In this document: one piece after another, positions 1 through 64,000 of the stretch
Position numbering within the stretch: the stretch's first letter is position 1
Layout: every line of letters begins with the position of its first letter
DNA from: Prevotella communis
GTDB lineage: Bacteria; Bacteroidota; Bacteroidia; Bacteroidales; Bacteroidaceae
DNA length: 64,000 nt
Reading direction: 5' to 3'
Assembly: GCF_022024115.1 (NCBI RefSeq)
Contig: NZ_CP091792.1
Span: 992,001-1,056,000, forward strand
The notes under the pieces: generated by a model
The model's database searches: none
The model's input: the letters and a program-made list of their open reading frames with translations, nothing else
Told to the model about the DNA's origin: nothing
Position numbers and translations under genes: made by a program

Positions 1-50
1 GCTCCCAGTGTCATAATGGTAGCCAGCATCATTGTAGATAGTCTTTTCAT
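1..50 (-). CDS. Truncated gene, N-terminus of an exported protein
   Basis: Only the first 17 codons are inside the window, reading leftward from an ATG at 50. They encode a lysine and arginine followed by a hydrophobic run (MKRLSTMMLATIMTLGA), which looks like the start of a signal peptide. A minus-strand TATCTTTG box lies at 79-86, about 30 bases before the start, which supports this as a real gene. The product cannot be identified from so little sequence. Confidence 0.6.
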   Translation of the reverse strand, partial: MKRLSTMMLATIMTLG

Positions 51-78
51 TGTAGTCTTTTTGTCTCGTTTTTGGGTG

Positions 79-86
79 CAAAGATA
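79..86 (-). promoter_or_regulatory. Bacteroidetes -7 box for the truncated gene
   Basis: The minus strand reads TATCTTTG, a match to the Bacteroidetes TAnnTTTG promoter box, about 30 bases before the start codon at 50. Confidence 0.55.
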
Positions 87-138
87 CGAATAAGTGTGAG
101 AAAAAACAAATAAATTATGAAAAGAAAACAAATTTCTT

Positions 139-169
139 TTTGCATTTCGCTATCTTATTCGTACCTTTG
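139..169 (+). promoter_or_regulatory. aspS promoter (TTTG / TAnnTTTG)
   Basis: TTTG at 139-142 and TACCTTTG at 162-169 are separated by 19 bases, matching the -33/-7 architecture of Bacteroidetes housekeeping promoters. The aspS ATG follows at 200. Confidence 0.65.
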
Positions 170-199
170 CATCCCGAAAGTAAAAACATAATATATAAG

Positions 200-1960
200 A
201 TGTATAGGACTAAGACTTGTGGTGAGTTAAGACTCACCGATGCCGGCAATGAGGTGAAGCTCGCCGGATGGGTTCAGCGCACACGTAAGATGGGTGGTAT
301 GACCTTCGTTGACCTGCGCGACCGTTATGGAATCACACAGTTGGTGTTTGACGAGTCAAAGGATGCAGCTCTTTGTGAGCGTGCCAATAAACTGGGTCGT
401 GAATTCTGTATCCAGGTGGTTGGTGTCGTGAGCGAGCGTCAGTCAAAGAACCCCAAGATGCCTACGGGTGATATTGAGATACTGGCTTCTGAGTTGAACG
501 TGTTGAGCGAGAGCCTGACACCTCCGTTTACGATTGAAGACCAGACCGATGGTGGTGATGATATCCGCATGAAGTACCGCTATCTGGACTTGCGTCGTTC
601 TGCTGTACGTAAGAACTTGGAATTGCGTCACAAGATGACCATCCTGATCCGTAACTTCCTTGATGCACAGAACTTCATTGAGGTTGAGACACCTATCCTG
701 ATTGGTTCTACTCCTGAAGGTGCCCGCGACTTCGTGGTGCCCAGTCGTATGAATCCTGGTCAGTTCTATGCATTGCCTCAGAGTCCTCAGACCTTGAAGC
801 AGTTGCTGATGGTTTCCGGCTTCGACCGTTATTTCCAGATTGCCAAGTGTTTCCGTGATGAGGATTTACGTGCTGACCGTCAGCCTGAGTTTACGCAGAT
901 TGACTGTGAGATGTCTTTCGTAGAGCAGGAGGATGTGCTTCAGATTTTCGAGGATTTGGCCCGTCATCTCTTCAAGGAGATTCGTGGCATCGAGTTGCCT
1001 GCCCTGCAGCGCATGACCTGGCATGAGGCAATGCGTCGTTTCGGTTCTGACAAGCCCGACCTCCGTTTCGGTATGGAGTTCGTGGAGTTGATGGACGTTC
1101 TGAAGGGTACAGGTTCTTTCCCCGTGTTCAACGAAGCTAACTATATCGGTGGTATCTGTGTACCTGGTGCTGCTGATTATACCCGTAAGCAGCTCGACCA
1201 ACTGACTGAGTTCGTGAAGCGTCCTCAGGTAGGTGCAAAGGGCTTGGTTTATGTGAAGTTCAATGCTGATGGCACTGTGAAGTCATCTATAGATAAGTTC
1301 TATGAGCCTGAGGTATGGCAGAAGGTGAAAGAGGCTATGGGCGCCAAGGATGGCGACCTCGTGCTGATTCTCTCTGGCGATAATGCCAACAAGACTCGCG
1401 TACAGCTCTGCACACTGCGTCTGGAGATGGGTGATCGTCTGGGGCTGCGTGACAAGGATAAGTTTGTGTGCTTGTGGATTGTTGACTTCCCCCTGTTCGA
1501 GTGGAGTGACGAGGAGCAGCGCCTGATGGCTACCCACCATCCGTTTACGATGCCTAACCCCGATGATATCCCCTTGCTCGATACCGATCCTGCCAAGGTG
1601 CGTGCCGTGGCTTACGACTTCGTATGTAATGGCGTAGAGGTAGGCGGTGGCTCACTGCGTATCCATGATGGCAAGCTGCAGGAGAAAATGTTCCAGATTC
1701 TGGGCTTCACGCCTGAGCGTGCCATGGCTCAGTTCGGCTTCCTCATTAATGCCTTTAAGTACGGTGCACCTCCTCATGCAGGTCTGGCCTTCGGTCTTGA
1801 TCGCTTCGTGTCGTTGATGGCTGGCCTCGATAGTATTCGTGACTGTATTGCCTTCCCGAAGAATAATTCCGGACGCGACGTGATGCTTGATGCTCCAGGC
1901 GAACTCGACCCCAAACAGTTGGAGGAACTTCAGCTTAAAGTTGACCTGAGTCAAGAATAG
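200..1960 (+). CDS. aspS: Aspartyl-tRNA synthetase
   Basis: This enzyme charges tRNA-Asp with aspartate in the cytoplasm. The 586 residues match the usual length of the bacterial form. An N-terminal OB-fold anticodon-binding domain covers roughly residues 1-110 ([20 protein letters not shown]). The class II catalytic core follows, with RYLDLR, a motif 2 ([18 protein letters not shown]) and a motif 3 ([12 protein letters not shown]); the bacterial GAD insertion sits in between. The ATG at 200 is chosen because an in-frame TTG at 140 lies upstream of or inside the promoter box, and [11 protein letters not shown] is where homologous proteins begin. Whether the enzyme is discriminating or also charges tRNA-Asn cannot be told from the sequence alone. 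Confidence 0.96.
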
Positions 1961-2015
1961 TTAACATATTGCTAGAAACTTCGGTGTTTTAGTTAGTTTT
2001 CTTAACAAAAAGGCT

Positions 2016-2023
2016 TAATTTTG
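2016..2023 (+). promoter_or_regulatory. -7 box before the winged-helix gene
   Basis: TAATTTTG matches TAnnTTTG and lies 50 bases before the ATG at 2073. No good -33 element was seen at the right distance. Confidence 0.45.
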
Positions 2024-2072
2024 CTGTCGAATTGACAAATCAAATTCACAAAGACTTAATTTTATAACTATT

Positions 2073-2384
2073 ATGGCAGAAAAAAAAGCTACTACAAAGA
2101 AGGCTGCTGAAACGAAGGAAGCTAAGGCTCCCGCAGCTAAGAAGGCAACTGCAACAAAGAAGGCCGCAGTAAAGGCTGAAGTTACAGCTGTTAACGCTGA
2201 GAACATTGGTTTCAAGGCAGGAGATGTTTATCAGGCTCTGGCAGCAGCGCAGAAGGCACTCAATGTAAAGGAGATTGCCAAGGCTGCAAAGATTACAGAA
2301 GAAGAGACTCTGCTCGGTCTCGGTTGGTTGTTCAAGGAGGGTAAGCTCCTGAGCACAGATGACAACAAGATTGTTCTGGCCTAA
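2073..2384 (+). CDS. Lys/Ala-rich tail plus winged-helix protein (DUF2582-like)
   Basis: A 103-residue cytoplasmic protein in two parts. Residues 1-45 are almost only lysine, alanine, threonine and glutamate (AEKKATTKKAAETKEAKAP, AAKKATATKKAAVKAE), resembling the basic tails of bacterial histone H1-like proteins. Residues 46-103 (IGFKAGDVYQALAAA, LGLGWLFKEGKLL) resemble the small winged helix-turn-helix domain known as DUF2582. The tail suggests nucleic-acid binding, but no target is known and this is inferred from composition. The gene is monocistronic, with its own -7 box and a strong terminator. Confidence 0.8.
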   Translation: MAEKKATTKKAAETKEAKAPAAKKATATKKAAVKAEVTAVNAENIGFKAGDVYQALAAAQKALNVKEIAKAAKITEEETLLGLGWLFKEGKLLSTDDNKIVLA

Positions 2385-2410
2385 GAGACGGGCAAACGAA
2401 ACAATAAGAA

Positions 2411-2444
2411 AAGGTCGGTAAGCACTGTATTACCGACCTTTTTT
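2411..2444 (+). terminator. Rho-independent terminator
   Basis: An 11-bp perfect stem (2411-2421 with 2430-2440, core GGTCGGTAA / TTACCGACC) has an 8-base loop and ends in a run of Ts to 2444. Confidence 0.9.
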
Positions 2445-2451
2445 AGTGAAA

Positions 2452-2796
2452 ATGACATACGAACAACAGATATTGCATATATTGTCAGAAGTAGGTGAGC
2501 GTGGCATCAGTGTGTCATTGCTGGCAAAACATGTGTATAACCTTAACTGCACTTTGTTTTCCCAGCCCGACCTTCAGGAGGTAAAGCAGTTTGTGCAGCA
2601 ATACCTGTTGAAAAATTCAAAATCTTCCCTCTCATTGATTGAAAGTACCGGCCGTCGTGGCTATTACCGGCTGAATACCCAGAATAATGCCGATGCCCGT
2701 CAGCTGATGCTTGAATTTCGTGAGGAAGAGATAGAAATGGAGGAAGTTGAGGAAGAGAAGCCCAAACAGGATCTCTCACTCAGTCTGTTTGACTAG
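2452..2796 (+). CDS. Small unrecognised protein with acidic C-terminus
   Basis: A 114-residue soluble protein of unknown function. Residues 1-95 are predicted helical with a possible winged-helix layout (YEQQILHILSEVGERGISVS, then a basic stretch RRGYYRLN). The tail is strongly acidic (REEEIEMEEVEEEKPKQD) and ends SLSLFD. An in-frame GTG at 2446 is possible, but ATG at 2452 is preferred; the gene starts just after the previous terminator, so its promoter may lie in or before that hairpin. A DNA-binding role is only a guess from the fold-like pattern. Confidence 0.7.
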   Translation: MTYEQQILHILSEVGERGISVSLLAKHVYNLNCTLFSQPDLQEVKQFVQQYLLKNSKSSLSLIESTGRRGYYRLNTQNNADARQLMLEFREEEIEMEEVEEEKPKQDLSLSLFD

Positions 2797-2798
2797 GA

Positions 2799-3413
2799 TT
2801 AGTCGTCTCCCGTATTTATTTTCTTGATGATTCTTGCTGGAACACCACCCACAACGGTGTTCGTTGGAACGTCTGCCGTTACCACGGCACCTGCTGCAAC
2901 TACTGCGTGTTGACCTATCGTGACACCTGGCAGGATAACGGCGTTGGCGCCAATCCAAACATCATCCTCTATCGTGACAGGATTTGTTGAGATGCCTTGC
3001 TCGTCGATACGTCTTGTCGTGTCACTGAAATTATGGTTCAGTGCTGTCACCGTGATACCTTGTGCCAGGTTAACGTGACTGCCAATAGTCACGGGACCGA
3101 TAATCGTGTTGTGGATACCTATACGGGTATGGTCGCCAATGATGACATCACCTACGGCGTTGTTGATGCATGAATACGACTCAACCACGCTGTTCTGACC
3201 AAGTGAAAAAAGTCTGTAGGGTGGGGTGTCCATCCGTACGGACCAGTATATTTTTGAACCGCGTCCACGTTCTTGATAGAGAGGAGCCAACAGGCGGATG
3301 TACCATCGTGGTCTTGCGTCACGCTGGTTCATTATCAGATAGTCAATCCATCGCTTCAGTCGCGGATTGGCTTTCAGATTCTGTCTGATGTCCTCTTTCT
3401 TCTTCGTAACCAT
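2799..3413 (-). CDS. Hexapeptide-repeat acetyltransferase (LbH family)
   Basis: A 204-residue left-handed beta-helix transferase, probably moving an acetyl group from acetyl-CoA to a sugar hydroxyl in the cytoplasm. Hexapeptide repeats run from about residue 85 to 190 ([38 protein letters not shown]). The family active-site histidine is likely the one in TALNHNFSD. The C-terminus [10 protein letters not shown] is typical of the maltose/galactoside acetyltransferase and colanic-acid WcaF branch. The ATG at 3413 is used because the longer reading frame would begin upstream of the -7 box at 3428-3435. It ends three bases from the preceding convergent gene and is divergent from mfd. The acceptor sugar is unknown. 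Confidence 0.85.
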
Positions 3414-3427
3414 AGGATGATTTGATG

Positions 3428-3459
3428 CAAAAATACGTAGAATATTCGAGAATCCCAAA
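3428..3459 (-). promoter_or_regulatory. Promoter of the acetyltransferase gene
   Basis: On the minus strand TTTG (3456-3459) and TATTTTTG (3428-3435) are 20 bases apart, the usual Bacteroidetes spacing. Confidence 0.6.
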
Positions 3460-3468
3460 TTTTTTTCC

Positions 3469-3476
3469 TAATTTTG
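3469..3476 (+). promoter_or_regulatory. -7 box of mfd
   Basis: TAATTTTG lies 16 bases before the mfd ATG at 3492, giving a very short leader. It is divergent from the acetyltransferase promoter in the same intergenic space. Confidence 0.55.
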
Positions 3477-3491
3477 CAGAAAATATCGAAA

Positions 3492-6400
3492 ATGAATATT
3501 CAGGAACTACAAAAACTATACGCCAATCATCCTCAGGTGGTAGCCTTGTCAAAAGCCATAGGAAAATCTTCGTTAAAGTCGATTTCCCTTGATGGCCTCC
3601 TGGCTTCTTCCGCGCCGTTGGCCTTTAGTGCCCTGTCGCTGAAGATAGAGTCACGCCTGCTTTTTGTTATGCAGGACGCCGAGGAGGCCGGTTATTTCTA
3701 TCACGACCTTTGTCAGGTGATGGGCGACAAGCAAGTACTCTTCTTTCCTTCCAGTTATAAGCGTGCCATTAAATACGGTCAGAAAGACCCTGCCAGCGAG
3801 ATTCTTCGCACGGAGGTGCTCTCCCAGGCGACGCATCATAACCTGTTGTATATCGTGACTTATCCCGAGGCACTTGCCGAGATGGTGGTGACGCGAAAAC
3901 AGTTGGACGCCCGCCGGTTGACCCTGGAACAGGATCAGTCGATGAGTGTGGATGTTATCTGTAAGACATTGCGTGAGTTCGGCTTCCGTGAGGTTGACTA
4001 TGTCTATGAGCCGGGACAGTTTGCCCTGCGTGGTTCTATCCTTGACGTTTATTCGTATAGTCATGAGTTCCCTTTCCGTATCGATTTCTTTGGCGATGAT
4101 ATTGACTCGATCCGTACCTTCGAGGTAGAAAACCAATTGTCGAAAGAGCGATGTGATCATGTGGATATTGTACCAGAACTGACAGCTGAGGAGGAGAAAG
4201 AGTCAATCTTGAAGTTCCTTCCAGATGATACTTTGCTGGTTACGAAAGACCTGCAGTTTGTCCGTGAGTCCATAGAACGCACCTATCAGGAGGGCTTCTC
4301 GCAACAGGCCATGCAGGAACGTATGGCAGAGGCAACGGAGATGGAACAGCGCCAGATTGAAAAAGAGATGCGGCGTGACAGTCAGATTATTACCGGCTCG
4401 CAGTTCGCTCTGGATGCTGAGCCGTTCCGCAAGATTCTGTTGAAAGATGAGAAAAGTTCTGCCGTTATACGCTTCAATATCAAGCCCCAACCGCTTTTCC
4501 ATAAGAACTTTGAACTGTTGACGCAGACTTTGGAGGACTATCTGCTGCAGGGTTTCAAGCTCTATATCCTGGCTGACAGTGCCAAGCAGCAGGAACGTCT
4601 GAAAGATATCTTTGCAGAGATGAAACAAGGTGTAGAGTTTATTCCCGTGGATAAGACCCTGCACGAGGGATTTGTTGATGCTGACGGACGCCTGTGCCTG
4701 TTCACCGACCACCAGATATTCGACCGCTTCCATAAATATAACCTTAAGAGTGACAAGGCCCGTAGTGGTAAGGTGGCACTTACACTGAAAGAGATTCAGC
4801 AATTCGAGATTGGTGACTATGTGGTACATGTGGACCATGGTATCGGAAAATTCGGCGGACTGGTCAGAATGCCTTTGCAGAACGGCGGTTTTCAGGAGAT
4901 GATTAAAATTATCTATCAGCGTGGTGATGCGATCTATGTCAGTATTCATTCTTTATACAAGGTATCGAAATACAAGTCGCAAGAAGATGGTCAGCAGCCC
5001 CGCATGTCGACATTGGGTACTGGTCAGTGGGAACGTCTTAAGGAACGTACCAAGAAACATATCAAGGATATTGCCCGCGACCTTATCAAACTCTATGCAG
5101 CCCGTCGTCATCAGAAGGGATTCGCCTTCAGTCACGATACCTACTTACAGCATGAACTCGAGGCTTCGTTCCTCTACGAGGATACCCCCGACCAGCTCAA
5201 GGCTACACAGGACGTAAAGGCTGATATGGAGATGCAGAAGCCGATGGACCGACTGGTTTGCGGCGATGTGGGCTTTGGTAAGACTGAGGTGGCCGTACGT
5301 GCTGCCTTCAAGGCTGCTGTTGATGGAAAACAGGTGGCTGTGATGGTGCCTACCACGGTGTTGGCCTATCAGCATTACCGTACCTTCCAGGGCCGACTGA
5401 AGGATATGCCTGTCCGGGTGGATTATCTTACCCGTGCTCGTACTGCGAAACAGACCACCGCGCTGCTGAAAGACCTGGAAGAGGGTAAGGTGGATATCCT
5501 TATCGGTACGCATAAACTTATTAGTAAGAGCGTGAAGTTCAAGGATCTGGGACTTCTGATTATCGATGAGGAACAGAAATTCGGCGTGTCCACAAAGGAA
5601 AAACTGCGTCAGATGAAGACGAATGTGGATACCCTCACAATGAGTGCTACGCCAATTCCGCGTACCTTACAGTTCTCACTTGTCGGGGCCCGTGACCTCA
5701 GCGTCATCCAGACGCCTCCTCCTAATCGTTATCCTATTCAGACGGAGATACACACTTTCTCTGCCGAGATTATCACCGATGCCATCAACTTTGAGATGAG
5801 TCGTAATGGACAGGTCTATTTCGTGAATAACCGTATCAGTGACCTGACGCATATTGAGGAGATGATTCATAAGTATATCCCCGATTGTCGTGTGGCCATC
5901 GGTCATGGTCAGATGAAACCCGAGGAACTGGAGAAGATTATTCTCGACTTCTCTAACTACGACTACGATGTGCTTCTGTCTACCACCATCGTGGAGAATG
6001 GTATCGATATCCCCAATGCCAATACTATTATTATCAATAGTGCACAGTACTTTGGTCTTAGCGACCTGCACCAGATGCGTGGTCGTGTAGGTCGTGGAAA
6101 TCGTAAGGCTTTCTGCTACTTGTTGGCACCGCCATTGTCGGCTCTGCCTGTAGATAGTCGTCGCCGACTGGAAGCTCTGGAGAATTTCTCTGACTTAGGC
6201 AGTGGCATCAATATCGCCATGCAGGACCTTGATATCCGTGGCGCAGGTAACCTGCTGGGTGCTGAACAGAGTGGTTTTATCTCTGATTTGGGTTATGAGA
6301 CCTATCAGAAGATTCTGAATGAGGCTATGGTGGAATTGAGGAATGAGGAGCAGACTAATCCCCAACCCCTCTCAGAGATGGAAGGGGGAAGTCAGGCTCA

Positions 6401-6920
6401 AGAGCAGGGACTGCCTTCGTCCCTCCCTCGCAGGGAGGGGACTGGGGAGGGGCTGCCGGGAGATGGGCCTTTTGTCTCCGACTGTAACCTTGAGACTGAT
6501 CTTGAGATGTATTTCCCCGACCAGTATGTGCCTTCTGACTCTGAACGTATGCTGCTCTATCGTGAACTGGACAATACACGTAATGATGAGGAGGTTGAGG
6601 CTTATTGCAAACGCCTCATAGACCGTTTCGGTCCTTTGCCCCCACAGGCAGAGGAACTGCTGCATGTGGTTGCTTTGCGCCGGTACGGCAAGGCCCTGGG
6701 ATGTGAGAAGATTATGCTTAAACAGGGACGTATGTTCCTTTATTTCGTAAGTAATGCCCGCAGTCCGTTCTATCAGAGTGAGGCTTTCGGACGTATCATA
6801 ACCTATGCCACCACGAATGTGCGTCGCTGTAATCTGCGTGAGCAAAATGGAAAACGCTCTATGGTGATTACCGATGTGCCTACTGTAGGTGAGGCTGTGA
6901 AAGTATTGAAACAAATTTGA
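3492..6920 (+). CDS. mfd: Transcription-repair coupling factor
   Basis: Mfd removes RNA polymerase stalled at DNA lesions and recruits UvrA. The 1142 residues carry the UvrB-homology region at the N-terminus, the CarD-like RNA polymerase interaction domain (IGDYVVHVDHGIGKFGG, about residue 440), and a RecG-like translocase with Walker A GDVGFGKTE (about 590), DEEQ box (about 692) and the RGRVGRGNRKAF motif VI. The ATG at 3492 is chosen over a TTG at 3474 that overlaps the -7 box. Just before the C-terminal TRCF domain, nucleotides about 6355-6465 are a GC-rich palindromic repeat translated in frame (LPSSLPRREGTGEGLPG); see the separate repeat entry. The reading frame stays open, so the protein is probably functional. 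Confidence 0.96.
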   Translation: MNIQELQKLYANHPQVVALSKAIGKSSLKSISLDGLLASSAPLAFSALSLKIESRLLFVMQDAEEAGYFYHDLCQVMGDKQVLFFPSSYKRAIKYGQKDPASEILRTEVLSQATHHNLLYIVTYPEALAEMVVTRKQLDARRLTLEQDQSMSVDVICKTLREFGFREVDYVYEPGQFALRGSILDVYSYSHEFPFRIDFFGDDIDSIRTFEVENQLSKERCDHVDIVPELTAEEEKESILKFLPDDTLLVTKDLQFVRESIERTYQEGFSQQAMQERMAEATEMEQRQIEKEMRRDSQIITGSQFALDAEPFRKILLKDEKSSAVIRFNIKPQPLFHKNFELLTQTLEDYLLQGFKLYILADSAKQQERLKDIFAEMKQGVEFIPVDKTLHEGFVDADGRLCLFTDHQIFDRFHKYNLKSDKARSGKVALTLKEIQQFEIGDYVVHVDHGIGKFGGLVRMPLQNGGFQEMIKIIYQRGDAIYVSIHSLYKVSKYKSQEDGQQPRMSTLGTGQWERLKERTKKHIKDIARDLIKLYAARRHQKGFAFSHDTYLQHELEASFLYEDTPDQLKATQDVKADMEMQKPMDRLVCGDVGFGKTEVAVRAAFKAAVDGKQVAVMVPTTVLAYQHYRTFQGRLKDMPVRVDYLTRARTAKQTTALLKDLEEGKVDILIGTHKLISKSVKFKDLGLLIIDEEQKFGVSTKEKLRQMKTNVDTLTMSATPIPRTLQFSLVGARDLSVIQTPPPNRYPIQTEIHTFSAEIITDAINFEMSRNGQVYFVNNRISDLTHIEEMIHKYIPDCRVAIGHGQMKPEELEKIILDFSNYDYDVLLSTTIVENGIDIPNANTIIINSAQYFGLSDLHQMRGRVGRGNRKAFCYLLAPPLSALPVDSRRRLEALENFSDLGSGINIAMQDLDIRGAGNLLGAEQSGFISDLGYETYQKILNEAMVELRNEEQTNPQPLSEMEGGSQAQEQGLPSSLPRREGTGEGLPGDGPFVSDCNLETDLEMYFPDQYVPSDSERMLLYRELDNTRNDEEVEAYCKRLIDRFGPLPPQAEELLHVVALRRYGKALGCEKIMLKQGRMFLYFVSNARSPFYQSEAFGRIITYATTNVRRCNLREQNGKRSMVITDVPTVGEAVKVLKQI
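6357..6463. repeat. Palindromic REP-like repeat pair inside mfd
   Basis: Two inverted GC-rich units flank a short spacer. The left unit contains CCCCAACCCCTC and GAAGGGGGAAG (about 6360-6391). The right unit contains CCTCCCTCGCAGGGAGGGG and a following GACTGGGGAGGGG (about 6422-6452). The right unit can form its own hairpin, and the left unit is complementary to much of it. Composition and codon use differ sharply from surrounding mfd, and such units usually sit between genes. Here the insertion keeps the frame. Confidence 0.75.
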
Positions 6921-6928
6921 ATGTGCCC

Positions 6929-8317
6929 ATGAACTATCGATTATTCCTGGCCTTGACGGGTGCTGTGGCGGCTGCTGAGGCTGAGGCACAGAAAGCAACT
7001 CCCGAGCGTCCGAACATTATCTTTATCCTGGCCGACGATATGGGCTATGGTGATTTGTCGTGCTTTGGTTCGAAGCATGTGAAGACGCCAAATATCGACC
7101 GCCTTTCAGAGACAGGTACTACTTTTACGCAGTGTTATGCAGGTAGTGGCATATCGAGTCCTTCGCGCTGTTCACTGATGACAGGCAAGCATACTGGTAA
7201 CACCCGTATCCGGGATAACCAATGTCCTGTTGGTGGTATTCAGGGTGTGAAGATTAATGCGAATGGTGATACGACCTATATCCGTCGTACCAATCTGATG
7301 CCTTCAGATACGACCATTGCTACCGTCCTGGGTACGGCAGGCTATCGTACCTGTTTGGTGAATAAATGGCATCTTGATGGTTACGACCCTACGGCTTCGC
7401 CCAATCATAGGGGTTTCGATGAGTTCTATGGCTGGACCATTTCTACGGTCCACTCAAATTCTCCATATTATTACCCCTACTATCGCTTTGTTGGAGATTC
7501 GCTGACTACCATCGAGGAGAATGCTCATGATGCTCATGTGCGTCATAATACTGATATCTCTACTGATGATGCGATTGCTTTCATCGGACGTAACAAAGAA
7601 CGCCCGTTTTTCCTTTATCTGGCTTATGATGCGCCTCACGAACCTTATATCATCGATGAGACTTCATGGTATGACGGACAGCAGGACTGGTCAATGAATA
7701 CCAAACGCTATGCTTCGCTGATTACTCATATGGATCGTGCCATCGGACGGTTGCTGGCTTATCTTGACCGGGAGGGGTTACGTGAGAACACGCTTGTGAT
7801 CTTTGCCTCTGACAATGGTGCTGCCGTACAGGCTCCGATTGCAGAACTTAATTGCAATGCAGGCTTTCATGGACGTAAGGGACAACTCTATGAGGGTGGT
7901 ATCCGTGTGCCTATGATTGTGAATCAGCCTGGTCGTGTGCCTGTACAGAAACTGCAGAACCTCATTTATTTCCCTGATGTGATGCCAACGTTGGCTGCCC
8001 TCACGGGTTCGGAAAATAGTTTACCTCAGGGAATCAACGGCATCAATATCTTGCCGCTTTTCTACGGACAACCCGTAGATACCGACCACCGTATGCTCTA
8101 TTGGGAGTTCACGGGTAAACAACGTGCAGCCCGTCTGGGCGACTGGAAATGCGTTACCATTAAGAAGAATGCACCGTTGGAGCTCTATAACCTGAAGGAT
8201 GATCCTGAGGAACGGCATAACCTGGCTGATGAATACCCTGAGATGGTGAAGCGTTTCGACGAGGAGATGCGTCGTATGCATCAGCCTTCCGAGTGCTGGC
8301 CGTTGGATGGAGAATAA
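6929..8317 (+). CDS. Secreted serine-type sulfatase
   Basis: A 462-residue arylsulfatase-like enzyme that would hydrolyse sulfate esters, probably on host or dietary glycans, in the periplasm or at the surface. A signal peptide precedes QKATPERPNIIFILADD, whose paired aspartates bind calcium. The sulfatase signature reads SSPSRCSLMTG, with Ser76 in the position converted to formylglycine; the serine form depends on the radical-SAM maturase anSME rather than FGE. The C-terminal subdomain ends LYNLKDDPEERHNLAD. It begins 8 bases after the mfd stop. The ATG at 6929 gives the cleanest signal peptide. The substrate cannot be assigned. Confidence 0.92.
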   Translation: MNYRLFLALTGAVAAAEAEAQKATPERPNIIFILADDMGYGDLSCFGSKHVKTPNIDRLSETGTTFTQCYAGSGISSPSRCSLMTGKHTGNTRIRDNQCPVGGIQGVKINANGDTTYIRRTNLMPSDTTIATVLGTAGYRTCLVNKWHLDGYDPTASPNHRGFDEFYGWTISTVHSNSPYYYPYYRFVGDSLTTIEENAHDAHVRHNTDISTDDAIAFIGRNKERPFFLYLAYDAPHEPYIIDETSWYDGQQDWSMNTKRYASLITHMDRAIGRLLAYLDREGLRENTLVIFASDNGAAVQAPIAELNCNAGFHGRKGQLYEGGIRVPMIVNQPGRVPVQKLQNLIYFPDVMPTLAALTGSENSLPQGINGINILPLFYGQPVDTDHRMLYWEFTGKQRAARLGDWKCVTIKKNAPLELYNLKDDPEERHNLADEYPEMVKRFDEEMRRMHQPSECWPLDGE

Positions 8318-8452
8318 TTGGTGCGACATTTTGTCTGTGTTATGTGTCATTTTGACTTAACTTTTTGCGTTGGCATTGATGTTGCCTTATTGTAATCGAG
8401 CAAGATGCTCAAAACAATAGAAACAACATTGTAAAACCAATAAAAAAACATT

Positions 8453-8458
8453 AGGAGG
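8453..8458 (+). promoter_or_regulatory. Strong Shine-Dalgarno of hsp20
   Basis: AGGAGG lies 8 bases before the ATG at 8467. Such complete Shine-Dalgarno sites are unusual among the genes of this window and suggest high-level translation. Confidence 0.7.
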
Positions 8459-8466
8459 ACAAAATT

Positions 8467-8892
8467 ATGACACCAATGATGAGAACAAACAATTGGATTC
8501 CAACAGTATTCAATGATTTCTTTGATACCGACTTTATGCCGCGTGCAAACTGCACAGCCCCGGCCATTAACGTAAAAGAGACTGACAAGGCCTACGTTGT
8601 AGAACTGGCTGCTCCGGGTATGAAGAAAGAGGATTTCAACGTGCATATCAATGATGAGGGCAACCTGATCGTTAAGATGGAAAAGAAAAACGAAAATAAG
8701 GAGGAAGACAAGAGTGCCCGCTATCTGCGCCGCGAGTTTTCATATTCAAAGTTTGAACAGACACTGTTGTTGCCAGACGATGTGAAACGAGAGGATATCA
8801 AGGCTCATGTGGAAAACGGCGTGCTGACGGTAGAATTGCCAAAGCAGGTGGAGGAAAAGGTGAAACTGAGCCGCCAGATTGAGATAGGATAA
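8467..8892 (+). CDS. Small heat shock protein, Hsp20/alpha-crystallin family
   Basis: A 141-residue ATP-independent chaperone that holds unfolding proteins in the cytoplasm. The N-terminal arm (residues 1-35) is followed by the alpha-crystallin domain, roughly 36-130, with YVVELAAPGMKKEDFNV and the conserved AHVENGVLTVELPK. The C-terminal I-x-I motif appears only loosely (RQIEIG). The gene stands alone with a complete AGGAGG ribosome site and a strong terminator. Expression is probably stress-induced, although no heat-shock operator was recognised in the 149-base upstream gap. Confidence 0.93.
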   Translation: MTPMMRTNNWIPTVFNDFFDTDFMPRANCTAPAINVKETDKAYVVELAAPGMKKEDFNVHINDEGNLIVKMEKKNENKEEDKSARYLRREFSYSKFEQTLLLPDDVKREDIKAHVENGVLTVELPKQVEEKVKLSRQIEIG

Positions 8893-8924
8893 GCGGACAC
8901 GTACTTGTCTGAATGAAGGATGAA

Positions 8925-8956
8925 AGGCAGCTGCAAATAAATGCAGCTGCCTTTTT
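8925..8956 (+). terminator. Rho-independent terminator after hsp20
   Basis: An 11-bp stem (8925-8935 with 8942-8952, AGGCAGCTGCA / TGCAGCTGCCT) is followed by a run of Ts. Confidence 0.9.
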
Positions 8957-8986
8957 ACGTTTTTTCTGCTTTTTTTGTCGTTTTTC

Positions 8987-9017
8987 TTGGTTGAAAAGGA
9001 ATTTATTGTTACTTTTG
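8987..9017 (+). promoter_or_regulatory. Promoter of the partner-switch operon
   Basis: TTGG at 8987-8990 and TACTTTTG at 9010-9017, 19 bases apart, precede the ATG at 9050. Confidence 0.55.
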
Positions 9018-9049
9018 CAAGTGAATTATCGTGACTAAAAATTTGAAGG

Positions 9050-10549
9050 ATGGAAAACAGAAGATTATTTGTATTATTCATAAGTGTATTCTTTGGTTGT
9101 GTGAGCCTGATGGCTGAGAAAAGCGAACTGCATCAGCGTGCAGAGGCTGAAGCTGCCAGTCATCATGTTGCCAGCGCCCGTTCTTTGTATATCCGTGCTT
9201 TTGAAGGTTATGTGGCTAAAGGTCAGATGGAGGATGGTGTGACATGTGGCGTGAAAGCTACGGTGCTATATTATCAGGAAAATTTCTGGAAAGAGGCTTT
9301 TGACTTGCTACGTCGTGTCGATCAGTCTATTGCTGCAGGTCATGGCATGGCCAGCAGTAAGGCAGCCTTGCGTTATCAGACTTCTAAAGAGCGCATGCAG
9401 ATGTATATGAAGATGCGCAAGAGTGATCGTGTGAAGGAACAGTTGGCTGCGATGGAGGCAAACGTGAACCAGGCGAATGATGAGAGCCTGAAAAACGACC
9501 TGCTTTATCATAAGGCCATTTATTACTATACCTTCGGACAGACGTCACAGGGTAATGCTGTATTTAAGGAAATGGCTGCAAAACTGACCGCTGAAGGTGA
9601 TTACGACAAGGTAGATAAGGTTTATCAGACTTTGTTGGCCAGCGGACGTCAGAGTAATAACGCTGGTATGCTGAATCAGGCATATAGCAGTTATATGGTA
9701 TGGAAAGACTCTGTGACAGCGATTAAGACGGCAGCAGAACGCGATAGCCTGAAACAGGTGATTGCTAACAATGAGCAGATTATAGCTGATAAGGACGATT
9801 CGTTGTCGGCACGTCAGTTGACCATCTCAGGACTTATTGTGCTGGCTGTGGTGCTGGCGGTAGTGCTGGTATTGGGAGCTATGGTGCTGATGCGCTATAT
9901 GGTGACCACCCGTAAGCAGAAGAAAACCATAGAACTGGCTAACGAGAGCAATGCCCTGAAGGCGAAGTTTATCAGCAATATCTCATCGCAGCTGGAGCCT
10001 ACGCTGAATAAACTGGATGATTCGAAACCAGAGGTGAAGGCACTGCTGAGATTCTCAGAACATATCCAGACGTTATCGGACGTTGAGAATAAGTCGGCCG
10101 ATACGGATGATTTCCAGGATACGCAGGTACAGCCTCTGTGCGAGAGCCTGATAGAGGAGATACAGCCAAAGGTGAAGGATAACGTGTCACTGACTATGAC
10201 GGTGCCCAAGATGGAGGTGAAACTCCACAAAGAGTATATCACTTATGTCTTACGTCATTTGCTGAAAAATGCGGCAGTATATACGCCAGCAGAGGGAAAA
10301 ATCACATTGGAGTTCAAAAAGCGCAGTCCTCATACCTATCAGTTCCTGATTACGAATACGGGTTCTGTGATTCCTCAGGAGAAACGTGAAGACGTGTTCA
10401 AGCCTTTCCTTGAGATAAAGGACCTGACTGAAGGTGACGGACTTGGATTGCCTATCTGTAAACAGATGGCTTTGAAGATGAATGCCGATCTGGATATTGA
10501 TCCCGCATTTACCAAGGGTACGCGCTTCGTACTGAATCTACATGTGTAA
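9050..10549 (+). CDS. TPR/membrane protein with HATPase domain but no kinase histidine
   Basis: A 499-residue membrane protein built like a sensor kinase. It has an N-terminal signal segment, a helical TPR-like periplasmic region (about 25-250), one membrane helix (about 258-283) and a C-terminal HATPase_c domain with N box HLLKNAAVY and G box GDGLGLPICKQM. The dimerisation segment reads FISNISSQLEPTLNKL. In true kinases this is NISHE, so the phospho-accepting histidine is replaced by serine. It may therefore bind ATP without autophosphorylating on histidine, or signal by protein contact. Its stop codon abuts the start of the anti-sigma kinase gene, which suggests it is the sensory input of the partner-switch operon. 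Confidence 0.85.
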   Translation: MENRRLFVLFISVFFGCVSLMAEKSELHQRAEAEAASHHVASARSLYIRAFEGYVAKGQMEDGVTCGVKATVLYYQENFWKEAFDLLRRVDQSIAAGHGMASSKAALRYQTSKERMQMYMKMRKSDRVKEQLAAMEANVNQANDESLKNDLLYHKAIYYYTFGQTSQGNAVFKEMAAKLTAEGDYDKVDKVYQTLLASGRQSNNAGMLNQAYSSYMVWKDSVTAIKTAAERDSLKQVIANNEQIIADKDDSLSARQLTISGLIVLAVVLAVVLVLGAMVLMRYMVTTRKQKKTIELANESNALKAKFISNISSQLEPTLNKLDDSKPEVKALLRFSEHIQTLSDVENKSADTDDFQDTQVQPLCESLIEEIQPKVKDNVSLTMTVPKMEVKLHKEYITYVLRHLLKNAAVYTPAEGKITLEFKKRSPHTYQFLITNTGSVIPQEKREDVFKPFLEIKDLTEGDGLGLPICKQMALKMNADLDIDPAFTKGTRFVLNLHV

Positions 10550-10975
10550 ATGATAACCATAAAACCTGACGATATGACTTTAACTCTAAGAAATGATATT
10601 CAGGATGTGCCGCTGCTGGCTGCATTCATAGATGAGGTCTGCGAGACCGCAGGCTTTAATGCCTCAGTTACCATGCAGATGAACCTGGCTATGGAAGAGG
10701 CTGTGGTCAACGTGATGAACTATGCTTATCCAAAAGGTGTGCAGGGTGATATAGTCATTGAAGCAGAGGAGATGGGTGATCGTGTGCGATTTGTTATTAT
10801 TGATGGTGGCACGCCATTTGATCCAACAGCTGAGGCTGACGCTGATACGACGCTATCGGCAGAGGAACGTCCTATTGGTGGACTGGGTATCTTCCTGGTG
10901 CGCCAGTTGATGGATACCGTCAGTTATGAATATAAAGATGGTAAGAACAGACTGACACTCGTGAAGATAAAATAG
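10550..10975 (+). CDS. RsbW/SpoIIAB-like anti-sigma factor serine kinase
   Basis: A 141-residue cytoplasmic ATPase of the GHKL family. In partner-switching systems such a protein binds a sigma factor or other target and phosphorylates a STAS antagonist. The N box is MNLAMEEAVVNVMNYAYP, and the ATP lid and G boxes are DGGTPFDP and GGLGIFLVRQLMDTV. Its ATG immediately follows the stop of the upstream gene; a second possible start is ATG at 10574. The likely substrate is the STAS protein encoded 37 bases downstream. No sigma factor gene is in the operon, so the controlled target is unknown. Confidence 0.88.
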   Translation: MITIKPDDMTLTLRNDIQDVPLLAAFIDEVCETAGFNASVTMQMNLAMEEAVVNVMNYAYPKGVQGDIVIEAEEMGDRVRFVIIDGGTPFDPTAEADADTTLSAEERPIGGLGIFLVRQLMDTVSYEYKDGKNRLTLVKIK

Positions 10976-11012
10976 AAAATAAATTCGAATAATCATAAAA
11001 CGACTTAAAATT

Positions 11013-11315
11013 ATGAAAACTACAATTTTGGAGAAGGATGGCGAGTTGGTCGCTGTGTTTGAGGGACGTTTGGACACTGCAGCAGCAGTAGAGACTGAGC
11101 AGGCTCTGAAGCCTCTGTATGATTGCACAGGCCATAACATCGTGTTCGATTGTAATAAACTGGAGTATATCTCTTCAAGTGGCTTGCGTTTGCTGCTTGG
11201 CGTACTGAAGAATGCCAAACCTAAGGGTAGCCGTGTGTTTATCACTGGTATCAATGATGATTTGCGTACGGTATTTGCCATGACAGGCTTTACCAATCTG
11301 TTTGAGTTTAAATGA
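11013..11315 (+). CDS. STAS-domain anti-anti-sigma factor
   Basis: A 100-residue single STAS domain of the SpoIIAA/RsbV type. The conserved phospho-acceptor region is FDCNKLEYISSSGLRLLLG (about residues 45-65), with serine at the usual phosphorylation site. Unphosphorylated STAS proteins sequester the anti-sigma kinase, and phosphorylation releases it. The gene sits between the RsbW-like kinase and a RelA/SpoT-domain gene and overlaps the latter by four bases (ATGA), so the two are probably translationally coupled. No separate phosphatase (PP2C) gene is present in the operon. Confidence 0.9.
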   Translation: MKTTILEKDGELVAVFEGRLDTAAAVETEQALKPLYDCTGHNIVFDCNKLEYISSSGLRLLLGVLKNAKPKGSRVFITGINDDLRTVFAMTGFTNLFEFK

Positions 11316-12370
11316 TACCTAAGCTGAATCCTCACGGAGAGGCACTCCTGCAACAGTTCAGGGAACAGGTGCCTGCTTTGGAACAGTTGTCAAAAACGGT
11401 CTACGACCAGTTGAGACAGGTGTTGCATGAGCAGTCTGTGGAACTGAGTGCCATAGAATATCGTGTGAAGACGGAACAGTCGTTGGCTGGGAAACTGGAG
11501 CGTAAAGGCGACAAATATGCGTCTTTAGAGGATATCACCGATTTGGTGGGATTACGCATCATCACTTTCTATACGGATGATGTTGACAAGGTGGCTGCTA
11601 TCGTACAGCAGTTGTATGATGTAGACTGGTCCAACTCTATTGATAAGCGTAAGGCACATGAACTGACGAGTTTCGGTTATAACTCATTGCATTATATCTG
11701 TCGACTAAAAGAGGGGAGTGCTCCTTTCGAGATTCAGATGCGTACAGCCTTACAGCATGTGTGGTCAGCGATTGAACATGATATAGGATACAAGGGTGCT
11801 GTGAAGCTGCCACCGGAATACCGTCGTCAGTTCAGTAGATTGGCAGGTATGCTGGAACTGGCAGATGATGAGTTCAGCAGGTTGCGTACCACCATGACTG
11901 ACTACCGCCGACAGGTGCAGGCTTTGGTGAAATCGGGTAAGTTGGATGAGGTGTTGCTAAGCACTGATTCCTTTAGTAGCTATCTGCAGATGCATCCTTT
12001 CAATAAGCTGAACCAGCGTATTGCAGCTGTGAATCAGGCTGAGATATTTCCAGCGTCTTTGATGCCGTATCTGCCCATACTCGAGGGCTTTGGATTAGAG
12101 ACCCTGGGTGATTTGCAGCGCTTTATAGATAGTAATGGTGAGGAGGCTTATCAGTTGGCTGTGTCGCAACTGGCTATCACAGATTTGGATATCCTGGCTG
12201 AGAGTATCGGATTACAGAACCTCTGTCTTGTTCATATCCTGAAGACCGGGCGTGGTCGTGTAGGTCTGAGATGGTTCTATGACACGATTAACGGCACACA
12301 TGATAGCAATGAGATGCTAGCGGATATGTTGTACGAACAAGTGGCTTCACTGCCCTTCGTAAAAAAATAA
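11312..12370 (+). CDS. RelA/SpoT synthetase-domain protein
   Basis: A 352-residue protein with one alarmone (p)ppGpp synthetase domain at about residues 35-180 and a C-terminal region with no recognised hydrolase, TGS or ACT domain. Synthetase features visible are YRVKTEQSLAGKLERKG, DITDLVGLRIITFY, SFGYNSLHYICRL and FEIQMRTALQHVWSAIEHD; these hold the aspartate, tyrosine and glutamate expected in active enzymes. It is larger than typical small alarmone synthetases (about 200-260 residues). The four-base overlap with the STAS gene suggests alarmone synthesis is an output of, or feeds into, the partner switch. That link is inferred. Cytoplasmic. Confidence 0.85.
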   Translation: MIPKLNPHGEALLQQFREQVPALEQLSKTVYDQLRQVLHEQSVELSAIEYRVKTEQSLAGKLERKGDKYASLEDITDLVGLRIITFYTDDVDKVAAIVQQLYDVDWSNSIDKRKAHELTSFGYNSLHYICRLKEGSAPFEIQMRTALQHVWSAIEHDIGYKGAVKLPPEYRRQFSRLAGMLELADDEFSRLRTTMTDYRRQVQALVKSGKLDEVLLSTDSFSSYLQMHPFNKLNQRIAAVNQAEIFPASLMPYLPILEGFGLETLGDLQRFIDSNGEEAYQLAVSQLAITDLDILAESIGLQNLCLVHILKTGRGRVGLRWFYDTINGTHDSNEMLADMLYEQVASLPFVKK

Positions 12371-12373
12371 AAA

Positions 12374-12410
12374 AAAGTTTCGTTTCAGAATTGGAACGAA
12401 ACTTTCTTTT
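12374..12410. terminator. Bidirectional terminator between convergent genes
   Basis: A stem of AAAGTTTCGTT (12374-12384) and AACGAAACTTT (12395-12405) has T-rich sequence on its 3' side on both strands. It serves the RelA/SpoT-domain operon and the convergent trpB-like gene. Confidence 0.85.
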
Positions 12411-12426
12411 ATTTATATCAGTTGTC

Positions 12427-13791
12427 TTATTTCTGGTTGTCAAGTTCTGCCAGGTTTTCGGCAATCATCTCGTCGGTTACAGTGTAGTTCTGCAAATCAC
12501 CCTTGATATAGGCCTCGTAGCTGGGCATATCGATGAGTCCGTGACCAGAGAGGTTGAACAGGATAACCTTCTCTTCGCCGGTCTCAATGCACTTCTTGGC
12601 CTCGCGGATGGTTGCGGCGATGGCATGAGTGCTCTCGGGAGCAGGGATAATACCCTCCGTGCGGGCAAAGAGCATACCTGCCTCGAAGGTCTCGAGCTGA
12701 GGAATATCTACACCGTGCATTAGACCGTCCTTAATCAACTGCGAGATAATCATGCCGGCACCATGATAGCGCAGACCGCCAGCGTGGATGTTGCTTGGCT
12801 TGAAGTTATGACCCAGTGTGAACATGGGGAGCAGAGGTGTGTAGCCTGCCTCGTCGCCAAAGTCGTAGCGGAACTGACCGCGGGTCAACTTAGGACAGCT
12901 GTCGGGCTCGGCGGCAATGAATTCTGTGTGACGCTCACCGCTCAGGTTGTGGCGCATAAAGGGGAAAGAGATACCACCGAAGTTACTACCGCCACCGAAG
13001 CAGCCAATCACGATATCAGGATATTCTCCTGCCATCTGCATCTGCTTCTCGGCCTCCAAACCGATGATGGTCTGGTGCAGACCAACATGATTGAGCACAG
13101 AACCGAGTGTATATTTGCAATTGGGAGTTGTTGTTGCCAGTTCCACGGCTTCAGAGATAGCAGTACCCAAAGATCCGCTGTGGGTAGGATCCTTGGTCAG
13201 GATATCCTTACCAGCACGGGTTGACATAGAGGGTGAACCCTCGACAACAGCACCAAATGTACGCATGATGCTTGAGCGATATGGCTTCTGCTGCATGGTA
13301 ATCTTTACCTGATAGACAGCGCAATCCAAACCGTAGATCTTAGCGGCATAGCTTAAGGCTGCTCCCCACTGACCGGCACCAGTCTCTGTGGTAACGTTTG
13401 TGGTACCTTCCTGCTTGGCGTAGTAGCACTGGGGAAGGGCTGAATTGATTTTGTGCGAACCCAGAGGGTTGGTAGATTCATTCTTAAAATATATGTGGGC
13501 GGGTGTGCCAAGTGCCTCTTCAAGTGCATAGGCACGAACCAGCGGGGTAGAGCGGTAATACTTGTACTTCTCCAGTACGTCTTCAGGAATATCTATCCAG
13601 CGATGTTCGGTATCGAGTTCCTGCACACAGCACTCACGGGGGAAGATGTGTGCTAAGTCGTCAACGCCAAGGGGCTGCTTGGTAGCAGGATGGATAGGAG
13701 GCAGAGGCTTGTTGGGCATGTCGGCCTGGATGTTATACCACTGTGTGGGAATCTCACTTTCCTGAAGGATAAATTTCTTTTGTTTGCTCAT
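12427..13791 (-). CDS. trpB: TrpB2-type tryptophan synthase beta chain
   Basis: A 454-residue PLP enzyme of the TrpB2 class, which makes tryptophan from indole and serine. TrpB2 proteins are longer than standard TrpB (about 400) and bind TrpA poorly or not at all. The PLP lysine lies in NPLGSHKINSA and the glycine-rich phosphate loop in GCFGGGSNFGG. The catalytic glutamate region is TTETGAGQWG. No other trp gene is nearby, which fits an indole-salvage or stand-alone role; this is inferred. A minus-strand TAACTTTG at 13825-13832 is its probable promoter. Confidence 0.93.
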   Translation of the reverse strand: MSKQKKFILQESEIPTQWYNIQADMPNKPLPPIHPATKQPLGVDDLAHIFPRECCVQELDTEHRWIDIPEDVLEKYKYYRSTPLVRAYALEEALGTPAHIYFKNESTNPLGSHKINSALPQCYYAKQEGTTNVTTETGAGQWGAALSYAAKIYGLDCAVYQVKITMQQKPYRSSIMRTFGAVVEGSPSMSTRAGKDILTKDPTHSGSLGTAISEAVELATTTPNCKYTLGSVLNHVGLHQTIIGLEAEKQMQMAGEYPDIVIGCFGGGSNFGGISFPFMRHNLSGERHTEFIAAEPDSCPKLTRGQFRYDFGDEAGYTPLLPMFTLGHNFKPSNIHAGGLRYHGAGMIISQLIKDGLMHGVDIPQLETFEAGMLFARTEGIIPAPESTHAIAATIREAKKCIETGEEKVILFNLSGHGLIDMPSYEAYIKGDLQNYTVTDEMIAENLAELDNQK

Positions 13792-13824
13792 ACGTTTTTA
13801 TTATTGGTTTAGTATTTTGCGATG

Positions 13825-13884
13825 CAAAGTTATAAAATAATTATCAATTATCAATTAACAATTATCAATTATTTTGTAACTTTG
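13825..13884. promoter_or_regulatory. Divergent promoters between trpB and the symporter gene
   Basis: TAACTTTG occurs on the minus strand at 13825-13832 (toward trpB) and on the plus strand at 13877-13884 (toward the symporter ATG at 13894). Between them are short AT-rich tandem units of ATTATCAATT. The symporter leader would be only a few bases long. Confidence 0.6.
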
Positions 13885-13893
13885 CCGACTGTT

Positions 13894-15333
13894 ATGTGGA
13901 TAATTGTAATTATATGCATCTATTTTGCTGCTTTGATGTTCATCAGCAGGTTGACTCAGAGACGTGCAGATAATCAGACTTTTTTCCGGGCTGAGCGTCG
14001 TTCGCCATGGTACATGGTGGCTTTTGGCATGGTAGGGGCGTCGATATCAGGTGTAACGTTTGTCAGTGTTCCTGGTATGGTGCTCTCGTCGCAGATGACA
14101 TATCTGCAAGTGTGCCTGGGTTTTATCGTAGGCTATCTCGTTGTGGCGTTTGTGCTGTTGCCTGTCTATTATAAATTGAATCTGACGTCTATCTATATGT
14201 ATCTGGGACAACGGCTTGGCCGGCAATCCTATCAAACAGGCGCATGGTTCTTTTTATTGTCGAAGATGGTGGGAGCGACCATCAAATTCTATGTGGTATG
14301 CATGGTATTGCAGCAGTTCGTCTTTGAAGCATTGGGCGTGCCTTTTATGGTGAGCGTATTGGTTCTTGTACTGTTGATTTGGCTGTATACACGAAAGGGT
14401 GGGGTGCGTACGCTTGTGTTTACAGACGTGTTTCAGACATCGTGTCTTTTTGTTGCCTTACTCCTTATTATATATATGGTGATGCTTCAGATGGATTTCT
14501 CGCTCACTGATGTGTTGGGAGCGTTATACACGGATGAACGCAGTAGAGTGTTTGAGTTTGATGACTGGACATCCCCGCGCTATTTCTGGAAACAGTTCCT
14601 GAGTGGTGCTTTTATCGTGGTTGTGATGACTGGACTGGATCAGGATATGATGCAGAAAAACCTGACTTGCCGGTCATTGCGTGAAGCGCAGAAGGATATG
14701 TGTTCCTACGGTGTTGCCTTTGTGCCTGTAAACCTGCTCTTCCTGACATTGGGCGTATTACTGGCACAGCTCTTTGAGAGTCAGGACGTAGCGTTACCTG
14801 CAAAGGGAGATGAATTACTTCCTCTATATGTTGAGCATACTTCTTCTTTCTTCCATATAACCTCCTACCTCTTTGTGCTCGGCATCGTGTCGGCTTCCTT
14901 CTCCAGTGCCGACTCGGCGCTGACATCGCTCACGACCAGCTATTGCGTGGATATCAAGGGAAGGGCTCATGATGAGCAGCTCAGAAAACGGTCGCATTTG
15001 ATAATTTGCTTGTTGTTTGCAGTAATGATTATCGTGTTTCATTTGCTGAACAATAAGTCGCTGATAGATGCAATTTATACGATCGTATCGTATACTTATG
15101 GTCCTTTGTTGGGACTCTTTGTCTTTGGACTCTTTACAAAACGCTTGGTAAACGATAGGTGGACGCCCGTTGTCTGTGTAATATCACCATGCTTCTGTTA
15201 TGCTATCGACAGTATGGCACAGATACTTTGGGGATACCATTTCGGATACGAATTACTGATGGTCAACGGGCTGCTGACTTTTCTTGGGCTTTGGCTATTA
15301 TCTCGCTCGGCTGAATGCCAAAGTCCTTCTTGA
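13894..15333 (+). CDS. Sodium:solute symporter family protein
   Basis: A 479-residue inner-membrane transporter with about 13 hydrophobic segments, belonging to the SSS family. Family features are the first helix MWIIVIICIYFAALMF, the sequence GMVGASISGVTFVSVPGMV and the sodium-site region VSASFSSADSALTSLTTSY. It probably brings a small solute in with sodium; the solute cannot be assigned. The ATG at 13894 is chosen because the upstream reading frame runs through the AT-rich repeat and the -7 box. Its last 71 bases overlap the 3' end of the hybrid kinase gene on the opposite strand. Confidence 0.9.
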   Translation: MWIIVIICIYFAALMFISRLTQRRADNQTFFRAERRSPWYMVAFGMVGASISGVTFVSVPGMVLSSQMTYLQVCLGFIVGYLVVAFVLLPVYYKLNLTSIYMYLGQRLGRQSYQTGAWFFLLSKMVGATIKFYVVCMVLQQFVFEALGVPFMVSVLVLVLLIWLYTRKGGVRTLVFTDVFQTSCLFVALLLIIYMVMLQMDFSLTDVLGALYTDERSRVFEFDDWTSPRYFWKQFLSGAFIVVVMTGLDQDMMQKNLTCRSLREAQKDMCSYGVAFVPVNLLFLTLGVLLAQLFESQDVALPAKGDELLPLYVEHTSSFFHITSYLFVLGIVSASFSSADSALTSLTTSYCVDIKGRAHDEQLRKRSHLIICLLFAVMIIVFHLLNNKSLIDAIYTIVSYTYGPLLGLFVFGLFTKRLVNDRWTPVVCVISPCFCYAIDSMAQILWGYHFGYELLMVNGLLTFLGLWLLSRSAECQSPS

Positions 15334-16945
15334 AGCAGGTGGCAAAGTATTTGGGATCCTTGAACCCCACCATGTAGGCGAGGTCGCTCACCCGGATATC
15401 GGGTTGGCTCTCTGCTAATCGCTTGGCTTCGTTCATGCGTATGGTGCGAATATAGTTATTGATATTCATGCCCGTCAGTGCACGAAGTTTATTATAGAGC
15501 GTAGAACCTGAGGCTCCCATTTCTGCAGCAAAGGTGTCACGGTCGAATTCACTGTCGTCCAGATGTTTCATCACGCATTCCTTGGCTTTCAGAATGAATT
15601 CCTCGTCAGCGGTAAGTGGACGGTCTTTGTTTTCCTCTTCAGTAGCAGCTCTTTCTCCTACAATTCGCTTGCGGTTCTCGATAATGTTGTTGATACGTAG
15701 TTCGAGGTCGCCCAAACGGAATGGTTTGGTGATAAAGTCATCGGCACCTATGAGCATTGATTCCTTGCGTGCTTCATCACTGGTCTTAGCTGATATAAGG
15801 ATGACGGGCAAGTGATGCATATCTTCATTACTCTTGATGAGTCGAGTCAGTTCGTTACCATCCATTTCTGGCATTGTCACGTCAGAAATAATCATGTCGA
15901 GATCCCGGGTCTTTATAATCTCCAGAGCCTGTTGACCGTTTGTGGCTGTTTGGATATTATATTTGCTGCTCATGAGTGTTTTCATCAGCATAAGCAGTTC
16001 CTCGTTGTCCTCTACGAGCAGGATATTATAGAATTCTTCTTTTTCTTCGTAGGCAGTAGGTGTCACAAGTTGCTCTGGTATGTCTTCCAGTGCACGAATA
16101 TCGATAATGGTTTTGCGTGGTTTGGTAGGATCGAAGTCGTGTTGTTCGTCAATCTGTGAGGGCGTAAATGCATCTTTGCCGATAGGAAGAGTTACTGTGA
16201 AAGTGGTGCCCTTGCCTTCTTCGCTCTTGCAATGGATGGTGCCATTGTGCAGAAAGACCAACTCGCGTGTGAGTGCCAGTCCGAGACCAGTGCCGTTGAC
16301 TCTCATCCAACGGTAATCGCCATCATAGAAGCGATGAAACAGATGTTTGAGCCTGTTAGCTGGGATGCCGATTCCATTATCGCTCACCTCAATGGTGACT
16401 TGATTGAAGTCTTTGTTGGTCCATACCTTGAGGGTTACAATGCCTTGGGCATTTGTGAATTTTGCGGCGTTTGACAGGAGGTTATAGATAATCTTGTCTA
16501 CTTTGTCGGTATCAATCCATCCCATCATGGACTGTGGGTTGCATTGTATATCGAAAGTAAGTCCTTTTTTATACATCAATGGTTCAATGCTTAGGGCTGT
16601 CTCACGAATATAGGCTATGACATCTCCTTGTGATACGCGAAGTCTTAGCTCTCCCGCTTGCGACTTGCTCGTTTCAAGAATCTCCTGGAGCAGGCGCGTC
16701 ATACGTTCAATATTGAGTTCCATCAAAGCATAGTCCTTTGTGTGTTGAGGTTCCTGAGCGCGTAATTTTTCTATGGATGCAGAAATCACGGTGAGTGGTG
16801 TCAGTAATTCATGGGAAATGTTGGTAAATACCTCGTTCATCTGTAGCCGATGATGTATCTTGACACTTCTTCTATATACGAGCCAACCGATGACGACTAG
16901 TAGAATCGTCATAATAATGATGACCATAATAATTTCGTTGTTCAT
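15263..16945 (-). CDS. Hybrid histidine kinase / receiver / AraC regulator
   Basis: A 560-residue one-protein signalling system. One membrane helix (about residues 5-24) is followed directly by a HisKA domain with His45 in TNISHELLTP. An HATPase (NLLSNAAKF, DNGIGIP, GTGLGLALTRELV), a receiver with phospho-aspartate in DMIISDVTMPEMDG, and a C-terminal AraC-type helix-turn-helix follow. It resembles the cytoplasmic half of Bacteroidetes hybrid two-component regulators but lacks the large periplasmic Reg_prop/Y_Y_Y sensor, so its signal may come through the membrane helix or a partner. The convergent symporter could be a target or co-sensor; that is speculation. It overlaps that gene by 71 bases. 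Confidence 0.93.
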   Translation of the reverse strand: MNNEIIMVIIIMTILLVVIGWLVYRRSVKIHHRLQMNEVFTNISHELLTPLTVISASIEKLRAQEPQHTKDYALMELNIERMTRLLQEILETSKSQAGELRLRVSQGDVIAYIRETALSIEPLMYKKGLTFDIQCNPQSMMGWIDTDKVDKIIYNLLSNAAKFTNAQGIVTLKVWTNKDFNQVTIEVSDNGIGIPANRLKHLFHRFYDGDYRWMRVNGTGLGLALTRELVFLHNGTIHCKSEEGKGTTFTVTLPIGKDAFTPSQIDEQHDFDPTKPRKTIIDIRALEDIPEQLVTPTAYEEKEEFYNILLVEDNEELLMLMKTLMSSKYNIQTATNGQQALEIIKTRDLDMIISDVTMPEMDGNELTRLIKSNEDMHHLPVILISAKTSDEARKESMLIGADDFITKPFRLGDLELRINNIIENRKRIVGERAATEEENKDRPLTADEEFILKAKECVMKHLDDSEFDRDTFAAEMGASGSTLYNKLRALTGMNINNYIRTIRMNEAKRLAESQPDIRVSDLAYMVGFKDPKYFATCFKKDFGIQPSEIIAKAQEKSAAR

Positions 16946-17131
16946 GGGTTGGTAGTTTTAAGTTTAAATTTCGACAGCGAAATTACGAATATTTTTCAAA
17001 AAGTGCAAGTTTTCTTTTCAAAAAGTGCTTATTAAGGTTTATTTTTCGTTAATTTGGGTGGAAAAATCGATAAAAAGTAATTTTTAAACTATAATTAACA
17101 AAACTTCAACCTATCTTTCCAATGAAATTGT

Positions 17132-17139
17132 TATCTTTG
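17132..17139 (+). promoter_or_regulatory. Orphan plus-strand -7 box
   Basis: TATCTTTG followed by GC matches the promoter box used elsewhere in this window, but no plus-strand protein gene follows; the next plus feature is a terminator at 17194. No convincing -33 element was seen. Confidence 0.4.
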
Positions 17140-17145
17140 CAACGT

Positions 17146-17224
17146 AAAAAGATTTTTAATGGTTAAGGTTTATGGTTGATTAATTTAGTTATGAAAAAGC
17201 CTCGTTGTGAAACGAGGCTTTTTT
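17146..17224 (+). ncRNA. Candidate small RNA or leader (about 80 nt)
   Basis: The stretch lies between the TATCTTTG box at 17132 and a strong terminator, with no sizeable open frame. A six-codon frame (MVKVYG) at 17159-17179 is present but may be chance. The layout is what a short independent transcript would look like. The hairpin may equally be only the bidirectional terminator of trxB, in which case no RNA need exist. Function unknown. Confidence 0.35.
17194..17224. terminator. Strong bidirectional terminator beyond trxB
   Basis: A 13-bp stem (17194-17206 with 17211-17223, core AGCCTCGTT / AACGAGGCT) has a 4-base loop, with Ts after it in the plus direction and also in the minus direction. 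It ends 6 bases from the trxB stop. Confidence 0.88.
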
Positions 17225-17229
17225 GCGTT

Positions 17230-18156
17230 TTATGCTAATAAGTATCTTTCTGCTTCTATTGCAGCCTGACAACCTGTACCTGCCGCACTGATTGCCTGGC
17301 GATAGGTGGGGTCAGCGCAATCGCCTGCTACGAATATTCCAGGAATCTTTGTTTTGGGTGTACCGTCTATCTTTTTCAGGTAGCCTACCTCGTCGGTTTC
17401 AAGCCATTCCTTGAATATGTCTGTATTGGGTTTGTGTCCGATAGCCAGGAAGAATCCGTCAATGGCAATGTCTACAAATTGTTCGTCGGGCTCGCCCTTG
17501 CGCTTTACCAGATGGGCACCTTCTACACCGTCTTCTCCAAAGAGTCCGATAGTGTTATGCTCGAACAGGATCTCAATGTTCTCGCGTTCCATAACGCGTT
17601 GCTGCATGACTTTTGAAGCGCGCAGATAGTTCTTGCGTACAATCAGGTATACTTTTTTGCATAGACCGCTCAGATAGAGGGAGTCTTCACATGCGGTGTC
17701 GCCACCACCTACTACTGCTACGGTCTTCTTGCGATAGAAGAATCCGTCGCAGGTGGCGCAAGCGCTTACACCCATGCCGTTGTATTTGCGCTCATCGTCG
17801 AGTCCCAGGTATTTGGCTGATGCTCCAGTGGCGATAATCACTGTGTCGGCTTCAATCTCGTTGTTAGAGTCGTCCCATGCTTTATAGGGAGCCTTAGAGA
17901 AATCAACCTTTGTGATTACACCATCACGGATATCTGTGCCAAAGCGTTCTGCCTGTTCGCGCAGGTCCATCATCATCTGATTGCCATCCACGCCGTTGGG
18001 ATAGCCAGGGAAATTCTCTACCTCGGTAGTCTGTGTGAGCTGACCGCCAGGCTGCATACCGCTATATTCTATGGGATTCAGATTGGCTCTGGATGCATAG
18101 ATTGCTGCTGTATAGCCTGCAGGACCGCTACCAATAATCAAGCATTTCGTCTTCAT
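17230..18156 (-). CDS. trxB: Thioredoxin reductase
   Basis: A 308-residue FAD/NADPH enzyme that reduces thioredoxin in the cytoplasm. The FAD fold begins GSGPAG (residues 10-15), the redox disulfide is CATC at 133-136, the NADPH site is VGGGDTACEDS, and the C-terminal FAD motif is GIFVAGDCAD. The length is standard. It lies 16 bases downstream of the glutathione peroxidase gene on the same strand. This arrangement suggests thioredoxin is the electron donor for that peroxidase, as is usual for bacterial Cys-type GPx. Confidence 0.96.
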   Translation of the reverse strand: MKTKCLIIGSGPAGYTAAIYASRANLNPIEYSGMQPGGQLTQTTEVENFPGYPNGVDGNQMMMDLREQAERFGTDIRDGVITKVDFSKAPYKAWDDSNNEIEADTVIIATGASAKYLGLDDERKYNGMGVSACATCDGFFYRKKTVAVVGGGDTACEDSLYLSGLCKKVYLIVRKNYLRASKVMQQRVMERENIEILFEHNTIGLFGEDGVEGAHLVKRKGEPDEQFVDIAIDGFFLAIGHKPNTDIFKEWLETDEVGYLKKIDGTPKTKIPGIFVAGDCADPTYRQAISAAGTGCQAAIEAERYLLA

Positions 18157-18172
18157 AACTATGAACTATGAA

Positions 18173-18724
18173 TTATTTCAGCAGTTCTTCAATCTGCTTG
18201 GCAATGTTTTCAATTTTCTCAGTTGGCTCGAAGCGGGCGATAACCTGACCTTTCTTGTTGATAAGGAATTTAGTGAAATTCCATTTGATGTCGGCAGATT
18301 CTTTGTAGTTGGGATCTGCCTTTGACAACATATCGTCGAGAATATGGGCAATGGGGTGGGTCATATCCCAACCGGCAAAACCCTTTTGTTCTTGCAGGAA
18401 CTTATACAGTGGTTCGGCATCGTCGCCGTTTACTTTAACTTTCTTAAAGCGTGGAAATTCTGTTCCGAAGTTCAGCTTGCAGAACTCGTGAATGCTCTCG
18501 TCGGTTCCGGGAGCCTGCTGGCCAAACTGGTTGCAGGGAAAGTCCAGGATCTCGAAGCCCTGACTATGGTACTGTTCGTACAGTTTCTCCAGTTCTTCAT
18601 ACTGAGGTGTAAAACCGCACTTTGTGGCAGTGTTTACGATGAGCAGCACTTCGTTGGCGTACTCTTTCAGCGAAACGTCCTTGCCTTTTCTGTCTTTGAC
18701 AGTAAAATCATAAACAGTTTTCAT
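18173..18724 (-). CDS. Glutathione peroxidase family (thioredoxin-dependent, Cys type)
   Basis: A 183-residue peroxide-reducing enzyme. The catalytic cysteine is Cys36 in NTATKCGFTPQ, with the expected Gln in FPCNQFGQQAPGT and Trp-Asn in KWNFTKFL. The second family cysteine (FPCNQF) is the usual resolving residue in thioredoxin-dependent members. It is cytoplasmic with no signal peptide. It is first in a likely pair with trxB and follows the nuclease gene by 33 bases, so all three may share a transcript. Cysteine, not selenocysteine, is encoded. Confidence 0.93.
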   Translation of the reverse strand: MKTVYDFTVKDRKGKDVSLKEYANEVLLIVNTATKCGFTPQYEELEKLYEQYHSQGFEILDFPCNQFGQQAPGTDESIHEFCKLNFGTEFPRFKKVKVNGDDAEPLYKFLQEQKGFAGWDMTHPIAHILDDMLSKADPNYKESADIKWNFTKFLINKKGQVIARFEPTEKIENIAKQIEELLK

Positions 18725-18757
18725 TGTTTTGTGAGTTGTATTAATTTAAATGATTGT

Positions 18758-19669
18758 TTATAGTCCCCATTTGATTGTGGCAAACGACTTCTCGACCTCG
18801 TTCTCTGTGGCGTCGGGCAGGTTACAGAAGAAGTCAATGCCGGTAAGTGCCTCCAGGTTATCTATGCTCATGGCATATTTGCTGAGCTCGTCACCTGAAT
18901 GGTCTATGTTGTCGTGCTCAAGCCAGAAGCCAATGGCCTGATAGGTGGTCTTGGTTTTCATCAGCAGAGCAACGAAGAAATACTTAGGAATAGGTAGTTG
19001 TCCCTTAATCTTACCTTGTGGATAACGACTATTCTTTAGTAGCATATCTTCTTCGATGGTTCCACCTTTTACAATATATAATGTGTCGCATCCGCTACTG
19101 CGTCCCCAGTTGCGTACTTTGCTTTCCAATCTGCACCAAGGACTGTCGTATTTGTCTTCATTGCCAGCATTAAACATGTAATACTGGGGCTGCATATTCG
19201 TGTAGTAGAACGTCTGGTGATTGGCAGTCTTTGAATATTGTCTGTCAGCCGATGCACAAATGTGTCCACGAGTAAAGCCAGAACCTTTATAGTAACTATA
19301 TGTGTCTGAAACTCTGTAAGATGTGGGCAGGTCTGGATCTTCTTCAAATCTGCCATCATATCCTGCAGAGCCCGTCTGGCCTTTATGGATACGATAGGCT
19401 GTCCATCGCTGGGCTTTTTTGTCTGCATCCCATTCAACGATGAAGTTCACGCCTTCTTTGTGTGTGGTAGAATGAACCAATACGATACAGCCATTCTTTA
19501 GGTGAGGCATCTCCAAACGAGATGCTTCCTTGACAATGTTTGTGGCGTTTTGGTTGCTGTTTGTTAAGTCGTAAACCTTGGAGTCGTCATCATCACTACA
19601 CGATGTTGCTATCAGGCATACCGATAGGAATAAGGTTAGTTTCAGACTAAGGGTCTTGAGAGTCGTCAT
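18758..19669 (-). CDS. Surface lipoprotein nuclease, DNA/RNA non-specific (NUC1) family
   Basis: A 303-residue exported endonuclease. A lipoprotein signal ends in IATSC, with the lipid cysteine at residue 24 followed by SDDDD, a pattern common on surface-exposed Bacteroidetes lipoproteins. The beta-beta-alpha metal catalytic region reads GFTRGHICASADR (His136 in the general-base position; the family DRGH is TRGH here). The metal-binding asparagine is probably in YYTNMQPQ, and DSPWCRLE matches the conserved C-terminal part. It would cut extracellular DNA and RNA. The ATG at 19669 gives the proper signal peptide. It is probably part of the nucleic-acid utilisation group to its right. Confidence 0.9.
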   Translation of the reverse strand: MTTLKTLSLKLTLFLSVCLIATSCSDDDDSKVYDLTNSNQNATNIVKEASRLEMPHLKNGCIVLVHSTTHKEGVNFIVEWDADKKAQRWTAYRIHKGQTGSAGYDGRFEEDPDLPTSYRVSDTYSYYKGSGFTRGHICASADRQYSKTANHQTFYYTNMQPQYYMFNAGNEDKYDSPWCRLESKVRNWGRSSGCDTLYIVKGGTIEEDMLLKNSRYPQGKIKGQLPIPKYFFVALLMKTKTTYQAIGFWLEHDNIDHSGDELSKYAMSIDNLEALTGIDFFCNLPDATENEVEKSFATIKWGL

Positions 19670-19765
19670 CTTTTCGTTTTTGTGATTAGTCAATGAAGGT
19701 GCGTACAAGGCATATGCAACTACCCTGGACGCACCTTCGCGTAAGTGTCATTTCCTAGAAATATC

Positions 19766-20020
19766 TTACTTCTTCGAAGCCTTACCGTAGCGGCTCATGA
19801 ACTTATCGACGCGACCAGCGGTGTCGACGAGCTTGCTCTTACCAGTGTAGAAGGGGTGAGAGCTGCTTGAGATTTCAACTTTTACCACGGGGTAAGTTTC
19901 GCCTTCGAACTCTACAGTGTCGTTAGTCTTAGCAGTAGACTTCGTAAGGAACATATCGCCGTTGGACATGTCCTTGAACACGACGGGGCGATAGTTTTCG
20001 GGATGAATTCCTTGTTTCAT
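19766..20020 (-). CDS. rpmE2: Ribosomal protein L31 type B
   Basis: An 84-residue large-subunit ribosomal protein. It starts [17 protein letters not shown] and has the [23 protein letters not shown] signature region. The zinc-binding CxxC of type A L31 is absent, which identifies the zinc-independent form. The ATG at 20020 is the family start; an upstream frame from 20065 is not conserved. A minus-strand TACCTTTG box lies about 65 bases upstream, leaving a leader that could carry control elements, though none was recognised. Confidence 0.95.
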
Positions 20021-20083
20021 TTCTTTTTGTATAATTGATGATAAATAATAATTCTGTGCGCACAATGCGCCAATCAGGGTGCA

Positions 20084-20091
20084 AAGGTACG
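20084..20091 (-). promoter_or_regulatory. -7 box of rpmE2
   Basis: The minus strand reads TACCTTTG close to this position, upstream of the L31 start. Confidence 0.5.
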
Positions 20092-20143
20092 AACTTTTTT
20101 TGATTCCTGCAAACTTTTGGCTTCTTTTTCTATGTTAAGGAAA

Positions 20144-20179
20144 AATAAACGGGCTGCATCCGTTGTGGATACAGCCCGT
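20144..20179 (-). terminator. Terminator of the receptor/lipoprotein operon
   Basis: A 13-base stem (20149-20161 with 20167-20179, core CGGGCTG / CAGCCCG) is followed on the minus strand by TTATTTTT. It lies 20 bases past the stop of the DUF6359-like gene. Confidence 0.85.
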
Positions 20180-20198
20180 ATGATAAATAGAGAAACTC

Positions 20199-21881
20199 TT
20201 ATTTGCGACGGCTGGCAGCTGTCTGAGAGTTGAGCTTCACTAAGTAGTTCTTCTTGCTGGCAAATTCGGGAGTGTTACCATTGTAGTTCACTACCTTGCC
20301 GCAAACAATTACTTCGTCGCCTACTTGAACCTGTGTGTTGCCTTCAACCCAGGGTTGATTGCCGAAGTAATAGCAGCTGTATGCGATAAACTCCTTGCCA
20401 CCCGTAGCACCATCGTCAGAGATGTTAAAGGTAGCAGTTCCATACTGAGCACTGAAAGTGAATTTGATGCTGGAAATTTTTCCCTTAACATAGTAGTCGG
20501 CTTCAGATGTCACTCCTTTTTCCATGGCTGCTACGGCGTCGTATGCCTGAGATGCAGTCAGAGGATTATCGAGTGTTCCTGTGGTATTTGTGTTACCACT
20601 ATTGCTACCATTGCTATGAGATACAAGGTAGTTGTTCTTGTCGAACTCAGGTGTTCCGTTGTAGTCCTTCAGTTTTCCTGCAACGACAACTTCGTCGCCT
20701 ATGGCAAGATTTTCAAGTGCAGTAAACTGCTCCTTGTTAAGGTTAAGTCCGCTGTATACCTGCAATTTGGTGCTACCATCCTTGCTGTCAGAAATCCAGT
20801 ATGTGATAGAGCCATAAGTGCTATTGAATTTGTCCAGCTGAACAATAATACCCTTAACGAAAGCCTCGTCTGGCAGTGCTCCTGAATTGATGGCGTTGAT
20901 GGCTGCAACAACATTCCAGGGGTCAGCTTGTGTACCGCTACCCTTTGCTTCTCCGCTTGGGGTGTTTCCGCTTTCTGGCTTAGTGCCAATCTCAGTGCCA
21001 TTAAGAATTGCGTAAGTCACACTCTTGATACCAGTCACGCTGAAATACTTTTCAATGTTACCGTAGAGGGTTACTTCCTTTTTGTAGTTTCCTGCATTAT
21101 CCACGAGGTTAAGTGAGCTGCGTACATCGCCAGTAGGCAGTTGTACAGGCATACACTTGGTAATGTCGGTCTCATCAGCAGAAGCAGCAACCAGAATGTT
21201 TGATACAGTAGCGGTTTCTGCACTAAACTTAGCGTCTGTTGTTGCCTTACCATCAATACTACCAACGATGTATCCTTTCACGAACACGCCAGTGCCACTG
21301 CCAGCTGCAAGAGCTGCTGTTACATTATATGGAGAATCGATAGTACCCTTACCGTCGCCATTGTCACCGGATGTGTTGCCGCTATCACTTGTGGTTCCAT
21401 TATGTGAATAAATGTATGTGCCAGTGGTAAACTCAGGAGTATCTCCTTTGTAATTTACAACTGAACCACACATAATCACTTCGTCACCTGCCTTGAGCTG
21501 GTCTGTAGAGGTGAACTTCTGATCGTTCAGATAATTTGAACGGTAAACCAAAAGTGAGTTGGTTCCGTTTTTGTCATCAGCAATAGTAAATTGTGCATTC
21601 AGATAAGTTGCGTCAATTCCTTTGCCGAGGTCAGAAATATATCCTTTTACGTAAATCTTGTCAGAGTTGACGTCTGCGCCAAGTTCGTTGATAAGTTTCA
21701 ACGCGGCTGCCACATTGTATGGGTCCTCAACGGTACCACTACCTGCGGGGTCGATGGTAACCTCTTCTCCTGAGTTGAATGAGTCATACGGATTGTTGTA
21801 TGGCTCGGGCACATCTTCACATGCAGTGAAGGTGAATGCTGCGATGGTCATAGCCATCATTGATTTGAAAATCTTATTCAT
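20199..21881 (-). CDS. Lipoprotein with four OB-fold-like DUF6359 repeats
   Basis: A 560-residue exported protein. The signal ends FTFTACEDVPEP, with a lipid cysteine. Four tandem modules of about 120 residues each start with a G-T-x-x-x-P-Y-x-V pattern (SGTVEDPYNVAAAL, GTIDSPYNVTAAL, GTQADPWNVVAAI, GTLDNPLTASQAY). Each contains VKGYI or VKGKI followed by a GDEVIVCGKVVNYNG type strand, the layout of an OB-fold. Such domains are described in Bacteroidetes as DUF6359 or OB-fold nucleic-acid-binding lipoproteins. It is last in the operon TonB-dependent receptor, DUF5689 lipoprotein, this gene. It probably binds nucleic acid or a similar ligand at the cell surface (inferred). Confidence 0.82.
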   Translation of the reverse strand: MNKIFKSMMAMTIAAFTFTACEDVPEPYNNPYDSFNSGEEVTIDPAGSGTVEDPYNVAAALKLINELGADVNSDKIYVKGYISDLGKGIDATYLNAQFTIADDKNGTNSLLVYRSNYLNDQKFTSTDQLKAGDEVIMCGSVVNYKGDTPEFTTGTYIYSHNGTTSDSGNTSGDNGDGKGTIDSPYNVTAALAAGSGTGVFVKGYIVGSIDGKATTDAKFSAETATVSNILVAASADETDITKCMPVQLPTGDVRSSLNLVDNAGNYKKEVTLYGNIEKYFSVTGIKSVTYAILNGTEIGTKPESGNTPSGEAKGSGTQADPWNVVAAINAINSGALPDEAFVKGIIVQLDKFNSTYGSITYWISDSKDGSTKLQVYSGLNLNKEQFTALENLAIGDEVVVAGKLKDYNGTPEFDKNNYLVSHSNGSNSGNTNTTGTLDNPLTASQAYDAVAAMEKGVTSEADYYVKGKISSIKFTFSAQYGTATFNISDDGATGGKEFIAYSCYYFGNQPWVEGNTQVQVGDEVIVCGKVVNYNGNTPEFASKKNYLVKLNSQTAASRRK

Positions 21882-21916
21882 AGTTTTATTCTTTTTTTCT
21901 GTTAACAAAATAGGTT

Positions 21917-22840
21917 TTACTTCACTTCTTCAATGTCGCTCAGCGAACGCATGATGAGCTCCCACTGGTCGCGCTGGCCTTTCTTGTTGCAATAGTGCTT
22001 CAAGACACCAGTAACATTGACTTTACCAGTAGGCAGCTTCATTGCTGCGAAATCTGCGTAGCTGCTGGTGTAGATCTGTACAGCAACACCATCATTTGTG
22101 TCAGAGATCTGCTCATTGAAATACCAAGAGGTTGAGAAACCTGGGATAACAAAAGCTGATTCACCAGGAACAAACTTGATACCGTCGTGATAAGTGCCGT
22201 TTTCTCCTTCTTCAGAATTGAAGTAACCTGCCTGCTTAATGGTGACATTCTTGATGGTACCCAGTTTGCCTGCATCCATCGTCAAGTCCCAAGTGGTAGG
22301 AGTGCTACCATCGGCAAAAAGTTCTGGAGTTACGTGCTCACGATAACCAGTGTAGGTGAAGTGCTGCTGCCACAATGCACGGGGCATACGGCTGACGCTA
22401 ACTTCGCCATCCTTACTTGTGTAAGGTGTACCAATTGTAGCAGAGCGACGGTAGTTACCAATGCAGAGTCCTTTCAGGTCAATCAGAATCTCGGTACCCA
22501 CGGGGAGGTAACCAAAGATGCCGCCCTGAGAGATGCCGATGAAAATACCACCGGTTTTATCCTGCACGCAGATTTCATTGTACATATTTCCCTCGATATC
22601 ATTGGCTGTTACTACAACCTTGAGCTGCAGGTCTTCATCAATCTGCTTGTAGACACCCAGTGTTGATATCTCGTTCTTGTATTTTGTCTTCAGATCCTTG
22701 ACGGTGATGACATTAGCCTCCTTGATGTCGGAATTACCGTAAATGGTGTCCTTGGCTGCAGGCTCGTCCCAATCGCCGTCCATACATCCTGTAAACACAC
22801 CGCATACAAGTGCTAATAATAAATAATGTATCTTTTTCAT
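21917..22840 (-). CDS. DUF5689-like surface lipoprotein
   Basis: A 307-residue lipoprotein: signal MKKIHYLLLALVCGVFTGC, with lipid Cys19. The body has the pattern of DUF5689 proteins: IKEANVITVKDLKTKY near the N-terminus, then LKVVVTANDIEGNMYNEICV and TEILIDLKGLCIGNYRR, an OB-like beta-barrel similar to the repeats in the next gene. It lies between the outer-membrane receptor and the four-repeat lipoprotein on the same strand, spaced 31 and 35 bases. It probably caps or feeds the receptor, as SusD-like proteins do for sugars (inference). Confidence 0.82.
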   Translation of the reverse strand: MKKIHYLLLALVCGVFTGCMDGDWDEPAAKDTIYGNSDIKEANVITVKDLKTKYKNEISTLGVYKQIDEDLQLKVVVTANDIEGNMYNEICVQDKTGGIFIGISQGGIFGYLPVGTEILIDLKGLCIGNYRRSATIGTPYTSKDGEVSVSRMPRALWQQHFTYTGYREHVTPELFADGSTPTTWDLTMDAGKLGTIKNVTIKQAGYFNSEEGENGTYHDGIKFVPGESAFVIPGFSTSWYFNEQISDTNDGVAVQIYTSSYADFAAMKLPTGKVNVTGVLKHYCNKKGQRDQWELIMRSLSDIEEVK

Positions 22841-22871
22841 ACTTTCTTAATGCTTAAATCGTGACTATCTA

Positions 22872-25442
22872 TTAGAACTTATATGCAATGTTGAGCATAC
22901 CGTTGATGCCGTAAGCATAGAACTTCATGGGGTTCTTTGAGAACTTATAGGCACGTACGTTTCCGCTAGCAGTGTAGTCGGAACGGCTCTGCTCGTAACC
23001 GCCAGTTACAATGTTCTGGTTGTTCAGCAGGTTAGTAACCGACAGGTTGATGCTCATAGAGCGACCTCTCTTCAGGTTGATGCTCTTGCCGATAGAGGCG
23101 TCAAGCATGAAACCACCGTGACCCTTGGCCTGTTCTACGGCGCTCTCCATCACGTTGCCATTAGCATCGTACACATTGTGCTCAATCTTCTCGCGAGCTG
23201 CCAATGTTGAAGAGTAACGGTAAGAGGGTGAGTAGCCAAGGTAAATACGATCGTAGTAATTACCGTTCAGGTCAATGAACCAACCGCCTTTGTGGTAGCT
23301 CAGAACCAGACTCAGTGCTGTGAGGGGAGTACCAGATTCGCGCATGTTTTTATTATATACTACCTCTGGCTTGTTGTCGTTAGCATCATTGAAGGTACCC
23401 TTTGTGCTGCTCATGTACCAAACCTGGGCATTGTTAGTGTTGCGAGCCTCGCTGATAGTACCGAGCGTCTTCAGGTTGATAGCGTCGGTGAGCTTGAAGT
23501 TCAGACCCCATTCTACGCCGTAGTACTCTTTTGAGATGCCTGTCATTGAAACATAAGAGAATGAGTTGATATCGTCAAAGTAGAAGTTCTGCCACTCAGT
23601 AGCGTCTTCAACGATAGCACCATATGCCATGATGTTAGCTTTCAACCATGAGTTCTGCATCTGGTAGCCAATCTCGGCAGAGTAGTTCTTCTCGTTCTTC
23701 AGGTCAACCACGAAGTCATTGTTCATCTCAGGTGAAACGAAGGCAGACTGTGCCTGTGGAGCACGAACCTCTACGCCGACACCACCATTGATAGAGTGAC
23801 CATGTCCGAGATTGATAACGGCGCCTGCCTTACCGCCACCTTCTAGGAAGTGGGCAGTCTTGCTCTTGCCGTAAGAGTTGTTGAGGAACATACCGTTGCG
23901 CATCTTGCCTTCACGCTGCATCTCGACACCGCCAATGCGACCGCTAACGAAAGCGTGGGTGTTGCCTGCAATGTCAGCGGCATAGGTCATCCAAACGTTG
24001 GCCTTGTTGACAAAGATATTGTAGTCGTAGCCAAATCTGTCGCCTTCGCGAACAACGGCATTAGGATGGTTTGCGTCATACTGAACCTCAGGATCCAGTG
24101 CTGAATAGTTGCCGATAGCGTAGGTGTTGATGTTGTGATAAACACTGGCACCCAGCAGGTCGTCCATTGTCTGGTAGTGCATACCCTTGTTGGTAGCCAG
24201 CTGGAATCCCATGTTCAGACGCTGGTCTTTGTTCAAGTCGAAGTTCAGGTTTGATGCAAGGGCAACATTCAGGTTGTCATTGTGCTTAGCCTGAATGAAG
24301 TACATGGCGTCTGCACCCTGCAAGGCAGCGTTGCGGTTGGCCAGGTACAACTTGTCGAAGTCAATCTGACGGTCGCGCTGGTAACCTGACATCAGGTTCT
24401 TGGCACGCAGCCAGTCGCTGGCACACTGCTCTGTACGGTTGTTGACGTCACTCTCATCCCATACGTCGAAATAACTACTTGGCAGGTTCTTCCAGTAGTT
24501 GGGGTGTGGGTTGTCTGAATTGTTGTAGTTGAGCTTGGTGCTCTTGTACATAGAATAGCGTCCGGTCAATGTGGTCACCAATTTCATCTGGTCGTTGATC
24601 TGCCAGTCCCAAGTAAACATGGCTGTGGGAGCGAAATCGTTAACTACACGGGAGTTGCGCTTCTTGCCGTTCTGGAAACCCCAGTTAGGGTTGTAAAAAC
24701 GGTTGTTAGCCAACCAATACATTTCGTCAGTGGCTGCACCCTGAGAGGCACGCTCTGTGGGGTTGCCCCAAGTTACCAGTGAAATGTGGTGCTGGTCGTT
24801 GATGAATTTCTCTGCGCCGAAGAAGTAGCTCAGTGCGTTGTAGAATGTTCCTTCAACATAAGACGTGCTCATGTTTGCCCAACGGTAAGTCAGGTTGGCA
24901 GAGTAAGCCCAGCCGTTTTCCTTGACGCCGCTGTTGTAGGTGTACATGCCACGAAGGGTGTAGTTGCGGTTTGCACCTGACAGCGTGAAACGGTGCCCTG
25001 TAGCAAAGGCAGAGGGACGGAAGTTGTAGTTGTTAGAACCGGCCATGCCACTCATAGAGAAGTTGTTGTCTTCGAAGGGCAGTGAGTTTTCCACGCCACG
25101 TGTCTGCTGGTTCAGACCACCAACGATAGAATAACGGAACTGACCTGTCTCCATGTCATTCATCTGCACACCATTGATGTAGATGTCATTGTACTTTTGG
25201 TTCAAAGCACGGTAGCGGAAGCGCATAGGGCTGAACAGATAGCCTACTTGTGAGGCGTAAATGCTTGAGTTTGAACCTGTGATAGTCACGTTCTGCGACA
25301 TATCGTCGTCCTCGCCCAACTGTGCTTCCGTGAAGGTGAATGCTTGCTCGTCCTGCACGCCCAGAGAGTCAATCTCTGTCTGAGCCATTGCAACGGGAGC
25401 GACACAAAGCGCCATCATCACGAATTTCAGCTTTTTATTCAT
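22872..25442 (-). CDS. TonB-dependent outer-membrane receptor
   Basis: An 856-residue outer-membrane beta-barrel with a signal peptide ending AMAQ. A plug domain follows (QNVTITGSNSSIYASQVG, YNDIYINGVQMNDM), then many alternating aromatic strands and a C-terminal strand ending in phenylalanine (GINGMLNIAYKF). There is no N-terminal carboxypeptidase-like (CarboxypepD_reg) domain, unlike SusC. It is first in an operon with two OB-like lipoproteins and is divergent from a secreted EEP-family nuclease/phosphatase. This suggests it imports a nucleic-acid breakdown product, or phosphate-bearing ligand, using TonB energy; the ligand is inferred from neighbours only. Confidence 0.9.
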   Translation of the reverse strand: MNKKLKFVMMALCVAPVAMAQTEIDSLGVQDEQAFTFTEAQLGEDDDMSQNVTITGSNSSIYASQVGYLFSPMRFRYRALNQKYNDIYINGVQMNDMETGQFRYSIVGGLNQQTRGVENSLPFEDNNFSMSGMAGSNNYNFRPSAFATGHRFTLSGANRNYTLRGMYTYNSGVKENGWAYSANLTYRWANMSTSYVEGTFYNALSYFFGAEKFINDQHHISLVTWGNPTERASQGAATDEMYWLANNRFYNPNWGFQNGKKRNSRVVNDFAPTAMFTWDWQINDQMKLVTTLTGRYSMYKSTKLNYNNSDNPHPNYWKNLPSSYFDVWDESDVNNRTEQCASDWLRAKNLMSGYQRDRQIDFDKLYLANRNAALQGADAMYFIQAKHNDNLNVALASNLNFDLNKDQRLNMGFQLATNKGMHYQTMDDLLGASVYHNINTYAIGNYSALDPEVQYDANHPNAVVREGDRFGYDYNIFVNKANVWMTYAADIAGNTHAFVSGRIGGVEMQREGKMRNGMFLNNSYGKSKTAHFLEGGGKAGAVINLGHGHSINGGVGVEVRAPQAQSAFVSPEMNNDFVVDLKNEKNYSAEIGYQMQNSWLKANIMAYGAIVEDATEWQNFYFDDINSFSYVSMTGISKEYYGVEWGLNFKLTDAINLKTLGTISEARNTNNAQVWYMSSTKGTFNDANDNKPEVVYNKNMRESGTPLTALSLVLSYHKGGWFIDLNGNYYDRIYLGYSPSYRYSSTLAAREKIEHNVYDANGNVMESAVEQAKGHGGFMLDASIGKSINLKRGRSMSINLSVTNLLNNQNIVTGGYEQSRSDYTASGNVRAYKFSKNPMKFYAYGINGMLNIAYKF

Positions 25443-25479
25443 AGAACTTTTTTAAGATTAAATTAATTATAGTTGTGTG

Positions 25480-25588
25480 CAAAGATACATTAAAATTATG
25501 TAACAACAAAGTATTTTATAAAAAAGTTTTCTCAATTATAAAATATGTGGTAAAATTGTATTGTTTATCAGAATTTTTTGTAACTTTG
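25480..25588. promoter_or_regulatory. Divergent promoters between receptor and EEP genes
   Basis: The minus strand reads TATCTTTG at 25480-25487 toward the receptor. The plus strand reads TAACTTTG at 25581-25588 toward the gene at 25632. The AT-rich space between could hold a shared regulator site; no clear palindrome was seen. Confidence 0.6.
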
Positions 25589-25631
25589 CACACAAGAACT
25601 ATTTATTAAGCCTAATTAGACTGATCTGAAT

Positions 25632-26681
25632 ATGAAAAAGACAATGTTTTTATTGGCACTGCTTTTCCTGATGGGAACTGGTACCACGTTTGCTCAAGAG
25701 AAAAAGTTCTCGTTGTATGGCATCGGATTCTATAATTTGGAGAATCTGTTTGATACGTGTCATGATGAAGGTCATAACGACTATCAGTTCTTGCCCGATG
25801 GACAATATAAGTGGACGGGACTGAAGTACTCCAATAAACTGAAGAATATGGCCCGTGTGCTTGCAGAGCTCGGCACAGACAAGTTGCCTGGTATAGGTTG
25901 TGCCATCATTGGTGTCTCTGAGGTTGAGAATGCCAAATGTATGGAAGACTTGTGTAATCAGGAACCCTTGAAGAAGCGTGGCTACAAGTTCGTACATGTT
26001 GAGGGACCTGACTATCGTGGTGTTGACTGTGCCATGATTTACAATCCTCGTCTTTTTTCTGTTGAGAACGTGACATTGATGCCCTATACCTATATCTTGC
26101 CTGAAGACAGTATGCGCCATACCCGTGGATTCCTCACGGTGAGTGGTAAGTTGGCTGGTGAGCATGTGGCAGTCATTGTCAACCACTTGCCTTCTCGTGG
26201 TGCAGGTTCTTTCTATCGTGAGGAGGGTGGCCGACAGATTCGTTTGGTGAAGGATTCCCTGCTTCGTGTTGATCCTGATTTCAAGATTATTATCATGGGC
26301 GATATGAATGATGATCCTCAGGATAAGTCTATGGCAGTGTCCTTGGGTGCACAGCGTAAGATGAAGGATGTAGAGAAGGGCGGCCTTTGGAATCCTTGGT
26401 GGGATACTCTGGCCAATGGCACAGGTACGCTGATGTATGATGGAAAGTGGAACCTGTTTGATCAGATTATCCTGTCTCAGTCATTACTCGACCAGAATAA
26501 GAAAAAAGACTATCGTACCCTGAAATATTTTGCTCACCAGATTTTCCGTCGTGACTATCTGTTCCAGAAAGAGGGCAAATATAAGGGAAATACCCTACGT
26601 ACTCATGCCGGCGGTGTGTGGCTCAACGGTTATAGTGATCACCTGCCCACAGTGGTGTATGTCGTAAAAGAAGTAAAGTAA
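25632..26681 (+). CDS. Secreted endonuclease/exonuclease/phosphatase family enzyme
   Basis: A 349-residue metal-dependent phosphodiesterase with a signal peptide (MKKTMFLLALLFLMGTGTTFA). All main EEP motifs are visible: FYNLENLFDT, the metal glutamate in GVSEVENAK, RGVDCAMIYNP, VNHLPSRGAG, IMGDMNDDPQD and the terminal SDHLPTV. It would cleave nucleic acids, nucleotides or another phosphodiester outside the cytoplasm. It is divergent from the receptor operon and 5 bases ahead of uridine kinase, so cleavage may be linked to nucleoside salvage. DNase, RNase and phosphatase activities cannot be told apart from sequence alone. Confidence 0.9.
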   Translation: MKKTMFLLALLFLMGTGTTFAQEKKFSLYGIGFYNLENLFDTCHDEGHNDYQFLPDGQYKWTGLKYSNKLKNMARVLAELGTDKLPGIGCAIIGVSEVENAKCMEDLCNQEPLKKRGYKFVHVEGPDYRGVDCAMIYNPRLFSVENVTLMPYTYILPEDSMRHTRGFLTVSGKLAGEHVAVIVNHLPSRGAGSFYREEGGRQIRLVKDSLLRVDPDFKIIIMGDMNDDPQDKSMAVSLGAQRKMKDVEKGGLWNPWWDTLANGTGTLMYDGKWNLFDQIILSQSLLDQNKKKDYRTLKYFAHQIFRRDYLFQKEGKYKGNTLRTHAGGVWLNGYSDHLPTVVYVVKEVK

Positions 26682-26686
26682 CAGGT

Positions 26687-27304
26687 ATGACAATTATCGG
26701 AATAGCAGGCGGTACAGGTTCAGGCAAGACCACCGTAGTAAGAAAAATTGCCCAGTCGCTGCCTCCTCATTGTGTGGCTGTCGTACCTATTGACTCGTAT
26801 TATAACGATACTACGGGTATGACGCCAGAGGAACGCAAGGCTATCAATTTCGACCATCCTGATGCTTTCGACTGGAAACTGCTGACGGAGCATGTGAAAA
26901 AGCTGAAGAATGGAGAGGCTGTGGAACAACCCACGTATTCCTACATCGAGAGCAATCGTCAGAAGGAAACCATTCATGTGGAACCAAAACCTGTGATTAT
27001 TATTGAGGGCATCATGGCTCTTCATAATAAGAAACTGCGTGATGCAATGGATTTGAAGATCTTTGTCGATACAGATAATGACGTACGCCTGATTAGAAAT
27101 ATCCGTCGTGACGTCGTTGAGCGTGGCCGTACGGTTGAGATGGTGCTTGATCGTTACGAGAAGGTGCTTAAACCTATGCACGAGCAGTTTATCGAGCCCA
27201 CTAAGAAATTTGCTGATTTGATTATTCCCTGGGGTGGCGAGAACCGTACGGGTATTCATATCCTGAAAACTTATATTGAAGGTATTGTAGTTCCAGGGGT
27301 ATGA
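26687..27304 (+). CDS. udk: Uridine kinase
   Basis: A 205-residue cytoplasmic enzyme that phosphorylates uridine and cytidine to UMP and CMP in pyrimidine salvage. Walker A is GGTGSGKTT at about residues 8-16; DSYYND and NFDHPDAFDW form the nucleoside site; IIEGIMAL is the Walker B-like strand; RLIRNIRRDVVERGR is the lid. The length is standard. It starts 5 bases after the secreted EEP gene and overlaps the next gene by four bases (ATGA). Position after an extracellular nuclease supports a salvage role for the whole group. Confidence 0.95.
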   Translation: MTIIGIAGGTGSGKTTVVRKIAQSLPPHCVAVVPIDSYYNDTTGMTPEERKAINFDHPDAFDWKLLTEHVKKLKNGEAVEQPTYSYIESNRQKETIHVEPKPVIIIEGIMALHNKKLRDAMDLKIFVDTDNDVRLIRNIRRDVVERGRTVEMVLDRYEKVLKPMHEQFIEPTKKFADLIIPWGGENRTGIHILKTYIEGIVVPGV

Positions 27305-27810
27305 CAAAGTTATATCTTGTTCGCCATGGCGAGACGTTCGATAATGAACGTCAGATTATGCAAGGACAGACGCCGGGTGAACTGAATGCAACAGGCATCC
27401 GTCAGGCTGAGGCTTTAAGTCTTCAGTTGGCGGATGTTCATTTTGATGCTATTGTAGCCAGTGATTTATGGCGAGCTATTCAGACGGCACAAATCCTGGC
27501 AGAGCCTCATCAACTGTCTGTTGTTACCACGCCCCTGTTCCGGGAACGTGACTGGGGTAGTTTTACAGGGCGTTTTATCCCTGATTTAAAAGACATAAAA
27601 CCATGGCCTGATGATATAGAATCTCTCCCTGCAATGAAGGATAGGGCAGGGCGTTTCCTTGATTTTATCCGTAAGAATTATCCTGAGTCTCAGGTATTGG
27701 CAGTGGGACATGGTATTATTAATAAGGCTATCCAAGCTGTGTACTGGGGAAAGGAAATGCACGAGATAGAGAAAATGAAAAATGCCGAGGTGCGAATCCT
27801 CGACATTTAA
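27301..27810 (+). CDS. Histidine phosphatase (phosphoglycerate mutase-like)
   Basis: A 169-residue cytoplasmic phosphatase of the histidine phosphatase superfamily. The catalytic histidine is His9 in LVRHGETFDNE; the second histidine is in VLAVGHGIINKA; the acid is in FRERDWGSFTGR. It is coupled to udk by a four-base overlap. In this position it might act on nucleotides or sugar phosphates, but family members include alpha-ribazole phosphatases and broad sugar phosphatases, so the substrate is unassigned. Confidence 0.88.
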   Translation: MTKLYLVRHGETFDNERQIMQGQTPGELNATGIRQAEALSLQLADVHFDAIVASDLWRAIQTAQILAEPHQLSVVTTPLFRERDWGSFTGRFIPDLKDIKPWPDDIESLPAMKDRAGRFLDFIRKNYPESQVLAVGHGIINKAIQAVYWGKEMHEIEKMKNAEVRILDI

Positions 27811-27842
27811 CAATTATCCTTCACTTTTCCTTTTACCTTAAT

Positions 27843-28793
27843 TTATCTTCTTCCTCCACGGGGGCTGCTACCGCTGCTGGTACCTCTGGTGCCGCGATCA
27901 GATGAACCTCTTGACATGCTGCCACTGAAGCTTCCGCTGCTATGACTTCTGTTGCTGCTACTGCTGCCAATGTTGTGATTGCTGCCTGAGGTTGATCTGC
28001 TGCGGTCAAAGTCACGATTACCAACGCTTGTTCTGCTATTGCCGGACTCACGGGTGCCGATGGTCGTGTTGGTACGATTGAGGTCACGGTTACCGCCAGT
28101 GCTGCGATGGCCTCCGAATTCGCGGTTGTTATCGATACTGCGATTGTTGTTCAGGCCACGATTGTCATTCGTACTCCTGTTCCCGTCAACTCTACGATTT
28201 ACGTCTGGTGTACGGCCGTTTCTCTCGGTAACACGTGTTGAACTGCGTCCTCCGTTGTTTCGGTAGTCACCGCGATCCCAACTGTTTCGCATTCCTACGT
28301 GATGATCCCGGTGAGTTACTGGGCGATAATGGCTATGGCGTCCTTCGTACCAGCTTCTGCCTCCATTATGGCGCCAGCTGTGTCCACCGCGATAGGTAGC
28401 ATAGAAGTGTGGACGACCGAAGTAGAAGTAGTCACGACGTGGGTAGTGAATGTAAACTCCGAAGTGCCAGTGACCTGCCTCCCAATAAAGCGGACGGTAG
28501 AAATAAGTGGCTGCACGGAACAAATCCCACTGCCATGAATAGAGGATATAACTCAGATCAAGGTTGCGGCGCTCCCAGTAGGGACCGTATACATTATCAT
28601 ATGAAGTAACCCCCATCAGGTAGTCGAGGTTAATCTCGTAGGCTGCCTCATACTGCGCGTCATTCAGATTCAGTTCGTAGGCCATCTTGTCCGTCAGGAA
28701 TAGAGCCTCGTTGCGAGCCTGCTCGTATGACATGGCGTTTGCCGCTGCTGCTATCGTCAGCATGGAAACCAGGGTAAACAACATCTTTTTCAT
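27843..28793 (-). CDS. Exported, strongly basic Arg/Asn/Ser-rich protein
   Basis: A 316-residue exported protein of unknown function. A signal peptide (MKKMLFTLVSMLTIAAAANA) precedes a helical N-terminal part (residues 20-65, QARNEALFLTDKMAYELNL) that recalls the LTxxQ-like helices of periplasmic stress proteins. A tyrosine/tryptophan/histidine-rich middle follows (about 70-150). The last 150 residues are low complexity, with repeated NRS, GNR and SRG units, carrying a high positive charge and few acids. Such a tail could bind nucleic acid, polysaccharide or metal. The gene stands alone with a minus-strand TATCTTTG at 28841-28848. Confidence 0.75.
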   Translation of the reverse strand: MKKMLFTLVSMLTIAAAANAMSYEQARNEALFLTDKMAYELNLNDAQYEAAYEINLDYLMGVTSYDNVYGPYWERRNLDLSYILYSWQWDLFRAATYFYRPLYWEAGHWHFGVYIHYPRRDYFYFGRPHFYATYRGGHSWRHNGGRSWYEGRHSHYRPVTHRDHHVGMRNSWDRGDYRNNGGRSSTRVTERNGRTPDVNRRVDGNRSTNDNRGLNNNRSIDNNREFGGHRSTGGNRDLNRTNTTIGTRESGNSRTSVGNRDFDRSRSTSGSNHNIGSSSSNRSHSSGSFSGSMSRGSSDRGTRGTSSGSSPRGGRR

Positions 28794-28840
28794 AATCGTA
28801 TCGTTTTAATCGTTCTACAATCAATTTCTATTTCTTGCTG

Positions 28841-28848
28841 CAAAGATA
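28841..28848 (-). promoter_or_regulatory. -7 box of the basic exported protein gene
   Basis: The minus strand reads TATCTTTG, about 50 bases before the start codon at 28793. Confidence 0.55.
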
Positions 28849-28865
28849 AGGCGAAAATATGGACG

Positions 28866-28905
28866 AAAAAAGGGATTTTCCCTAAATGGTTAGAGGAAAA
28901 TCCCT
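28866..28905 (-). terminator. Terminator at the 3' end of the polysaccharide operon
   Basis: An 11-bp stem (28871-28881 with 28895-28905, AGGGATTTTCC / GGAAAATCCCT) is followed on the minus strand by a run of Ts at 28871-28866. It lies 25 bases past the last minus-strand gene of the locus. Confidence 0.85.
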
Positions 28906-28929
28906 ATGCTTGATAAGTAGTGGATCATT

Positions 28930-29313
28930 TCAATACTTATAGAAACTCCAGGTCTGGCCATCTTTGCTGAGCACTAAATCATCATCGTTGAGTGCGTTGA
29001 TTTTCAGACGAATGTCGTTGAAGGGCTTGAAACCAAAGCTGTTTTCTATAATAGCAGTGTCGGCTGCAGATGCGTTGATGGAGATGCATTGTATGAACAG
29101 ACTGTCACCATTGTGTTGGAAGTTTGCATATATCTCTGTATCGTCAGTCATTCTAAAGAGAGCTACAGAACCAGAGAAACTGACATATTGTGTGTCTGAT
29201 CCTTTTAGACGCCACTGTCCAAGCAAGTCGCCTGCCTCCCTGCCTTCCTGACAAGAGCAGATAGGGCAGATTAAAGCAAACAGTAGGATGATGTATTTAC
29301 AGAATCTTGCCAT
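28930..29313 (-). CDS. Small lipocalin-like lipoprotein
   Basis: A 127-residue predicted lipoprotein; the signal has a cysteine-rich end (LICPICSCQEG), so the exact lipid cysteine is uncertain. The body is all beta, beginning LLGQWRLKGSDTQYVSFSG and ending DGQTWSFYKY, like Bacteroidetes lipocalin-like domains. ATG at 29313 overlaps the end of the Wzi-like gene by 17 bases, indicating the two are co-transcribed. Its role in the surface polysaccharide locus is unknown. Confidence 0.7.
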   Translation of the reverse strand: MARFCKYIILLFALICPICSCQEGREAGDLLGQWRLKGSDTQYVSFSGSVALFRMTDDTEIYANFQHNGDSLFIQCISINASAADTAIIENSFGFKPFNDIRLKINALNDDDLVLSKDGQTWSFYKY

Positions 29314-30817
29314 GATATCCAATTTTTATGTCAAACGTAGAATTGTCGCCATAGATGTTTCCTTTGTCAAAGGCATATGATGCGCTGAACTGCCAAGGCC
29401 CTTTGTGATACTTGCCTTGGATCATCGCATCGAAAGAGTGGTGCTTGTTTGCTAAAGGTCTGCTGTATGTACCCCATCCCTCACGATAGGAACCTTTTAC
29501 GAGATAGCTCAAATGATTGCTGATTTCGCCATTGACACCTACGTGCCAGGCTTTGACACGGTTATCTTTAAAAGCTGTGTAGCCATCCTTATTGTAAATA
29601 GGCGAGGTTATCAAAGCAATGCCGGGTGTCATGCCATAGACGGAATAACTATTATAGGTGAAGTGATTATAATAGTTGTCGCTGCCAACAACATAGTCTG
29701 TTATCTGGCTCCGTATAGGTTCGGCGTAGTCATTGGGATCCCAATGTAATGGTCCCGACTGGTTGGTACTTTGAAAGTATTCTAGCACTGCCCCTCTGAT
29801 ATACTGTGTGCCAGGGGTCTTATTGTTATATTGCAGTCCCCATGTTCCGTCAGCTCCATTGCTTTTTCTCATTCCAGAACCATCTTCGAATATATCATCC
29901 AGATAGGCCTGGACGGTATGATTCTTGTTGATATTCCATCCCAGTTGTACTGTCATCTCACCTAAGTGGTTGCCAAATATCCAGTCTTCCATGGCATCGT
30001 GTTCTGCATAGTTGCTATCACCAAATGGCAGTACAACCTCTAATAATGATTTTAGGTTTGTCGAACTCTTTTTCGTTACAAATTCACCATTCCTATTATA
30101 GGCGTGTGTGGTTCCGCCAAACTGTACTATATGTTCCATACCTCCAATGAAGAATAGATGTTCATTGAAATTAAGGCGGAAATAGAAATGTTTCTGGTGG
30201 TATAATATATCTGTGGCATAGCATCTGTTGATGTTTTGTCCATTAACAATAGGTGCCTCATTAAATTTCCTTTCGCGATAGTTACCGTCCAGGTAAGTGC
30301 CGTATCCTCCGTCAAAGTTCAGTTCCAGTATTCCTTTCGTGAAGGGAACACTCCAGAAACCGTCGGTTCCGATATGAACCTGAACCATAGGTTTGGCATT
30401 GGTTCCCTTGATAAATGATCCGATAGATAAGTCCTCATCGCGAAGAACTTGGTGCTGCTCTCGCTCTCCAACCTCCAAGAAGAATTTCTGATAAGACAGG
30501 TTTGCATAGCATTGCTGCAGATATGCCTGATGGTCGGCATGGACAGAGCCAATGGCATCAATACCGCCCGATAATTTCCAGTCACGTGACAGGTCATGGC
30601 TAATCTGCACGGCTCCGCGTATGTAGGCGGTGTTAGAGCGCGTGCCCAAAACGTGATGGCGATTAGTTGCTAACTGATAGGCTGTGAAGTCGCCTGTTCC
30701 GACAGCTGCCTCTGACGTGATATCGTAAGAGATAGTTGTTTTTAGAGAGTCTTGCGCATGTCCTAGTGCAGGATATATGCAGCATCCGATAAGTAGTAAT
30801 ATTGGCTTGTAATTCAT
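29297..30817 (-). CDS. Wzi-like capsule assembly protein
   Basis: A 506-residue outer-membrane beta-barrel with a signal peptide ending GHAQ. The sequence shows long alternating amphipathic strands and the Wzi family pattern (AYQLATNRHHVLGTRSNTAY, FLEVGEREQHQVLRDEDLS, FNEHLFFIGGMEHIVQFGG). Wzi proteins anchor or organise capsular polysaccharide at the cell surface. It is near the 3' end of the polysaccharide operon and 12 bases after the initiating sugar transferase gene. The polymer it binds is not known. Confidence 0.88.
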   Translation of the reverse strand: MNYKPILLLIGCCIYPALGHAQDSLKTTISYDITSEAAVGTGDFTAYQLATNRHHVLGTRSNTAYIRGAVQISHDLSRDWKLSGGIDAIGSVHADHQAYLQQCYANLSYQKFFLEVGEREQHQVLRDEDLSIGSFIKGTNAKPMVQVHIGTDGFWSVPFTKGILELNFDGGYGTYLDGNYRERKFNEAPIVNGQNINRCYATDILYHQKHFYFRLNFNEHLFFIGGMEHIVQFGGTTHAYNRNGEFVTKKSSTNLKSLLEVVLPFGDSNYAEHDAMEDWIFGNHLGEMTVQLGWNINKNHTVQAYLDDIFEDGSGMRKSNGADGTWGLQYNNKTPGTQYIRGAVLEYFQSTNQSGPLHWDPNDYAEPIRSQITDYVVGSDNYYNHFTYNSYSVYGMTPGIALITSPIYNKDGYTAFKDNRVKAWHVGVNGEISNHLSYLVKGSYREGWGTYSRPLANKHHSFDAMIQGKYHKGPWQFSASYAFDKGNIYGDNSTFDIKIGYHGKIL

Positions 30818-30829
30818 TGTGCAGATGGT

Positions 30830-31405
30830 TTAGAATATTTTCCCAAATGCTATTTTTGTAAAAGTCTTATAGATGATGCTTAAATCTAGCATACAGGACT
30901 GGTGCTCCATATAATACAGATCCAATTCAAGTCTTCTGAGCATTTTTTCCATGGTGTCTGTATAGCCGTTGTAAAGCGTGGCATACGAGGTGATGCCTGG
31001 TCGCATGCAGTAGAGCTGTTCATAACGGGGGTCATGCTCCATAATCTGGTCGATAAAGTATTTACGTTCAGGGCGATAACCAATGAAAGACATGTCACCT
31101 TTCAGAACATTCCATAACTGTGGCAGTTCATCCAGATGATGAGCTCTTAGGAACTTACCTATCTTAGTGAGGCGCTGGTCGTCTGGCTCAGCTAACATTG
31201 GCAAGCCGTTCTGCTCGTTGTTGACAACCATAGTGCGGAACTTATAGATATTAAAGGGCTTACCATGCAAGCCAATACGTTCCTGCTTGAAAATGATAGA
31301 CCCCTTGCAGCTACATTTTATACCTATATATATAATGAGGAACAATGGCGAACCAAGAATGAGTCCAACCAACGAGAGTGCGATATCGAACAAACGCTTA
31401 TTCAT
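30830..31405 (-). CDS. Initiating phosphoglycosyl transferase (WcaJ/PglC class)
   Basis: A 191-residue monotopic membrane enzyme that moves a sugar phosphate to undecaprenyl phosphate, starting a repeat unit. It has one hydrophobic re-entrant helix (about residues 8-28), then IIFKQERIGLHGKPFNIYKFRTM, the catalytic region LRAHHLDELPQLWNVLKGDM and GYRPERKYF. Family members carry an Asp-Glu dyad; here it is in HLDELPQ. The ATG at 31405 overlaps the upstream gene by four bases; a longer frame to 31540 has no family support. The sugar is not determinable. Confidence 0.9.
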   Translation of the reverse strand: MNKRLFDIALSLVGLILGSPLFLIIYIGIKCSCKGSIIFKQERIGLHGKPFNIYKFRTMVVNNEQNGLPMLAEPDDQRLTKIGKFLRAHHLDELPQLWNVLKGDMSFIGYRPERKYFIDQIMEHDPRYEQLYCMRPGITSYATLYNGYTDTMEKMLRRLELDLYYMEHQSCMLDLSIIYKTFTKIAFGKIF

Positions 31406-32520
31406 GCTACCTCCTGATTTGGCATATAGACAGGTAAATTCTTCTTCGTAATGGCTTTGTTGATACACCAGTGTAGAAGCATCCATATAACAATATCTAT
31501 TATTACTACACAACTCATATTGATTTTTATCAGGTACCATAGAGTTAAGTTGATTAAGATGAATACTAATGTAATTGCTAATATTGTAATTAATGCCTGA
31601 TGCTGATTCATGCCTGTGCGCATCAGTTTATGATGGATATGATTCTTGTCAGCCTGGAAAATATGGGCTTTGTGGAATAGTCTTACCAGCGAAACACGCA
31701 CGACGTCGAATGAGGGGACTATCAATAGAGAGTAAGCCAGCATCATTGATTCCAGTCTGAAGTGCTTTACATTGGGATTATCCATCGTGAATTTCACAAA
31801 CAGGAAGCCTAGGATGAAACCTAAGGTGAGTGATCCCGAATCTCCCATGAATATCTTGCGGTTATCCTCTGCTTTCCCCAGTATATTATAATATAGGAAG
31901 GGAATCAAGATGCCAATCAGTCCAGATATGAGAATGCAATATGCGATGATGTCCTCACGTATAAAACATACAAGGAACCCTAATAACGCAATCAATGATA
32001 TACCTGCAGAAAGTCCGTCAATACCGTCTATCAGATTGAGTGCATTGCTAACAAACACGATGACGAAAACCGTGAGCACGCTTCCTATACTAAAAGGAAT
32101 CTCGTGGATACCACAGAAACCATACAAGTTGTTAATGTATAGTCCGCATATAGGTAATATCGTTGCAGCCACAATCTGAACTGTGAATTTTGTCTTTGCG
32201 CCCAACCCCACTAGATCGTCAATGAGTCCAACTCCATAAATCAGAAGTAAGCTAAAAAAGAATCCTAATGTCCATGTACTGACTTGTACTTGCTGTTCAT
32301 GAATGTTGTGGTTATAGGCTATAATGGTAACAAGAGATGCCAGCAACATACTGGGCAGGAAACTAATGCCACCCAGTCTTGGTGTTGCGTTCTTGTGTAC
32401 CTTACGCTCATTCGGAATATCGTAAAGCCTTTTGCGCTTACAGAAATCAAGAATGAGAGGTGTAATAACCACCCCGCATATTAAACTCAATAAAAAAGCG
32501 CTTAGTATATATATGATCAT
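31402..32520 (-). CDS. WecA/MraY-family glycosyl-1-phosphate transferase
   Basis: A 372-residue inner-membrane enzyme with about 10-11 helices. It transfers GlcNAc-1-phosphate or a related sugar to undecaprenyl phosphate. Conserved loops are HKNATPRLGGISF, GLIDDLVGLGAKTKF (aspartate pair for magnesium), NALNLIDGIDGLSAG, GDSGSLTLGFILG and the histidine loop KNHIHHKLMRTG. The start is ATG at 32520. It overlaps the monotopic transferase by four bases, so two different initiating-type enzymes are made from one message. It may start O-antigen or capsule synthesis while the other starts a second polymer. Confidence 0.93.
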   Translation of the reverse strand: MIIYILSAFLLSLICGVVITPLILDFCKRKRLYDIPNERKVHKNATPRLGGISFLPSMLLASLVTIIAYNHNIHEQQVQVSTWTLGFFFSLLLIYGVGLIDDLVGLGAKTKFTVQIVAATILPICGLYINNLYGFCGIHEIPFSIGSVLTVFVIVFVSNALNLIDGIDGLSAGISLIALLGFLVCFIREDIIAYCILISGLIGILIPFLYYNILGKAEDNRKIFMGDSGSLTLGFILGFLFVKFTMDNPNVKHFRLESMMLAYSLLIVPSFDVVRVSLVRLFHKAHIFQADKNHIHHKLMRTGMNQHQALITILAITLVFILINLTLWYLIKINMSCVVIIDIVIWMLLHWCINKAITKKNLPVYMPNQEVA

Positions 32521-32613
32521 AAACAATTCTTCATTATTATTTATTATAATAACTAAGAATTTTTGCTATTATTGTATGCTATTCAGGAAATTTTATTCTA
32601 TGCCTTTTGTGTT

Positions 32614-33786
32614 TTATTTCAGCTTAAATATGAGCATATCTCCGCCTCCTATCTTGTAATTGGTCCTGATTGTGGTCTCTTTCAGTTGCTTAGTCAGCAT
32701 TGTCACATTTCTTTTGGCAGAAATATAGAGTTCCATATCGCTTTGATAATCTTTGTTGACCACTGCCATGTACAGATGTCCGTTTTTCTTGAAGGTTGAG
32801 ATGATGGCCCCTTGACGACCTGTAATCTTCAGTTTCTTGATGTTTGTCGGAATGCGTTTTAATTTCGTGGTGCCCTCCGGTATTTTCACCATGTGGTTTA
32901 CTGTTTGGATCTCTGCCTTGTCAAACAAGGGAAGCAGGCCACGCAGTTCCTGATTCATTCGTTTTACCAATGGATAGTTCTTGGTGCGACGTCCGTCAAT
33001 ACTAATGGGGGCATCGTGGAAATTCCATTCATCCGTAGGCTTGGGGGTCCAGTAGGTGAAATATTCTATGGCTTGAGCACCGTATGCCAGATTGGAGTAT
33101 ATTTGCAGCCGTAGTGACTCTATTGTGGGCTGTGGGTAGTCACAATGGGGCGTGCAAAGGGCAAAAGCCCAGAAAGGCTTACCCGTACGTAGGCTTTCAT
33201 GGCGAACATCCTCCAAACAAGAATACCATGTTTCGCGAATACCAAAATCCCTAATAGGATAGAAATCAAAGGAGATAAACGGCAGTCCGATGGCTGATGC
33301 CTGTTTGAGATATTGCTTGTATGGTGGCATCTGGATTTCTCTAGGTAATCCATCACCATAGTCTGGCAATAGATTAACGTATGTAGGTTTTTTTGTGTCC
33401 TGTTTCGCCATTGCCCGATAGCGTCGTATAGTCTCCTGGATATCCTTTGGCCAAGGCTCGTCTTGCAGAAAGTACCCGTAGAGCGCTGGATGATTCTTGA
33501 GTCTTGGAATCCCGACATGGGGCTGAACAGATATCCATCCGCTGCTAATCAACAATTGGATGCCACTCTCTTGGGCATCGTCCAATATTCTGAGAAGGGT
33601 GTCAACGGGCGTATCGTCGTAGAAACAGATTGACACATCAAATCCTGCCTCCTTGAATTCCTTGAAACGACTAGCGTTAGAATATTCCAAAGGAATACCA
33701 TAATAGGCCACGATGGGTATCTTGGCCTGAACTGGGAGAATGGAGAATATGACTATATTCAGGAATAATAGATGTAGCCTTCTCAT
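32614..33786 (-). CDS. Exported TIM-barrel glycoside hydrolase-like protein
   Basis: A 390-residue protein with a signal peptide (ending LPVQA). The barrel begins KIPIVAYYGIPLEYSN, shows YGYFLQDEPWPKDIQ (a likely acid/base region) and ISFDFYPIRDFG, and has YGAQAIEYFTYWTPKP near the end of the barrel. A small C-terminal beta domain follows (about 310-390). The pattern resembles beta-galactosidase-like or GH42-clan proteins, but no specific family can be named. It overlaps the HddC-GmhB gene by four bases, so it probably acts on the polysaccharide this locus makes, for instance trimming or remodelling. Confidence 0.72.
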   Translation of the reverse strand: MRRLHLLFLNIVIFSILPVQAKIPIVAYYGIPLEYSNASRFKEFKEAGFDVSICFYDDTPVDTLLRILDDAQESGIQLLISSGWISVQPHVGIPRLKNHPALYGYFLQDEPWPKDIQETIRRYRAMAKQDTKKPTYVNLLPDYGDGLPREIQMPPYKQYLKQASAIGLPFISFDFYPIRDFGIRETWYSCLEDVRHESLRTGKPFWAFALCTPHCDYPQPTIESLRLQIYSNLAYGAQAIEYFTYWTPKPTDEWNFHDAPISIDGRRTKNYPLVKRMNQELRGLLPLFDKAEIQTVNHMVKIPEGTTKLKRIPTNIKKLKITGRQGAIISTFKKNGHLYMAVVNKDYQSDMELYISAKRNVTMLTKQLKETTIRTNYKIGGGDMLIFKLK

Positions 33787-35084
33787 ATTATTTTGTTGAC
33801 AATAGAGAGTAACGCATCTGGCTCATTTGTCTTAATGAAAAAAGATTGTTTACAGCCAGCGGCATTCCCAGCCTCAACATCCCTTTCACTGTCGCCAATC
33901 ATATACGATTGCGATAAGTCGATGTTCCAGTCTTTGGCGGCTTGTAGTAGCAAACCAGGCTTTGGCTTTCGACAATTGCAGTCAATTTTATATGCTGGGC
34001 GTTCACCCTCAAAACCTTTGTCGGGGTGGTGAGGACAATAATAGATAGCGTCAACGAAAGCACCCTCCTGTCCAAGCAACGTCTCCATCTTGTCGTGAAT
34101 TTCTTGCAACTGCTCGAAGGTACAGTCGCCACGTGCAATGACAGGTTGGTTGCTGACAACGATGCAAAGATATCCAGAGTGGTTAATCTGCCTAATAGCT
34201 TCAGCAACTCCTGGTAGTAAATCGAACTCTTCTGGTTTGGTCAGGAAACCAACGTATTTGTTGATTGTGCCATCCCTGTCCAGGAATATGGCTTTTTGTT
34301 TCTGTGAGAGATTCCTGGCCTTCACCTTTCCAGAAAGGATGTCCTTTTCAGCCTCATGGTAACGGTCTGGTGTTCCCATATCCTTGATATACTCAGAGGT
34401 ATCATAAGCAAAGATTCTTCCTGATGCGATATTGGGTTTCAGTACGTCACGATCCAAATCAATTTTGTCTGGAGTCTCAGGATGACGAGGAATATAAGAC
34501 TTCATGGTTTCATGTAGCAGTTCTGGTGATATGATTTCAATGCCAGCATTCACCCTGTTCTTGTAATAGAGTCGTTCATCTTCCTTATTCATCCATTTCA
34601 TTACCCGATGGGTGTCGATAGGTAATCCGCCTTTTTCTTGTGGAGGAAGTATCTCTGTCACCAGCAATGAACTGTCGTAAGGATGTCCGTTGGGATGAGA
34701 CATCAAACTGGCCCAGGCATGATGTTCGTGATGAAATTGGATGAAACGGTTGAAATCTACATCCACAATGACGTCACCGCACATCAGCAAAAAGTCGTCC
34801 TGAAGATTCAGCTTGAATAAAGCTCCTGCTGTTCCCAACGGATGGTCTTCCTCATAATAGCTGATATGAACGTCAAAATTGCTGCCATCCATGAAATAGT
34901 TGCGAATGACCTCGCCCAGATAACCTGTTACCAAAGTAATGTCCGTCAGTCCACAGGCTTTTAAATTCTCAATCTGCCATAGCAATATCGGTTTTCCGCA
35001 AATTTCAATCATGGGCTTAGGCACATCGCTTTTGATAGAAGCAATGCGCGTTCCCTTGCCACCGGCCATAATGACGACTTTCAT
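33783..35084 (-). CDS. Fused heptose-1-phosphate guanylyltransferase and heptose bisphosphatase
   Basis: A 433-residue cytoplasmic fusion. Residues 1-240 are a sugar nucleotidyltransferase (MAGGKGTRIASIKSDVPKPM, LLMCGDVIVDVD) like HddC, which makes GDP-D-glycero-alpha-D-manno-heptose. Residues 264-433 are a HAD phosphatase like GmhB: DRDGT at 269-273 with nucleophile Asp269, zinc ligands in YYCPHHP and CNCRKP, and IGDSERDVEAG. GmhB removes the 7-phosphate from heptose 1,7-bisphosphate. Together with the gmhA and hddA homologs just upstream it completes the GDP-heptose route. The guanylyl (rather than cytidylyl) assignment rests on the pathway context. Confidence 0.88.
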   Translation of the reverse strand: MKVVIMAGGKGTRIASIKSDVPKPMIEICGKPILLWQIENLKACGLTDITLVTGYLGEVIRNYFMDGSNFDVHISYYEEDHPLGTAGALFKLNLQDDFLLMCGDVIVDVDFNRFIQFHHEHHAWASLMSHPNGHPYDSSLLVTEILPPQEKGGLPIDTHRVMKWMNKEDERLYYKNRVNAGIEIISPELLHETMKSYIPRHPETPDKIDLDRDVLKPNIASGRIFAYDTSEYIKDMGTPDRYHEAEKDILSGKVKARNLSQKQKAIFLDRDGTINKYVGFLTKPEEFDLLPGVAEAIRQINHSGYLCIVVSNQPVIARGDCTFEQLQEIHDKMETLLGQEGAFVDAIYYCPHHPDKGFEGERPAYKIDCNCRKPKPGLLLQAAKDWNIDLSQSYMIGDSERDVEAGNAAGCKQSFFIKTNEPDALLSIVNKII

Positions 35085-35102
35085 AATTCCTTCCTTTATT
35101 TG

Positions 35103-35750
35103 TTATTTACCGAAGAAATGCTCTTCTAACATTAAGCAGAGACAATGATAGACAGGAAGGTGCAGTTCCTGTATTTTATAGGTTTCAGTCTCCGGCACCT
35201 GGATGCAGATGTCTGCCAGCTCTTTCAGCTTGCTGTCACGCTGGCCAGTCAGTCCGATAACGTGTAACCCTTTTGATTTTGCAGCTACAGCAGCAAAGAG
35301 CACGTTACGGCTATTTCCTGATGTAGATATGCCTAAGAATACATCGTGGGGTTTGCCATAGCCATTGACTTGCTGTGCAAAGATGAGTTCAGGATTACTA
35401 TCGTTCATAAATGCTGTGGTCAGCGAAGAATGACCAGTTAAAGCTATGGCAGGAAGCGCTCCCTGCAGGTGTTTAGCCAGAATTTCGCCCAACTCAGGGT
35501 CGATAGTTCTCAGGGCTTCAGCTTGGTCTTTGAACACTTCCCTCTTGAGCTTGAACTCTTTCATCAATTCACCAACAATATGCTCGCTATCAGATGCTGA
35601 ACCCCCATTGCCACAGACCAATAGCTTGCGACCATCTGTGTAGGCTTGCTTCAGGGTGTTGTAAGCTTCTTGAATAGAATTGCGACAGACTATCAGTTTT
35701 GGATAACGGTCTATCAGATTGTCAATATGTTTGTTGATATTTTCCTCCAT
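35103..35750 (-). CDS. gmhA: Sedoheptulose-7-phosphate isomerase
   Basis: A 215-residue SIS-domain enzyme that converts sedoheptulose 7-phosphate to D-glycero-D-manno-heptose 7-phosphate. It has LLVCGNGGSASDSEHIVGEL near residue 40-60, GISTSGNSRNVLFAAVAAK and ends with HCLCLMLEEHFF, where the histidine and glutamate match the metal/catalytic set of GmhA. It is 18 bases upstream of the HddC-GmhB fusion and 6 bases after hddA, all minus strand. First committed step of heptose nucleotide synthesis. Confidence 0.92.
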   Translation of the reverse strand: MEENINKHIDNLIDRYPKLIVCRNSIQEAYNTLKQAYTDGRKLLVCGNGGSASDSEHIVGELMKEFKLKREVFKDQAEALRTIDPELGEILAKHLQGALPAIALTGHSSLTTAFMNDSNPELIFAQQVNGYGKPHDVFLGISTSGNSRNVLFAAVAAKSKGLHVIGLTGQRDSKLKELADICIQVPETETYKIQELHLPVYHCLCLMLEEHFFGK

Positions 35751-35756
35751 ATATAT

Positions 35757-36806
35757 TTAGAATGCTTTAACATTGTCTGTATCGTAAATCTTCCAGCCGT
35801 GTGCACCACCATCGCTGAAGTTAAAAGGCATGACAAATCCATCCAATTTTGATAGGGCCTGTTCTACTTCCTTCTTTCGCGTAGGCTCTACTACGAACAT
35901 GATGAATCCACCGCCACCGGCTCCAGATACCTTTCCTGCTTTGGCACCAGCCTGAAGGGCAACATCCATCGCTTCTTGAATGATGGGGTTCGAAATGTTG
36001 TTTGCCATCTTCTTCTTGTTTTCCCATGCCTCACGCAGAATATCGGCAAAAGCATCAATATCACCTTTCAAAAGAGCAAGCTTGGTGTCAATGGCACTCT
36101 GTTTGATACGGTGCATTGCTTCAATGGCATTGCTATTACCTCCCTCAGTGTTTTTCTTCTGTTCGTCGATAATGGCAGCTGATGAACGAGAGCGTCCTGT
36201 GAAGTAAAGAAGCATGGAGGCTTCCAACTCATCAATTATCCAACGCTTGATTTTCAGTGGATTGACGATGGCGATATCATCCTTCATAAACTCAATATAA
36301 TTGAATCCTCCGAAGGAGGCGGCATATTGATCTTGTTTCCCACCACTCAGCATTAGGTCTTTCCGTTCTATTTCGTATGCCAACTTGGCTATCTCATAAT
36401 CACCCAACGGCAATCCTTTCCATTCCACAAAAGCTTTTAGAATGCAAACAACCATAGTTGATGAGGTTCCTAATCCAGAGCCTGCTGGTGCATCATTGTA
36501 GGTGGTGATCTTGAATGCTTGCGGTTGTAGATGGAAATCACGGTAAACCCTGTTGTATACCCCCTTGATGAGGCTGGCTTGTCCATCAATCTCTAATGAG
36601 TTGGATAATGGATATGACTTGTGGACATCTGCATCAAAGGAATGGATGGTAATCTGTGCGTCATTTGTCTCTTCTATGGTACAATAGGCATAGAGATTGA
36701 TGGTGGCATTGAGTACTAAACCTCCATAGATATCACAATAGGGGGCTACATCTGATCCTCCTCCTGCAAGTCCTAATCTTAATGGTGCTTTACTGCGTAT
36801 AATCAT
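35757..36806 (-). CDS. hddA: D-glycero-alpha-D-manno-heptose 7-phosphate kinase
   Basis: A 349-residue GHMP-family kinase adding the 1-phosphate to heptose 7-phosphate. The N-terminus is RSKAPLRLGLAGGGSDVAPY, the phosphate-binding loop is DAPAGSGLGTSSTMVV, and the C-terminal motif is AGAKAGKVSGAGGGGFIMF. The AGGGSDVAPY beginning is typical of HddA/fucokinase-like enzymes rather than galactokinase. It is upstream of gmhA by 6 bases and precedes the phosphatase and guanylyltransferase in one operon. The pathway therefore gives GDP-activated, not ADP-activated, heptose. Confidence 0.9.
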   Translation of the reverse strand: MIIRSKAPLRLGLAGGGSDVAPYCDIYGGLVLNATINLYAYCTIEETNDAQITIHSFDADVHKSYPLSNSLEIDGQASLIKGVYNRVYRDFHLQPQAFKITTYNDAPAGSGLGTSSTMVVCILKAFVEWKGLPLGDYEIAKLAYEIERKDLMLSGGKQDQYAASFGGFNYIEFMKDDIAIVNPLKIKRWIIDELEASMLLYFTGRSRSSAAIIDEQKKNTEGGNSNAIEAMHRIKQSAIDTKLALLKGDIDAFADILREAWENKKKMANNISNPIIQEAMDVALQAGAKAGKVSGAGGGGFIMFVVEPTRKKEVEQALSKLDGFVMPFNFSDGGAHGWKIYDTDNVKAF

Positions 36807-36812
36807 AGTTCG

Positions 36813-37871
36813 TTATTTATAATGTTGAGCCAATAGAATGATTTTTTTTGCGGTTTTCTCCCATGAAAATCTATTGGCATTTTCATATCCTTTTGCAATG
36901 ACGGTGGGGCGAAGAGTGTCATTCTTTTTCAGAAACTGCTCTATTGTATTCCTTATATCTTCAATATGGTGTGGGTTAAAATATATAGCAGCTTCTCCAC
37001 AGACCTCTCTCAATACGGGAATATCAGATACGAGTACAGGACAACCGCACTTCATAGCCTCAATGACAGGTAGACCAAATCCCTCATATAAGGAAGGAAA
37101 AATGAAACAGATTGCCTGATTATAAAGTCGGACTAATTCTTCATCAGAGACCCTGCCAAGAAAATGGATGGTGTCTTTTATGGCAGTCATACTGCCTTCC
37201 TGTGTGAAAATTCGATTGTGAGAACCAACTATAAACAGAGAACATCCCTTGATATCTTTGAATGCTTCAATAAGACGGCCAAAGTTCTTGCGAGGGTCGA
37301 GAGATGAAACGGTCAGGGCAAAAGGTTTGGTGGGAACGCTATCTTGTAACTGAAAGTGAAAGAACTTCTCATCAGCAGCATTATAGGCGATACTGATGTT
37401 CTCTTCCTTGATAAAAGGATAGAAACGAAGAATCTCTTTTTTTGAGAACTCACTAACCGTGATGATATGTTTTGAAGTTCTGACAGCCAAGGGGGTCATC
37501 AGTTTGTACCACCAATAATAACCTTTGGAAAACCATTGGGGATTATCAAGGAACGAAAGGTCGTGTATAGTCATTATCTTGTTACGGAGGAGAATACTCC
37601 CTAATCCCGTAAAAGAAAACATGAAGTAGTCTTTCTTTCCGATGAAATAGAAGGGTAGTACAAATTGCTCCCATAAATGAGACCGGCCGAATCCGTAATG
37701 AACGATAGGAAGATTGCCGACATCATAGCATGACATAAGGGGAGAGTTAGGACAAATAATCGTGAAATCTGTGCCCATCTCTACCAGCGTTTTACATATC
37801 ATATATGCATAACGCTCCACTCCTGTTATGGGTCGTGTGAGAAATCGTCCGTTGACATAAATCCGACTCAT
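36813..37871 (-). CDS. Glycosyltransferase, GT4 family
   Basis: A 352-residue GT-B fold transferase, cytoplasmic face of the inner membrane. The donor-binding C-terminal half contains LTVSSLDPRKNFGRLIEAF, IFPSLYEGFGLPVIEAMKCG (the E-x7-E motif) and SDIPVLREVCG. The N-terminal half includes MTIHDLSFLDNPQWFSKG. The closest pattern is mannosyltransferases that use GDP sugars, so GDP-heptose is a possible donor; this is inferred from the preceding heptose genes. Lies 6 bases upstream of hddA on the same strand. Confidence 0.88.
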   Translation of the reverse strand: MSRIYVNGRFLTRPITGVERYAYMICKTLVEMGTDFTIICPNSPLMSCYDVGNLPIVHYGFGRSHLWEQFVLPFYFIGKKDYFMFSFTGLGSILLRNKIMTIHDLSFLDNPQWFSKGYYWWYKLMTPLAVRTSKHIITVSEFSKKEILRFYPFIKEENISIAYNAADEKFFHFQLQDSVPTKPFALTVSSLDPRKNFGRLIEAFKDIKGCSLFIVGSHNRIFTQEGSMTAIKDTIHFLGRVSDEELVRLYNQAICFIFPSLYEGFGLPVIEAMKCGCPVLVSDIPVLREVCGEAAIYFNPHHIEDIRNTIEQFLKKNDTLRPTVIAKGYENANRFSWEKTAKKIILLAQHYK

Positions 37872-37884
37872 AGTCTTTCGCTTC

Positions 37885-39003
37885 TTACAATTGTTCGTAA
37901 ATGGCTTTCATGATGCTAACAGATTTCTGCTCTGTGAACATATCTATGACACGTTGATGCGCAGCCTCGGCAAGTCTTTCTCTTAATGAATGGTTATTTA
38001 ATAGATTGTCGATAGCCTTAGCATAACCAGAAATGTCGCCTAAAGGTATTTCCAGTCCTGTTTGATCTTTGATGGAGACCCAATTCACACCAGAACCTTC
38101 TAGATGGAAAACAATAGGGGTACAACGGCAGTACATTGCTTCAGCCAACGCCAATCCTAATGCTTCTGCTTTAGTGTTAGAGGTGAAGGAAAAGATATCC
38201 GCTGCATGGATATAACAGCGTAGGTCATCCGTACTTAGTTTACCTGTAAAGGTGATACGGGACGATGTGTTTTTTTTCATTAACTCTTTGGTTAGCGGAC
38301 CGCTACCGGCAATGATAAACTGACAGTCGCTTTTGACCTGCTTTTCAATCTTCATTAACCAGTCGATGCCTTTATAAGGAATGTGGCGGCCAAAGAGAAA
38401 CACAATTGGTTTGTTCCCGTATTGTGTTTTTATCTCAGTTATGCGTCTTTCATCCCCATCTTTTAAATTGAAATTGTCCAATACAATACCGCTTTGAACT
38501 ACGCTCGTCTTTCCTTTGTATTGATAGATGGGACTTGATGGATGAATGTAGTTCGGACTGGTGGTGACGATGAGATCAGCACGTTTCAATATAGCACTCT
38601 CGAACGGTTTGACAAGTCTATAAACAATGCCTTTAGATAGAATATCCGAATGCCAATGCAGAATTAGTTTTGTATCAGGGTGGATGGCTTTGAGCACTAA
38701 TGGGTAGACGTAGGGGTTAGGGCAGTGGACATGAGCATATTGCGGCTTGTATTCTGCTATCAATTTCTTTAATGTCCGGTAATACCCTATGGCTACGTCT
38801 TGACTCATTATGGAGAAATTGACTTTGACACGATATACTGTGACACCATTAATGATATCTACGGTATCTTTTCCGTCAGTGGCAAAGCAGATGACAATAT
38901 TACGATATTCCGTTAACCCCTCGGCCATAGACTTGACCAAGGTTTCGATGCCCCCAATATAGGGATGGTAATATTTGGAAATATGGAGTATGGTTTTTTG
39001 CAT
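37885..39003 (-). CDS. Glycosyltransferase, GT4 family
   Basis: A 372-residue GT-B transferase. N-terminal: HISKYYHPYIGGIETLVKSM, a GT4 hallmark, with LILHWHSDILSKG. C-terminal: LFGRHIPYKGIDWLMKIEKQ and TSNTKAEALGLALAEAMYCR, where E-x7-E is present. Adds one sugar to the lipid-linked repeat unit; donor and linkage unknown. It is 13 bases upstream of the next glycosyltransferase gene. Confidence 0.88.
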   Translation of the reverse strand: MQKTILHISKYYHPYIGGIETLVKSMAEGLTEYRNIVICFATDGKDTVDIINGVTVYRVKVNFSIMSQDVAIGYYRTLKKLIAEYKPQYAHVHCPNPYVYPLVLKAIHPDTKLILHWHSDILSKGIVYRLVKPFESAILKRADLIVTTSPNYIHPSSPIYQYKGKTSVVQSGIVLDNFNLKDGDERRITEIKTQYGNKPIVFLFGRHIPYKGIDWLMKIEKQVKSDCQFIIAGSGPLTKELMKKNTSSRITFTGKLSTDDLRCYIHAADIFSFTSNTKAEALGLALAEAMYCRCTPIVFHLEGSGVNWVSIKDQTGLEIPLGDISGYAKAIDNLLNNHSLRERLAEAAHQRVIDMFTEQKSVSIMKAIYEQL

Positions 39004-39092
39004 GTGCAGCTGAGTTGTTTTATAATGATATAACGTTACAATGTTTTTTTTATTGTGTTATTTTTGTATTAAGTAGTTTGTAGAAATTGAAC

Positions 39093-40229
39093 CTATGTAT
39101 GAGATGTAGTGTGCGAAAGATAAGAAGTTAATCTGTCGATAATGTTACCCCAATGATAGTCAGATAATTGCTGCAAATTGACATTAGGTCGTTCTTGTAG
39201 CATCTTTACGATTGCATGTATCCATTTTTCTTTGTCGTATCCTTCTACTGTAACAGCACCGTCTTTCCCTTTGGCCACTTCTATCATGGCCGTGTTATGA
39301 GCAGTAACAACAGGGCATCCGCATAATAAAGCTTCCAATTGAGGCATTCCAAATCCTTCCATTAGTGCACAAGATACAAAACAAGCGGCAGTATGATATA
39401 GCATAACTAAGTCTTCATTGCTAACATAACCACAGAAAATGGTTGACTCTTTTGGAAAAGACGGTGATTCTATGATGTCTTTAAGATCCGTGTTCTTCCA
39501 ACCTTTTCCGCCTACCACCACCAATTGAATGCCATGCTCCTTGTAGAGATTGGGTATGATGTTTAATAAGAACTTAAGATTCTTTCTCGGTTCCAGAGAG
39601 CCGACAAATAGAATGAATGGATGCTTGATGCCGAATGCTTGTTTTATTTGCAGCTTTTTGTCTTCAGACAGCGTCCTGCGAAAAAATATATTCCTGTCGG
39701 CAGCATCGCCTGTAAATATCTCCTTGCAGTGGCGTGAGGGGTAATATGCTTCCACTTTTGATTTCGTATAATAGGAGTTGGTCCATAGGAAGTTCGCTTT
39801 TTTGATTGCTTGTCCGAAAAAGATACTGGTAGCCAGTCGGTTAGTCCATGACATAGTCTGAGCCATCTCAATATTGACAACATCATGAATGGTCACCATT
39901 GTCTTTACCTTTGAGGGAATGAAGTAGGGTAGGTGAGGCACTGGTGAATAATACATGTTGATGTGTAGTTTCCTACAAAGGTAGGGCACTAATAGTTGCA
40001 GAATGATGATGTTCGGCAGTCTTTTGGGAAACTGCTTTGAATAATCAAGCAGTTTTATATTGTCTGGGATTGATGATAGCTCGTATCTTGTATCAAGTCC
40101 TTTGGGTAGTATAATATAAAATATGTCGTTTTTTCTCTGCTTCGCCCATTCCATGATGGCACAGGTAAAGAACGTCCCAACACCAGCAGAGAAAAGGGAC
40201 CATATTCGACCGTCAATGAGAATGCTCAT
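39093..40229 (-). CDS. Glycosyltransferase, GT4 family
   Basis: A 378-residue GT-B transferase. It contains VTIHDVVNIEMAQTMSW in the acceptor half and ILFVGSLEPRKNLKFLLNII, GKGWKNTDLKDI and ALMEGFGMPQLEALLCGCPV in the donor half. The composition is AT-rich, as with the neighbours. Followed by an 89-base gap before the next gene and preceded by 4 bases from the GT2 gene. Sugar specificity unknown. Confidence 0.87.
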   Translation of the reverse strand: MSILIDGRIWSLFSAGVGTFFTCAIMEWAKQRKNDIFYIILPKGLDTRYELSSIPDNIKLLDYSKQFPKRLPNIIILQLLVPYLCRKLHINMYYSPVPHLPYFIPSKVKTMVTIHDVVNIEMAQTMSWTNRLATSIFFGQAIKKANFLWTNSYYTKSKVEAYYPSRHCKEIFTGDAADRNIFFRRTLSEDKKLQIKQAFGIKHPFILFVGSLEPRKNLKFLLNIIPNLYKEHGIQLVVVGGKGWKNTDLKDIIESPSFPKESTIFCGYVSNEDLVMLYHTAACFVSCALMEGFGMPQLEALLCGCPVVTAHNTAMIEVAKGKDGAVTVEGYDKEKWIHAIVKMLQERPNVNLQQLSDYHWGNIIDRLTSYLSHTTSHT

Positions 40230-40233
40230 ATTA

Positions 40234-41130
40234 TTAAAGTTTTATCGAAACGTATAATTGCTTAGTGAATTTCCATTTGTCTGCAAATGATACATTAGGA
40301 TTGAGCCATACAGTTAGTCTTAACACCGGGTGGATAGTACGATAGAGAAAGTATTTCCAACGAGGCTCTGTAAGCTTGAAATAAATGTATTCACTTTTTT
40401 GTTGTCTATAGGTATCTCGTATAAATCTGCTACTCTTTCCGTCTTTGCCGCCTTCGCCTTCGAAGTGGATGATTCTAGGGCCATTGAGTAGCACATTATC
40501 GTAGCCATGTAGATTGAATCGATGCTCCATCTCGGACTCCTCGCAATACATGAAAAAAGCTGGATGAAAAGCACCACACTCATCCAAAACCTCTCGACGG
40601 ACAAATAGGTCAGCACCTGTTACGTAGTCAACAGTCAGCCATTGCTTGGGATACTTAATAACTGGAGGATTATACAGATGCAATCCTTTTAGAATGGGAA
40701 TCCAAAGGAATTTTTGGAAATCGTCTTTCATTTTCGGAAACTGTCCATAGGAATGGATCCAATTTCCCTGTCTGTCTTCTAATATACATCCTAATGCACC
40801 AAGCTTGCCCTGAAACTGTTCAGCAAAATCGTAGAATATCTTGATGGCATTGTTTTTGAGTAGCGTGTCAGAGTTGAGGAAGAATATGTATTTCCCTTTT
40901 GCTTGTTCTAATCCTTTATTATTCGCCTTGCCAAAGCCTAGGTTCTCACCTGTAGGAACAAAGATAATGCGACTATCATTAGATAAAGCCTCTATAGATC
41001 CATCTGTGGAACCATTGTCAACGACTATAATTTCATAATCAATGCCGATGGTATGTTCTATAATGCTATCCAGACACGGTTTTAGAACATGCAGCGTATT
41101 GTAATTGACAATGATGATAGATACAGTCAT
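40234..41130 (-). CDS. Glycosyltransferase, GT2 family (rhamnosyltransferase-like)
   Basis: A 298-residue GT-A transferase. It starts MTVSIIIVNYNTLHVLKPCL, with VVDNGSTDGSIEAL, FLNSDTLL (DxD-type metal site), VTGADLFVRREVLDECGAF and YCEESEMEHRFNLHGY. This is the pattern of WbbL/rhamnosyl GT2 enzymes, though rhamnose is not proven. The ATG at 41130 is used; the upstream frame runs through the promoter box at 41138-41145. It is the first gene of the minus-strand unit that runs down to 28930. Confidence 0.88.
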   Translation of the reverse strand: MTVSIIIVNYNTLHVLKPCLDSIIEHTIGIDYEIIVVDNGSTDGSIEALSNDSRIIFVPTGENLGFGKANNKGLEQAKGKYIFFLNSDTLLKNNAIKIFYDFAEQFQGKLGALGCILEDRQGNWIHSYGQFPKMKDDFQKFLWIPILKGLHLYNPPVIKYPKQWLTVDYVTGADLFVRREVLDECGAFHPAFFMYCEESEMEHRFNLHGYDNVLLNGPRIIHFEGEGGKDGKSSRFIRDTYRQQKSEYIYFKLTEPRWKYFLYRTIHPVLRLTVWLNPNVSFADKWKFTKQLYVSIKL

Positions 41131-41137
41131 AGTTATG

Positions 41138-41249
41138 CAAAAGTATAAAATTCTATTTATAGCAGCAAAGAATATGCTCATTGCAGATAAGAATTTAAAT
41201 ATAATTAACGTGGGTGCAACAGTTTGTATAGAAATACTTCGTACCTTTG
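41138..41249. promoter_or_regulatory. Divergent promoters inside the polysaccharide locus
   Basis: TACTTTTG on the minus strand (41138-41145) points to the GT2 gene, and TACCTTTG on the plus strand (41242-41249) points to the acyltransferase gene. Confidence 0.6.
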
Positions 41250-41267
41250 CATAATAATGTAAATTCG

Positions 41268-42329
41268 ATGAATAATATACAATTTTATAATTCTGTGTCT
41301 TTTGCTAAAGGTATCGGCATTATGTTGATGGTTTTGGGACATACATTCTTTTCCGTTTATGGCTATACAGTAATCTATATGTTCCATATGCCTTTGTTTT
41401 TCTTTCTCTCTGGCTATTGTTTCAGAGTGAGTCATTTGGAGGATTTTAGGAATTATGCCCAAAAACGTGTCAGTAGAATATATGTCCCATTTGTTAAGTG
41501 GAGCTTGATATTCCTTTTATTGCATAACATCTTTTTTCATTTAAATATCTATAATGATACTTTTGGTTTCGAGGGAGAAGTCTCTCAGTTATATAGTGTG
41601 TCTGATTATCTGAAAAAGACATTCTTTATATTCTTTTGCCTCAGTGGTAACGAACAATTGTTGGGCGGCTACTGGTTCCTGCATACTATGTTTTTTGCCT
41701 CTTTCATTTTCTATGGACTACTAAAACTGAAAATTCCCATTATCGGAGGAGTCGTTACCTTGCTGCTAAGTGTCTTGCTATATTTTAAGGGGATTCCTGT
41801 TGTCAATATCTACTGTGGTCCGAAGGAGCTCTTTGCTGTATCATGTATGATGGCAGGTTACCTCTATAAGTCATATTCGATAGAAGAAATCGTTGACAAG
41901 TACAGTAGGCTTGTTCTCCTTGGCTGTGCTTTATTATTGCTGTTGGGAAGTGTGTACTGGCGTGGCGATATGCTAGATATGATATGGACTCATACCATTC
42001 CCTATTTTATCTCAGCAATAGCTGGCTCTATCGTTGTGATGATGGTTTCCAAATATCTGACTGGAAAAACACACCGTCTTTCTAGCTTTATTTCAAATAT
42101 CGGTAATAAGACGATAGAAATATTGACATGGCATTTCTTGTCCTTCAAAATAGTTAGTTTGATCATAATTGCCTATTATGGTCTCCCGATTGAGCAATTG
42201 GCAGAATTCCCGGTATTGAGGCCTTATAATACTCAAGGTTGGTGGATTGGCTACCTGGTTGTTGGTGTTGCTGTTCCTGTTATTGGTTCGGGATTAAAGC
42301 ACAGTTTGTGTAAAGGTATCAAAAAATGA
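41268..42329 (+). CDS. Membrane acyltransferase, family 3
   Basis: A 353-residue inner-membrane protein with about 10 helices, of the Acyl_transf_3 family (OafA/WecH-like). The family start is FYNSVSFAKGIGIMLMVLGH with the likely catalytic histidine in VLGHTFF, and MFHMPLFFFLSGYCFR follows. It would O- or N-acylate a lipid-linked sugar, usually with acetate. ATG at 41268 is chosen, 18 bases after the -7 box. It is transcribed against the surrounding operon and is 15 bases upstream of an LTA-synthase-like gene. Confidence 0.88.
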   Translation: MNNIQFYNSVSFAKGIGIMLMVLGHTFFSVYGYTVIYMFHMPLFFFLSGYCFRVSHLEDFRNYAQKRVSRIYVPFVKWSLIFLLLHNIFFHLNIYNDTFGFEGEVSQLYSVSDYLKKTFFIFFCLSGNEQLLGGYWFLHTMFFASFIFYGLLKLKIPIIGGVVTLLLSVLLYFKGIPVVNIYCGPKELFAVSCMMAGYLYKSYSIEEIVDKYSRLVLLGCALLLLLGSVYWRGDMLDMIWTHTIPYFISAIAGSIVVMMVSKYLTGKTHRLSSFISNIGNKTIEILTWHFLSFKIVSLIIIAYYGLPIEQLAEFPVLRPYNTQGWWIGYLVVGVAVPVIGSGLKHSLCKGIKK

Positions 42330-42344
42330 TTATAACGGATTGAT

Positions 42345-44093
42345 ATGTTGTCAACATATTTACAAAAAGTAACCTGGAATAGGAAGTTTTTATTGTTGTT
42401 TGGTTTGTCGGTGGTCAATCTCTTGTCTATGCATGGACAGATGGTATTGACGGTGGAATATGAGTATCCGTTTAAGGTGGATGCTATAATGAGCAATTTT
42501 TTTTCGTGTCTGATTGATGCAACGTCCTTCTTCCTGCTGAGTATGCTACTGATGAGGGGTAGGGTAAAGAGGGCATTGTTGATGACATTCATTTTAACGG
42601 CATTGCTCTCCTTCTGCAACGTGCTCTATTCGCGCTTTTTTGGCTACTATCTGCCCAATCTGGTAATTCTACAGGTGGGCAACTTGAATGACAGCGACGT
42701 AATAGATAGCACACTGACAGGCTTTCGTTGGCATGACTTATTCTATATCCTTTGGGCTATCCTCTTCGGTTGGTTGTATAAACGCTACAATAAGGAGGAC
42801 TTGAAGAGGCTGTGGCTGAAGACGATAGGATTGTTGTGGGGTACGATGCTGGCAGGTGTCTTGATCTCCATCCTGATGTTGGACTTGCTACATGATCATG
42901 ACTTGAAAACATCTTTTATTCGTTTCTCGCCAACCAAGCAGCAATATGCGCAGGCACCCAACAATATGCTGTATCGCAGCGGTTTCCTGAGGCGTGCGTT
43001 GGTGTGTAACGATGATTTTATACAGAGGGATTGGGAGTTGGACGAAAGTCAGAAGGCGGATATTGAACAGGAATTTACTGACTATGGGCAACGAACGACA
43101 AAACCCACTGTCATGGGGACCAAGAATTTGATATTCATTATTGTTGAATCGTACCTGTCGGTAACGTCAGACCTGAAAGTGGATGGCAAGGAAATTACAC
43201 CCTTCCTGAATAGCTTGAAACGCGATAGTATGGTGTTTTATAATGGACATATGTGTCCTAATATTGAGATGGGCGAGTCGTCCGATGGGCAATTTATCTA
43301 TATGACGGGCCTGTTGCCGCTGAAGTCGGAGATAACTGTCAATATTGTTAAGGACAAGATGCTCTATGGTTTGCCGGCAGCTTTGATAAATGCTGGCCGA
43401 CTAAAACATTCGCACGTTATTGTACCCACGTCGCCGACGTTTTGGGAACAGGACAAGATGAACTTGCGTTATGGAATTGAAAAGATGTACTCGAAGTTCG
43501 ACTATGACAAGGATATGACTGGTTACGAAGATTTGAACGACGAGCAAATATTCCAAATGACATCACAGGTGGAAACAACGGCAGAACAGCCTTTCTTTTC
43601 GCTCGTGCTGACGATGTCGATGCATAACCCCTATACGAAATGCGTGGAGCATGGTTTTACGCTGGCAGATAAATCGCTGACGACGGAATACCTGAACTAT
43701 TTGGTGGACTGTCACTATACTGATATGCAGATAGAGAAGTATATCAAGCATTTAAAACAACAGGGACTCTATGATAATAGCGTCATCGTGATAGCCGCCG
43801 ATCATCAAGCCCATCCTGCTCATTTGAATATGGCTGATAGTCAGGTCGTTGACGAGTTGCCACTTTACATTATCAATGGTGGTATTAACAGTAGCAATGC
43901 ATGGACCGGACGTTGCAACCAATTGGACGTCTATACCACACTACTGGATATCTATGGCGTACGTTCAACATGGCGCGGATTAGGACATTCCCTGTTAAAC
44001 GCCAACTATCAGGAATACAACGTTGAAAGGTTGCAGACTTTGTCGGATTGGATTATCAGGAGCAACTATTTTGAAATGATGCGCAAGCACTAA
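42345..44093 (+). CDS. LTA-synthase/phosphoethanolamine-transferase-like sulfatase-fold protein
   Basis: A 582-residue inner-membrane enzyme: five hydrophobic segments in residues 1-200, then a periplasmic alkaline-phosphatase-fold domain. The first metal site is LIFIIVESYLS (Glu), the nucleophile region is MGESSDGQFIYMTG with Ser where staphylococcal LtaS has Thr, and IAADHQAHPAH supplies the late metal ligands. Such proteins add phosphoglycerol or phosphoethanolamine to a glycan or lipid. Paired with the acyltransferase, it probably decorates this locus's polysaccharide or lipid A; which is not known. Adjacent and convergent to wzx. Confidence 0.85.
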   Translation: MLSTYLQKVTWNRKFLLLFGLSVVNLLSMHGQMVLTVEYEYPFKVDAIMSNFFSCLIDATSFFLLSMLLMRGRVKRALLMTFILTALLSFCNVLYSRFFGYYLPNLVILQVGNLNDSDVIDSTLTGFRWHDLFYILWAILFGWLYKRYNKEDLKRLWLKTIGLLWGTMLAGVLISILMLDLLHDHDLKTSFIRFSPTKQQYAQAPNNMLYRSGFLRRALVCNDDFIQRDWELDESQKADIEQEFTDYGQRTTKPTVMGTKNLIFIIVESYLSVTSDLKVDGKEITPFLNSLKRDSMVFYNGHMCPNIEMGESSDGQFIYMTGLLPLKSEITVNIVKDKMLYGLPAALINAGRLKHSHVIVPTSPTFWEQDKMNLRYGIEKMYSKFDYDKDMTGYEDLNDEQIFQMTSQVETTAEQPFFSLVLTMSMHNPYTKCVEHGFTLADKSLTTEYLNYLVDCHYTDMQIEKYIKHLKQQGLYDNSVIVIAADHQAHPAHLNMADSQVVDELPLYIINGGINSSNAWTGRCNQLDVYTTLLDIYGVRSTWRGLGHSLLNANYQEYNVERLQTLSDWIIRSNYFEMMRKH

Positions 44094-44118
44094 GAGAAGA
44101 TTATTGCTCGAATGCAAC

Positions 44119-45459
44119 TTATTTCATCCAAATACCATTTGCTTTTCCGTTGATGAGCTTATAGAATTGAATTCGGTTGACAATGAGCCCGGGGATGTTC
44201 ACCAAACACATGACAATCATAAACCAGATGATGCTGTGTGTCCATTGTGTCGTCAGGTAAGCCAATGGAATAAAAAGAACGGCTGCTGCTGTGGTAAAGA
44301 TGAGTTGTAGTCGCAGTTTCCCGATACCATTAATGAAATAGCTGTAGCGCATGCTATAGATAAGGATGAAAATATAGGTAGCCATCATGATGCTCATCTT
44401 CAGGTCAATGACCGTCTGTTGGTCTATCCAGATGGCGTAGACGATATCTGAGAGCGCAATCATGACTATCAGACAGATAAGAATTCCTACCGTCATCAGT
44501 CGTAGTTTTTTTGTGGCATTACGAATCCATGCTATATCGTTTTTCTGATAGGCATCGGTTGTAGCATTCCAGAATGGCATGCAGATAACAGTAAAGATGA
44601 CGAGCAGTATGCTGAAGTAACGATAGGTGATCTGATAAGGAGTGACCATCGTAGGAGAGAACAGATTCGAGATGAGTATGTTTGATGTCATAAACAAAAC
44701 GACACTGGAGATTTGCATGATGAAAAATTGTACCCCCATATGAATGACTGCCTTTGCTTCTTTGAGCTTGATAAGTTTTAACGATGGGCACAGATGCGGA
44801 TATTTGTAGAGAAAAGTATAAGGAAAAGCTAGTAAATAGATAATGAGTGGTGACACTGTGTTTACCAAGGCGATAAGCATCAGTGAATGGCTTCCTGACC
44901 ACAGTACGATATAGGTGCCAATGAGTGCCAGTGTTTGACCCAAGGCTATTAGCAGATTGCTGACAGCAGGGAGTTGCATACCCATGTAGAAGTTGCCAAT
45001 CAACTTAAAAATAAATGATGTACATACCAGTGTCACCGTTGCCATCAGAACTTGGTCAAGATGATCCACTTTCGATGGCGAAGCGTTGAAAATCCAGTAG
45101 GGGTCGGTAAGGGCAATTAATAATAACAGAATAAGCAGTACGGGAATGATGATGCATGTCAACATGGCGAAGGTCGATGAAATGAGAGAACGGGTCCGTT
45201 CAAACTCATCGTGTGCCATGTATTCTGCTATCTTGTTACGGAGTCCGTTACCAAGGCCAATATCCATGTTGTCAATCCATAATAGCAGGCTACTTATGGT
45301 GAGCCAAATGCCGTTTTTGTACTCTCCTAAGCAATGAAGGGTTGCCGGAACCAGCAGAAGTACAATGAGGGCTGACCACCCTTTGATAACAAAAGAGGCA
45401 AAGATATTCTTCTGTAACAGGGAAGAACGGCTGCTGCTAACGGTTTTATTGTTACTCAT
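44119..45459 (-). CDS. wzx: Wzx-like polysaccharide flippase
   Basis: A 446-residue inner-membrane protein with 12 to 14 helices, of the MOP/MATE-like polysaccharide transporter family. It begins with SSLLQKNIFASFVIKGWSAL and shows LGEYKNGIWLTISSLLLWID and IGLGNGLRNKIAEYMA, common in Wzx-type flippases of Bacteroidetes. It moves undecaprenyl-linked repeat units to the periplasm. ATG at 45459 overlaps the polymerase gene by four bases; a frame from 45486 is less likely. Confidence 0.88.
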   Translation of the reverse strand: MSNNKTVSSSRSSLLQKNIFASFVIKGWSALIVLLLVPATLHCLGEYKNGIWLTISSLLLWIDNMDIGLGNGLRNKIAEYMAHDEFERTRSLISSTFAMLTCIIIPVLLILLLLIALTDPYWIFNASPSKVDHLDQVLMATVTLVCTSFIFKLIGNFYMGMQLPAVSNLLIALGQTLALIGTYIVLWSGSHSLMLIALVNTVSPLIIYLLAFPYTFLYKYPHLCPSLKLIKLKEAKAVIHMGVQFFIMQISSVVLFMTSNILISNLFSPTMVTPYQITYRYFSILLVIFTVICMPFWNATTDAYQKNDIAWIRNATKKLRLMTVGILICLIVMIALSDIVYAIWIDQQTVIDLKMSIMMATYIFILIYSMRYSYFINGIGKLRLQLIFTTAAAVLFIPLAYLTTQWTHSIIWFMIVMCLVNIPGLIVNRIQFYKLINGKANGIWMK

Positions 45460-46502
45460 TCCATTGCAAAGTCTAATAGCTCCCATACGAATAGCGTGAA
45501 GTACATTTCTACCGCTCCAATAAAGCAGACCGCAATTCTACCATAGTACTGCGGACGTATAGTGTAACAGACGCATGGGAATAGTGCCAGTTCAACGATA
45601 CCCAGTAATTCGTGCAGTCGGCCCGCAACTACAGAAATTGACGAGAGGGCAAAAAAGCAGGCCATTGAATAGGCTGTGATTTTTAGTAATAATGGTAATG
45701 CAGGACACTTTTCTAACATTGTGTCGTAAAAATAGAGCGAGTAGAGGATGATGCAATATTGAATCCAGATAAACACATTCTTGAGGGATAGTTCATCAAA
45801 GATTCCTCTTTCTGTTAATGCTTTATACATCTCAATCTTGTCCTGAATATAGGGTATTGGGAGGGCGGAGAAGAAATCATAATGAAGCAGGAACAACACG
45901 ACTCCAATAGGCATAATCGCTATCAGTAGATATTTCCAGATCTGTGATAGTCTGTTGTTGAAAAATAGGATAGGATAAAACGCGAGTGATGAATAGTGAA
46001 ATATGTTTGCTATTAAGAAGAAGAGAATGGCTTTCTTCTTCTTTCCTTCAGAGAGAGGTTTGATGGCCAGCAAAAGCATACCTGATGCAATGCTAGCTCT
46101 AATCTGTATGTAGTCGTGAAGAATAAAATAGTTTCCGAAGTATATGACTAATGGAAGAAAATACCAAGGCGATAGTTGCCTAAGGGCAATAAACTTTATC
46201 GTGACACCCAAAATGGCGTATATCAAGAACAGATAGTGGACATCGTCCGTAAATCTTTGCACAATCCCCGAAAAGAATAAGAAAGAGGCTTCTACCAGAA
46301 GTTCTGGATTGTTTTCATGGGTTTTGAAGATCTCTTCGTAAGCTTCAGAGTCAGGGTCGACGCCTATCGTCCTGAATGCACATAAAAGTATCATAATGAT
46401 ACATAGTCCCCAATATACATATTTATTATGGTCTCCAAGATATTCCTCCAGGAATATCAAAGAGACAATAACAATAAATAGTAAGAGGAAGGTATATATC
46501 AT
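45456..46502 (-). CDS. EpsG/Wzy-like polysaccharide polymerase
   Basis: A 348-residue inner-membrane protein with about 10 helices. The pattern FRTIGVDPDSEAYEEIF and YIQIRASIASGMLLLAI is that of the EpsG family, which polymerises repeat units in Wzx/Wzy pathways. No other Wzy candidate is in the window. It overlaps both neighbours by four bases (wzx and wzz), so it is tightly coupled with them. Confidence 0.85.
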   Translation of the reverse strand: MIYTFLLLFIVIVSLIFLEEYLGDHNKYVYWGLCIIMILLCAFRTIGVDPDSEAYEEIFKTHENNPELLVEASFLFFSGIVQRFTDDVHYLFLIYAILGVTIKFIALRQLSPWYFLPLVIYFGNYFILHDYIQIRASIASGMLLLAIKPLSEGKKKKAILFFLIANIFHYSSLAFYPILFFNNRLSQIWKYLLIAIMPIGVVLFLLHYDFFSALPIPYIQDKIEMYKALTERGIFDELSLKNVFIWIQYCIILYSLYFYDTMLEKCPALPLLLKITAYSMACFFALSSISVVAGRLHELLGIVELALFPCVCYTIRPQYYGRIAVCFIGAVEMYFTLFVWELLDFAME

Positions 46503-47530
46503 TGTTTACGCAATATATATAGTGAAGTGCCGGCAAATGTAAGCATTAGCATGAATGCAACAAAAATCATGCGTTTAGGACCTGCAGGTTTAATGGGCAC
46601 TGAAGCACCTTTGATGACGGTGAACGCTGGTGTGCGCTCCTGTACTTTCGCTTTTGATGCCTGCATCTGGGTGTTGAGTGTGGTATAAGTGTTGTATCTT
46701 AGCTGAAGGTCATTCTCCATATCCTCAAGTTGCAACTCAAGGCTTTTCAGAGCTACATTTGTACTGGCATCTGCCATCCTGCCGTATTGCTGACGAGTTT
46801 TCTCGTATTCCTGTTTGGCTTCCATTGTTAGTTTCATGTAGTACTCGTAATCAGTACGGGCTTTGCTGGTACGATAGTCTGTAATGAACTCCTGAAGTCG
46901 TTCCTTAACGGAGTCACCGATAGTTTTACAGATCAGCGGGTCCTGATCCTTTATACTGATACTGATAACAGCTGTTTTCTTGTCGAAATTAATCTTGATG
47001 TTATTTCTGATACTTCCGGCAATAGCATCTTCGTCCTTCGACAGGTTATAGGGATCGATAGTTCGTTCTTCTGCTTTTTGTTTGCTACGAAACAGGTTCT
47101 TCATCCAATCAATGGGGACAAACCATATAACAGGCTTTTGATGTTTCTGTAAATAATCATGGTATGTGGTTTCAATGCTTCCGTCTACAGTTTTTACCCG
47201 TACATTGAAAAGATTGGTGACAAAGCCATTATCTTCCATAAGGTCGGGATATAGAAGGGGGGTAATGGCATCGTTGCTTTGCAGATTGTCCAAATCGAAT
47301 CCGAAAGAAGATGCTAGCGATCCTAATGTACTACTACCAATAGACGACCCGCCTAGTTCTGGGGCTAACTTGATATCTGTATTATAGTAGCGCGGAAAAC
47401 CTAGGATAAATACACATGATAATACAAAGGCTATGGGTAATGTCTTGGCAAAGAGTTTCTTCCTGGCCCACAGCTTTTTTGCTATATTAATGACATCAAT
47501 GGTCTTCAGTTCTTTCTTATTATCTTCCAT
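46499..47530 (-). CDS. wzz: Wzz-type chain-length regulator
   Basis: A 343-residue inner-membrane protein with a helix near each end (about residues 34-52 and 318-338) and a long coiled-coil periplasmic part (about 200-290, EYYMKLTMEAKQEYEKTRQQ). A proline-rich second helix region, PIKPAGPKRMIFVAFMLML, is the Wzz hallmark. There is no cytoplasmic tyrosine-kinase domain. Controls chain length of the polymer made by the neighbouring polymerase. Confidence 0.9.
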   Translation of the reverse strand: MEDNKKELKTIDVINIAKKLWARKKLFAKTLPIAFVLSCVFILGFPRYYNTDIKLAPELGGSSIGSSTLGSLASSFGFDLDNLQSNDAITPLLYPDLMEDNGFVTNLFNVRVKTVDGSIETTYHDYLQKHQKPVIWFVPIDWMKNLFRSKQKAEERTIDPYNLSKDEDAIAGSIRNNIKINFDKKTAVISISIKDQDPLICKTIGDSVKERLQEFITDYRTSKARTDYEYYMKLTMEAKQEYEKTRQQYGRMADASTNVALKSLELQLEDMENDLQLRYNTYTTLNTQMQASKAKVQERTPAFTVIKGASVPIKPAGPKRMIFVAFMLMLTFAGTSLYILRKQ

Positions 47531-47536
47531 AGCTTC

Positions 47537-50065
47537 TTACTTTGTCAAGTTTGCAATCGTAGCAATCATTGTTGCGATAGAGGCAGTGCTAGAGCCGATA
47601 CTCAGGATTTCTGGCAGTGACATGCCCTTGCGGCGTGACTTTGTGGGCACCACAATCTGGCAACCTGGGCGAGGCTTGTGCTTGCGGTCTGCGCGTGCCA
47701 CCATGCCATTCATGTAGATGATAACGGTCATCGATTTCTTGGCTGTTGATGTTGTTCCACCGGCTAAGTTAATATAGTAGTCGGTACTCTTGCCTTCCTT
47801 GAAATATACTGTGTTGGGGAATAGTACTTCACCGTTAATTTTTACTGTTCCGTCATAACGGGGCACCACAATGCGGTCGCCTTCGCGAAGGATTGGGTCG
47901 TCATCGGTTCCTGGGTTCTTCAGAGCTTTATCCAACTCAATACCTACGGGGTAGGTGGTATTTGTCATCAATTTCTTTACGTCGATGGAGTCGTTACCCG
48001 AGTTGCGTTGGGCGGTGCGTAGCATAGTTTCCATCATGTCGCGCTCTTCTGAGGTCATCTGGCGCAACAGTTTGGTACCTTCAGCATAAGCCTGATTGGT
48101 CAGTCCGCCTGCCATCTTGATGACTTCGCTCAGTCGCTGTCCCTTGCTTGACAATGCGTAGTTGCCACTAAACTGCACCTCGCCTTCGATGGTGACATTC
48201 TGTTGTTCGTTATAGTCGGGAGAACGACGTACATAAACTTCATCGAATGGTTGCAGTGTAAAATCGGGTTGTTCAGAAATCGTGAAGTCAGGATTCAGCT
48301 TGAAACTGAAGTTCTGGGCTATCTGGTCGCCAGCCTCCGTAGAGTTGGGGTTGGTAATACGACGTGCTACATCGACTTTTGCCAACGATGCAGCCTCAGT
48401 AGGACCACCAGCTTGGATAATCAGGTCTTCAAGTGTCTCGTTCTCAGCATAGCGGTAAACACCAGGATAGGCCACTTCACCATTGATTGTTACCGTTTTC
48501 TTCTCGTTGCGTTCCTGACGACTGGCAATGTAAATAACATCCTCGTTCTTCAGGGCAATGTCAGGAGCTGTACCTTCCATAATGGCACGTAAATCCAAAC
48601 TTATCATCTCAAGTGAACGGTCTGCCTTTATGCGATGCATCACGGCATGCTGTGAGATGGCTTCCTCTGTGACTCCTGCTGCTGCTTCTATGAGTGCTTT
48701 GACGGTGTTGATTTCTCCTCCCACTTGATACATGCCAGGACGGAATACGGCGCCGCGTATCTCAACCATATTCTGATATCGATTTAGCGTTGAGTCAATA
48801 CTGACGCTGTCTTCATCCATTAATTTGAAACTGTTCATGTCAAATTCGCCAATATTGAATACAGAGTAGCCTGCACCGGCTTTACGATTGACGCGGATAG
48901 CCTTAGTATAGGCATCACCTGTGAAACCACCAGCATAGCGGAGTAGGGTAGCGGCACTCTCGTTTTCTTTCATCTCGTAGAACATTGGGCGCTTTACCTT
49001 ACCCGTAATATTCACCAATGTTTCGTAGGGGCTGACGGTAATCACGTCATTGTCTTGCAGACGTACGTCACCACTTAACTTTCCGTTAAGCAGGAAATCA
49101 TAAACATCAACATTTGAAAGCAATTTCCCTTTGCGATATACTTTAACGTTGCGCAATGTTCCAATTTCATTGGGACCGCCTGCCATGTAAAGTGCATTGT
49201 AAACAGTGGCGAAGGCCGACATCGTGTATGTTCCCGGTACTTTCACCTCACCCATCACGCTGATTGTGATTGTGCGTGTTTGTCCTAGGGTTAAATCTAT
49301 TTGCGAACCCTGATAGCGTGGACCTATGACTTGCTTGAGTTTTGCTTTGGCTTGACTAACGCTGAGCCCGCCCAGCTTGATGACGCCAATTCCTTCTATG
49401 GTTATTGTACCATCAGGAGAAACAGACTCTGTGATACTTTCTTGTGAGGCTCCCCAAATATCGACGTTCACTTCATCACCAGGACCAAGTACGTAATTCT
49501 GAGGCGTAGCCAGGTTCATGCTACTCTCGAAAGTCAGATTCTTGTTGTTAAATACATCGTGGCCGAATATCTTACGTTTTTCAGGCTTTTGCTCATCCAA
49601 CTTGTATTTTAGGGAATCTGGCATCATAAAGTCAATGGCCTCGTCCATTTCCACAAAGTCCTTATCGTCGTCATCGTACGTATGGCGTTGAATCTGGTTT
49701 GATTTCTTGCCATCCTTAACACGGAATTGTGAGGCGTTTTGCTTGTCTTTCTTTACCTGTTCCTCACGTTTTTCACCGTTGGCTTCGCGCATACGATTCT
49801 TTACGGCTTTCGAACCGGCTGTAATATCTTCTGCACCAAGGGCACCGTTTTTGATCTGCTTCTGATACTTCTTCTGGATGCGGCGTAATTGGTCAATGGT
49901 GACGCCACGCTGCATCAACTGAGTCACAATCTGTTGGCGCGATACACCCTTGGCGTTCTGCTCAATTACATAATCCATGATTTGGTTGTCAGTCATACTC
50001 GACTGCGCAGTCATTGATGTGCAGGTAAGCAGCATCATTCCTAAGAGGAATAGGTATTTTCTCAT
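47537..50065 (-). CDS. Polysaccharide export lipoprotein-like protein with SLBB domains (Wza class)
   Basis: An 842-residue outer-membrane export protein, longer than enteric Wza (about 380). After the signal peptide (MRKYLFLLGMMLLTCTSMTA) comes a charged helical region, then the Poly_export domain (NYVLGPGDEVNVDIWGASQE) and about five SLBB units (for example ITISVMGEVKVPGTYTMSAF, VTINGEVAYPGVYRYAENET, VTIEGEVQFSGNYALSSKGQ). It would form the outer-membrane channel for the polymer. It is first in the minus-strand unit with wzz, wzy and wzx, 6 bases before wzz. Confidence 0.92.
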   Translation of the reverse strand: MRKYLFLLGMMLLTCTSMTAQSSMTDNQIMDYVIEQNAKGVSRQQIVTQLMQRGVTIDQLRRIQKKYQKQIKNGALGAEDITAGSKAVKNRMREANGEKREEQVKKDKQNASQFRVKDGKKSNQIQRHTYDDDDKDFVEMDEAIDFMMPDSLKYKLDEQKPEKRKIFGHDVFNNKNLTFESSMNLATPQNYVLGPGDEVNVDIWGASQESITESVSPDGTITIEGIGVIKLGGLSVSQAKAKLKQVIGPRYQGSQIDLTLGQTRTITISVMGEVKVPGTYTMSAFATVYNALYMAGGPNEIGTLRNVKVYRKGKLLSNVDVYDFLLNGKLSGDVRLQDNDVITVSPYETLVNITGKVKRPMFYEMKENESAATLLRYAGGFTGDAYTKAIRVNRKAGAGYSVFNIGEFDMNSFKLMDEDSVSIDSTLNRYQNMVEIRGAVFRPGMYQVGGEINTVKALIEAAAGVTEEAISQHAVMHRIKADRSLEMISLDLRAIMEGTAPDIALKNEDVIYIASRQERNEKKTVTINGEVAYPGVYRYAENETLEDLIIQAGGPTEAASLAKVDVARRITNPNSTEAGDQIAQNFSFKLNPDFTISEQPDFTLQPFDEVYVRRSPDYNEQQNVTIEGEVQFSGNYALSSKGQRLSEVIKMAGGLTNQAYAEGTKLLRQMTSEERDMMETMLRTAQRNSGNDSIDVKKLMTNTTYPVGIELDKALKNPGTDDDPILREGDRIVVPRYDGTVKINGEVLFPNTVYFKEGKSTDYYINLAGGTTSTAKKSMTVIIYMNGMVARADRKHKPRPGCQIVVPTKSRRKGMSLPEILSIGSSTASIATMIATIANLTK

Positions 50066-50128
50066 ATCTTGTCTATTGTTTTGGCATAATAATACATTAT
50101 AATAAACCGATTCACGGCAAAATTATTG

Positions 50129-50188
50129 CAAAGGTACGAAATATTTTTTTATTCATAGTTCTTATTTCATAATTATTTTATACCTTTG
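50129..50188. promoter_or_regulatory. Divergent promoters for the exporter operon and ssrA
   Basis: TACCTTTG occurs on the minus strand at 50129-50136 (exporter operon) and on the plus strand at 50181-50188 (tmRNA, 38 bases before the mature 5' end). Confidence 0.65.
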
Positions 50189-50225
50189 CACCCGCAATAC
50201 CTGCATTTTGCATGGTTCATAGTCT

Positions 50226-50625
50226 GGGGTTGACTGGATTTGACGGCAAGATGAAATGGTACGTAAGCACGCGGAGCTGGGCTATGGGAGGCTCCTTAAT
50301 CTCTTCTGTAGGAAAATTAATTGGCAACAATGAGTATGCTCTCGCTGCCTAATCGAAGTATAGTAGATTACTGGCTTAATTCCCTTACAAGGTGAGGGAA
50401 CGAGACGTCGCTCCAAGGATCTGGTTCCGAATCCGAGGGCTCAGCGGCGCAGGTTAAATCGGAAATAGTCTGTTGGGCGCCTCGACTGGTAGATGAAATT
50501 TTAGGGGATAAGGTTACGATTGGTGGCTTGGGTCTTGTCGTAGCTCGAAAATGAAGGCCAAGATAAGCGTGTAGAAAGCGTATGGTTTCCTTGTGCGGAC
50601 GAGGGTTCGACTCCCTCCAGCTCCA
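50226..50625 (+). ncRNA. ssrA: Transfer-messenger RNA
   Basis: tmRNA rescues ribosomes stalled on broken messages. The 5' end GGGGTTG pairs with CAGCTCC at 50618-50624 to make the acceptor stem, and GGTTCGACTCC is the T-loop region. The tag frame runs 50323-50352 and encodes GNNEYALAA then TAA. The 5' half contains the expected GGATTTGACGG near the D-loop-like part. CCA is not encoded. The boundaries are good to within a few bases; the 38-base gap from the promoter would be removed by RNase P. A terminator follows. Confidence 0.96.
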
Positions 50626-50635
50626 CTTAATAAGA

Positions 50636-50665
50636 AAAAGCCCTCAAAAAGTGAGGGCTTTTCTT
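50636..50665. terminator. Bidirectional terminator after ssrA
   Basis: A stem of AAAGCCCTCA (about 50637-50646) with TGAGGGCTTT (about 50652-50661) is followed by a T-rich stretch, with As before it. It overlaps the stop of the convergent dehydratase gene. Confidence 0.85.
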
Positions 50666-52580
50666 ATTTGTCTAATACTTCGTATACTGAGTTGTTTGAC
50701 TTGTATTCAGGCACAATCTCCTTCATCTTCTTTACCGTTGCCATGTCGTCATATTGCTTGGATATGGCTATCAGGTTATTGATCTCCTTATTGACTTCTT
50801 CATAATCGTATTCACGCACTTCGGCAATACGTATCTTTTCGTGGAACGAGGGCTTAGTGCCTTCCAACTCGTTGAGCACTTCCTCGTAAAGCTTCTCGCC
50901 AGCACGCAGTCCGGTGTACTCTATTTTTACGTTTTTAGCGCCGCTTAGTGCAATCATGCGTTGAGCCAGGTCTGCAATTTTTACTGGTTGTCCCATGTCA
51001 AATACAAAGATTTCGCCACCGTGGCCTTTTGTGCCTGCTTCAAGTACCAACTTACATGCTTCGGGAATCAGCATGAAGAATCGCACAATGCGTGGATCTG
51101 TTACTGTGACAGGACCGCCATTCTTGATTTGTTCCCGGAACAGAGGAATCACACTGCCGTTAGATCCCAGTACATTACCAAAGCGGGTGGTGATAAACTG
51201 TGTCTTATCCGTAGTCTTGCCAAGGCTCTGTACGTAGATTTCACAGATGCGCTTTGAACATCCCATCACGTTGGTGGGGTTCACGGCCTTATCCGTTGAT
51301 ACCATGACGAACTTCTTGACGCCATACTTTACGCTCAGGTCGGCAATCACCTTCGTACCATATATATTATTCTGTACAGCCTCACTGGGGTTGTTCTCCA
51401 TCATCGGCACGTGCTTATAGGCGGCAGCATGGAAAACATAGTCGGGTTTGAAGTCGCTGAAAATCTGCTCCATGCGGTCTTCCTTGCAGATACTTGTGAC
51501 CACAGTCTCAGCCTTCACATCGGGGAATTCTTTCTCCATCATCAGACGGATATCATGCTCAGGCGTCTCGGCCTGGTCTATCAGCATCATCTTGGCAGGC
51601 TTGTTGACGGCTACCTGACGCACCATCTCAGAGCCGATGCTGCCTGCAGAACCGGTAATCAACACACGTTTGCCTTTCAGAAGTGCACCTACGGATGCCA
51701 TATCCACAGTGATTTCCTGACGTGGGAGGAGATCTTCCACAGAGACCTCTTTCAGCTGCATGCTACGGAAGTTATCTTCGTTGAGGTTGTCTTCGTTTGG
51801 TTTTAACTCCTTTGCCTGCTGAGCCATATAAATCTTGCAGCCAGCTTTGATAAGCATGTCCTGTATCTGCTGGTTGTTTCTGAAATCGTCAATACGAAGG
51901 GGGGATACAAGTACGGCGTCAATATGTTTCTGGGCAATGATGTCTTCCAGATTGTCATTGACATTATAAACTTGCTTACCCATCAGCAACATGTGCTTAG
52001 CCTGCTTGTCGTGTGAGATAAAACCCTGAAGGAGATATTTCTTGGGGTTTTGTGAGTTGATGTACTTGGCAAGACCAATACCGCCAGAGAGTGCGCCGTA
52101 GATAAGTACTCTCATGGCTCGCTTGTCAGATACCATCACGTCGTATAGGTTTTTAACCATCACACGTCCGGCCCACATCAGCAGGGTAGCCACACAGAAT
52201 GTGACAACTGTTTCTGTCTGGCTCAGGATGGCAATGCAGCAAACATACTTTTCTGCGATGACAGAGTAGATAAGAGCAATAACCATTGACAGCAAACTGC
52301 CATAGCCTACACGCATCAAGTCTACGAAACTTGAGTAACGTACAATTCCGGAGTATGTGCGGAAGACGCGGAAACCAATGATTGCGAATGCCGTATAGAT
52401 AAGCATGGTGTACAACACCGCAAATCGGAGATCAAATAATACGGCAGTTTTCCTGAAAGTCCAGAAGGTAAAGATACCTGAGAGGAATACAAATAGACTA
52501 TCTGCGATTAGCACACACCAATAAGGTAAAGTATTCTTGGTGAAGTACCAACTGATTATTTTGTCTAATGGATTTTTCAT
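50664..52580 (-). CDS. FlaA1/WbpM-like UDP-sugar 4,6-dehydratase, membrane-anchored
   Basis: A 638-residue enzyme of the CapD/WbpM class. Four hydrophobic helices (residues 20-145) are followed by a nucleotide-binding-like region (155-250) and the catalytic SDR domain from about 300. The NAD motif is ITGSAGSIGSEM (308-319); TDKAVNPTNVMGCSKR holds the catalytic residues, with methionine in place of the usual SDR tyrosine, as in this family. It converts UDP-GlcNAc to a 4-keto-6-deoxy intermediate used for rare amino sugars in surface polysaccharides. It lies beyond ssrA but fits the polysaccharide locus. A minus-strand TACTTTTG is at 52603-52610. Confidence 0.92.
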   Translation of the reverse strand: MKNPLDKIISWYFTKNTLPYWCVLIADSLFVFLSGIFTFWTFRKTAVLFDLRFAVLYTMLIYTAFAIIGFRVFRTYSGIVRYSSFVDLMRVGYGSLLSMVIALIYSVIAEKYVCCIAILSQTETVVTFCVATLLMWAGRVMVKNLYDVMVSDKRAMRVLIYGALSGGIGLAKYINSQNPKKYLLQGFISHDKQAKHMLLMGKQVYNVNDNLEDIIAQKHIDAVLVSPLRIDDFRNNQQIQDMLIKAGCKIYMAQQAKELKPNEDNLNEDNFRSMQLKEVSVEDLLPRQEITVDMASVGALLKGKRVLITGSAGSIGSEMVRQVAVNKPAKMMLIDQAETPEHDIRLMMEKEFPDVKAETVVTSICKEDRMEQIFSDFKPDYVFHAAAYKHVPMMENNPSEAVQNNIYGTKVIADLSVKYGVKKFVMVSTDKAVNPTNVMGCSKRICEIYVQSLGKTTDKTQFITTRFGNVLGSNGSVIPLFREQIKNGGPVTVTDPRIVRFFMLIPEACKLVLEAGTKGHGGEIFVFDMGQPVKIADLAQRMIALSGAKNVKIEYTGLRAGEKLYEEVLNELEGTKPSFHEKIRIAEVREYDYEEVNKEINNLIAISKQYDDMATVKKMKEIVPEYKSNNSVYEVLDK

Positions 52581-52602
52581 ATTAGCTTAGTATTTTCGGG
52601 TG

Positions 52603-52610
52603 CAAAAGTA
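52603..52610 (-). promoter_or_regulatory. -7 box of the dehydratase gene
   Basis: The minus strand reads TACTTTTG, 23 bases before the start at 52580. Confidence 0.55.
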
Positions 52611-52732
52611 CATATTTTTTGTAAAATAAAGAAATTTTTGAGTATTATTTTAAACTTTTTCGTCACTATTGCGTCTAACCTGTGATTTCAAACCATATTT
52701 TAATCACCATATAATTAAAAACAATTAAAACT

Positions 52733-53242
52733 ATGAAGAAACTTTTTATGATGATTGCAATGCTGGCACTTCCGTTTGCCATGCAGGCACAGACAACATT
52801 CCACGACGTCGAAGCAAACGATGCTACTGGAAAAGTGAAGAAGATTGAGAGCAGCCAGATGGGCCGCCAGCAAGTGATTAATTTCTCTCCCGACGGAAAG
52901 ATGCAGCAGGAGGGTATGAGCGATGCAAAATATGATGCCAATGGCTATCTGCAGTCGGCAAAAATGAATGCACGCGGTATGGATATTGTTGTTACCTATA
53001 AGTGGGAAAACGGTAAGGTGAAGAGCCAGAGCATGGACATGGGTGGCCAGGGCTTTTCTATGACTTTTGCCTATAACGACAAGGGCGCTGTTGTCAGTCA
53101 GACCATGGATATGGGTGGCCAGGAAATGAAGATGGAATATACCGATATAAAATATGATGCTAAGGGTAACTGGATCAGCCGTAAGACCTCTATGATGGGG
53201 CAGGAGATGGAACAGACCCGCACTATCGAATATTACGAATAA
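52733..53242 (+). CDS. Exported protein with YD/RHS-like beta repeats
   Basis: A 169-residue exported protein (signal MKKLFMMIAMLALPFAMQA). The mature part has repeated beta-hairpin units with aromatic-asparagine turns (KYDANGYLQSA, YNDKGAVVSQ, KYDAKGNWISRK), the pattern of short RHS/YD-like domains in Bacteroidetes exported proteins, and repeated MDMGGQ segments. Function unknown. A terminator follows, so the gene is monocistronic. Confidence 0.78.
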   Translation: MKKLFMMIAMLALPFAMQAQTTFHDVEANDATGKVKKIESSQMGRQQVINFSPDGKMQQEGMSDAKYDANGYLQSAKMNARGMDIVVTYKWENGKVKSQSMDMGGQGFSMTFAYNDKGAVVSQTMDMGGQEMKMEYTDIKYDAKGNWISRKTSMMGQEMEQTRTIEYYE

Positions 53243-53286
53243 AGCCAACCATTCACATTATACATTAAATTTCTTTTTAAAAAAAT

Positions 53287-53318
53287 GGCTATCTTTTATT
53301 AAGGTAGCCGTTTTTTTT
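53287..53318 (+). terminator. Terminator before glmS
   Basis: A 7-bp stem (53287-53293 with 53303-53309, GGCTATC / GGTAGCC) is followed by G and eight Ts. Confidence 0.8.
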
Positions 53319-53319
53319 G

Positions 53320-53327
53320 TAATTTTG
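53320..53327 (+). promoter_or_regulatory. -7 box of glmS
   Basis: TAATTTTG lies immediately after the terminator and 44 bases before the glmS start. No glmS ribozyme core was recognised in the short leader. Confidence 0.55.
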
Positions 53328-53370
53328 CAGCCGAAAAAACAAAACTTAGCAGTATAAAACTAAACAATAT

Positions 53371-55215
53371 ATGTGTGGAATAGTTGGTTATATTGGTAAG
53401 CAACAGGCTTATCCAATACTTATTAAGGGACTTCGTCGACTGGAGTATCGTGGTTATGACTCTGCCGGTGTGGCACTGATTAATGATAAATGCGACCTTA
53501 ATGTTTACAAGACGAAAGGTAAGGTGGACAATTTGACGGAGTATTGCTCTGACAAGGATGTCACGGGCTGTGTAGGTATTGCCCATACGCGCTGGGCTAC
53601 TCATGGCGAACCTTCGGCTCGTAATGCCCATCCACACTATTCGCAGAGCCATAACCTGGCAATTATCCATAACGGAATTATTGAGAACTATGCCGATATT
53701 AAGGCTAAGCTGATAGATAAAGGCGTGGAGTTCAAGAGTGACACGGATACCGAGGTACTGGTGCAGCTCGTAGAGTATATCATGGAGAAAAAGGGCATCA
53801 CTCTGCTTGAGGCTGTTCAGGTGGCACTCTATCAGGTGATTGGTGCTTATGCCATCGCTATTGTTGATAAGCGCGACCCCAGTCAGATAATTGCTGCCCG
53901 TAAGCAGAGTCCACTAGTGGTAGGTATCGGAAAGGATGAGTTTTTCCTAGGGTCTGATGCCAGTCCTATCATTGAATATACGGACAAGGTTGTGTATCTG
54001 GAGGATGGTATGATTGCCGTCATCCGTTTGGGTGAGGACTTGAAGGTGATGAGTATCCTCGGTGAGGAGCAGGAACTGCAGGTGAAGAAGGTGGATATTG
54101 ATCTTGGACAGATAGAGAAAGGCGGCTATGCTCATTTTATGCTGAAGGAAATCTTTGAGCAGCCCGAATGTCTTACTAACTGTATGCGTGGACGTATCAA
54201 TGTAGATGCCAACCACGTGACACTTTCTGCCCTTATCGATTATCGTCTCCAACTGTTGAAAGCCAAGCGTATTGTCATAGTAGCTTGTGGTACCTCTTGG
54301 CATGCAGGTCTTATTGGTAAACAACTGATAGAATCGTTCTGCCGTATTCCTTGTGAGGTGGAGTATGCCTCGGAGTTCCGTTATCGTAACCCTGTTGTTA
54401 CAGACGATGACGTGGTGATTGCAATCTCGCAGAGTGGTGAGACGGCCGATACTCTTGCTGCTATCCAGTTGGCTAAGGAGAAAGGGGCCTTTATCTATGG
54501 TATCTGTAATGCCATTGGCTCAAGCATCCCTCGTGCCACCGATACGGGTACATATATCCATGTAGGTCCAGAGATTGGCGTGGCTTCAACGAAGGCTTTC
54601 ACGGGTCAGGTCACGGTACTCACCATGTTTGCTTTGGCATTGGCTGATGCAAAGGGTACTATCAGTCGTGATGAATACCTGAAGGTGGTGGAAGAGTTGA
54701 ATCGTGTTCCTGAAATTATCAGGGAGGTGTTGAAGACAAATGAGAAAGTGCGTGATCTTGCTCGTACCTTTACATATGCGCACAACTTCCTGTATTTGGG
54801 ACGCGGCTATTCTTATCCAGTAGCTTTGGAGGGCGCTTTGAAACTGAAGGAGATTTCTTATATACATGCCGAGGGCTATCCTGCTGCAGAGATGAAACAT
54901 GGACCTATTGCTCTGATTGACTCTGATATGCCTGTTGTGGTCATTGCTACACACAATGCCATGTACGAGAAGGTACTATCTAATATTCAGGAAATCAAAG
55001 CTCGCCAGGGACGTGTCATCGCACTTGTGTCAAAGGGTGACGATACTATTAGTCGTATAGCTGACGAGGTTATCGAACTGCCTGATGTGCTGGAATGCCT
55101 GGAGCCTTTGGTGGCTACCATTCCTCTCCAGCTTTTGGCTTACCATGTGGCCGTCTGCAAGGGTAAGAACGTGGACCAGCCTCGAAATCTGGCAAAGTCG
55201 GTTACGGTAGAGTAA
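53371..55215 (+). CDS. glmS: Glutamine:fructose-6-phosphate aminotransferase
   Basis: A 614-residue cytoplasmic enzyme that makes glucosamine 6-phosphate, the entry to UDP-GlcNAc. Residues 1-240 are the class II glutaminase domain with the N-terminal nucleophile Cys2 (MCGIVGYIG) and HTRWATHGEPS. Two SIS domains follow (VIVACGTSWHAGLIGKQL, AISQSGETADTLAA) and the C-terminus DQPRNLAKSVTVE is the isomerase signature. It is next to, but separate from, the polysaccharide locus. Confidence 0.97.
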   Translation: MCGIVGYIGKQQAYPILIKGLRRLEYRGYDSAGVALINDKCDLNVYKTKGKVDNLTEYCSDKDVTGCVGIAHTRWATHGEPSARNAHPHYSQSHNLAIIHNGIIENYADIKAKLIDKGVEFKSDTDTEVLVQLVEYIMEKKGITLLEAVQVALYQVIGAYAIAIVDKRDPSQIIAARKQSPLVVGIGKDEFFLGSDASPIIEYTDKVVYLEDGMIAVIRLGEDLKVMSILGEEQELQVKKVDIDLGQIEKGGYAHFMLKEIFEQPECLTNCMRGRINVDANHVTLSALIDYRLQLLKAKRIVIVACGTSWHAGLIGKQLIESFCRIPCEVEYASEFRYRNPVVTDDDVVIAISQSGETADTLAAIQLAKEKGAFIYGICNAIGSSIPRATDTGTYIHVGPEIGVASTKAFTGQVTVLTMFALALADAKGTISRDEYLKVVEELNRVPEIIREVLKTNEKVRDLARTFTYAHNFLYLGRGYSYPVALEGALKLKEISYIHAEGYPAAEMKHGPIALIDSDMPVVVIATHNAMYEKVLSNIQEIKARQGRVIALVSKGDDTISRIADEVIELPDVLECLEPLVATIPLQLLAYHVAVCKGKNVDQPRNLAKSVTVE

Positions 55216-55238
55216 TTGTTTGAATATGTGATATATTA

Positions 55239-55274
55239 AAAATGGTGTAACCTGCTGGGTTGCACCATTTTTAT
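55239..55274. terminator. Terminator between glmS and the HU-like gene
   Basis: A long stem (AAAATGGTGTAACC at 55239-55252 with GGGTTGCACCATTTTT from about 55257) has T-rich sequence after it. Both convergent genes can use it. Confidence 0.85.
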
Positions 55275-55295
55275 ATTTTATTCTTGCTTTACTGG

Positions 55296-55685
55296 TTAGT
55301 CCTGTTTCTCCTTCTCGAAACTCATGTTCTCGTAGAGTTCCTGCGAACCGTCATTGCTTTGGGGTAGGAAGTGGAGTCGTACACCACGGATGTGCTTCTT
55401 GGCGCGGAATTCCTTGGGATCATCTACCTTGTCACTTTCTATCTCGAGTTTCATCATACCCCAGTCTGGCAGACGCACACGATCACCGTCGCGCAGGTGA
55501 CTGTTCACCACTTCGGCGATGCTGATAAGTACGCCTTTGATATTGCCTGCGCTGAACCCCGTGCGCAGGGCAGTCTCCTTGATAATCTGTTCGCTCTCTA
55601 TGGTCTTCTCGTGAACGGCCACTGCCTTGTATTTTCCAAAGTTCTTGAGGGTGGGCTTGGTTTCTTGCTTAATCTTATATTTCAT
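55296..55685 (-). CDS. HU-like DNA-binding protein (HU-HIG type)
   Basis: A 129-residue protein with the variant HU fold found in Bacteroidetes. It starts MKYKIKQETKPTLKNFGKYK, then has ALRTGFSAGNIKGVLISIAE (dimer helices) and the beta-arm region GDRVRLPDWGMMKLEIES with KHIRGVRLHFLPQ. It lacks the canonical HU RNPxT arm tip. It could bend DNA or act as a chromosome-architecture factor. ATG at 55685 is chosen because a -7 box (TAAATTTG, minus strand 55707-55714) lies just upstream. It is the last housekeeping-like gene before the CRISPR region. Confidence 0.8.
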   Translation of the reverse strand: MKYKIKQETKPTLKNFGKYKAVAVHEKTIESEQIIKETALRTGFSAGNIKGVLISIAEVVNSHLRDGDRVRLPDWGMMKLEIESDKVDDPKEFRAKKHIRGVRLHFLPQSNDGSQELYENMSFEKEKQD

Positions 55686-55766
55686 AATGCTTTTCGTATT
55701 TTCGTGCAAATTTAGTAAATACTCCTGAGAATGCCAATTATTTCTCGATAATCTTGATTTAAACAT

Positions 55767-56170
55767 CTTCCGACACTCACCCGTTACATCTCTATCGGTT
55801 ATAAAGTAAAACCCAGTCTATTGTTCCTCATTTCTTAGCAGTAGAGTAGTAAAGAAATTCTCTAGAGAATTTTGTCCTTACTAAGTGATATAGCATTTGC
55901 TACTTAGTTATACAGGAAGAAATTCTCTAGAGAATTTTTCTACTATCATATAGAAGGCAGATTGAAAGTCCGTAATTTCGTTCTTGTTACTACGTTAAAC
56001 AGACCTGATAAGTCAATACAAATAGTACCCAGAAATACAAGAGAACTAGAAGAAGATCCCATAGTGATTCCTGATTAGAATGGCTACGTTCCACAACATT
56101 CTTGCATAGGTAAGCGTTAAGTGGCAGCTCGTGAGGAAGGAACTGTATGATGGTAAGAAATTACAATAGA
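55767..56170. other. Gene-free stretch upstream of the CRISPR leader
   Basis: About 400 bases with no convincing gene. A 60-codon minus-strand frame (56046-56228) has no recognisable protein character and runs through the CRISPR leader promoter. What is visible: two identical 18-bp palindromes (55855-55872 and 55920-55937) with a smaller inverted repeat between them. The rest is unremarkable. Confidence 0.6.
55855..55937. repeat. Twin 18-bp perfect palindromes
   Basis: AAATTCTCTAGAGAATTT occurs at 55855-55872 and again at 55920-55937, exactly 65 bases apart start to start; both copies are preceded by GA. Between them ACTAAGT and ACTTAGT form a small inverted repeat. Each palindrome is perfectly two-fold symmetric with CTAG at the centre, as expected of a dimer-binding operator; a miniature element is another possibility. 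Confidence 0.75.
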
Positions 56171-56171
56171 T

Positions 56172-56203
56172 TTTGGTGGTTTGAAAAAAACATCGTATAT
56201 TTG
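56172..56203 (+). promoter_or_regulatory. CRISPR leader promoter
   Basis: TTTG at 56172-56175 and TATATTTG at 56196-56203 are 20 bases apart, a standard Bacteroidetes promoter pointing toward the array 80 bases downstream. Confidence 0.7.
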
Positions 56204-56215
56204 CAGCGCAAAGGG

Positions 56216-56227
56216 TGGTCTTTGACA
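56216..56227 (+). promoter_or_regulatory. boxA-like antitermination site in the CRISPR leader
   Basis: TGGTCTTTGACA matches 10 of 12 positions of the E. coli boxA consensus TGCTCTTTAACA. It lies between the leader promoter and the first repeat, where NusB/S10 binding would protect a long untranslated transcript from Rho. boxA elements in CRISPR leaders are known from other bacteria. Confidence 0.6.
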
Positions 56228-56284
56228 TATTAGTATAAAGAATACATACATAGTCTGTTATTCGCGTTCCCCCCGGCGTTCAGC

Positions 56285-56714
56285 GTTGTGAATACCTCTC
56301 AATTAGTACGAAAGCAATATCATAAACAGTGCGCAGGTCGATGTCTTCCGTGCGCTGCTCGTTGTGAATACCTCTCAAATTAGTACGAAAGCAATATCAT
56401 AAACAGTCTGGATGATGTACTTGCCGTCGTAGGGGATGTTGTGAATACCTCTCAAATTAGTACGAAAGCAATATCATAAACAGTATCATGTCCGACGCGA
56501 TGCAGAACTCACCAGTTGTGAATACCTCTCAAATTAGTACGAAAGCAATATCATAAACAGTGTAAAAAAAATCAAATCCGAGAAGGCTGAGTTGTGAATA
56601 CCTCTCAAATTAGTACGAAAGCAATATCATAAACAGTCATCACCTCATTCTTCTGCCAAGTAACACCGTTGTGAATACCTCTCAAATTAGTACGAAAGCA
56701 ATATCATAAACAGT
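56285..56714 (+). CRISPR. Type II CRISPR array, 6 repeats and 5 spacers
   Basis: Repeats of 47 bp begin at 56361, 56438, 56515, 56591 and 56668. The first, at 56285-56330, is 46 bp because it lacks one A in the CTCTCAAATTAG segment. All start GTTGTGAATACCTC and end ATCATAAACAGT. Spacers are 30, 30, 30, 29 and 30 bp. The 5' part of the repeat pairs with the anti-repeat at 60582-60601, so transcription is on the plus strand, from the promoter at 56196. The repeat size and 5' GTTGTG are typical of Bacteroidetes type II-C arrays. Confidence 0.97.
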
Positions 56715-56788
56715 AGATCTGCCGTAAAAGACAGAACCACAGAGATTTATGATTGCAAACAGGAAAACAAAAATGTTTGTGATAACAG

Positions 56789-56820
56789 AGAAATCCCTCG
56801 ATAGTGAGGGATTTCTTTTA
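56789..56820. terminator. Terminator of the CRISPR array, beside the cas9 stop
   Basis: A perfect 11-bp stem (56789-56799 with 56806-56816, AGAAATCCCTC / GAGGGATTTCT) has a 6-base loop, followed in the plus direction by TTTTATT. It closes the array transcript and may also serve cas9, whose stop is at 56818-56820. Confidence 0.85.
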
Positions 56821-59800
56821 TTCTGCATACTCTATATGTCCAATCTTGGTTATCCGAACTTTTACAGCACCCTTTAAATCGTTTATAACACGAATTCTTT
56901 TCCACGTCATGTTTTTCAATTTCGCATTATTGTTTTTCGTCGCATCGTACTGATGTCTGAAACGATAGTCTCCTTCCGATATGGCCTGAACCTTGAATAA
57001 GTGTGGACTTATCAAAGCATAGTTATCTTTTGCGGTCAGATCTATGTCAGCTGGATTGAAACCTGTGGCCTCGTCGGGGAACACAAAGCAGTCGTTCTGC
57101 TGAAGCGAAAACAGGAACCTCCAGCCCTTGTCTGCATTATATGTCATGTCGATGACGGGGTTACCCTGTATGGCGCTGTCAACAGCATCGAAAAATGACA
57201 CCACAACTTCGTGCAACTCATGCTGCGCATCTTCGTATATCGCAACATGATGATTGTTGTTTGTTCTGACGTAGTCGGCAGATTGGACCTTACCATCCTT
57301 GTCAAGCAGCAGCTCGCCCTTGTTGTCGTGTTTTTTGTGGATGGCTCGGGCATCCTTTAATTTGGTTCTTACGATGACCCGTTTGATGCGGATGCCTTTC
57401 TCACGATTAAACCAGATGGGATTCTCTTCCAGATTGGAAAAAGCCTCTTTGGGTTTGTTGCCATACTCGCGAAGTCTTTCTTGCAGAATGCGCTGTACGC
57501 CCTTGTCAACGACATCATTTACATTTAAACTCTCGTTCACCTCAACACGTTTGGTGAACACCTTTACGCCATTCTCCATGATGCTGCCATAGTAGGTATC
57601 ATCGTGCAGTTTGCCTCTTGGCGTTAGCTGTATCTGGCGGTTGCCTTCTTTTTTCTTCTTACTCTTCGAGATGTTCAGGTTTGGTGTTACTGCGTTTATT
57701 GCTGGTTTTTGATAAACGTTGATTCTCTCCAGCTGTTGTTTGACTTCGGCACGCAACTCTCCCAATGGCATTGGCTCATTGAAGCGCCAGTTGCCCTGCT
57801 TGTCGCGATGCAGATTTTTCTGTCGCATCTTCATCAACTGTTCCCGCTTTTCGCCCTCAGCATTCAGACTGTTGAGGTAATTGATGAAAGCAGGCTTGGT
57901 GAAGGCAACGGTGATAGCATCCATCGCGTGGTTACGATGGTCGGTACGCTTAGTCCAGGCATCCTCGTTGATCTTGCGAACCGTCTTACCGTCTTTGTCC
58001 TCGTAGGTATCAATCAGCTCCAGTTTGTCGTATTTGTCCCAAACGAGTTCCTGTAATACATCCACCAATTGCCAGTCGTCGCGCAGGCGGCTGGTAATGC
58101 TACCGGTAGTGGGTACTACCTTTCGGGTGATAGTACCCAGCAGTTCGTAAGCCTTGCGGTTGATGTATTGTGTTAGGCCCAAATCCCTTGTCAGAGGCTC
58201 GTCCTGAATGTCGGCTGCTGTGCGCAGCAGATTGTCCTTCTTGGCTTTGCTGATGGCTTTCTTCTTGAATAGGTCGTTGACTCTGGCTATATACTGCTGG
58301 GCTTCGGCCTCGCCATATTTCCACTTCACATAGTCCAGAGCCGTCATATCGCCCTTCTCCTCATTGATGCTCGAAAGTTCTACCGTCAGCACCGAGAAAG
58401 CGTTGCTGGGGCTTTTGGCTTTGGGGATGATGTGTTCCTTGTCGAACTTACGATGGATGATAAGGTCAACCAAATCGACCTTGGTCTTAGAATAAAGCGT
58501 CTTGTATCCAAGAGGTGCCAACTCCTTATATAATCTGTATTTCAGGATGTCGTTTTCGCTGACGTAGGTTACATGATAGCCTCTTTCGTTCAGCTGGTCA
58601 ATGAGTTCCTGTCGGCACTTTGCTCGTTCGTTCTTATTATTCTCTATGTCCTGAGTCATTCGCCTTCGGCTTTCTGCGTTCTTGCTCAGGTCGCGTGCAA
58701 GTTCAATGCGTATCTCGTTGAATTGACCATACTCATCGCCATATTCGTCTATCAATCCGTTTACAACCGAAACCATCTGGTTAAGGACTCTTTCTACTAG
58801 CGGATTGCGCAGGCTATTATGAGGAATGGGTTGCAAGTAATGGTGCAAAACGCGGCTTTCGTTCTCTTCCTTGGTGATGGAACGCTTGGAGTGATTGTAA
58901 CCTGCTTTTTCGCAGGCTTCATTATACTGATAACCCTCTTTCAGGAATGGTAGTAACTTTTGTATGGCTTTGGCGCTGAGGCTGCGATATCCATCGGGGA
59001 ATTTAACATCGGCAATGATCTTGGCGTATTCATCGTTGTCGAAGCCGAAGAACTCCTTTACACGTTGCACAAGTTTGGCACTGCCTGAGCGTGAATTGTC
59101 GCCAGGGAAAGAATAGAGCAGATGCCACAACTTATAGTGAGGCTGCATGTAGATTTCAGGACCTATCATGACTTCGCCATTCAGCGCTTCCGTCTTGTAA
59201 CCCAAGCCTTCAAATACCTTGCATATAACATTAAGCACATCTTGTGCCTTCATCTTCTTGATGTCCAATATGTCGTGACCTGTCATTTCCAATATCTTCA
59301 GATATGCGCTCACCAGTCTGGTCTGAGTCTCGTTGCCAATGAGGGTGTCGAAGTTCAGGTCGTAGGTCTTTGTCTGTTTGCCAACAAGCAGTTTGATGGC
59401 GGCTGTTTTTGTCAGTTCCTTCCTAATAGACAGTTCTGCGGCCAGCATCTCCTTCTGTTCCAGCGTCAGAGCGTATTGCTCAAGCGTGGTGGTGTTGGTG
59501 AGAACGACATCATTCAGTCGCTGCCACATCCTGAATTCTTGGAATAAGGGCGACGATATGGGGCAGACTCTGCTACCTGTTGTTACAAGTTGCTTCTTGC
59601 CGTTTTTCTCAACCTCTATCTGATGACTCTCCAGTTCGCAAAAACTCAGGTCCTGTTTCTTGCTCTCTATGGGGCGTTGGAAGAAAATAATACGGTTCTT
59701 AATTTCCTTCTTTAGTTTGCGAGTTAGTTCTGGGTGGAATGCCATCTGCGTCTTCCAAATCTGCTCAAACTCATCCTCGTAGTCCTTGCGATAGAATGTC

Positions 59801-60417
59801 TGGCGCTTGATGCCTTTCAATGGATTGAGAGTCAGTTGGTTCATCAGGTATTGGCCAACGGTCTGATGGTTCTCAACCAACGTATTACTGCGTCCTGTTA
59901 TGGCAGCCAGATAGGCTCCCATATCCTCTATGTCGGTATCAGCTTCGCCCTTACGGATGCTTTTATATCCGCGCTTTTTGTTAATCATGAGCAGTACCCT
60001 TGCCAGCTCGCTTAATGAGATTTCCTCACGTGCAGCCTTTGATCGCAACATGAGGGTTTCGTAGGTGGTTCCCTTGCCGTCTTCACACAGCAGGGTATCG
60101 CCGTCAATGAAACCATTCTCGCGCAACAGGGCTATCAGGTCGGCACGTCTTTGTTTGTATCGCTGAAGTTTACGATGGGCTCCACGTTTCTGCCGTCTCA
60201 CCAAATTGGGAGAAACGGTGAGTCCCTTTCTGAACATGTCAATAGGCTTACCCTCTGAAATCTTGCCTTTGGCATTCATATACGCAAAATTGTCAAAATC
60301 AACCTTGACGACATTCGAATCAATAATCCTTGATTGTTCGTTGTCGTTCTCTGCTTCTAATATCAGCGCCCAGCCGATACTGGCAATTCCCGGGTCTAAT
60401 CCTAGTATAAATTTCAT
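56818..60417 (-). CDS. cas9: Cas9 nuclease, probable type II-C
   Basis: A 1199-residue RNA-guided DNA endonuclease that cuts targets matched by crRNA and tracrRNA. RuvC-I has Asp8 (FILGLDPGIASIGWAL); an arginine-rich bridge helix lies at about 72-100 (RRQKRGAHRKLQRYKQRR). RuvC-II has Glu572 (IRIELARDL), HNH has Glu661-His662 (DKEHIIPKAKS) and Asn685, and RuvC-III has His830 and Asp833 (HRNHAMDAI). All nuclease residues are therefore present. The recognition lobe spans about 100-560 and the PAM-interacting end about 850-1199. ATG at 60417 is used; an upstream frame would add 37 residues that cross the -7 box at 60446-60453. No cas1, cas2 or csn2 is adjacent. PAM unknown. Confidence 0.97.
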   Translation of the reverse strand: MKFILGLDPGIASIGWALILEAENDNEQSRIIDSNVVKVDFDNFAYMNAKGKISEGKPIDMFRKGLTVSPNLVRRQKRGAHRKLQRYKQRRADLIALLRENGFIDGDTLLCEDGKGTTYETLMLRSKAAREEISLSELARVLLMINKKRGYKSIRKGEADTDIEDMGAYLAAITGRSNTLVENHQTVGQYLMNQLTLNPLKGIKRQTFYRKDYEDEFEQIWKTQMAFHPELTRKLKKEIKNRIIFFQRPIESKKQDLSFCELESHQIEVEKNGKKQLVTTGSRVCPISSPLFQEFRMWQRLNDVVLTNTTTLEQYALTLEQKEMLAAELSIRKELTKTAAIKLLVGKQTKTYDLNFDTLIGNETQTRLVSAYLKILEMTGHDILDIKKMKAQDVLNVICKVFEGLGYKTEALNGEVMIGPEIYMQPHYKLWHLLYSFPGDNSRSGSAKLVQRVKEFFGFDNDEYAKIIADVKFPDGYRSLSAKAIQKLLPFLKEGYQYNEACEKAGYNHSKRSITKEENESRVLHHYLQPIPHNSLRNPLVERVLNQMVSVVNGLIDEYGDEYGQFNEIRIELARDLSKNAESRRRMTQDIENNKNERAKCRQELIDQLNERGYHVTYVSENDILKYRLYKELAPLGYKTLYSKTKVDLVDLIIHRKFDKEHIIPKAKSPSNAFSVLTVELSSINEEKGDMTALDYVKWKYGEAEAQQYIARVNDLFKKKAISKAKKDNLLRTAADIQDEPLTRDLGLTQYINRKAYELLGTITRKVVPTTGSITSRLRDDWQLVDVLQELVWDKYDKLELIDTYEDKDGKTVRKINEDAWTKRTDHRNHAMDAITVAFTKPAFINYLNSLNAEGEKREQLMKMRQKNLHRDKQGNWRFNEPMPLGELRAEVKQQLERINVYQKPAINAVTPNLNISKSKKKKEGNRQIQLTPRGKLHDDTYYGSIMENGVKVFTKRVEVNESLNVNDVVDKGVQRILQERLREYGNKPKEAFSNLEENPIWFNREKGIRIKRVIVRTKLKDARAIHKKHDNKGELLLDKDGKVQSADYVRTNNNHHVAIYEDAQHELHEVVVSFFDAVDSAIQGNPVIDMTYNADKGWRFLFSLQQNDCFVFPDEATGFNPADIDLTAKDNYALISPHLFKVQAISEGDYRFRHQYDATKNNNAKLKNMTWKRIRVINDLKGAVKVRITKIGHIEYAE

Positions 60418-60445
60418 AGGGTAGCAGCAATTAAATAATGTCTTG

Positions 60446-60453
60446 CAAAGATA
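60446..60453 (-). promoter_or_regulatory. -7 box of cas9
   Basis: The minus strand reads TATCTTTG, 29 bases before the cas9 start; no clear -33 partner was found. Confidence 0.55.
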
Positions 60454-60545
60454 GTAAAAAGGCGACGTAATGAGATAAAAACAGCATCGATTTTTAAAAT
60501 AATTAAAGTTTAGGATATGATTTGGCAATATTTTTCGTCGTTTTC

Positions 60546-60576
60546 TTTGTTCATTCTAAGAAAAAACGTATCTTTG
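60546..60576 (+). promoter_or_regulatory. tracrRNA promoter
   Basis: TTTG at 60546-60549 and TATCTTTG at 60569-60576 are exactly 19 bases apart. The anti-repeat begins 6 bases later. Confidence 0.75.
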
Positions 60577-60581
60577 CAGCA

Positions 60582-60673
60582 CTAATTTGAGGTATTCACA
60601 ATAAGGATTATTCCGTTGTGAACATTAAAGAGAGCCAAAGCTATTTCCTAATAGTGGCGGTTCTTTTTCTTTT
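60582..60673 (+). ncRNA. tracrRNA
   Basis: The trans-activating RNA that pairs with crRNA repeats to load Cas9. Positions 60582-60601 are complementary to repeat bases 2-23, with all 20 anti-repeat bases pairing and a 2-base bulge on the crRNA side. Next come GGATTATTCC and CACAA/TTGTG, an inverted pair that makes the nexus hairpin. A 3' stem with CTATT/AATAG and GCC/GGC pairs (about 60630-60665) and a T-rich tail ends it. The gene is on the strand opposite to cas9, upstream of its start; the array is on the same strand as this RNA. Exact ends are estimated. Confidence 0.9.
60629..60673 (+). terminator. tracrRNA terminator
   Basis: An imperfect hairpin with CTATTtcctAATAG at the tip and GCC/GGC below, then TTCTTTTTCTTTT. 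It ends 10 bases from the stop of the convergent HEPN gene. Confidence 0.65.
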
Positions 60674-60682
60674 GGGGTATTG

Positions 60683-61540
60683 TTACTCTCTATGTTTTGA
60701 TAGCACAAATCTGTTCAGACTATCTTTATTTAGTTCTATAAACTCATTACTGTGTGACTCTAAGAATTTAGGTGACATCTTCTGAATTAACTTTGGCAAT
60801 AATAATTCAAAGAGCTTTTGGGTTGATCCTATTGTGACTGTCAACAATGTGTTTAATTCGCCTATAAATGCTTTCTTGGTTTTTGCCAGAAGATACTTGT
60901 TTGCCTTTGTACCCTCTATGTATTCATGCATATCATCCGCTGTTAACGGCTTTGTGTGAAGGCTCGACCAAATGATAGTAAGGTGATAGTTGTCTAGCAT
61001 TTTGGAAGACAAAAGTCCCTCGTGAGAAACCTTATTTCTCTTTTGCTCATGTTCTTGTATTACAGAATAATAGTGTTCTATTAGCTCGACAATATCATTC
61101 TCACCATTTGCATTCAACGCATCACGCAATTTGTTCCATTGAATCATTCTTTTGCTGCCAATATTAATATCGCACAACTCAACTAACAGCTTAAAGTACA
61201 AATCGTGAATAGTCGTAATAGAATGACAGAATGAAGAGTAATGATATCTATAGAAATCGTATGCAGTATAACCCTTTTCTGAGTAGTATTTAGCATTATA
61301 ACGCCTCTTGATTTGCAAGATGGCGAGTTGCATATATGACATTGATGATGTAATCCCCATCATAATTTTTCTTACCTTTTTGAGACACGTTTCGTGTGGT
61401 AAAAGTGGTGGACGCTCACCTTTTATTTTGCTCTCAATATAAGGATACGACCGCACGATATCGTCTAAGCTGGCAAAATCATCCAAGATAAGAACTATCT
61501 CGAAGAAAGGTGTTTTTGTCACAAGGTTGATATTATTCAT
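60683..61540 (-). CDS. HEPN-motif protein (Cthe_2314-like)
   Basis: A 285-residue, mostly helical cytoplasmic protein. HEPN RNase signature R-x4-H is present at Arg168 to His173 (KRNKVSHEG), with a preceding helix EHYYSVIQEHEQ. The overall pattern recalls Cthe_2314-like HEPN proteins, which are often found in defence or toxin settings. It is convergent with the tracrRNA gene and divergent from the RhuM-Fic gene, each with its own -7 box. Possible roles are a ribonuclease effector or an abortive-infection factor; nothing in the sequence proves it works with Cas9. Confidence 0.75.
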   Translation of the reverse strand: MNNINLVTKTPFFEIVLILDDFASLDDIVRSYPYIESKIKGERPPLLPHETCLKKVRKIMMGITSSMSYMQLAILQIKRRYNAKYYSEKGYTAYDFYRYHYSSFCHSITTIHDLYFKLLVELCDINIGSKRMIQWNKLRDALNANGENDIVELIEHYYSVIQEHEQKRNKVSHEGLLSSKMLDNYHLTIIWSSLHTKPLTADDMHEYIEGTKANKYLLAKTKKAFIGELNTLLTVTIGSTQKLFELLLPKLIQKMSPKFLESHSNEFIELNKDSLNRFVLSKHRE

Positions 61541-61564
61541 AAGTCATTATGTCATTGGTTTGTG

Positions 61565-61666
61565 CAAAGATACGAATAAAAATCAGAGGAAGAAACTTTT
61601 TCTATGATTTAAGACGTAACATTTCCATTTTTTGCATACTATATTAATAGAAAAGTATTACTTTTG
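61565..61666. promoter_or_regulatory. Divergent promoters of the HEPN and RhuM-Fic genes
   Basis: TATCTTTG on the minus strand at 61565-61572 and TACTTTTG on the plus strand at 61659-61666 precede the two divergent genes. Confidence 0.55.
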
Positions 61667-61684
61667 CAAAACGAAAAGAATGTT

Positions 61685-62674
61685 ATGAAACAGGATCAGA
61701 TTGTAATCTATCAGACGGAGGATGGGCAGACACAGATTGATGTCCGTCTAGAGAATGAGACAGTATGGTTGACGCAGACTCAGATGGCTCAATTATTCAA
61801 GTCATCTCGTACGAACGTATTAGAGCACATCCTGCATATCTACGAAGACGAGGAACTGGAGAAAGAGGCAACATGTCGGAATTTCCGACAGGTTCGTCAG
61901 GAGGGCAAGCGTATGGTTAATCGTACGATAACAATGTACAATCTTGACATGATTATCTCCGTTGGTTATCGAGTCAATTCTAAACGAGGTGTGAAATTCC
62001 GTCAGTGGGCAAATAAGGTGCTCAAAGACTATCTGATAAAAGGCTACGTCGTAAACGAGCGCATCCGCAAGGAGCAGCTTGGTGAGTTGCGACAGTTGGT
62101 GCAGGTGGCCAGTCGTGCCATTAGCAATCAGAAGGTGGAGAAGACGGTTGAGAATCAGGACCTGCTGAATGTGGTGGTAGATTATACTTACGCCCTTGAT
62201 ACACTCGACAACTATGACTATGAACGTCTGACTATCGATAAGACTACAAGTCAGGAGAAGTTTCATGCCACTTATGATAATGCGATGGAGGAGATAGCTC
62301 GCCTGCGTGAGAAGTTTGGCGGCTCTTCACTCTTTGGCAATGAGAAGGATGAGTCGTTCAAGAGTAGCATCGGACAGATTTATCAGACGTTTGGTGGTGA
62401 GGAACTCTATCCCAGTGTGGAGGAGAAGGCTGCTATGCTGCTGTATCTGGTGACGAAGAACCACTCGTTTAGCGACGGCAACAAACGCATTGCTGCCACG
62501 CTGTTCCTTTGGTTCCTGAATAACAACGGCATTCTGTATCGTGAGGACGGCTCAAAGCGACTGGCTGATAATACCCTTGTGGCTCTGACGCTGATGATTG
62601 CAGAGAGTAAGACAGAAGAGAAGGACGTGATGGTGAAGGTGGTGGTGAACCTGATTAACCAGCGGAACGAGTGA
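61685..62674 (+). CDS. RhuM-like domain fused to Fic/Doc domain
   Basis: A 329-residue protein. Residues 1-130 match the RhuM virulence-protein domain (VWLTQTQMAQLFKSSRTNV, DMIISVGYRVNSKRGVKFR), a putative nucleic-acid or regulatory module. The C-terminal half is a Fic domain with motif HSFSDGNKR (His260 to Arg268). GNKR, rather than the GNGR of AMP-transferring Fic enzymes, is closer to Doc, which phosphorylates EF-Tu. RhuM-Fic/Doc genes occur in accessory islands with restriction and toxin systems. ATG at 61685 is used. No antitoxin (Phd-like) gene is adjacent. A very strong hairpin follows. Confidence 0.85.
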   Translation: MKQDQIVIYQTEDGQTQIDVRLENETVWLTQTQMAQLFKSSRTNVLEHILHIYEDEELEKEATCRNFRQVRQEGKRMVNRTITMYNLDMIISVGYRVNSKRGVKFRQWANKVLKDYLIKGYVVNERIRKEQLGELRQLVQVASRAISNQKVEKTVENQDLLNVVVDYTYALDTLDNYDYERLTIDKTTSQEKFHATYDNAMEEIARLREKFGGSSLFGNEKDESFKSSIGQIYQTFGGEELYPSVEEKAAMLLYLVTKNHSFSDGNKRIAATLFLWFLNNNGILYREDGSKRLADNTLVALTLMIAESKTEEKDVMVKVVVNLINQRNE

Positions 62675-62680
62675 TATAAA

Positions 62681-62725
62681 AATAAGAATGGTGTAACCTG
62701 CAGGGCTACACCATTCTTATTATTG
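62681..62725 (+). terminator. Terminator after the RhuM-Fic gene
   Basis: A 15-bp perfect stem (62681-62695 with 62707-62721, AATAAGAATGGTGTA / TACACCATTCTTATT) flanks a GC-rich centre CCTGCAGG. It resembles the glmS terminator. Confidence 0.88.
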
Positions 62726-62821
62726 TGAGGCAGTTTATAACTGCATGTTTGGTTTCATGACATCATGACATTTTACGGTGTGTGGCATTGAAAGAGAGTA
62801 GGGGGAAAAAGAATTGCTCCG

Positions 62822-62855
62822 TTTGTCTGGTTTCCAGGATTAATTCGTATCTTTG
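62822..62855 (+). promoter_or_regulatory. Promoter of glycerate kinase
   Basis: TATCTTTG at 62848-62855 with TTTG at 62822-62825 (22-base spacing) precedes the ATG at 62865. Confidence 0.55.
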
Positions 62856-62864
62856 CGCCGTCAT

Positions 62865-63932
62865 ATGAAAAAGATTATTATAGCCATCGACTCCCTGAAG
62901 GGTTGTCTGACATCTAATGAAGCCAACAGGGCTGCAGCGGATGGCTTTGCCTTGTCTATGCCTGAGGCAGAGGTCGTCAGTATTCCCGTAAGTGATGGCG
63001 GCGAGGGCTGGCTGGAGGCATTCAAGGATGTCCTTGGCGGAGAGGTAGTAGACGTGAACGTGAAGGATCCAATGATGCGAACCATCATGGCGCAGTATCT
63101 GGTGAAAGACGATACAGCGGTGATAGAAATAGCGAAGGCCAGCGGACTGACACTGCTCACGGCAGAGGAACGTAATCCTATGGTGGCAACGAGCTATGGC
63201 ACAGGCCAGCTGGTGGTGGATGCTGTAAGGCGCGGATGCAGGCATATTATCGTGGGGCTCGGTGGCAGCGCTACCAGCGATTGTGGTATCGGGATGCTAC
63301 GGGCTATTATCGATGCCTTCGCCCGTCATGGCAGTTGGGATGATGTCAGGGAACTGAGTCATGTACATTTCACGATTGCTACTGACGTGACCAATCCGCT
63401 TTGCGGTGAGAAGGGCGCTGCACATGTGTTCGCGCCTCAAAAGGGAGCAACACAGGAACAGGTGCTTGCCCTCGATGCACGAGCCCGTCGTTTTGCGGAA
63501 GTCTCATCCAGACACATGGGCTACGACCGCCAGGATATGCCAGGAGCCGGTGCGGCGGGCGGCTTGGGCTATGCTTTCCTGCAATATATGAATGCTGAAT
63601 GCCGTTCGGGTATTGACCTGTTGCTTGACAGCGTCCACTTCGATACTTTATTACAAGATGCCTCGCTGGTCATTACGGGCGAGGGCTCTGCTGATTGTCA
63701 GACGCTGATGGGTAAACTGCCCTTCGGCATCTTGCAGCGAGCAAAGAAATACCATGTACCCACCTGGCTGATAGCTGGTCGCATTAGTGATCGTGAGGCG
63801 TTGCTCGATGCAGGTTTTGAACGTGTAGAATGCATCAATCCGCCTGACGTACCGCTTGACGAGGCCGTGAAGCCCGAAACCGCCAAGCGACATATTTATG
63901 AACTCTTTTTAGGTGGGATTATATCTGACTGA
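62865..63932 (+). CDS. Glycerate kinase
   Basis: A 355-residue cytoplasmic enzyme of the GlxK/GckA class that phosphorylates glycerate, feeding glycolysis. Signature segments are IIIAIDSLKGCLTSNEAN, VPVSDGGEGW-like IPVSDGGEGWLEAF, GLGGSATSDCGIGMLRA and GAGAAGGLGYAFL. The length is normal. ATG at 62865 is preferred over a frame start at 62853 that lies in the promoter box. Its 3' end overlaps a convergent partial gene by 14 bases. Confidence 0.93.
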   Translation: MKKIIIAIDSLKGCLTSNEANRAAADGFALSMPEAEVVSIPVSDGGEGWLEAFKDVLGGEVVDVNVKDPMMRTIMAQYLVKDDTAVIEIAKASGLTLLTAEERNPMVATSYGTGQLVVDAVRRGCRHIIVGLGGSATSDCGIGMLRAIIDAFARHGSWDDVRELSHVHFTIATDVTNPLCGEKGAAHVFAPQKGATQEQVLALDARARRFAEVSSRHMGYDRQDMPGAGAAGGLGYAFLQYMNAECRSGIDLLLDSVHFDTLLQDASLVITGEGSADCQTLMGKLPFGILQRAKKYHVPTWLIAGRISDREALLDAGFERVECINPPDVPLDEAVKPETAKRHIYELFLGGIISD

Positions 63933-64000
63933 ATAGGAACTGCTGGCTTTGGTACTCCCAGCGAACGATGCCAAAGCGGATAAGACGGGCCAGCAGAGCG
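63919..64000 (-). CDS. C-terminal fragment of an unidentified gene
   Basis: An open minus-strand frame enters from beyond the window's right end and stops at TAA (63919-63921). The 26 visible residues start ALLARLIRFGIVRWEYQSQQ and end FLFSQI, which looks like ordinary protein sequence. It overlaps the glycerate kinase stop by 14 bases. Product not recognisable. Confidence 0.45.
   Translation of the reverse strand, partial: ALLARLIRFGIVRWEYQSQQFLFSQI

Follow-up and report, generated by a model that had tools for sequence, protein, structure and literature searches.

The window, by which we mean the whole 64-kb stretch of Prevotella communis DNA analysed here, carries at positions 56172-60673 a compact block consisting, in this order, of a promoter-like site, a CRISPR array (+), a hairpin, cas9 (-) and a tracrRNA (+). 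The feature coordinates (Table 1) bear out the initial annotation, which had described such a block with an array of five spacers and with cas9 on the minus strand between an array and a tracrRNA on the plus strand. The first repeat (R1, 56285-56330) is 46 nt long with one base missing, R2 to R6 are identical 47-mers, and the spacers measure 29-30 nt. Both promoters were called on what we take to be the Bacteroidota promoter consensus, TTTG-N19-21-TAnnTTTG; that of the array is unchanged in sequence in E15-14, a second strain of the species. The hairpin between the array and the end of cas9 is a probable two-way terminator. Upstream of the array, two 32-nt arms containing AAATTCTCTAGAGAATTT lie 35 nt apart at 55847-55945 and are 88% complementary, an arrangement also present in E15-14.

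Table 1. Features of the CRISPR-cas9 block, in window coordinates.
Feature	Position	Strand	Description
Array promoter (putative)	56172..56203	+	TTTG (56172-56175), 20 nt, TATATTTG (56196-56203)
CRISPR array	56285..56714	+	6 repeats, 5 spacers
Hairpin	56790..56815	.	GAAATCCCTC-GATAGT-GAGGGATTTC; between array and cas9 end; by folding
cas9	60417-56818	-	1199 aa
tracrRNA promoter (putative)	60546..60576	+	TTTG (60546-60549), 19 nt, TATCTTTG (60569-60576)
tracrRNA	~60580..60673	+	anti-repeat 60582-60601, hairpin, T-run; start and end inferred

The cas9 frame matches the Cas9 equivalog TIGR01865 with 438.5 bits (cut-off 100) as well as the domains PF18541 and PF13395, and its PDB matches comprise CbCas9 and chains mostly named just Cas9, which we take to include NmeCas9. 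The RuvC and HNH motifs align with these solved chains and with relatives, in agreement with the earlier statement that the catalytic residues look intact: D8, E572, H662, N685, H830 and D833, to which we assign catalytic roles, lie within catalytic motifs and are invariant across 15 aligned Cas9 (own sequence included). An AlphaFold2 model built from 15 sequences was too poor to use (mean pLDDT 60.6, pTM 0.33). The tracrRNA has no Rfam family match at the gathering threshold. Both hallmarks of type II are present in the window, a Cas9 with RuvC and HNH and a tracrRNA pairing with the repeat in a predicted duplex. Family searches of the neighbouring ORFs retrieved a weak HEPN match, a RhuM-Fic protein, a glycerate kinase, an HU protein and glmS, and neither csn2 nor cas4. 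The HEPN-like protein (weak, below the cut-off) and the RhuM-Fic protein lie beside the tracrRNA at 60683-62674; in places this stretch has no alignable counterpart in E15-14 or in the related metagenomic contig L037, and it therefore looks like a variable spot.

The absence of cas1 and cas2 near the locus, noted in the initial annotation, holds and extends to the complete genome, a single contig of 3,567,699 bp (99.31% complete). Across the whole 3.57-Mb chromosome there were 0 matches to Cas1 (PF01867) and 0 to Cas2 (PF09827) at E <= 0.001, in searches that matched Cas1 in 9 and Cas2 in 7 of 14 control genomes; the cas1 and cas2 of a canonical II-C operon were not found in it, and the possibility raised earlier that these genes lie elsewhere in it was not borne out. 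The suggested check for further arrays with the same repeat revealed no second array in the chromosome: the first 23 nt of the repeat, with up to 3 mismatches, occur at five places, all within this array. A 27-nt piece of the repeat is absent from all other genomes among the 398 of the genus, and a 32-nt piece has no exact match in IMG/VR. The native array found nothing better than E=5 in phage and plasmid collections. Among 299 genomes of the genus it found itself and stretches of one genome (G058; 66-70% identity) near the Cas1 of that genome, which we take to be that genome's own array with a similar repeat; the best spacer match in the same 299 genomes (26/30, G279) has no shared flank and was treated as chance. 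We read the locus, from its sequence, as an interference-only system of type II-C.

In a tree of 35 Cas9 the window protein groups, with a support of 100/100, with those of E15-14, the metagenome-assembled contig L037, RUG030 (L038) and G050:C30, a clade that has diverged to 57-63% identity. Closer Cas9 relatives are P0002-P0025, from metagenome contigs, at 86-99% identity and P0026-P0052 at 76-80%. The state without cas1 and cas2 is common to this whole clade wherever downstream sequence exists: the genes are absent beside cas9 in 4 of 4 such members (whole genome for the window, ~10 kb each for L036 and L038, ~12 kb for L051), the contig L037 ending inside cas9, so that its downstream side stands outside this count. 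No Cas1 match was found in the genome of RUG030, nor in that of L037 (G300, taken to be the same as G112; 71% complete), and G050 carries two Cas1 genes, at loci other than G050:C30. The clade also has its own promoter layout. A TAnnTTTG box lies upstream of each of its three distinct arrays (window, RUG030, G050:C30) and inside the repeat of none of them (0/3), whereas 13 of the 14 cas1-bearing arrays checked have it within the repeat. This changed layout fits a single origin. Repeat-encoded promoters are stated for II-C (PMC8092290), and the window instead has a repeat free of TAnnTTTG and one such box upstream of R1. The tree program flags several long branches of unsure place, G050:C30 and G096:C82 among them.

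Cas9 of the window lineage is furthermore devoid of a ~130-aa segment of the recognition lobe. A cas1 match comes after every one of the 51 examined Cas9 that have this segment; in L018, L174 and L184 this match is short. We considered a joint loss of the segment and of cas1-cas2 and rejected it: a distant subfamily also lacks the segment and mostly carries cas1, so that a gain in the sister group is an equally good reading.

The closest comparison is offered by P. communis E15-14 (L036), which we equate with the genome classed as the same species on grounds of identical match coordinates. Its Cas9 is 98% identical to that of the window, the locus layout is the same and likewise without cas1 and cas2, the array flanks agree at 149/150 and 101/104 bases, the repeats are identical, and the degenerate first repeat is common to both strains. 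The spacers are entirely different: none of the 5 in the window is shared with the 6 of E15-14, the best ungapped identity of any pair being 0.65. The initial annotation had named frequent new spacers among strains as evidence that would count against its view, and this is partly borne out; the spacers do differ, in a comparison of two strains and with an E15-14 that is itself without an intact Cas1. Its two alternatives, a Cas1-Cas2 from elsewhere or an end to acquisition, were the right pair, and in view of the 0/5 shared spacers the second is not simply true. The same difference could result if the two strains had each lost other spacers of a longer ancestral array. In an explanation that we find quite conceivable, though we lean against it, P. 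communis would have lost the genes more recently, interference would still work, nothing would have been acquired since, and the two strains would have kept different parts of one longer array, the rest having been deleted by events between repeats. Random retention gives disjoint sets of 5 and 6 with a probability of 0.13 from 20 ancestral spacers and 0.42 from 40, and the shared degenerate R1 is also consistent with such a remnant.

The only Cas1 match in the E15-14 genome is an open frame of 82 codons with a cas1-like start, located in a second type II locus (L050:5607-10640), which has 14 repeats and an open cas9 of 1220 aa. The copy at G050:C1 is intact; relative to it, a deletion in this second locus has fused the beginning of cas1 with the end of cas2, from which we conclude that a source of Cas1-Cas2 probably existed in the past of the species. 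The same chromosomal site in the window's genome (L155) holds genes that, judged by their sequence, look like a restriction-modification set of type I.

Array length and repeat ageing bear on both explanations. Arrays without intact cas1 hold 4-15 repeats (n=10) versus 10-58 (n=15) for those with it (p=1e-4, uncorrected for kinship; 0.0003 with the 24-repeat array of G050:C30 added and 0.0006 with one P. communis row also dropped), as would be expected of remnants. This comparison drew on 22 cas1-intact loci (19, picked by hand, of the 54 described below, plus L052, L053 and L039), giving 15 complete arrays, 5 stretches without an array and 2 arrays reaching the stretch end, and on 12 loci without intact cas1, giving 10 complete arrays and 2 reaching the stretch end. 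Most of the 24 repeats of G050:C30 are unlike one another. At the positions that pair with its own tracrRNA, deviations affect 34 of 480 cells (15/480 break pairing), against 73 of 360 at the other positions, a contrast for which the Fisher p of 2e-8 overstates the case since these repeats share descent. A conserved pairing part in an otherwise drifting repeat is as expected where interference persists and repeats are no longer copied. In P. communis the repeats have not aged in this way; given the local divergence, one would expect ~4 changes among the 11 non-R1 repeats of the window and E15-14, and there are 0 (P 0.017; with their 3' halves alone, 0.125), which argues against a frozen array.

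Further losses of cas1 and cas2 have occurred several times elsewhere in Prevotella. We hand-picked 70 Cas9 places from 67 of 69 matching genomes, the two weakest having no listed place. An intact Cas1 match lies within 6.5 kb of Cas9 at 54 of them and none at 16; contig ends cut 6 of the latter (G112, G043:C86, G039, G060, G085, G223), G272 was left out, and the remaining 9 are G000, G050:C30, G096:C82, G096:C45, G261, G120, G122, G018 and G241. Loci beyond this tally are the two of E15-14, that of RUG030 and that of G305, in which the array directly follows cas9. On the tree, the label of having no intact cas1 changes 8 times (7-8 in bootstrap trees), a count made slightly uncertain by L145 (G039), which was treated as cas1-bearing though its contig ends after cas9. 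In G261 (L151) cas1 is cut to ~148 codons and runs straight into the array, and in G122 it contains a stop codon.

Some of these loci are of interest in their own right. G120 (L152:4106-4601) has a cas1 cut to ~57 codons next to a retained cas2, an open cas9 and 6 repeats. G241 (L146:1728-5324) has an open Cas9 frame of 1198 aa with neither a cas1 or cas2 match nor an array within 13 kb. In G096:C82, placed near the window clade though not firmly, a cas2 tail (L054:3904-4053) lies as a scar of loss between the array and a cas9 with one internal stop.

Since losses recur in the genus, independent recent losses may have taken place instead of one old loss, and those seen elsewhere do look recent, since pieces of cas1 or cas2 can still be recognised. 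A recent loss followed by attrition would explain the short arrays and presupposes no more than a longer ancestral array, yet it requires several separate losses within one clade, and the absence of the genes in every clade member with downstream sequence, together with the shared promoter layout, favours an old one.

Purifying selection acts on cas9. Between the window and E15-14, dN/dS is 0.078 over 1199 codons (81.5 synonymous and 25.5 nonsynonymous changes). The computed duplex between the window repeat and tracrRNA amounts to -28.4 kcal/mol with its own tracrRNA, -29.4 with that of E15-14, which has the same repeat, and -26.3 with that of RUG030; the RUG030 repeat reaches -31.9 with its own and -19.7 with that of the window. 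Over the five repeat/tracrRNA sets compared, the own tracrRNA was the best partner, the exception being the window repeat, whose duplex with the E15-14 tracrRNA is 1 kcal/mol stronger. One might suppose a locus in decay that has ceased to function, given that its adaptation genes are gone, its first repeat is degenerate and cas9 is broken in both G096 relatives. The open and constrained cas9 with intact catalytic motifs, and the retention of promoter boxes, tracrRNA pairing and five identical repeats, make this very unlikely in our eyes.

Two spacers match viral contigs. Spacer 2 of the window (56408..56437, +) matches the IMG/VR viral contig L055 at 28/30 positions, within an ORF that we read from its sequence as AdoMet-synthetase-like, and spacer 1 of E15-14 matches L108 and L109 at 28/29. 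The 3' flanks of the targets, GGAGCCGTAGAT and GGTGCCGGAGCT, agree at 9 of 12 bases, as do 0.0006 of random pairs from both contigs, and represent a candidate PAM, GGNGCC-like and based on two targets only. Pieces of seven spacers out of the 11 were scanned, namely 1, 2, 3 and 5 of the window and 1, 2 and 4 of E15-14. Apart from the two close matches, the IMG/VR sequences found (for window spacers 1 and 3 and for spacers 2 and 4 of E15-14) had at least 5 mismatches when the full spacer was compared, and spacer 5 of the window gave no IMG/VR match. Two spacers still matching viral DNA this closely speak against an array frozen since a recent loss. They also speak against a locus that now regulates host genes instead of serving immunity, a role with which the loss of adaptation is compatible and for which we found no direct support; compared with the rest of the 64-kb window, every spacer shows at least 10 mismatches, and we give this idea hardly any credence. 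In the own-genome check, 2 of 11 candidates were scored, the second being a match of 20/21 made of 10 bases of repeat and 11 of spacer 3.

We tentatively propose, with a confidence just short of evenly balanced, an interference-only II-C locus that underwent an old, single loss of cas1-cas2 and was later supplied with spacers from outside. Here we infer expression, cutting, the single loss and the outside source. The array transcript would pair with the tracrRNA, and after processing the two would direct Cas9 to cleave phage DNA. Loss of the adaptation genes would be old and probably a single event, preceding the divergence of P. communis, RUG030 and G050:C30, and would have left a locus that would have no machinery of its own for adding spacers and whose interference would have been retained by selection. 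The present P. communis spacers would most likely postdate the loss and come from outside, either in trans through the Cas1-Cas2 of other type II loci transient in the species or through recombinational exchange with other arrays, and the array would shrink between supply events; alternatively, they may be remnants of a longer array. An old loss with outside supply explains the clade-wide absence, the fresh-looking repeats, the viral matches and the differences between strains. The case for renewal is weakened by the short arrays (6 and 7 repeats), which also fit attrition without renewal, and since G050:C30 looks frozen despite two other Cas1 genes in its genome, supply in trans would not be automatic. 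It is improbable, in our estimation, that this Cas9 lineage has long been without a resident Cas1-Cas2 and yet continues to replenish its spacers by means that do not require these proteins in the cell (array recombination or another integrase, for instance). Overall, the initial view of a minimal type II system is confirmed as an observation and partly supported in its interpretation.

A Cas9 clade without cas1 and cas2 in any member with downstream sequence, with interference kept under selection and wholly different memories in two strains of one species, raises the question of whether CRISPR immunity can last as an inherited or borrowed memory; the sister strain's entirely different spacers ask how such a memory changes, and the repeated losses in Prevotella provide natural replicates. 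Literature searches, judged by title and abstract and with most subscription papers outside their scope, turned up no paper on this locus and none that combines P. communis with CRISPR.

Compared with canonical Bacteroidota II-C systems (Sodaliphilus L039, G050:C38), the window locus shares the Cas9 family, the GTTGTGA start of the repeat and the 29-30-nt spacers, and L039 likewise has its tracrRNA beside cas9. The canonical systems differ in having cas1-cas2, in a plain cas9-cas1-cas2-array order in relatives such as L039, and in mostly longer arrays, besides the repeat-internal TAnnTTTG and the recognition-lobe segment that distinguish them from the window lineage. Type II systems usually come with a Cas1-Cas2 of their own. 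In a survey that found 0 of 477 type II loci without Cas1-Cas2, the definition required at least 3 cas genes (PMC5294841). II-D loci are described as sharing cas1, cas2 and cas4 (PMC12669027), so that by description the window locus does not look like II-D. The VI-B locus of Flavobacterium columnare is also without cas1 and cas2 and receives its spacers via another locus, using the II-C Cas1 in trans from a donor in the same genome, whereas no donor was found in the genome of the window (PMC8092290). Closest are the Cas9-only II-C loci of Campylobacter coli clade 3, which resemble the window in a II-C cas9 with repeats, conserved nuclease domains and no cas1 or cas2; the genomes chosen for that study hold no further cas genes elsewhere, and allelic exchange is proposed by its authors as a source of spacers (PMC4607530). 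The C. coli loci belong to one clade of a species whose sister clades keep cas1-cas2, whereas the Cas9 of the window clade has diverged to 57-63% identity, and for C. jejuni and C. coli a relatively low turnover of spacers is suggested, unlike the two P. communis strains, which share no spacer (PMC4607530). Cas9-only II-C loci are already known, and we regard the window locus as a variant of them.
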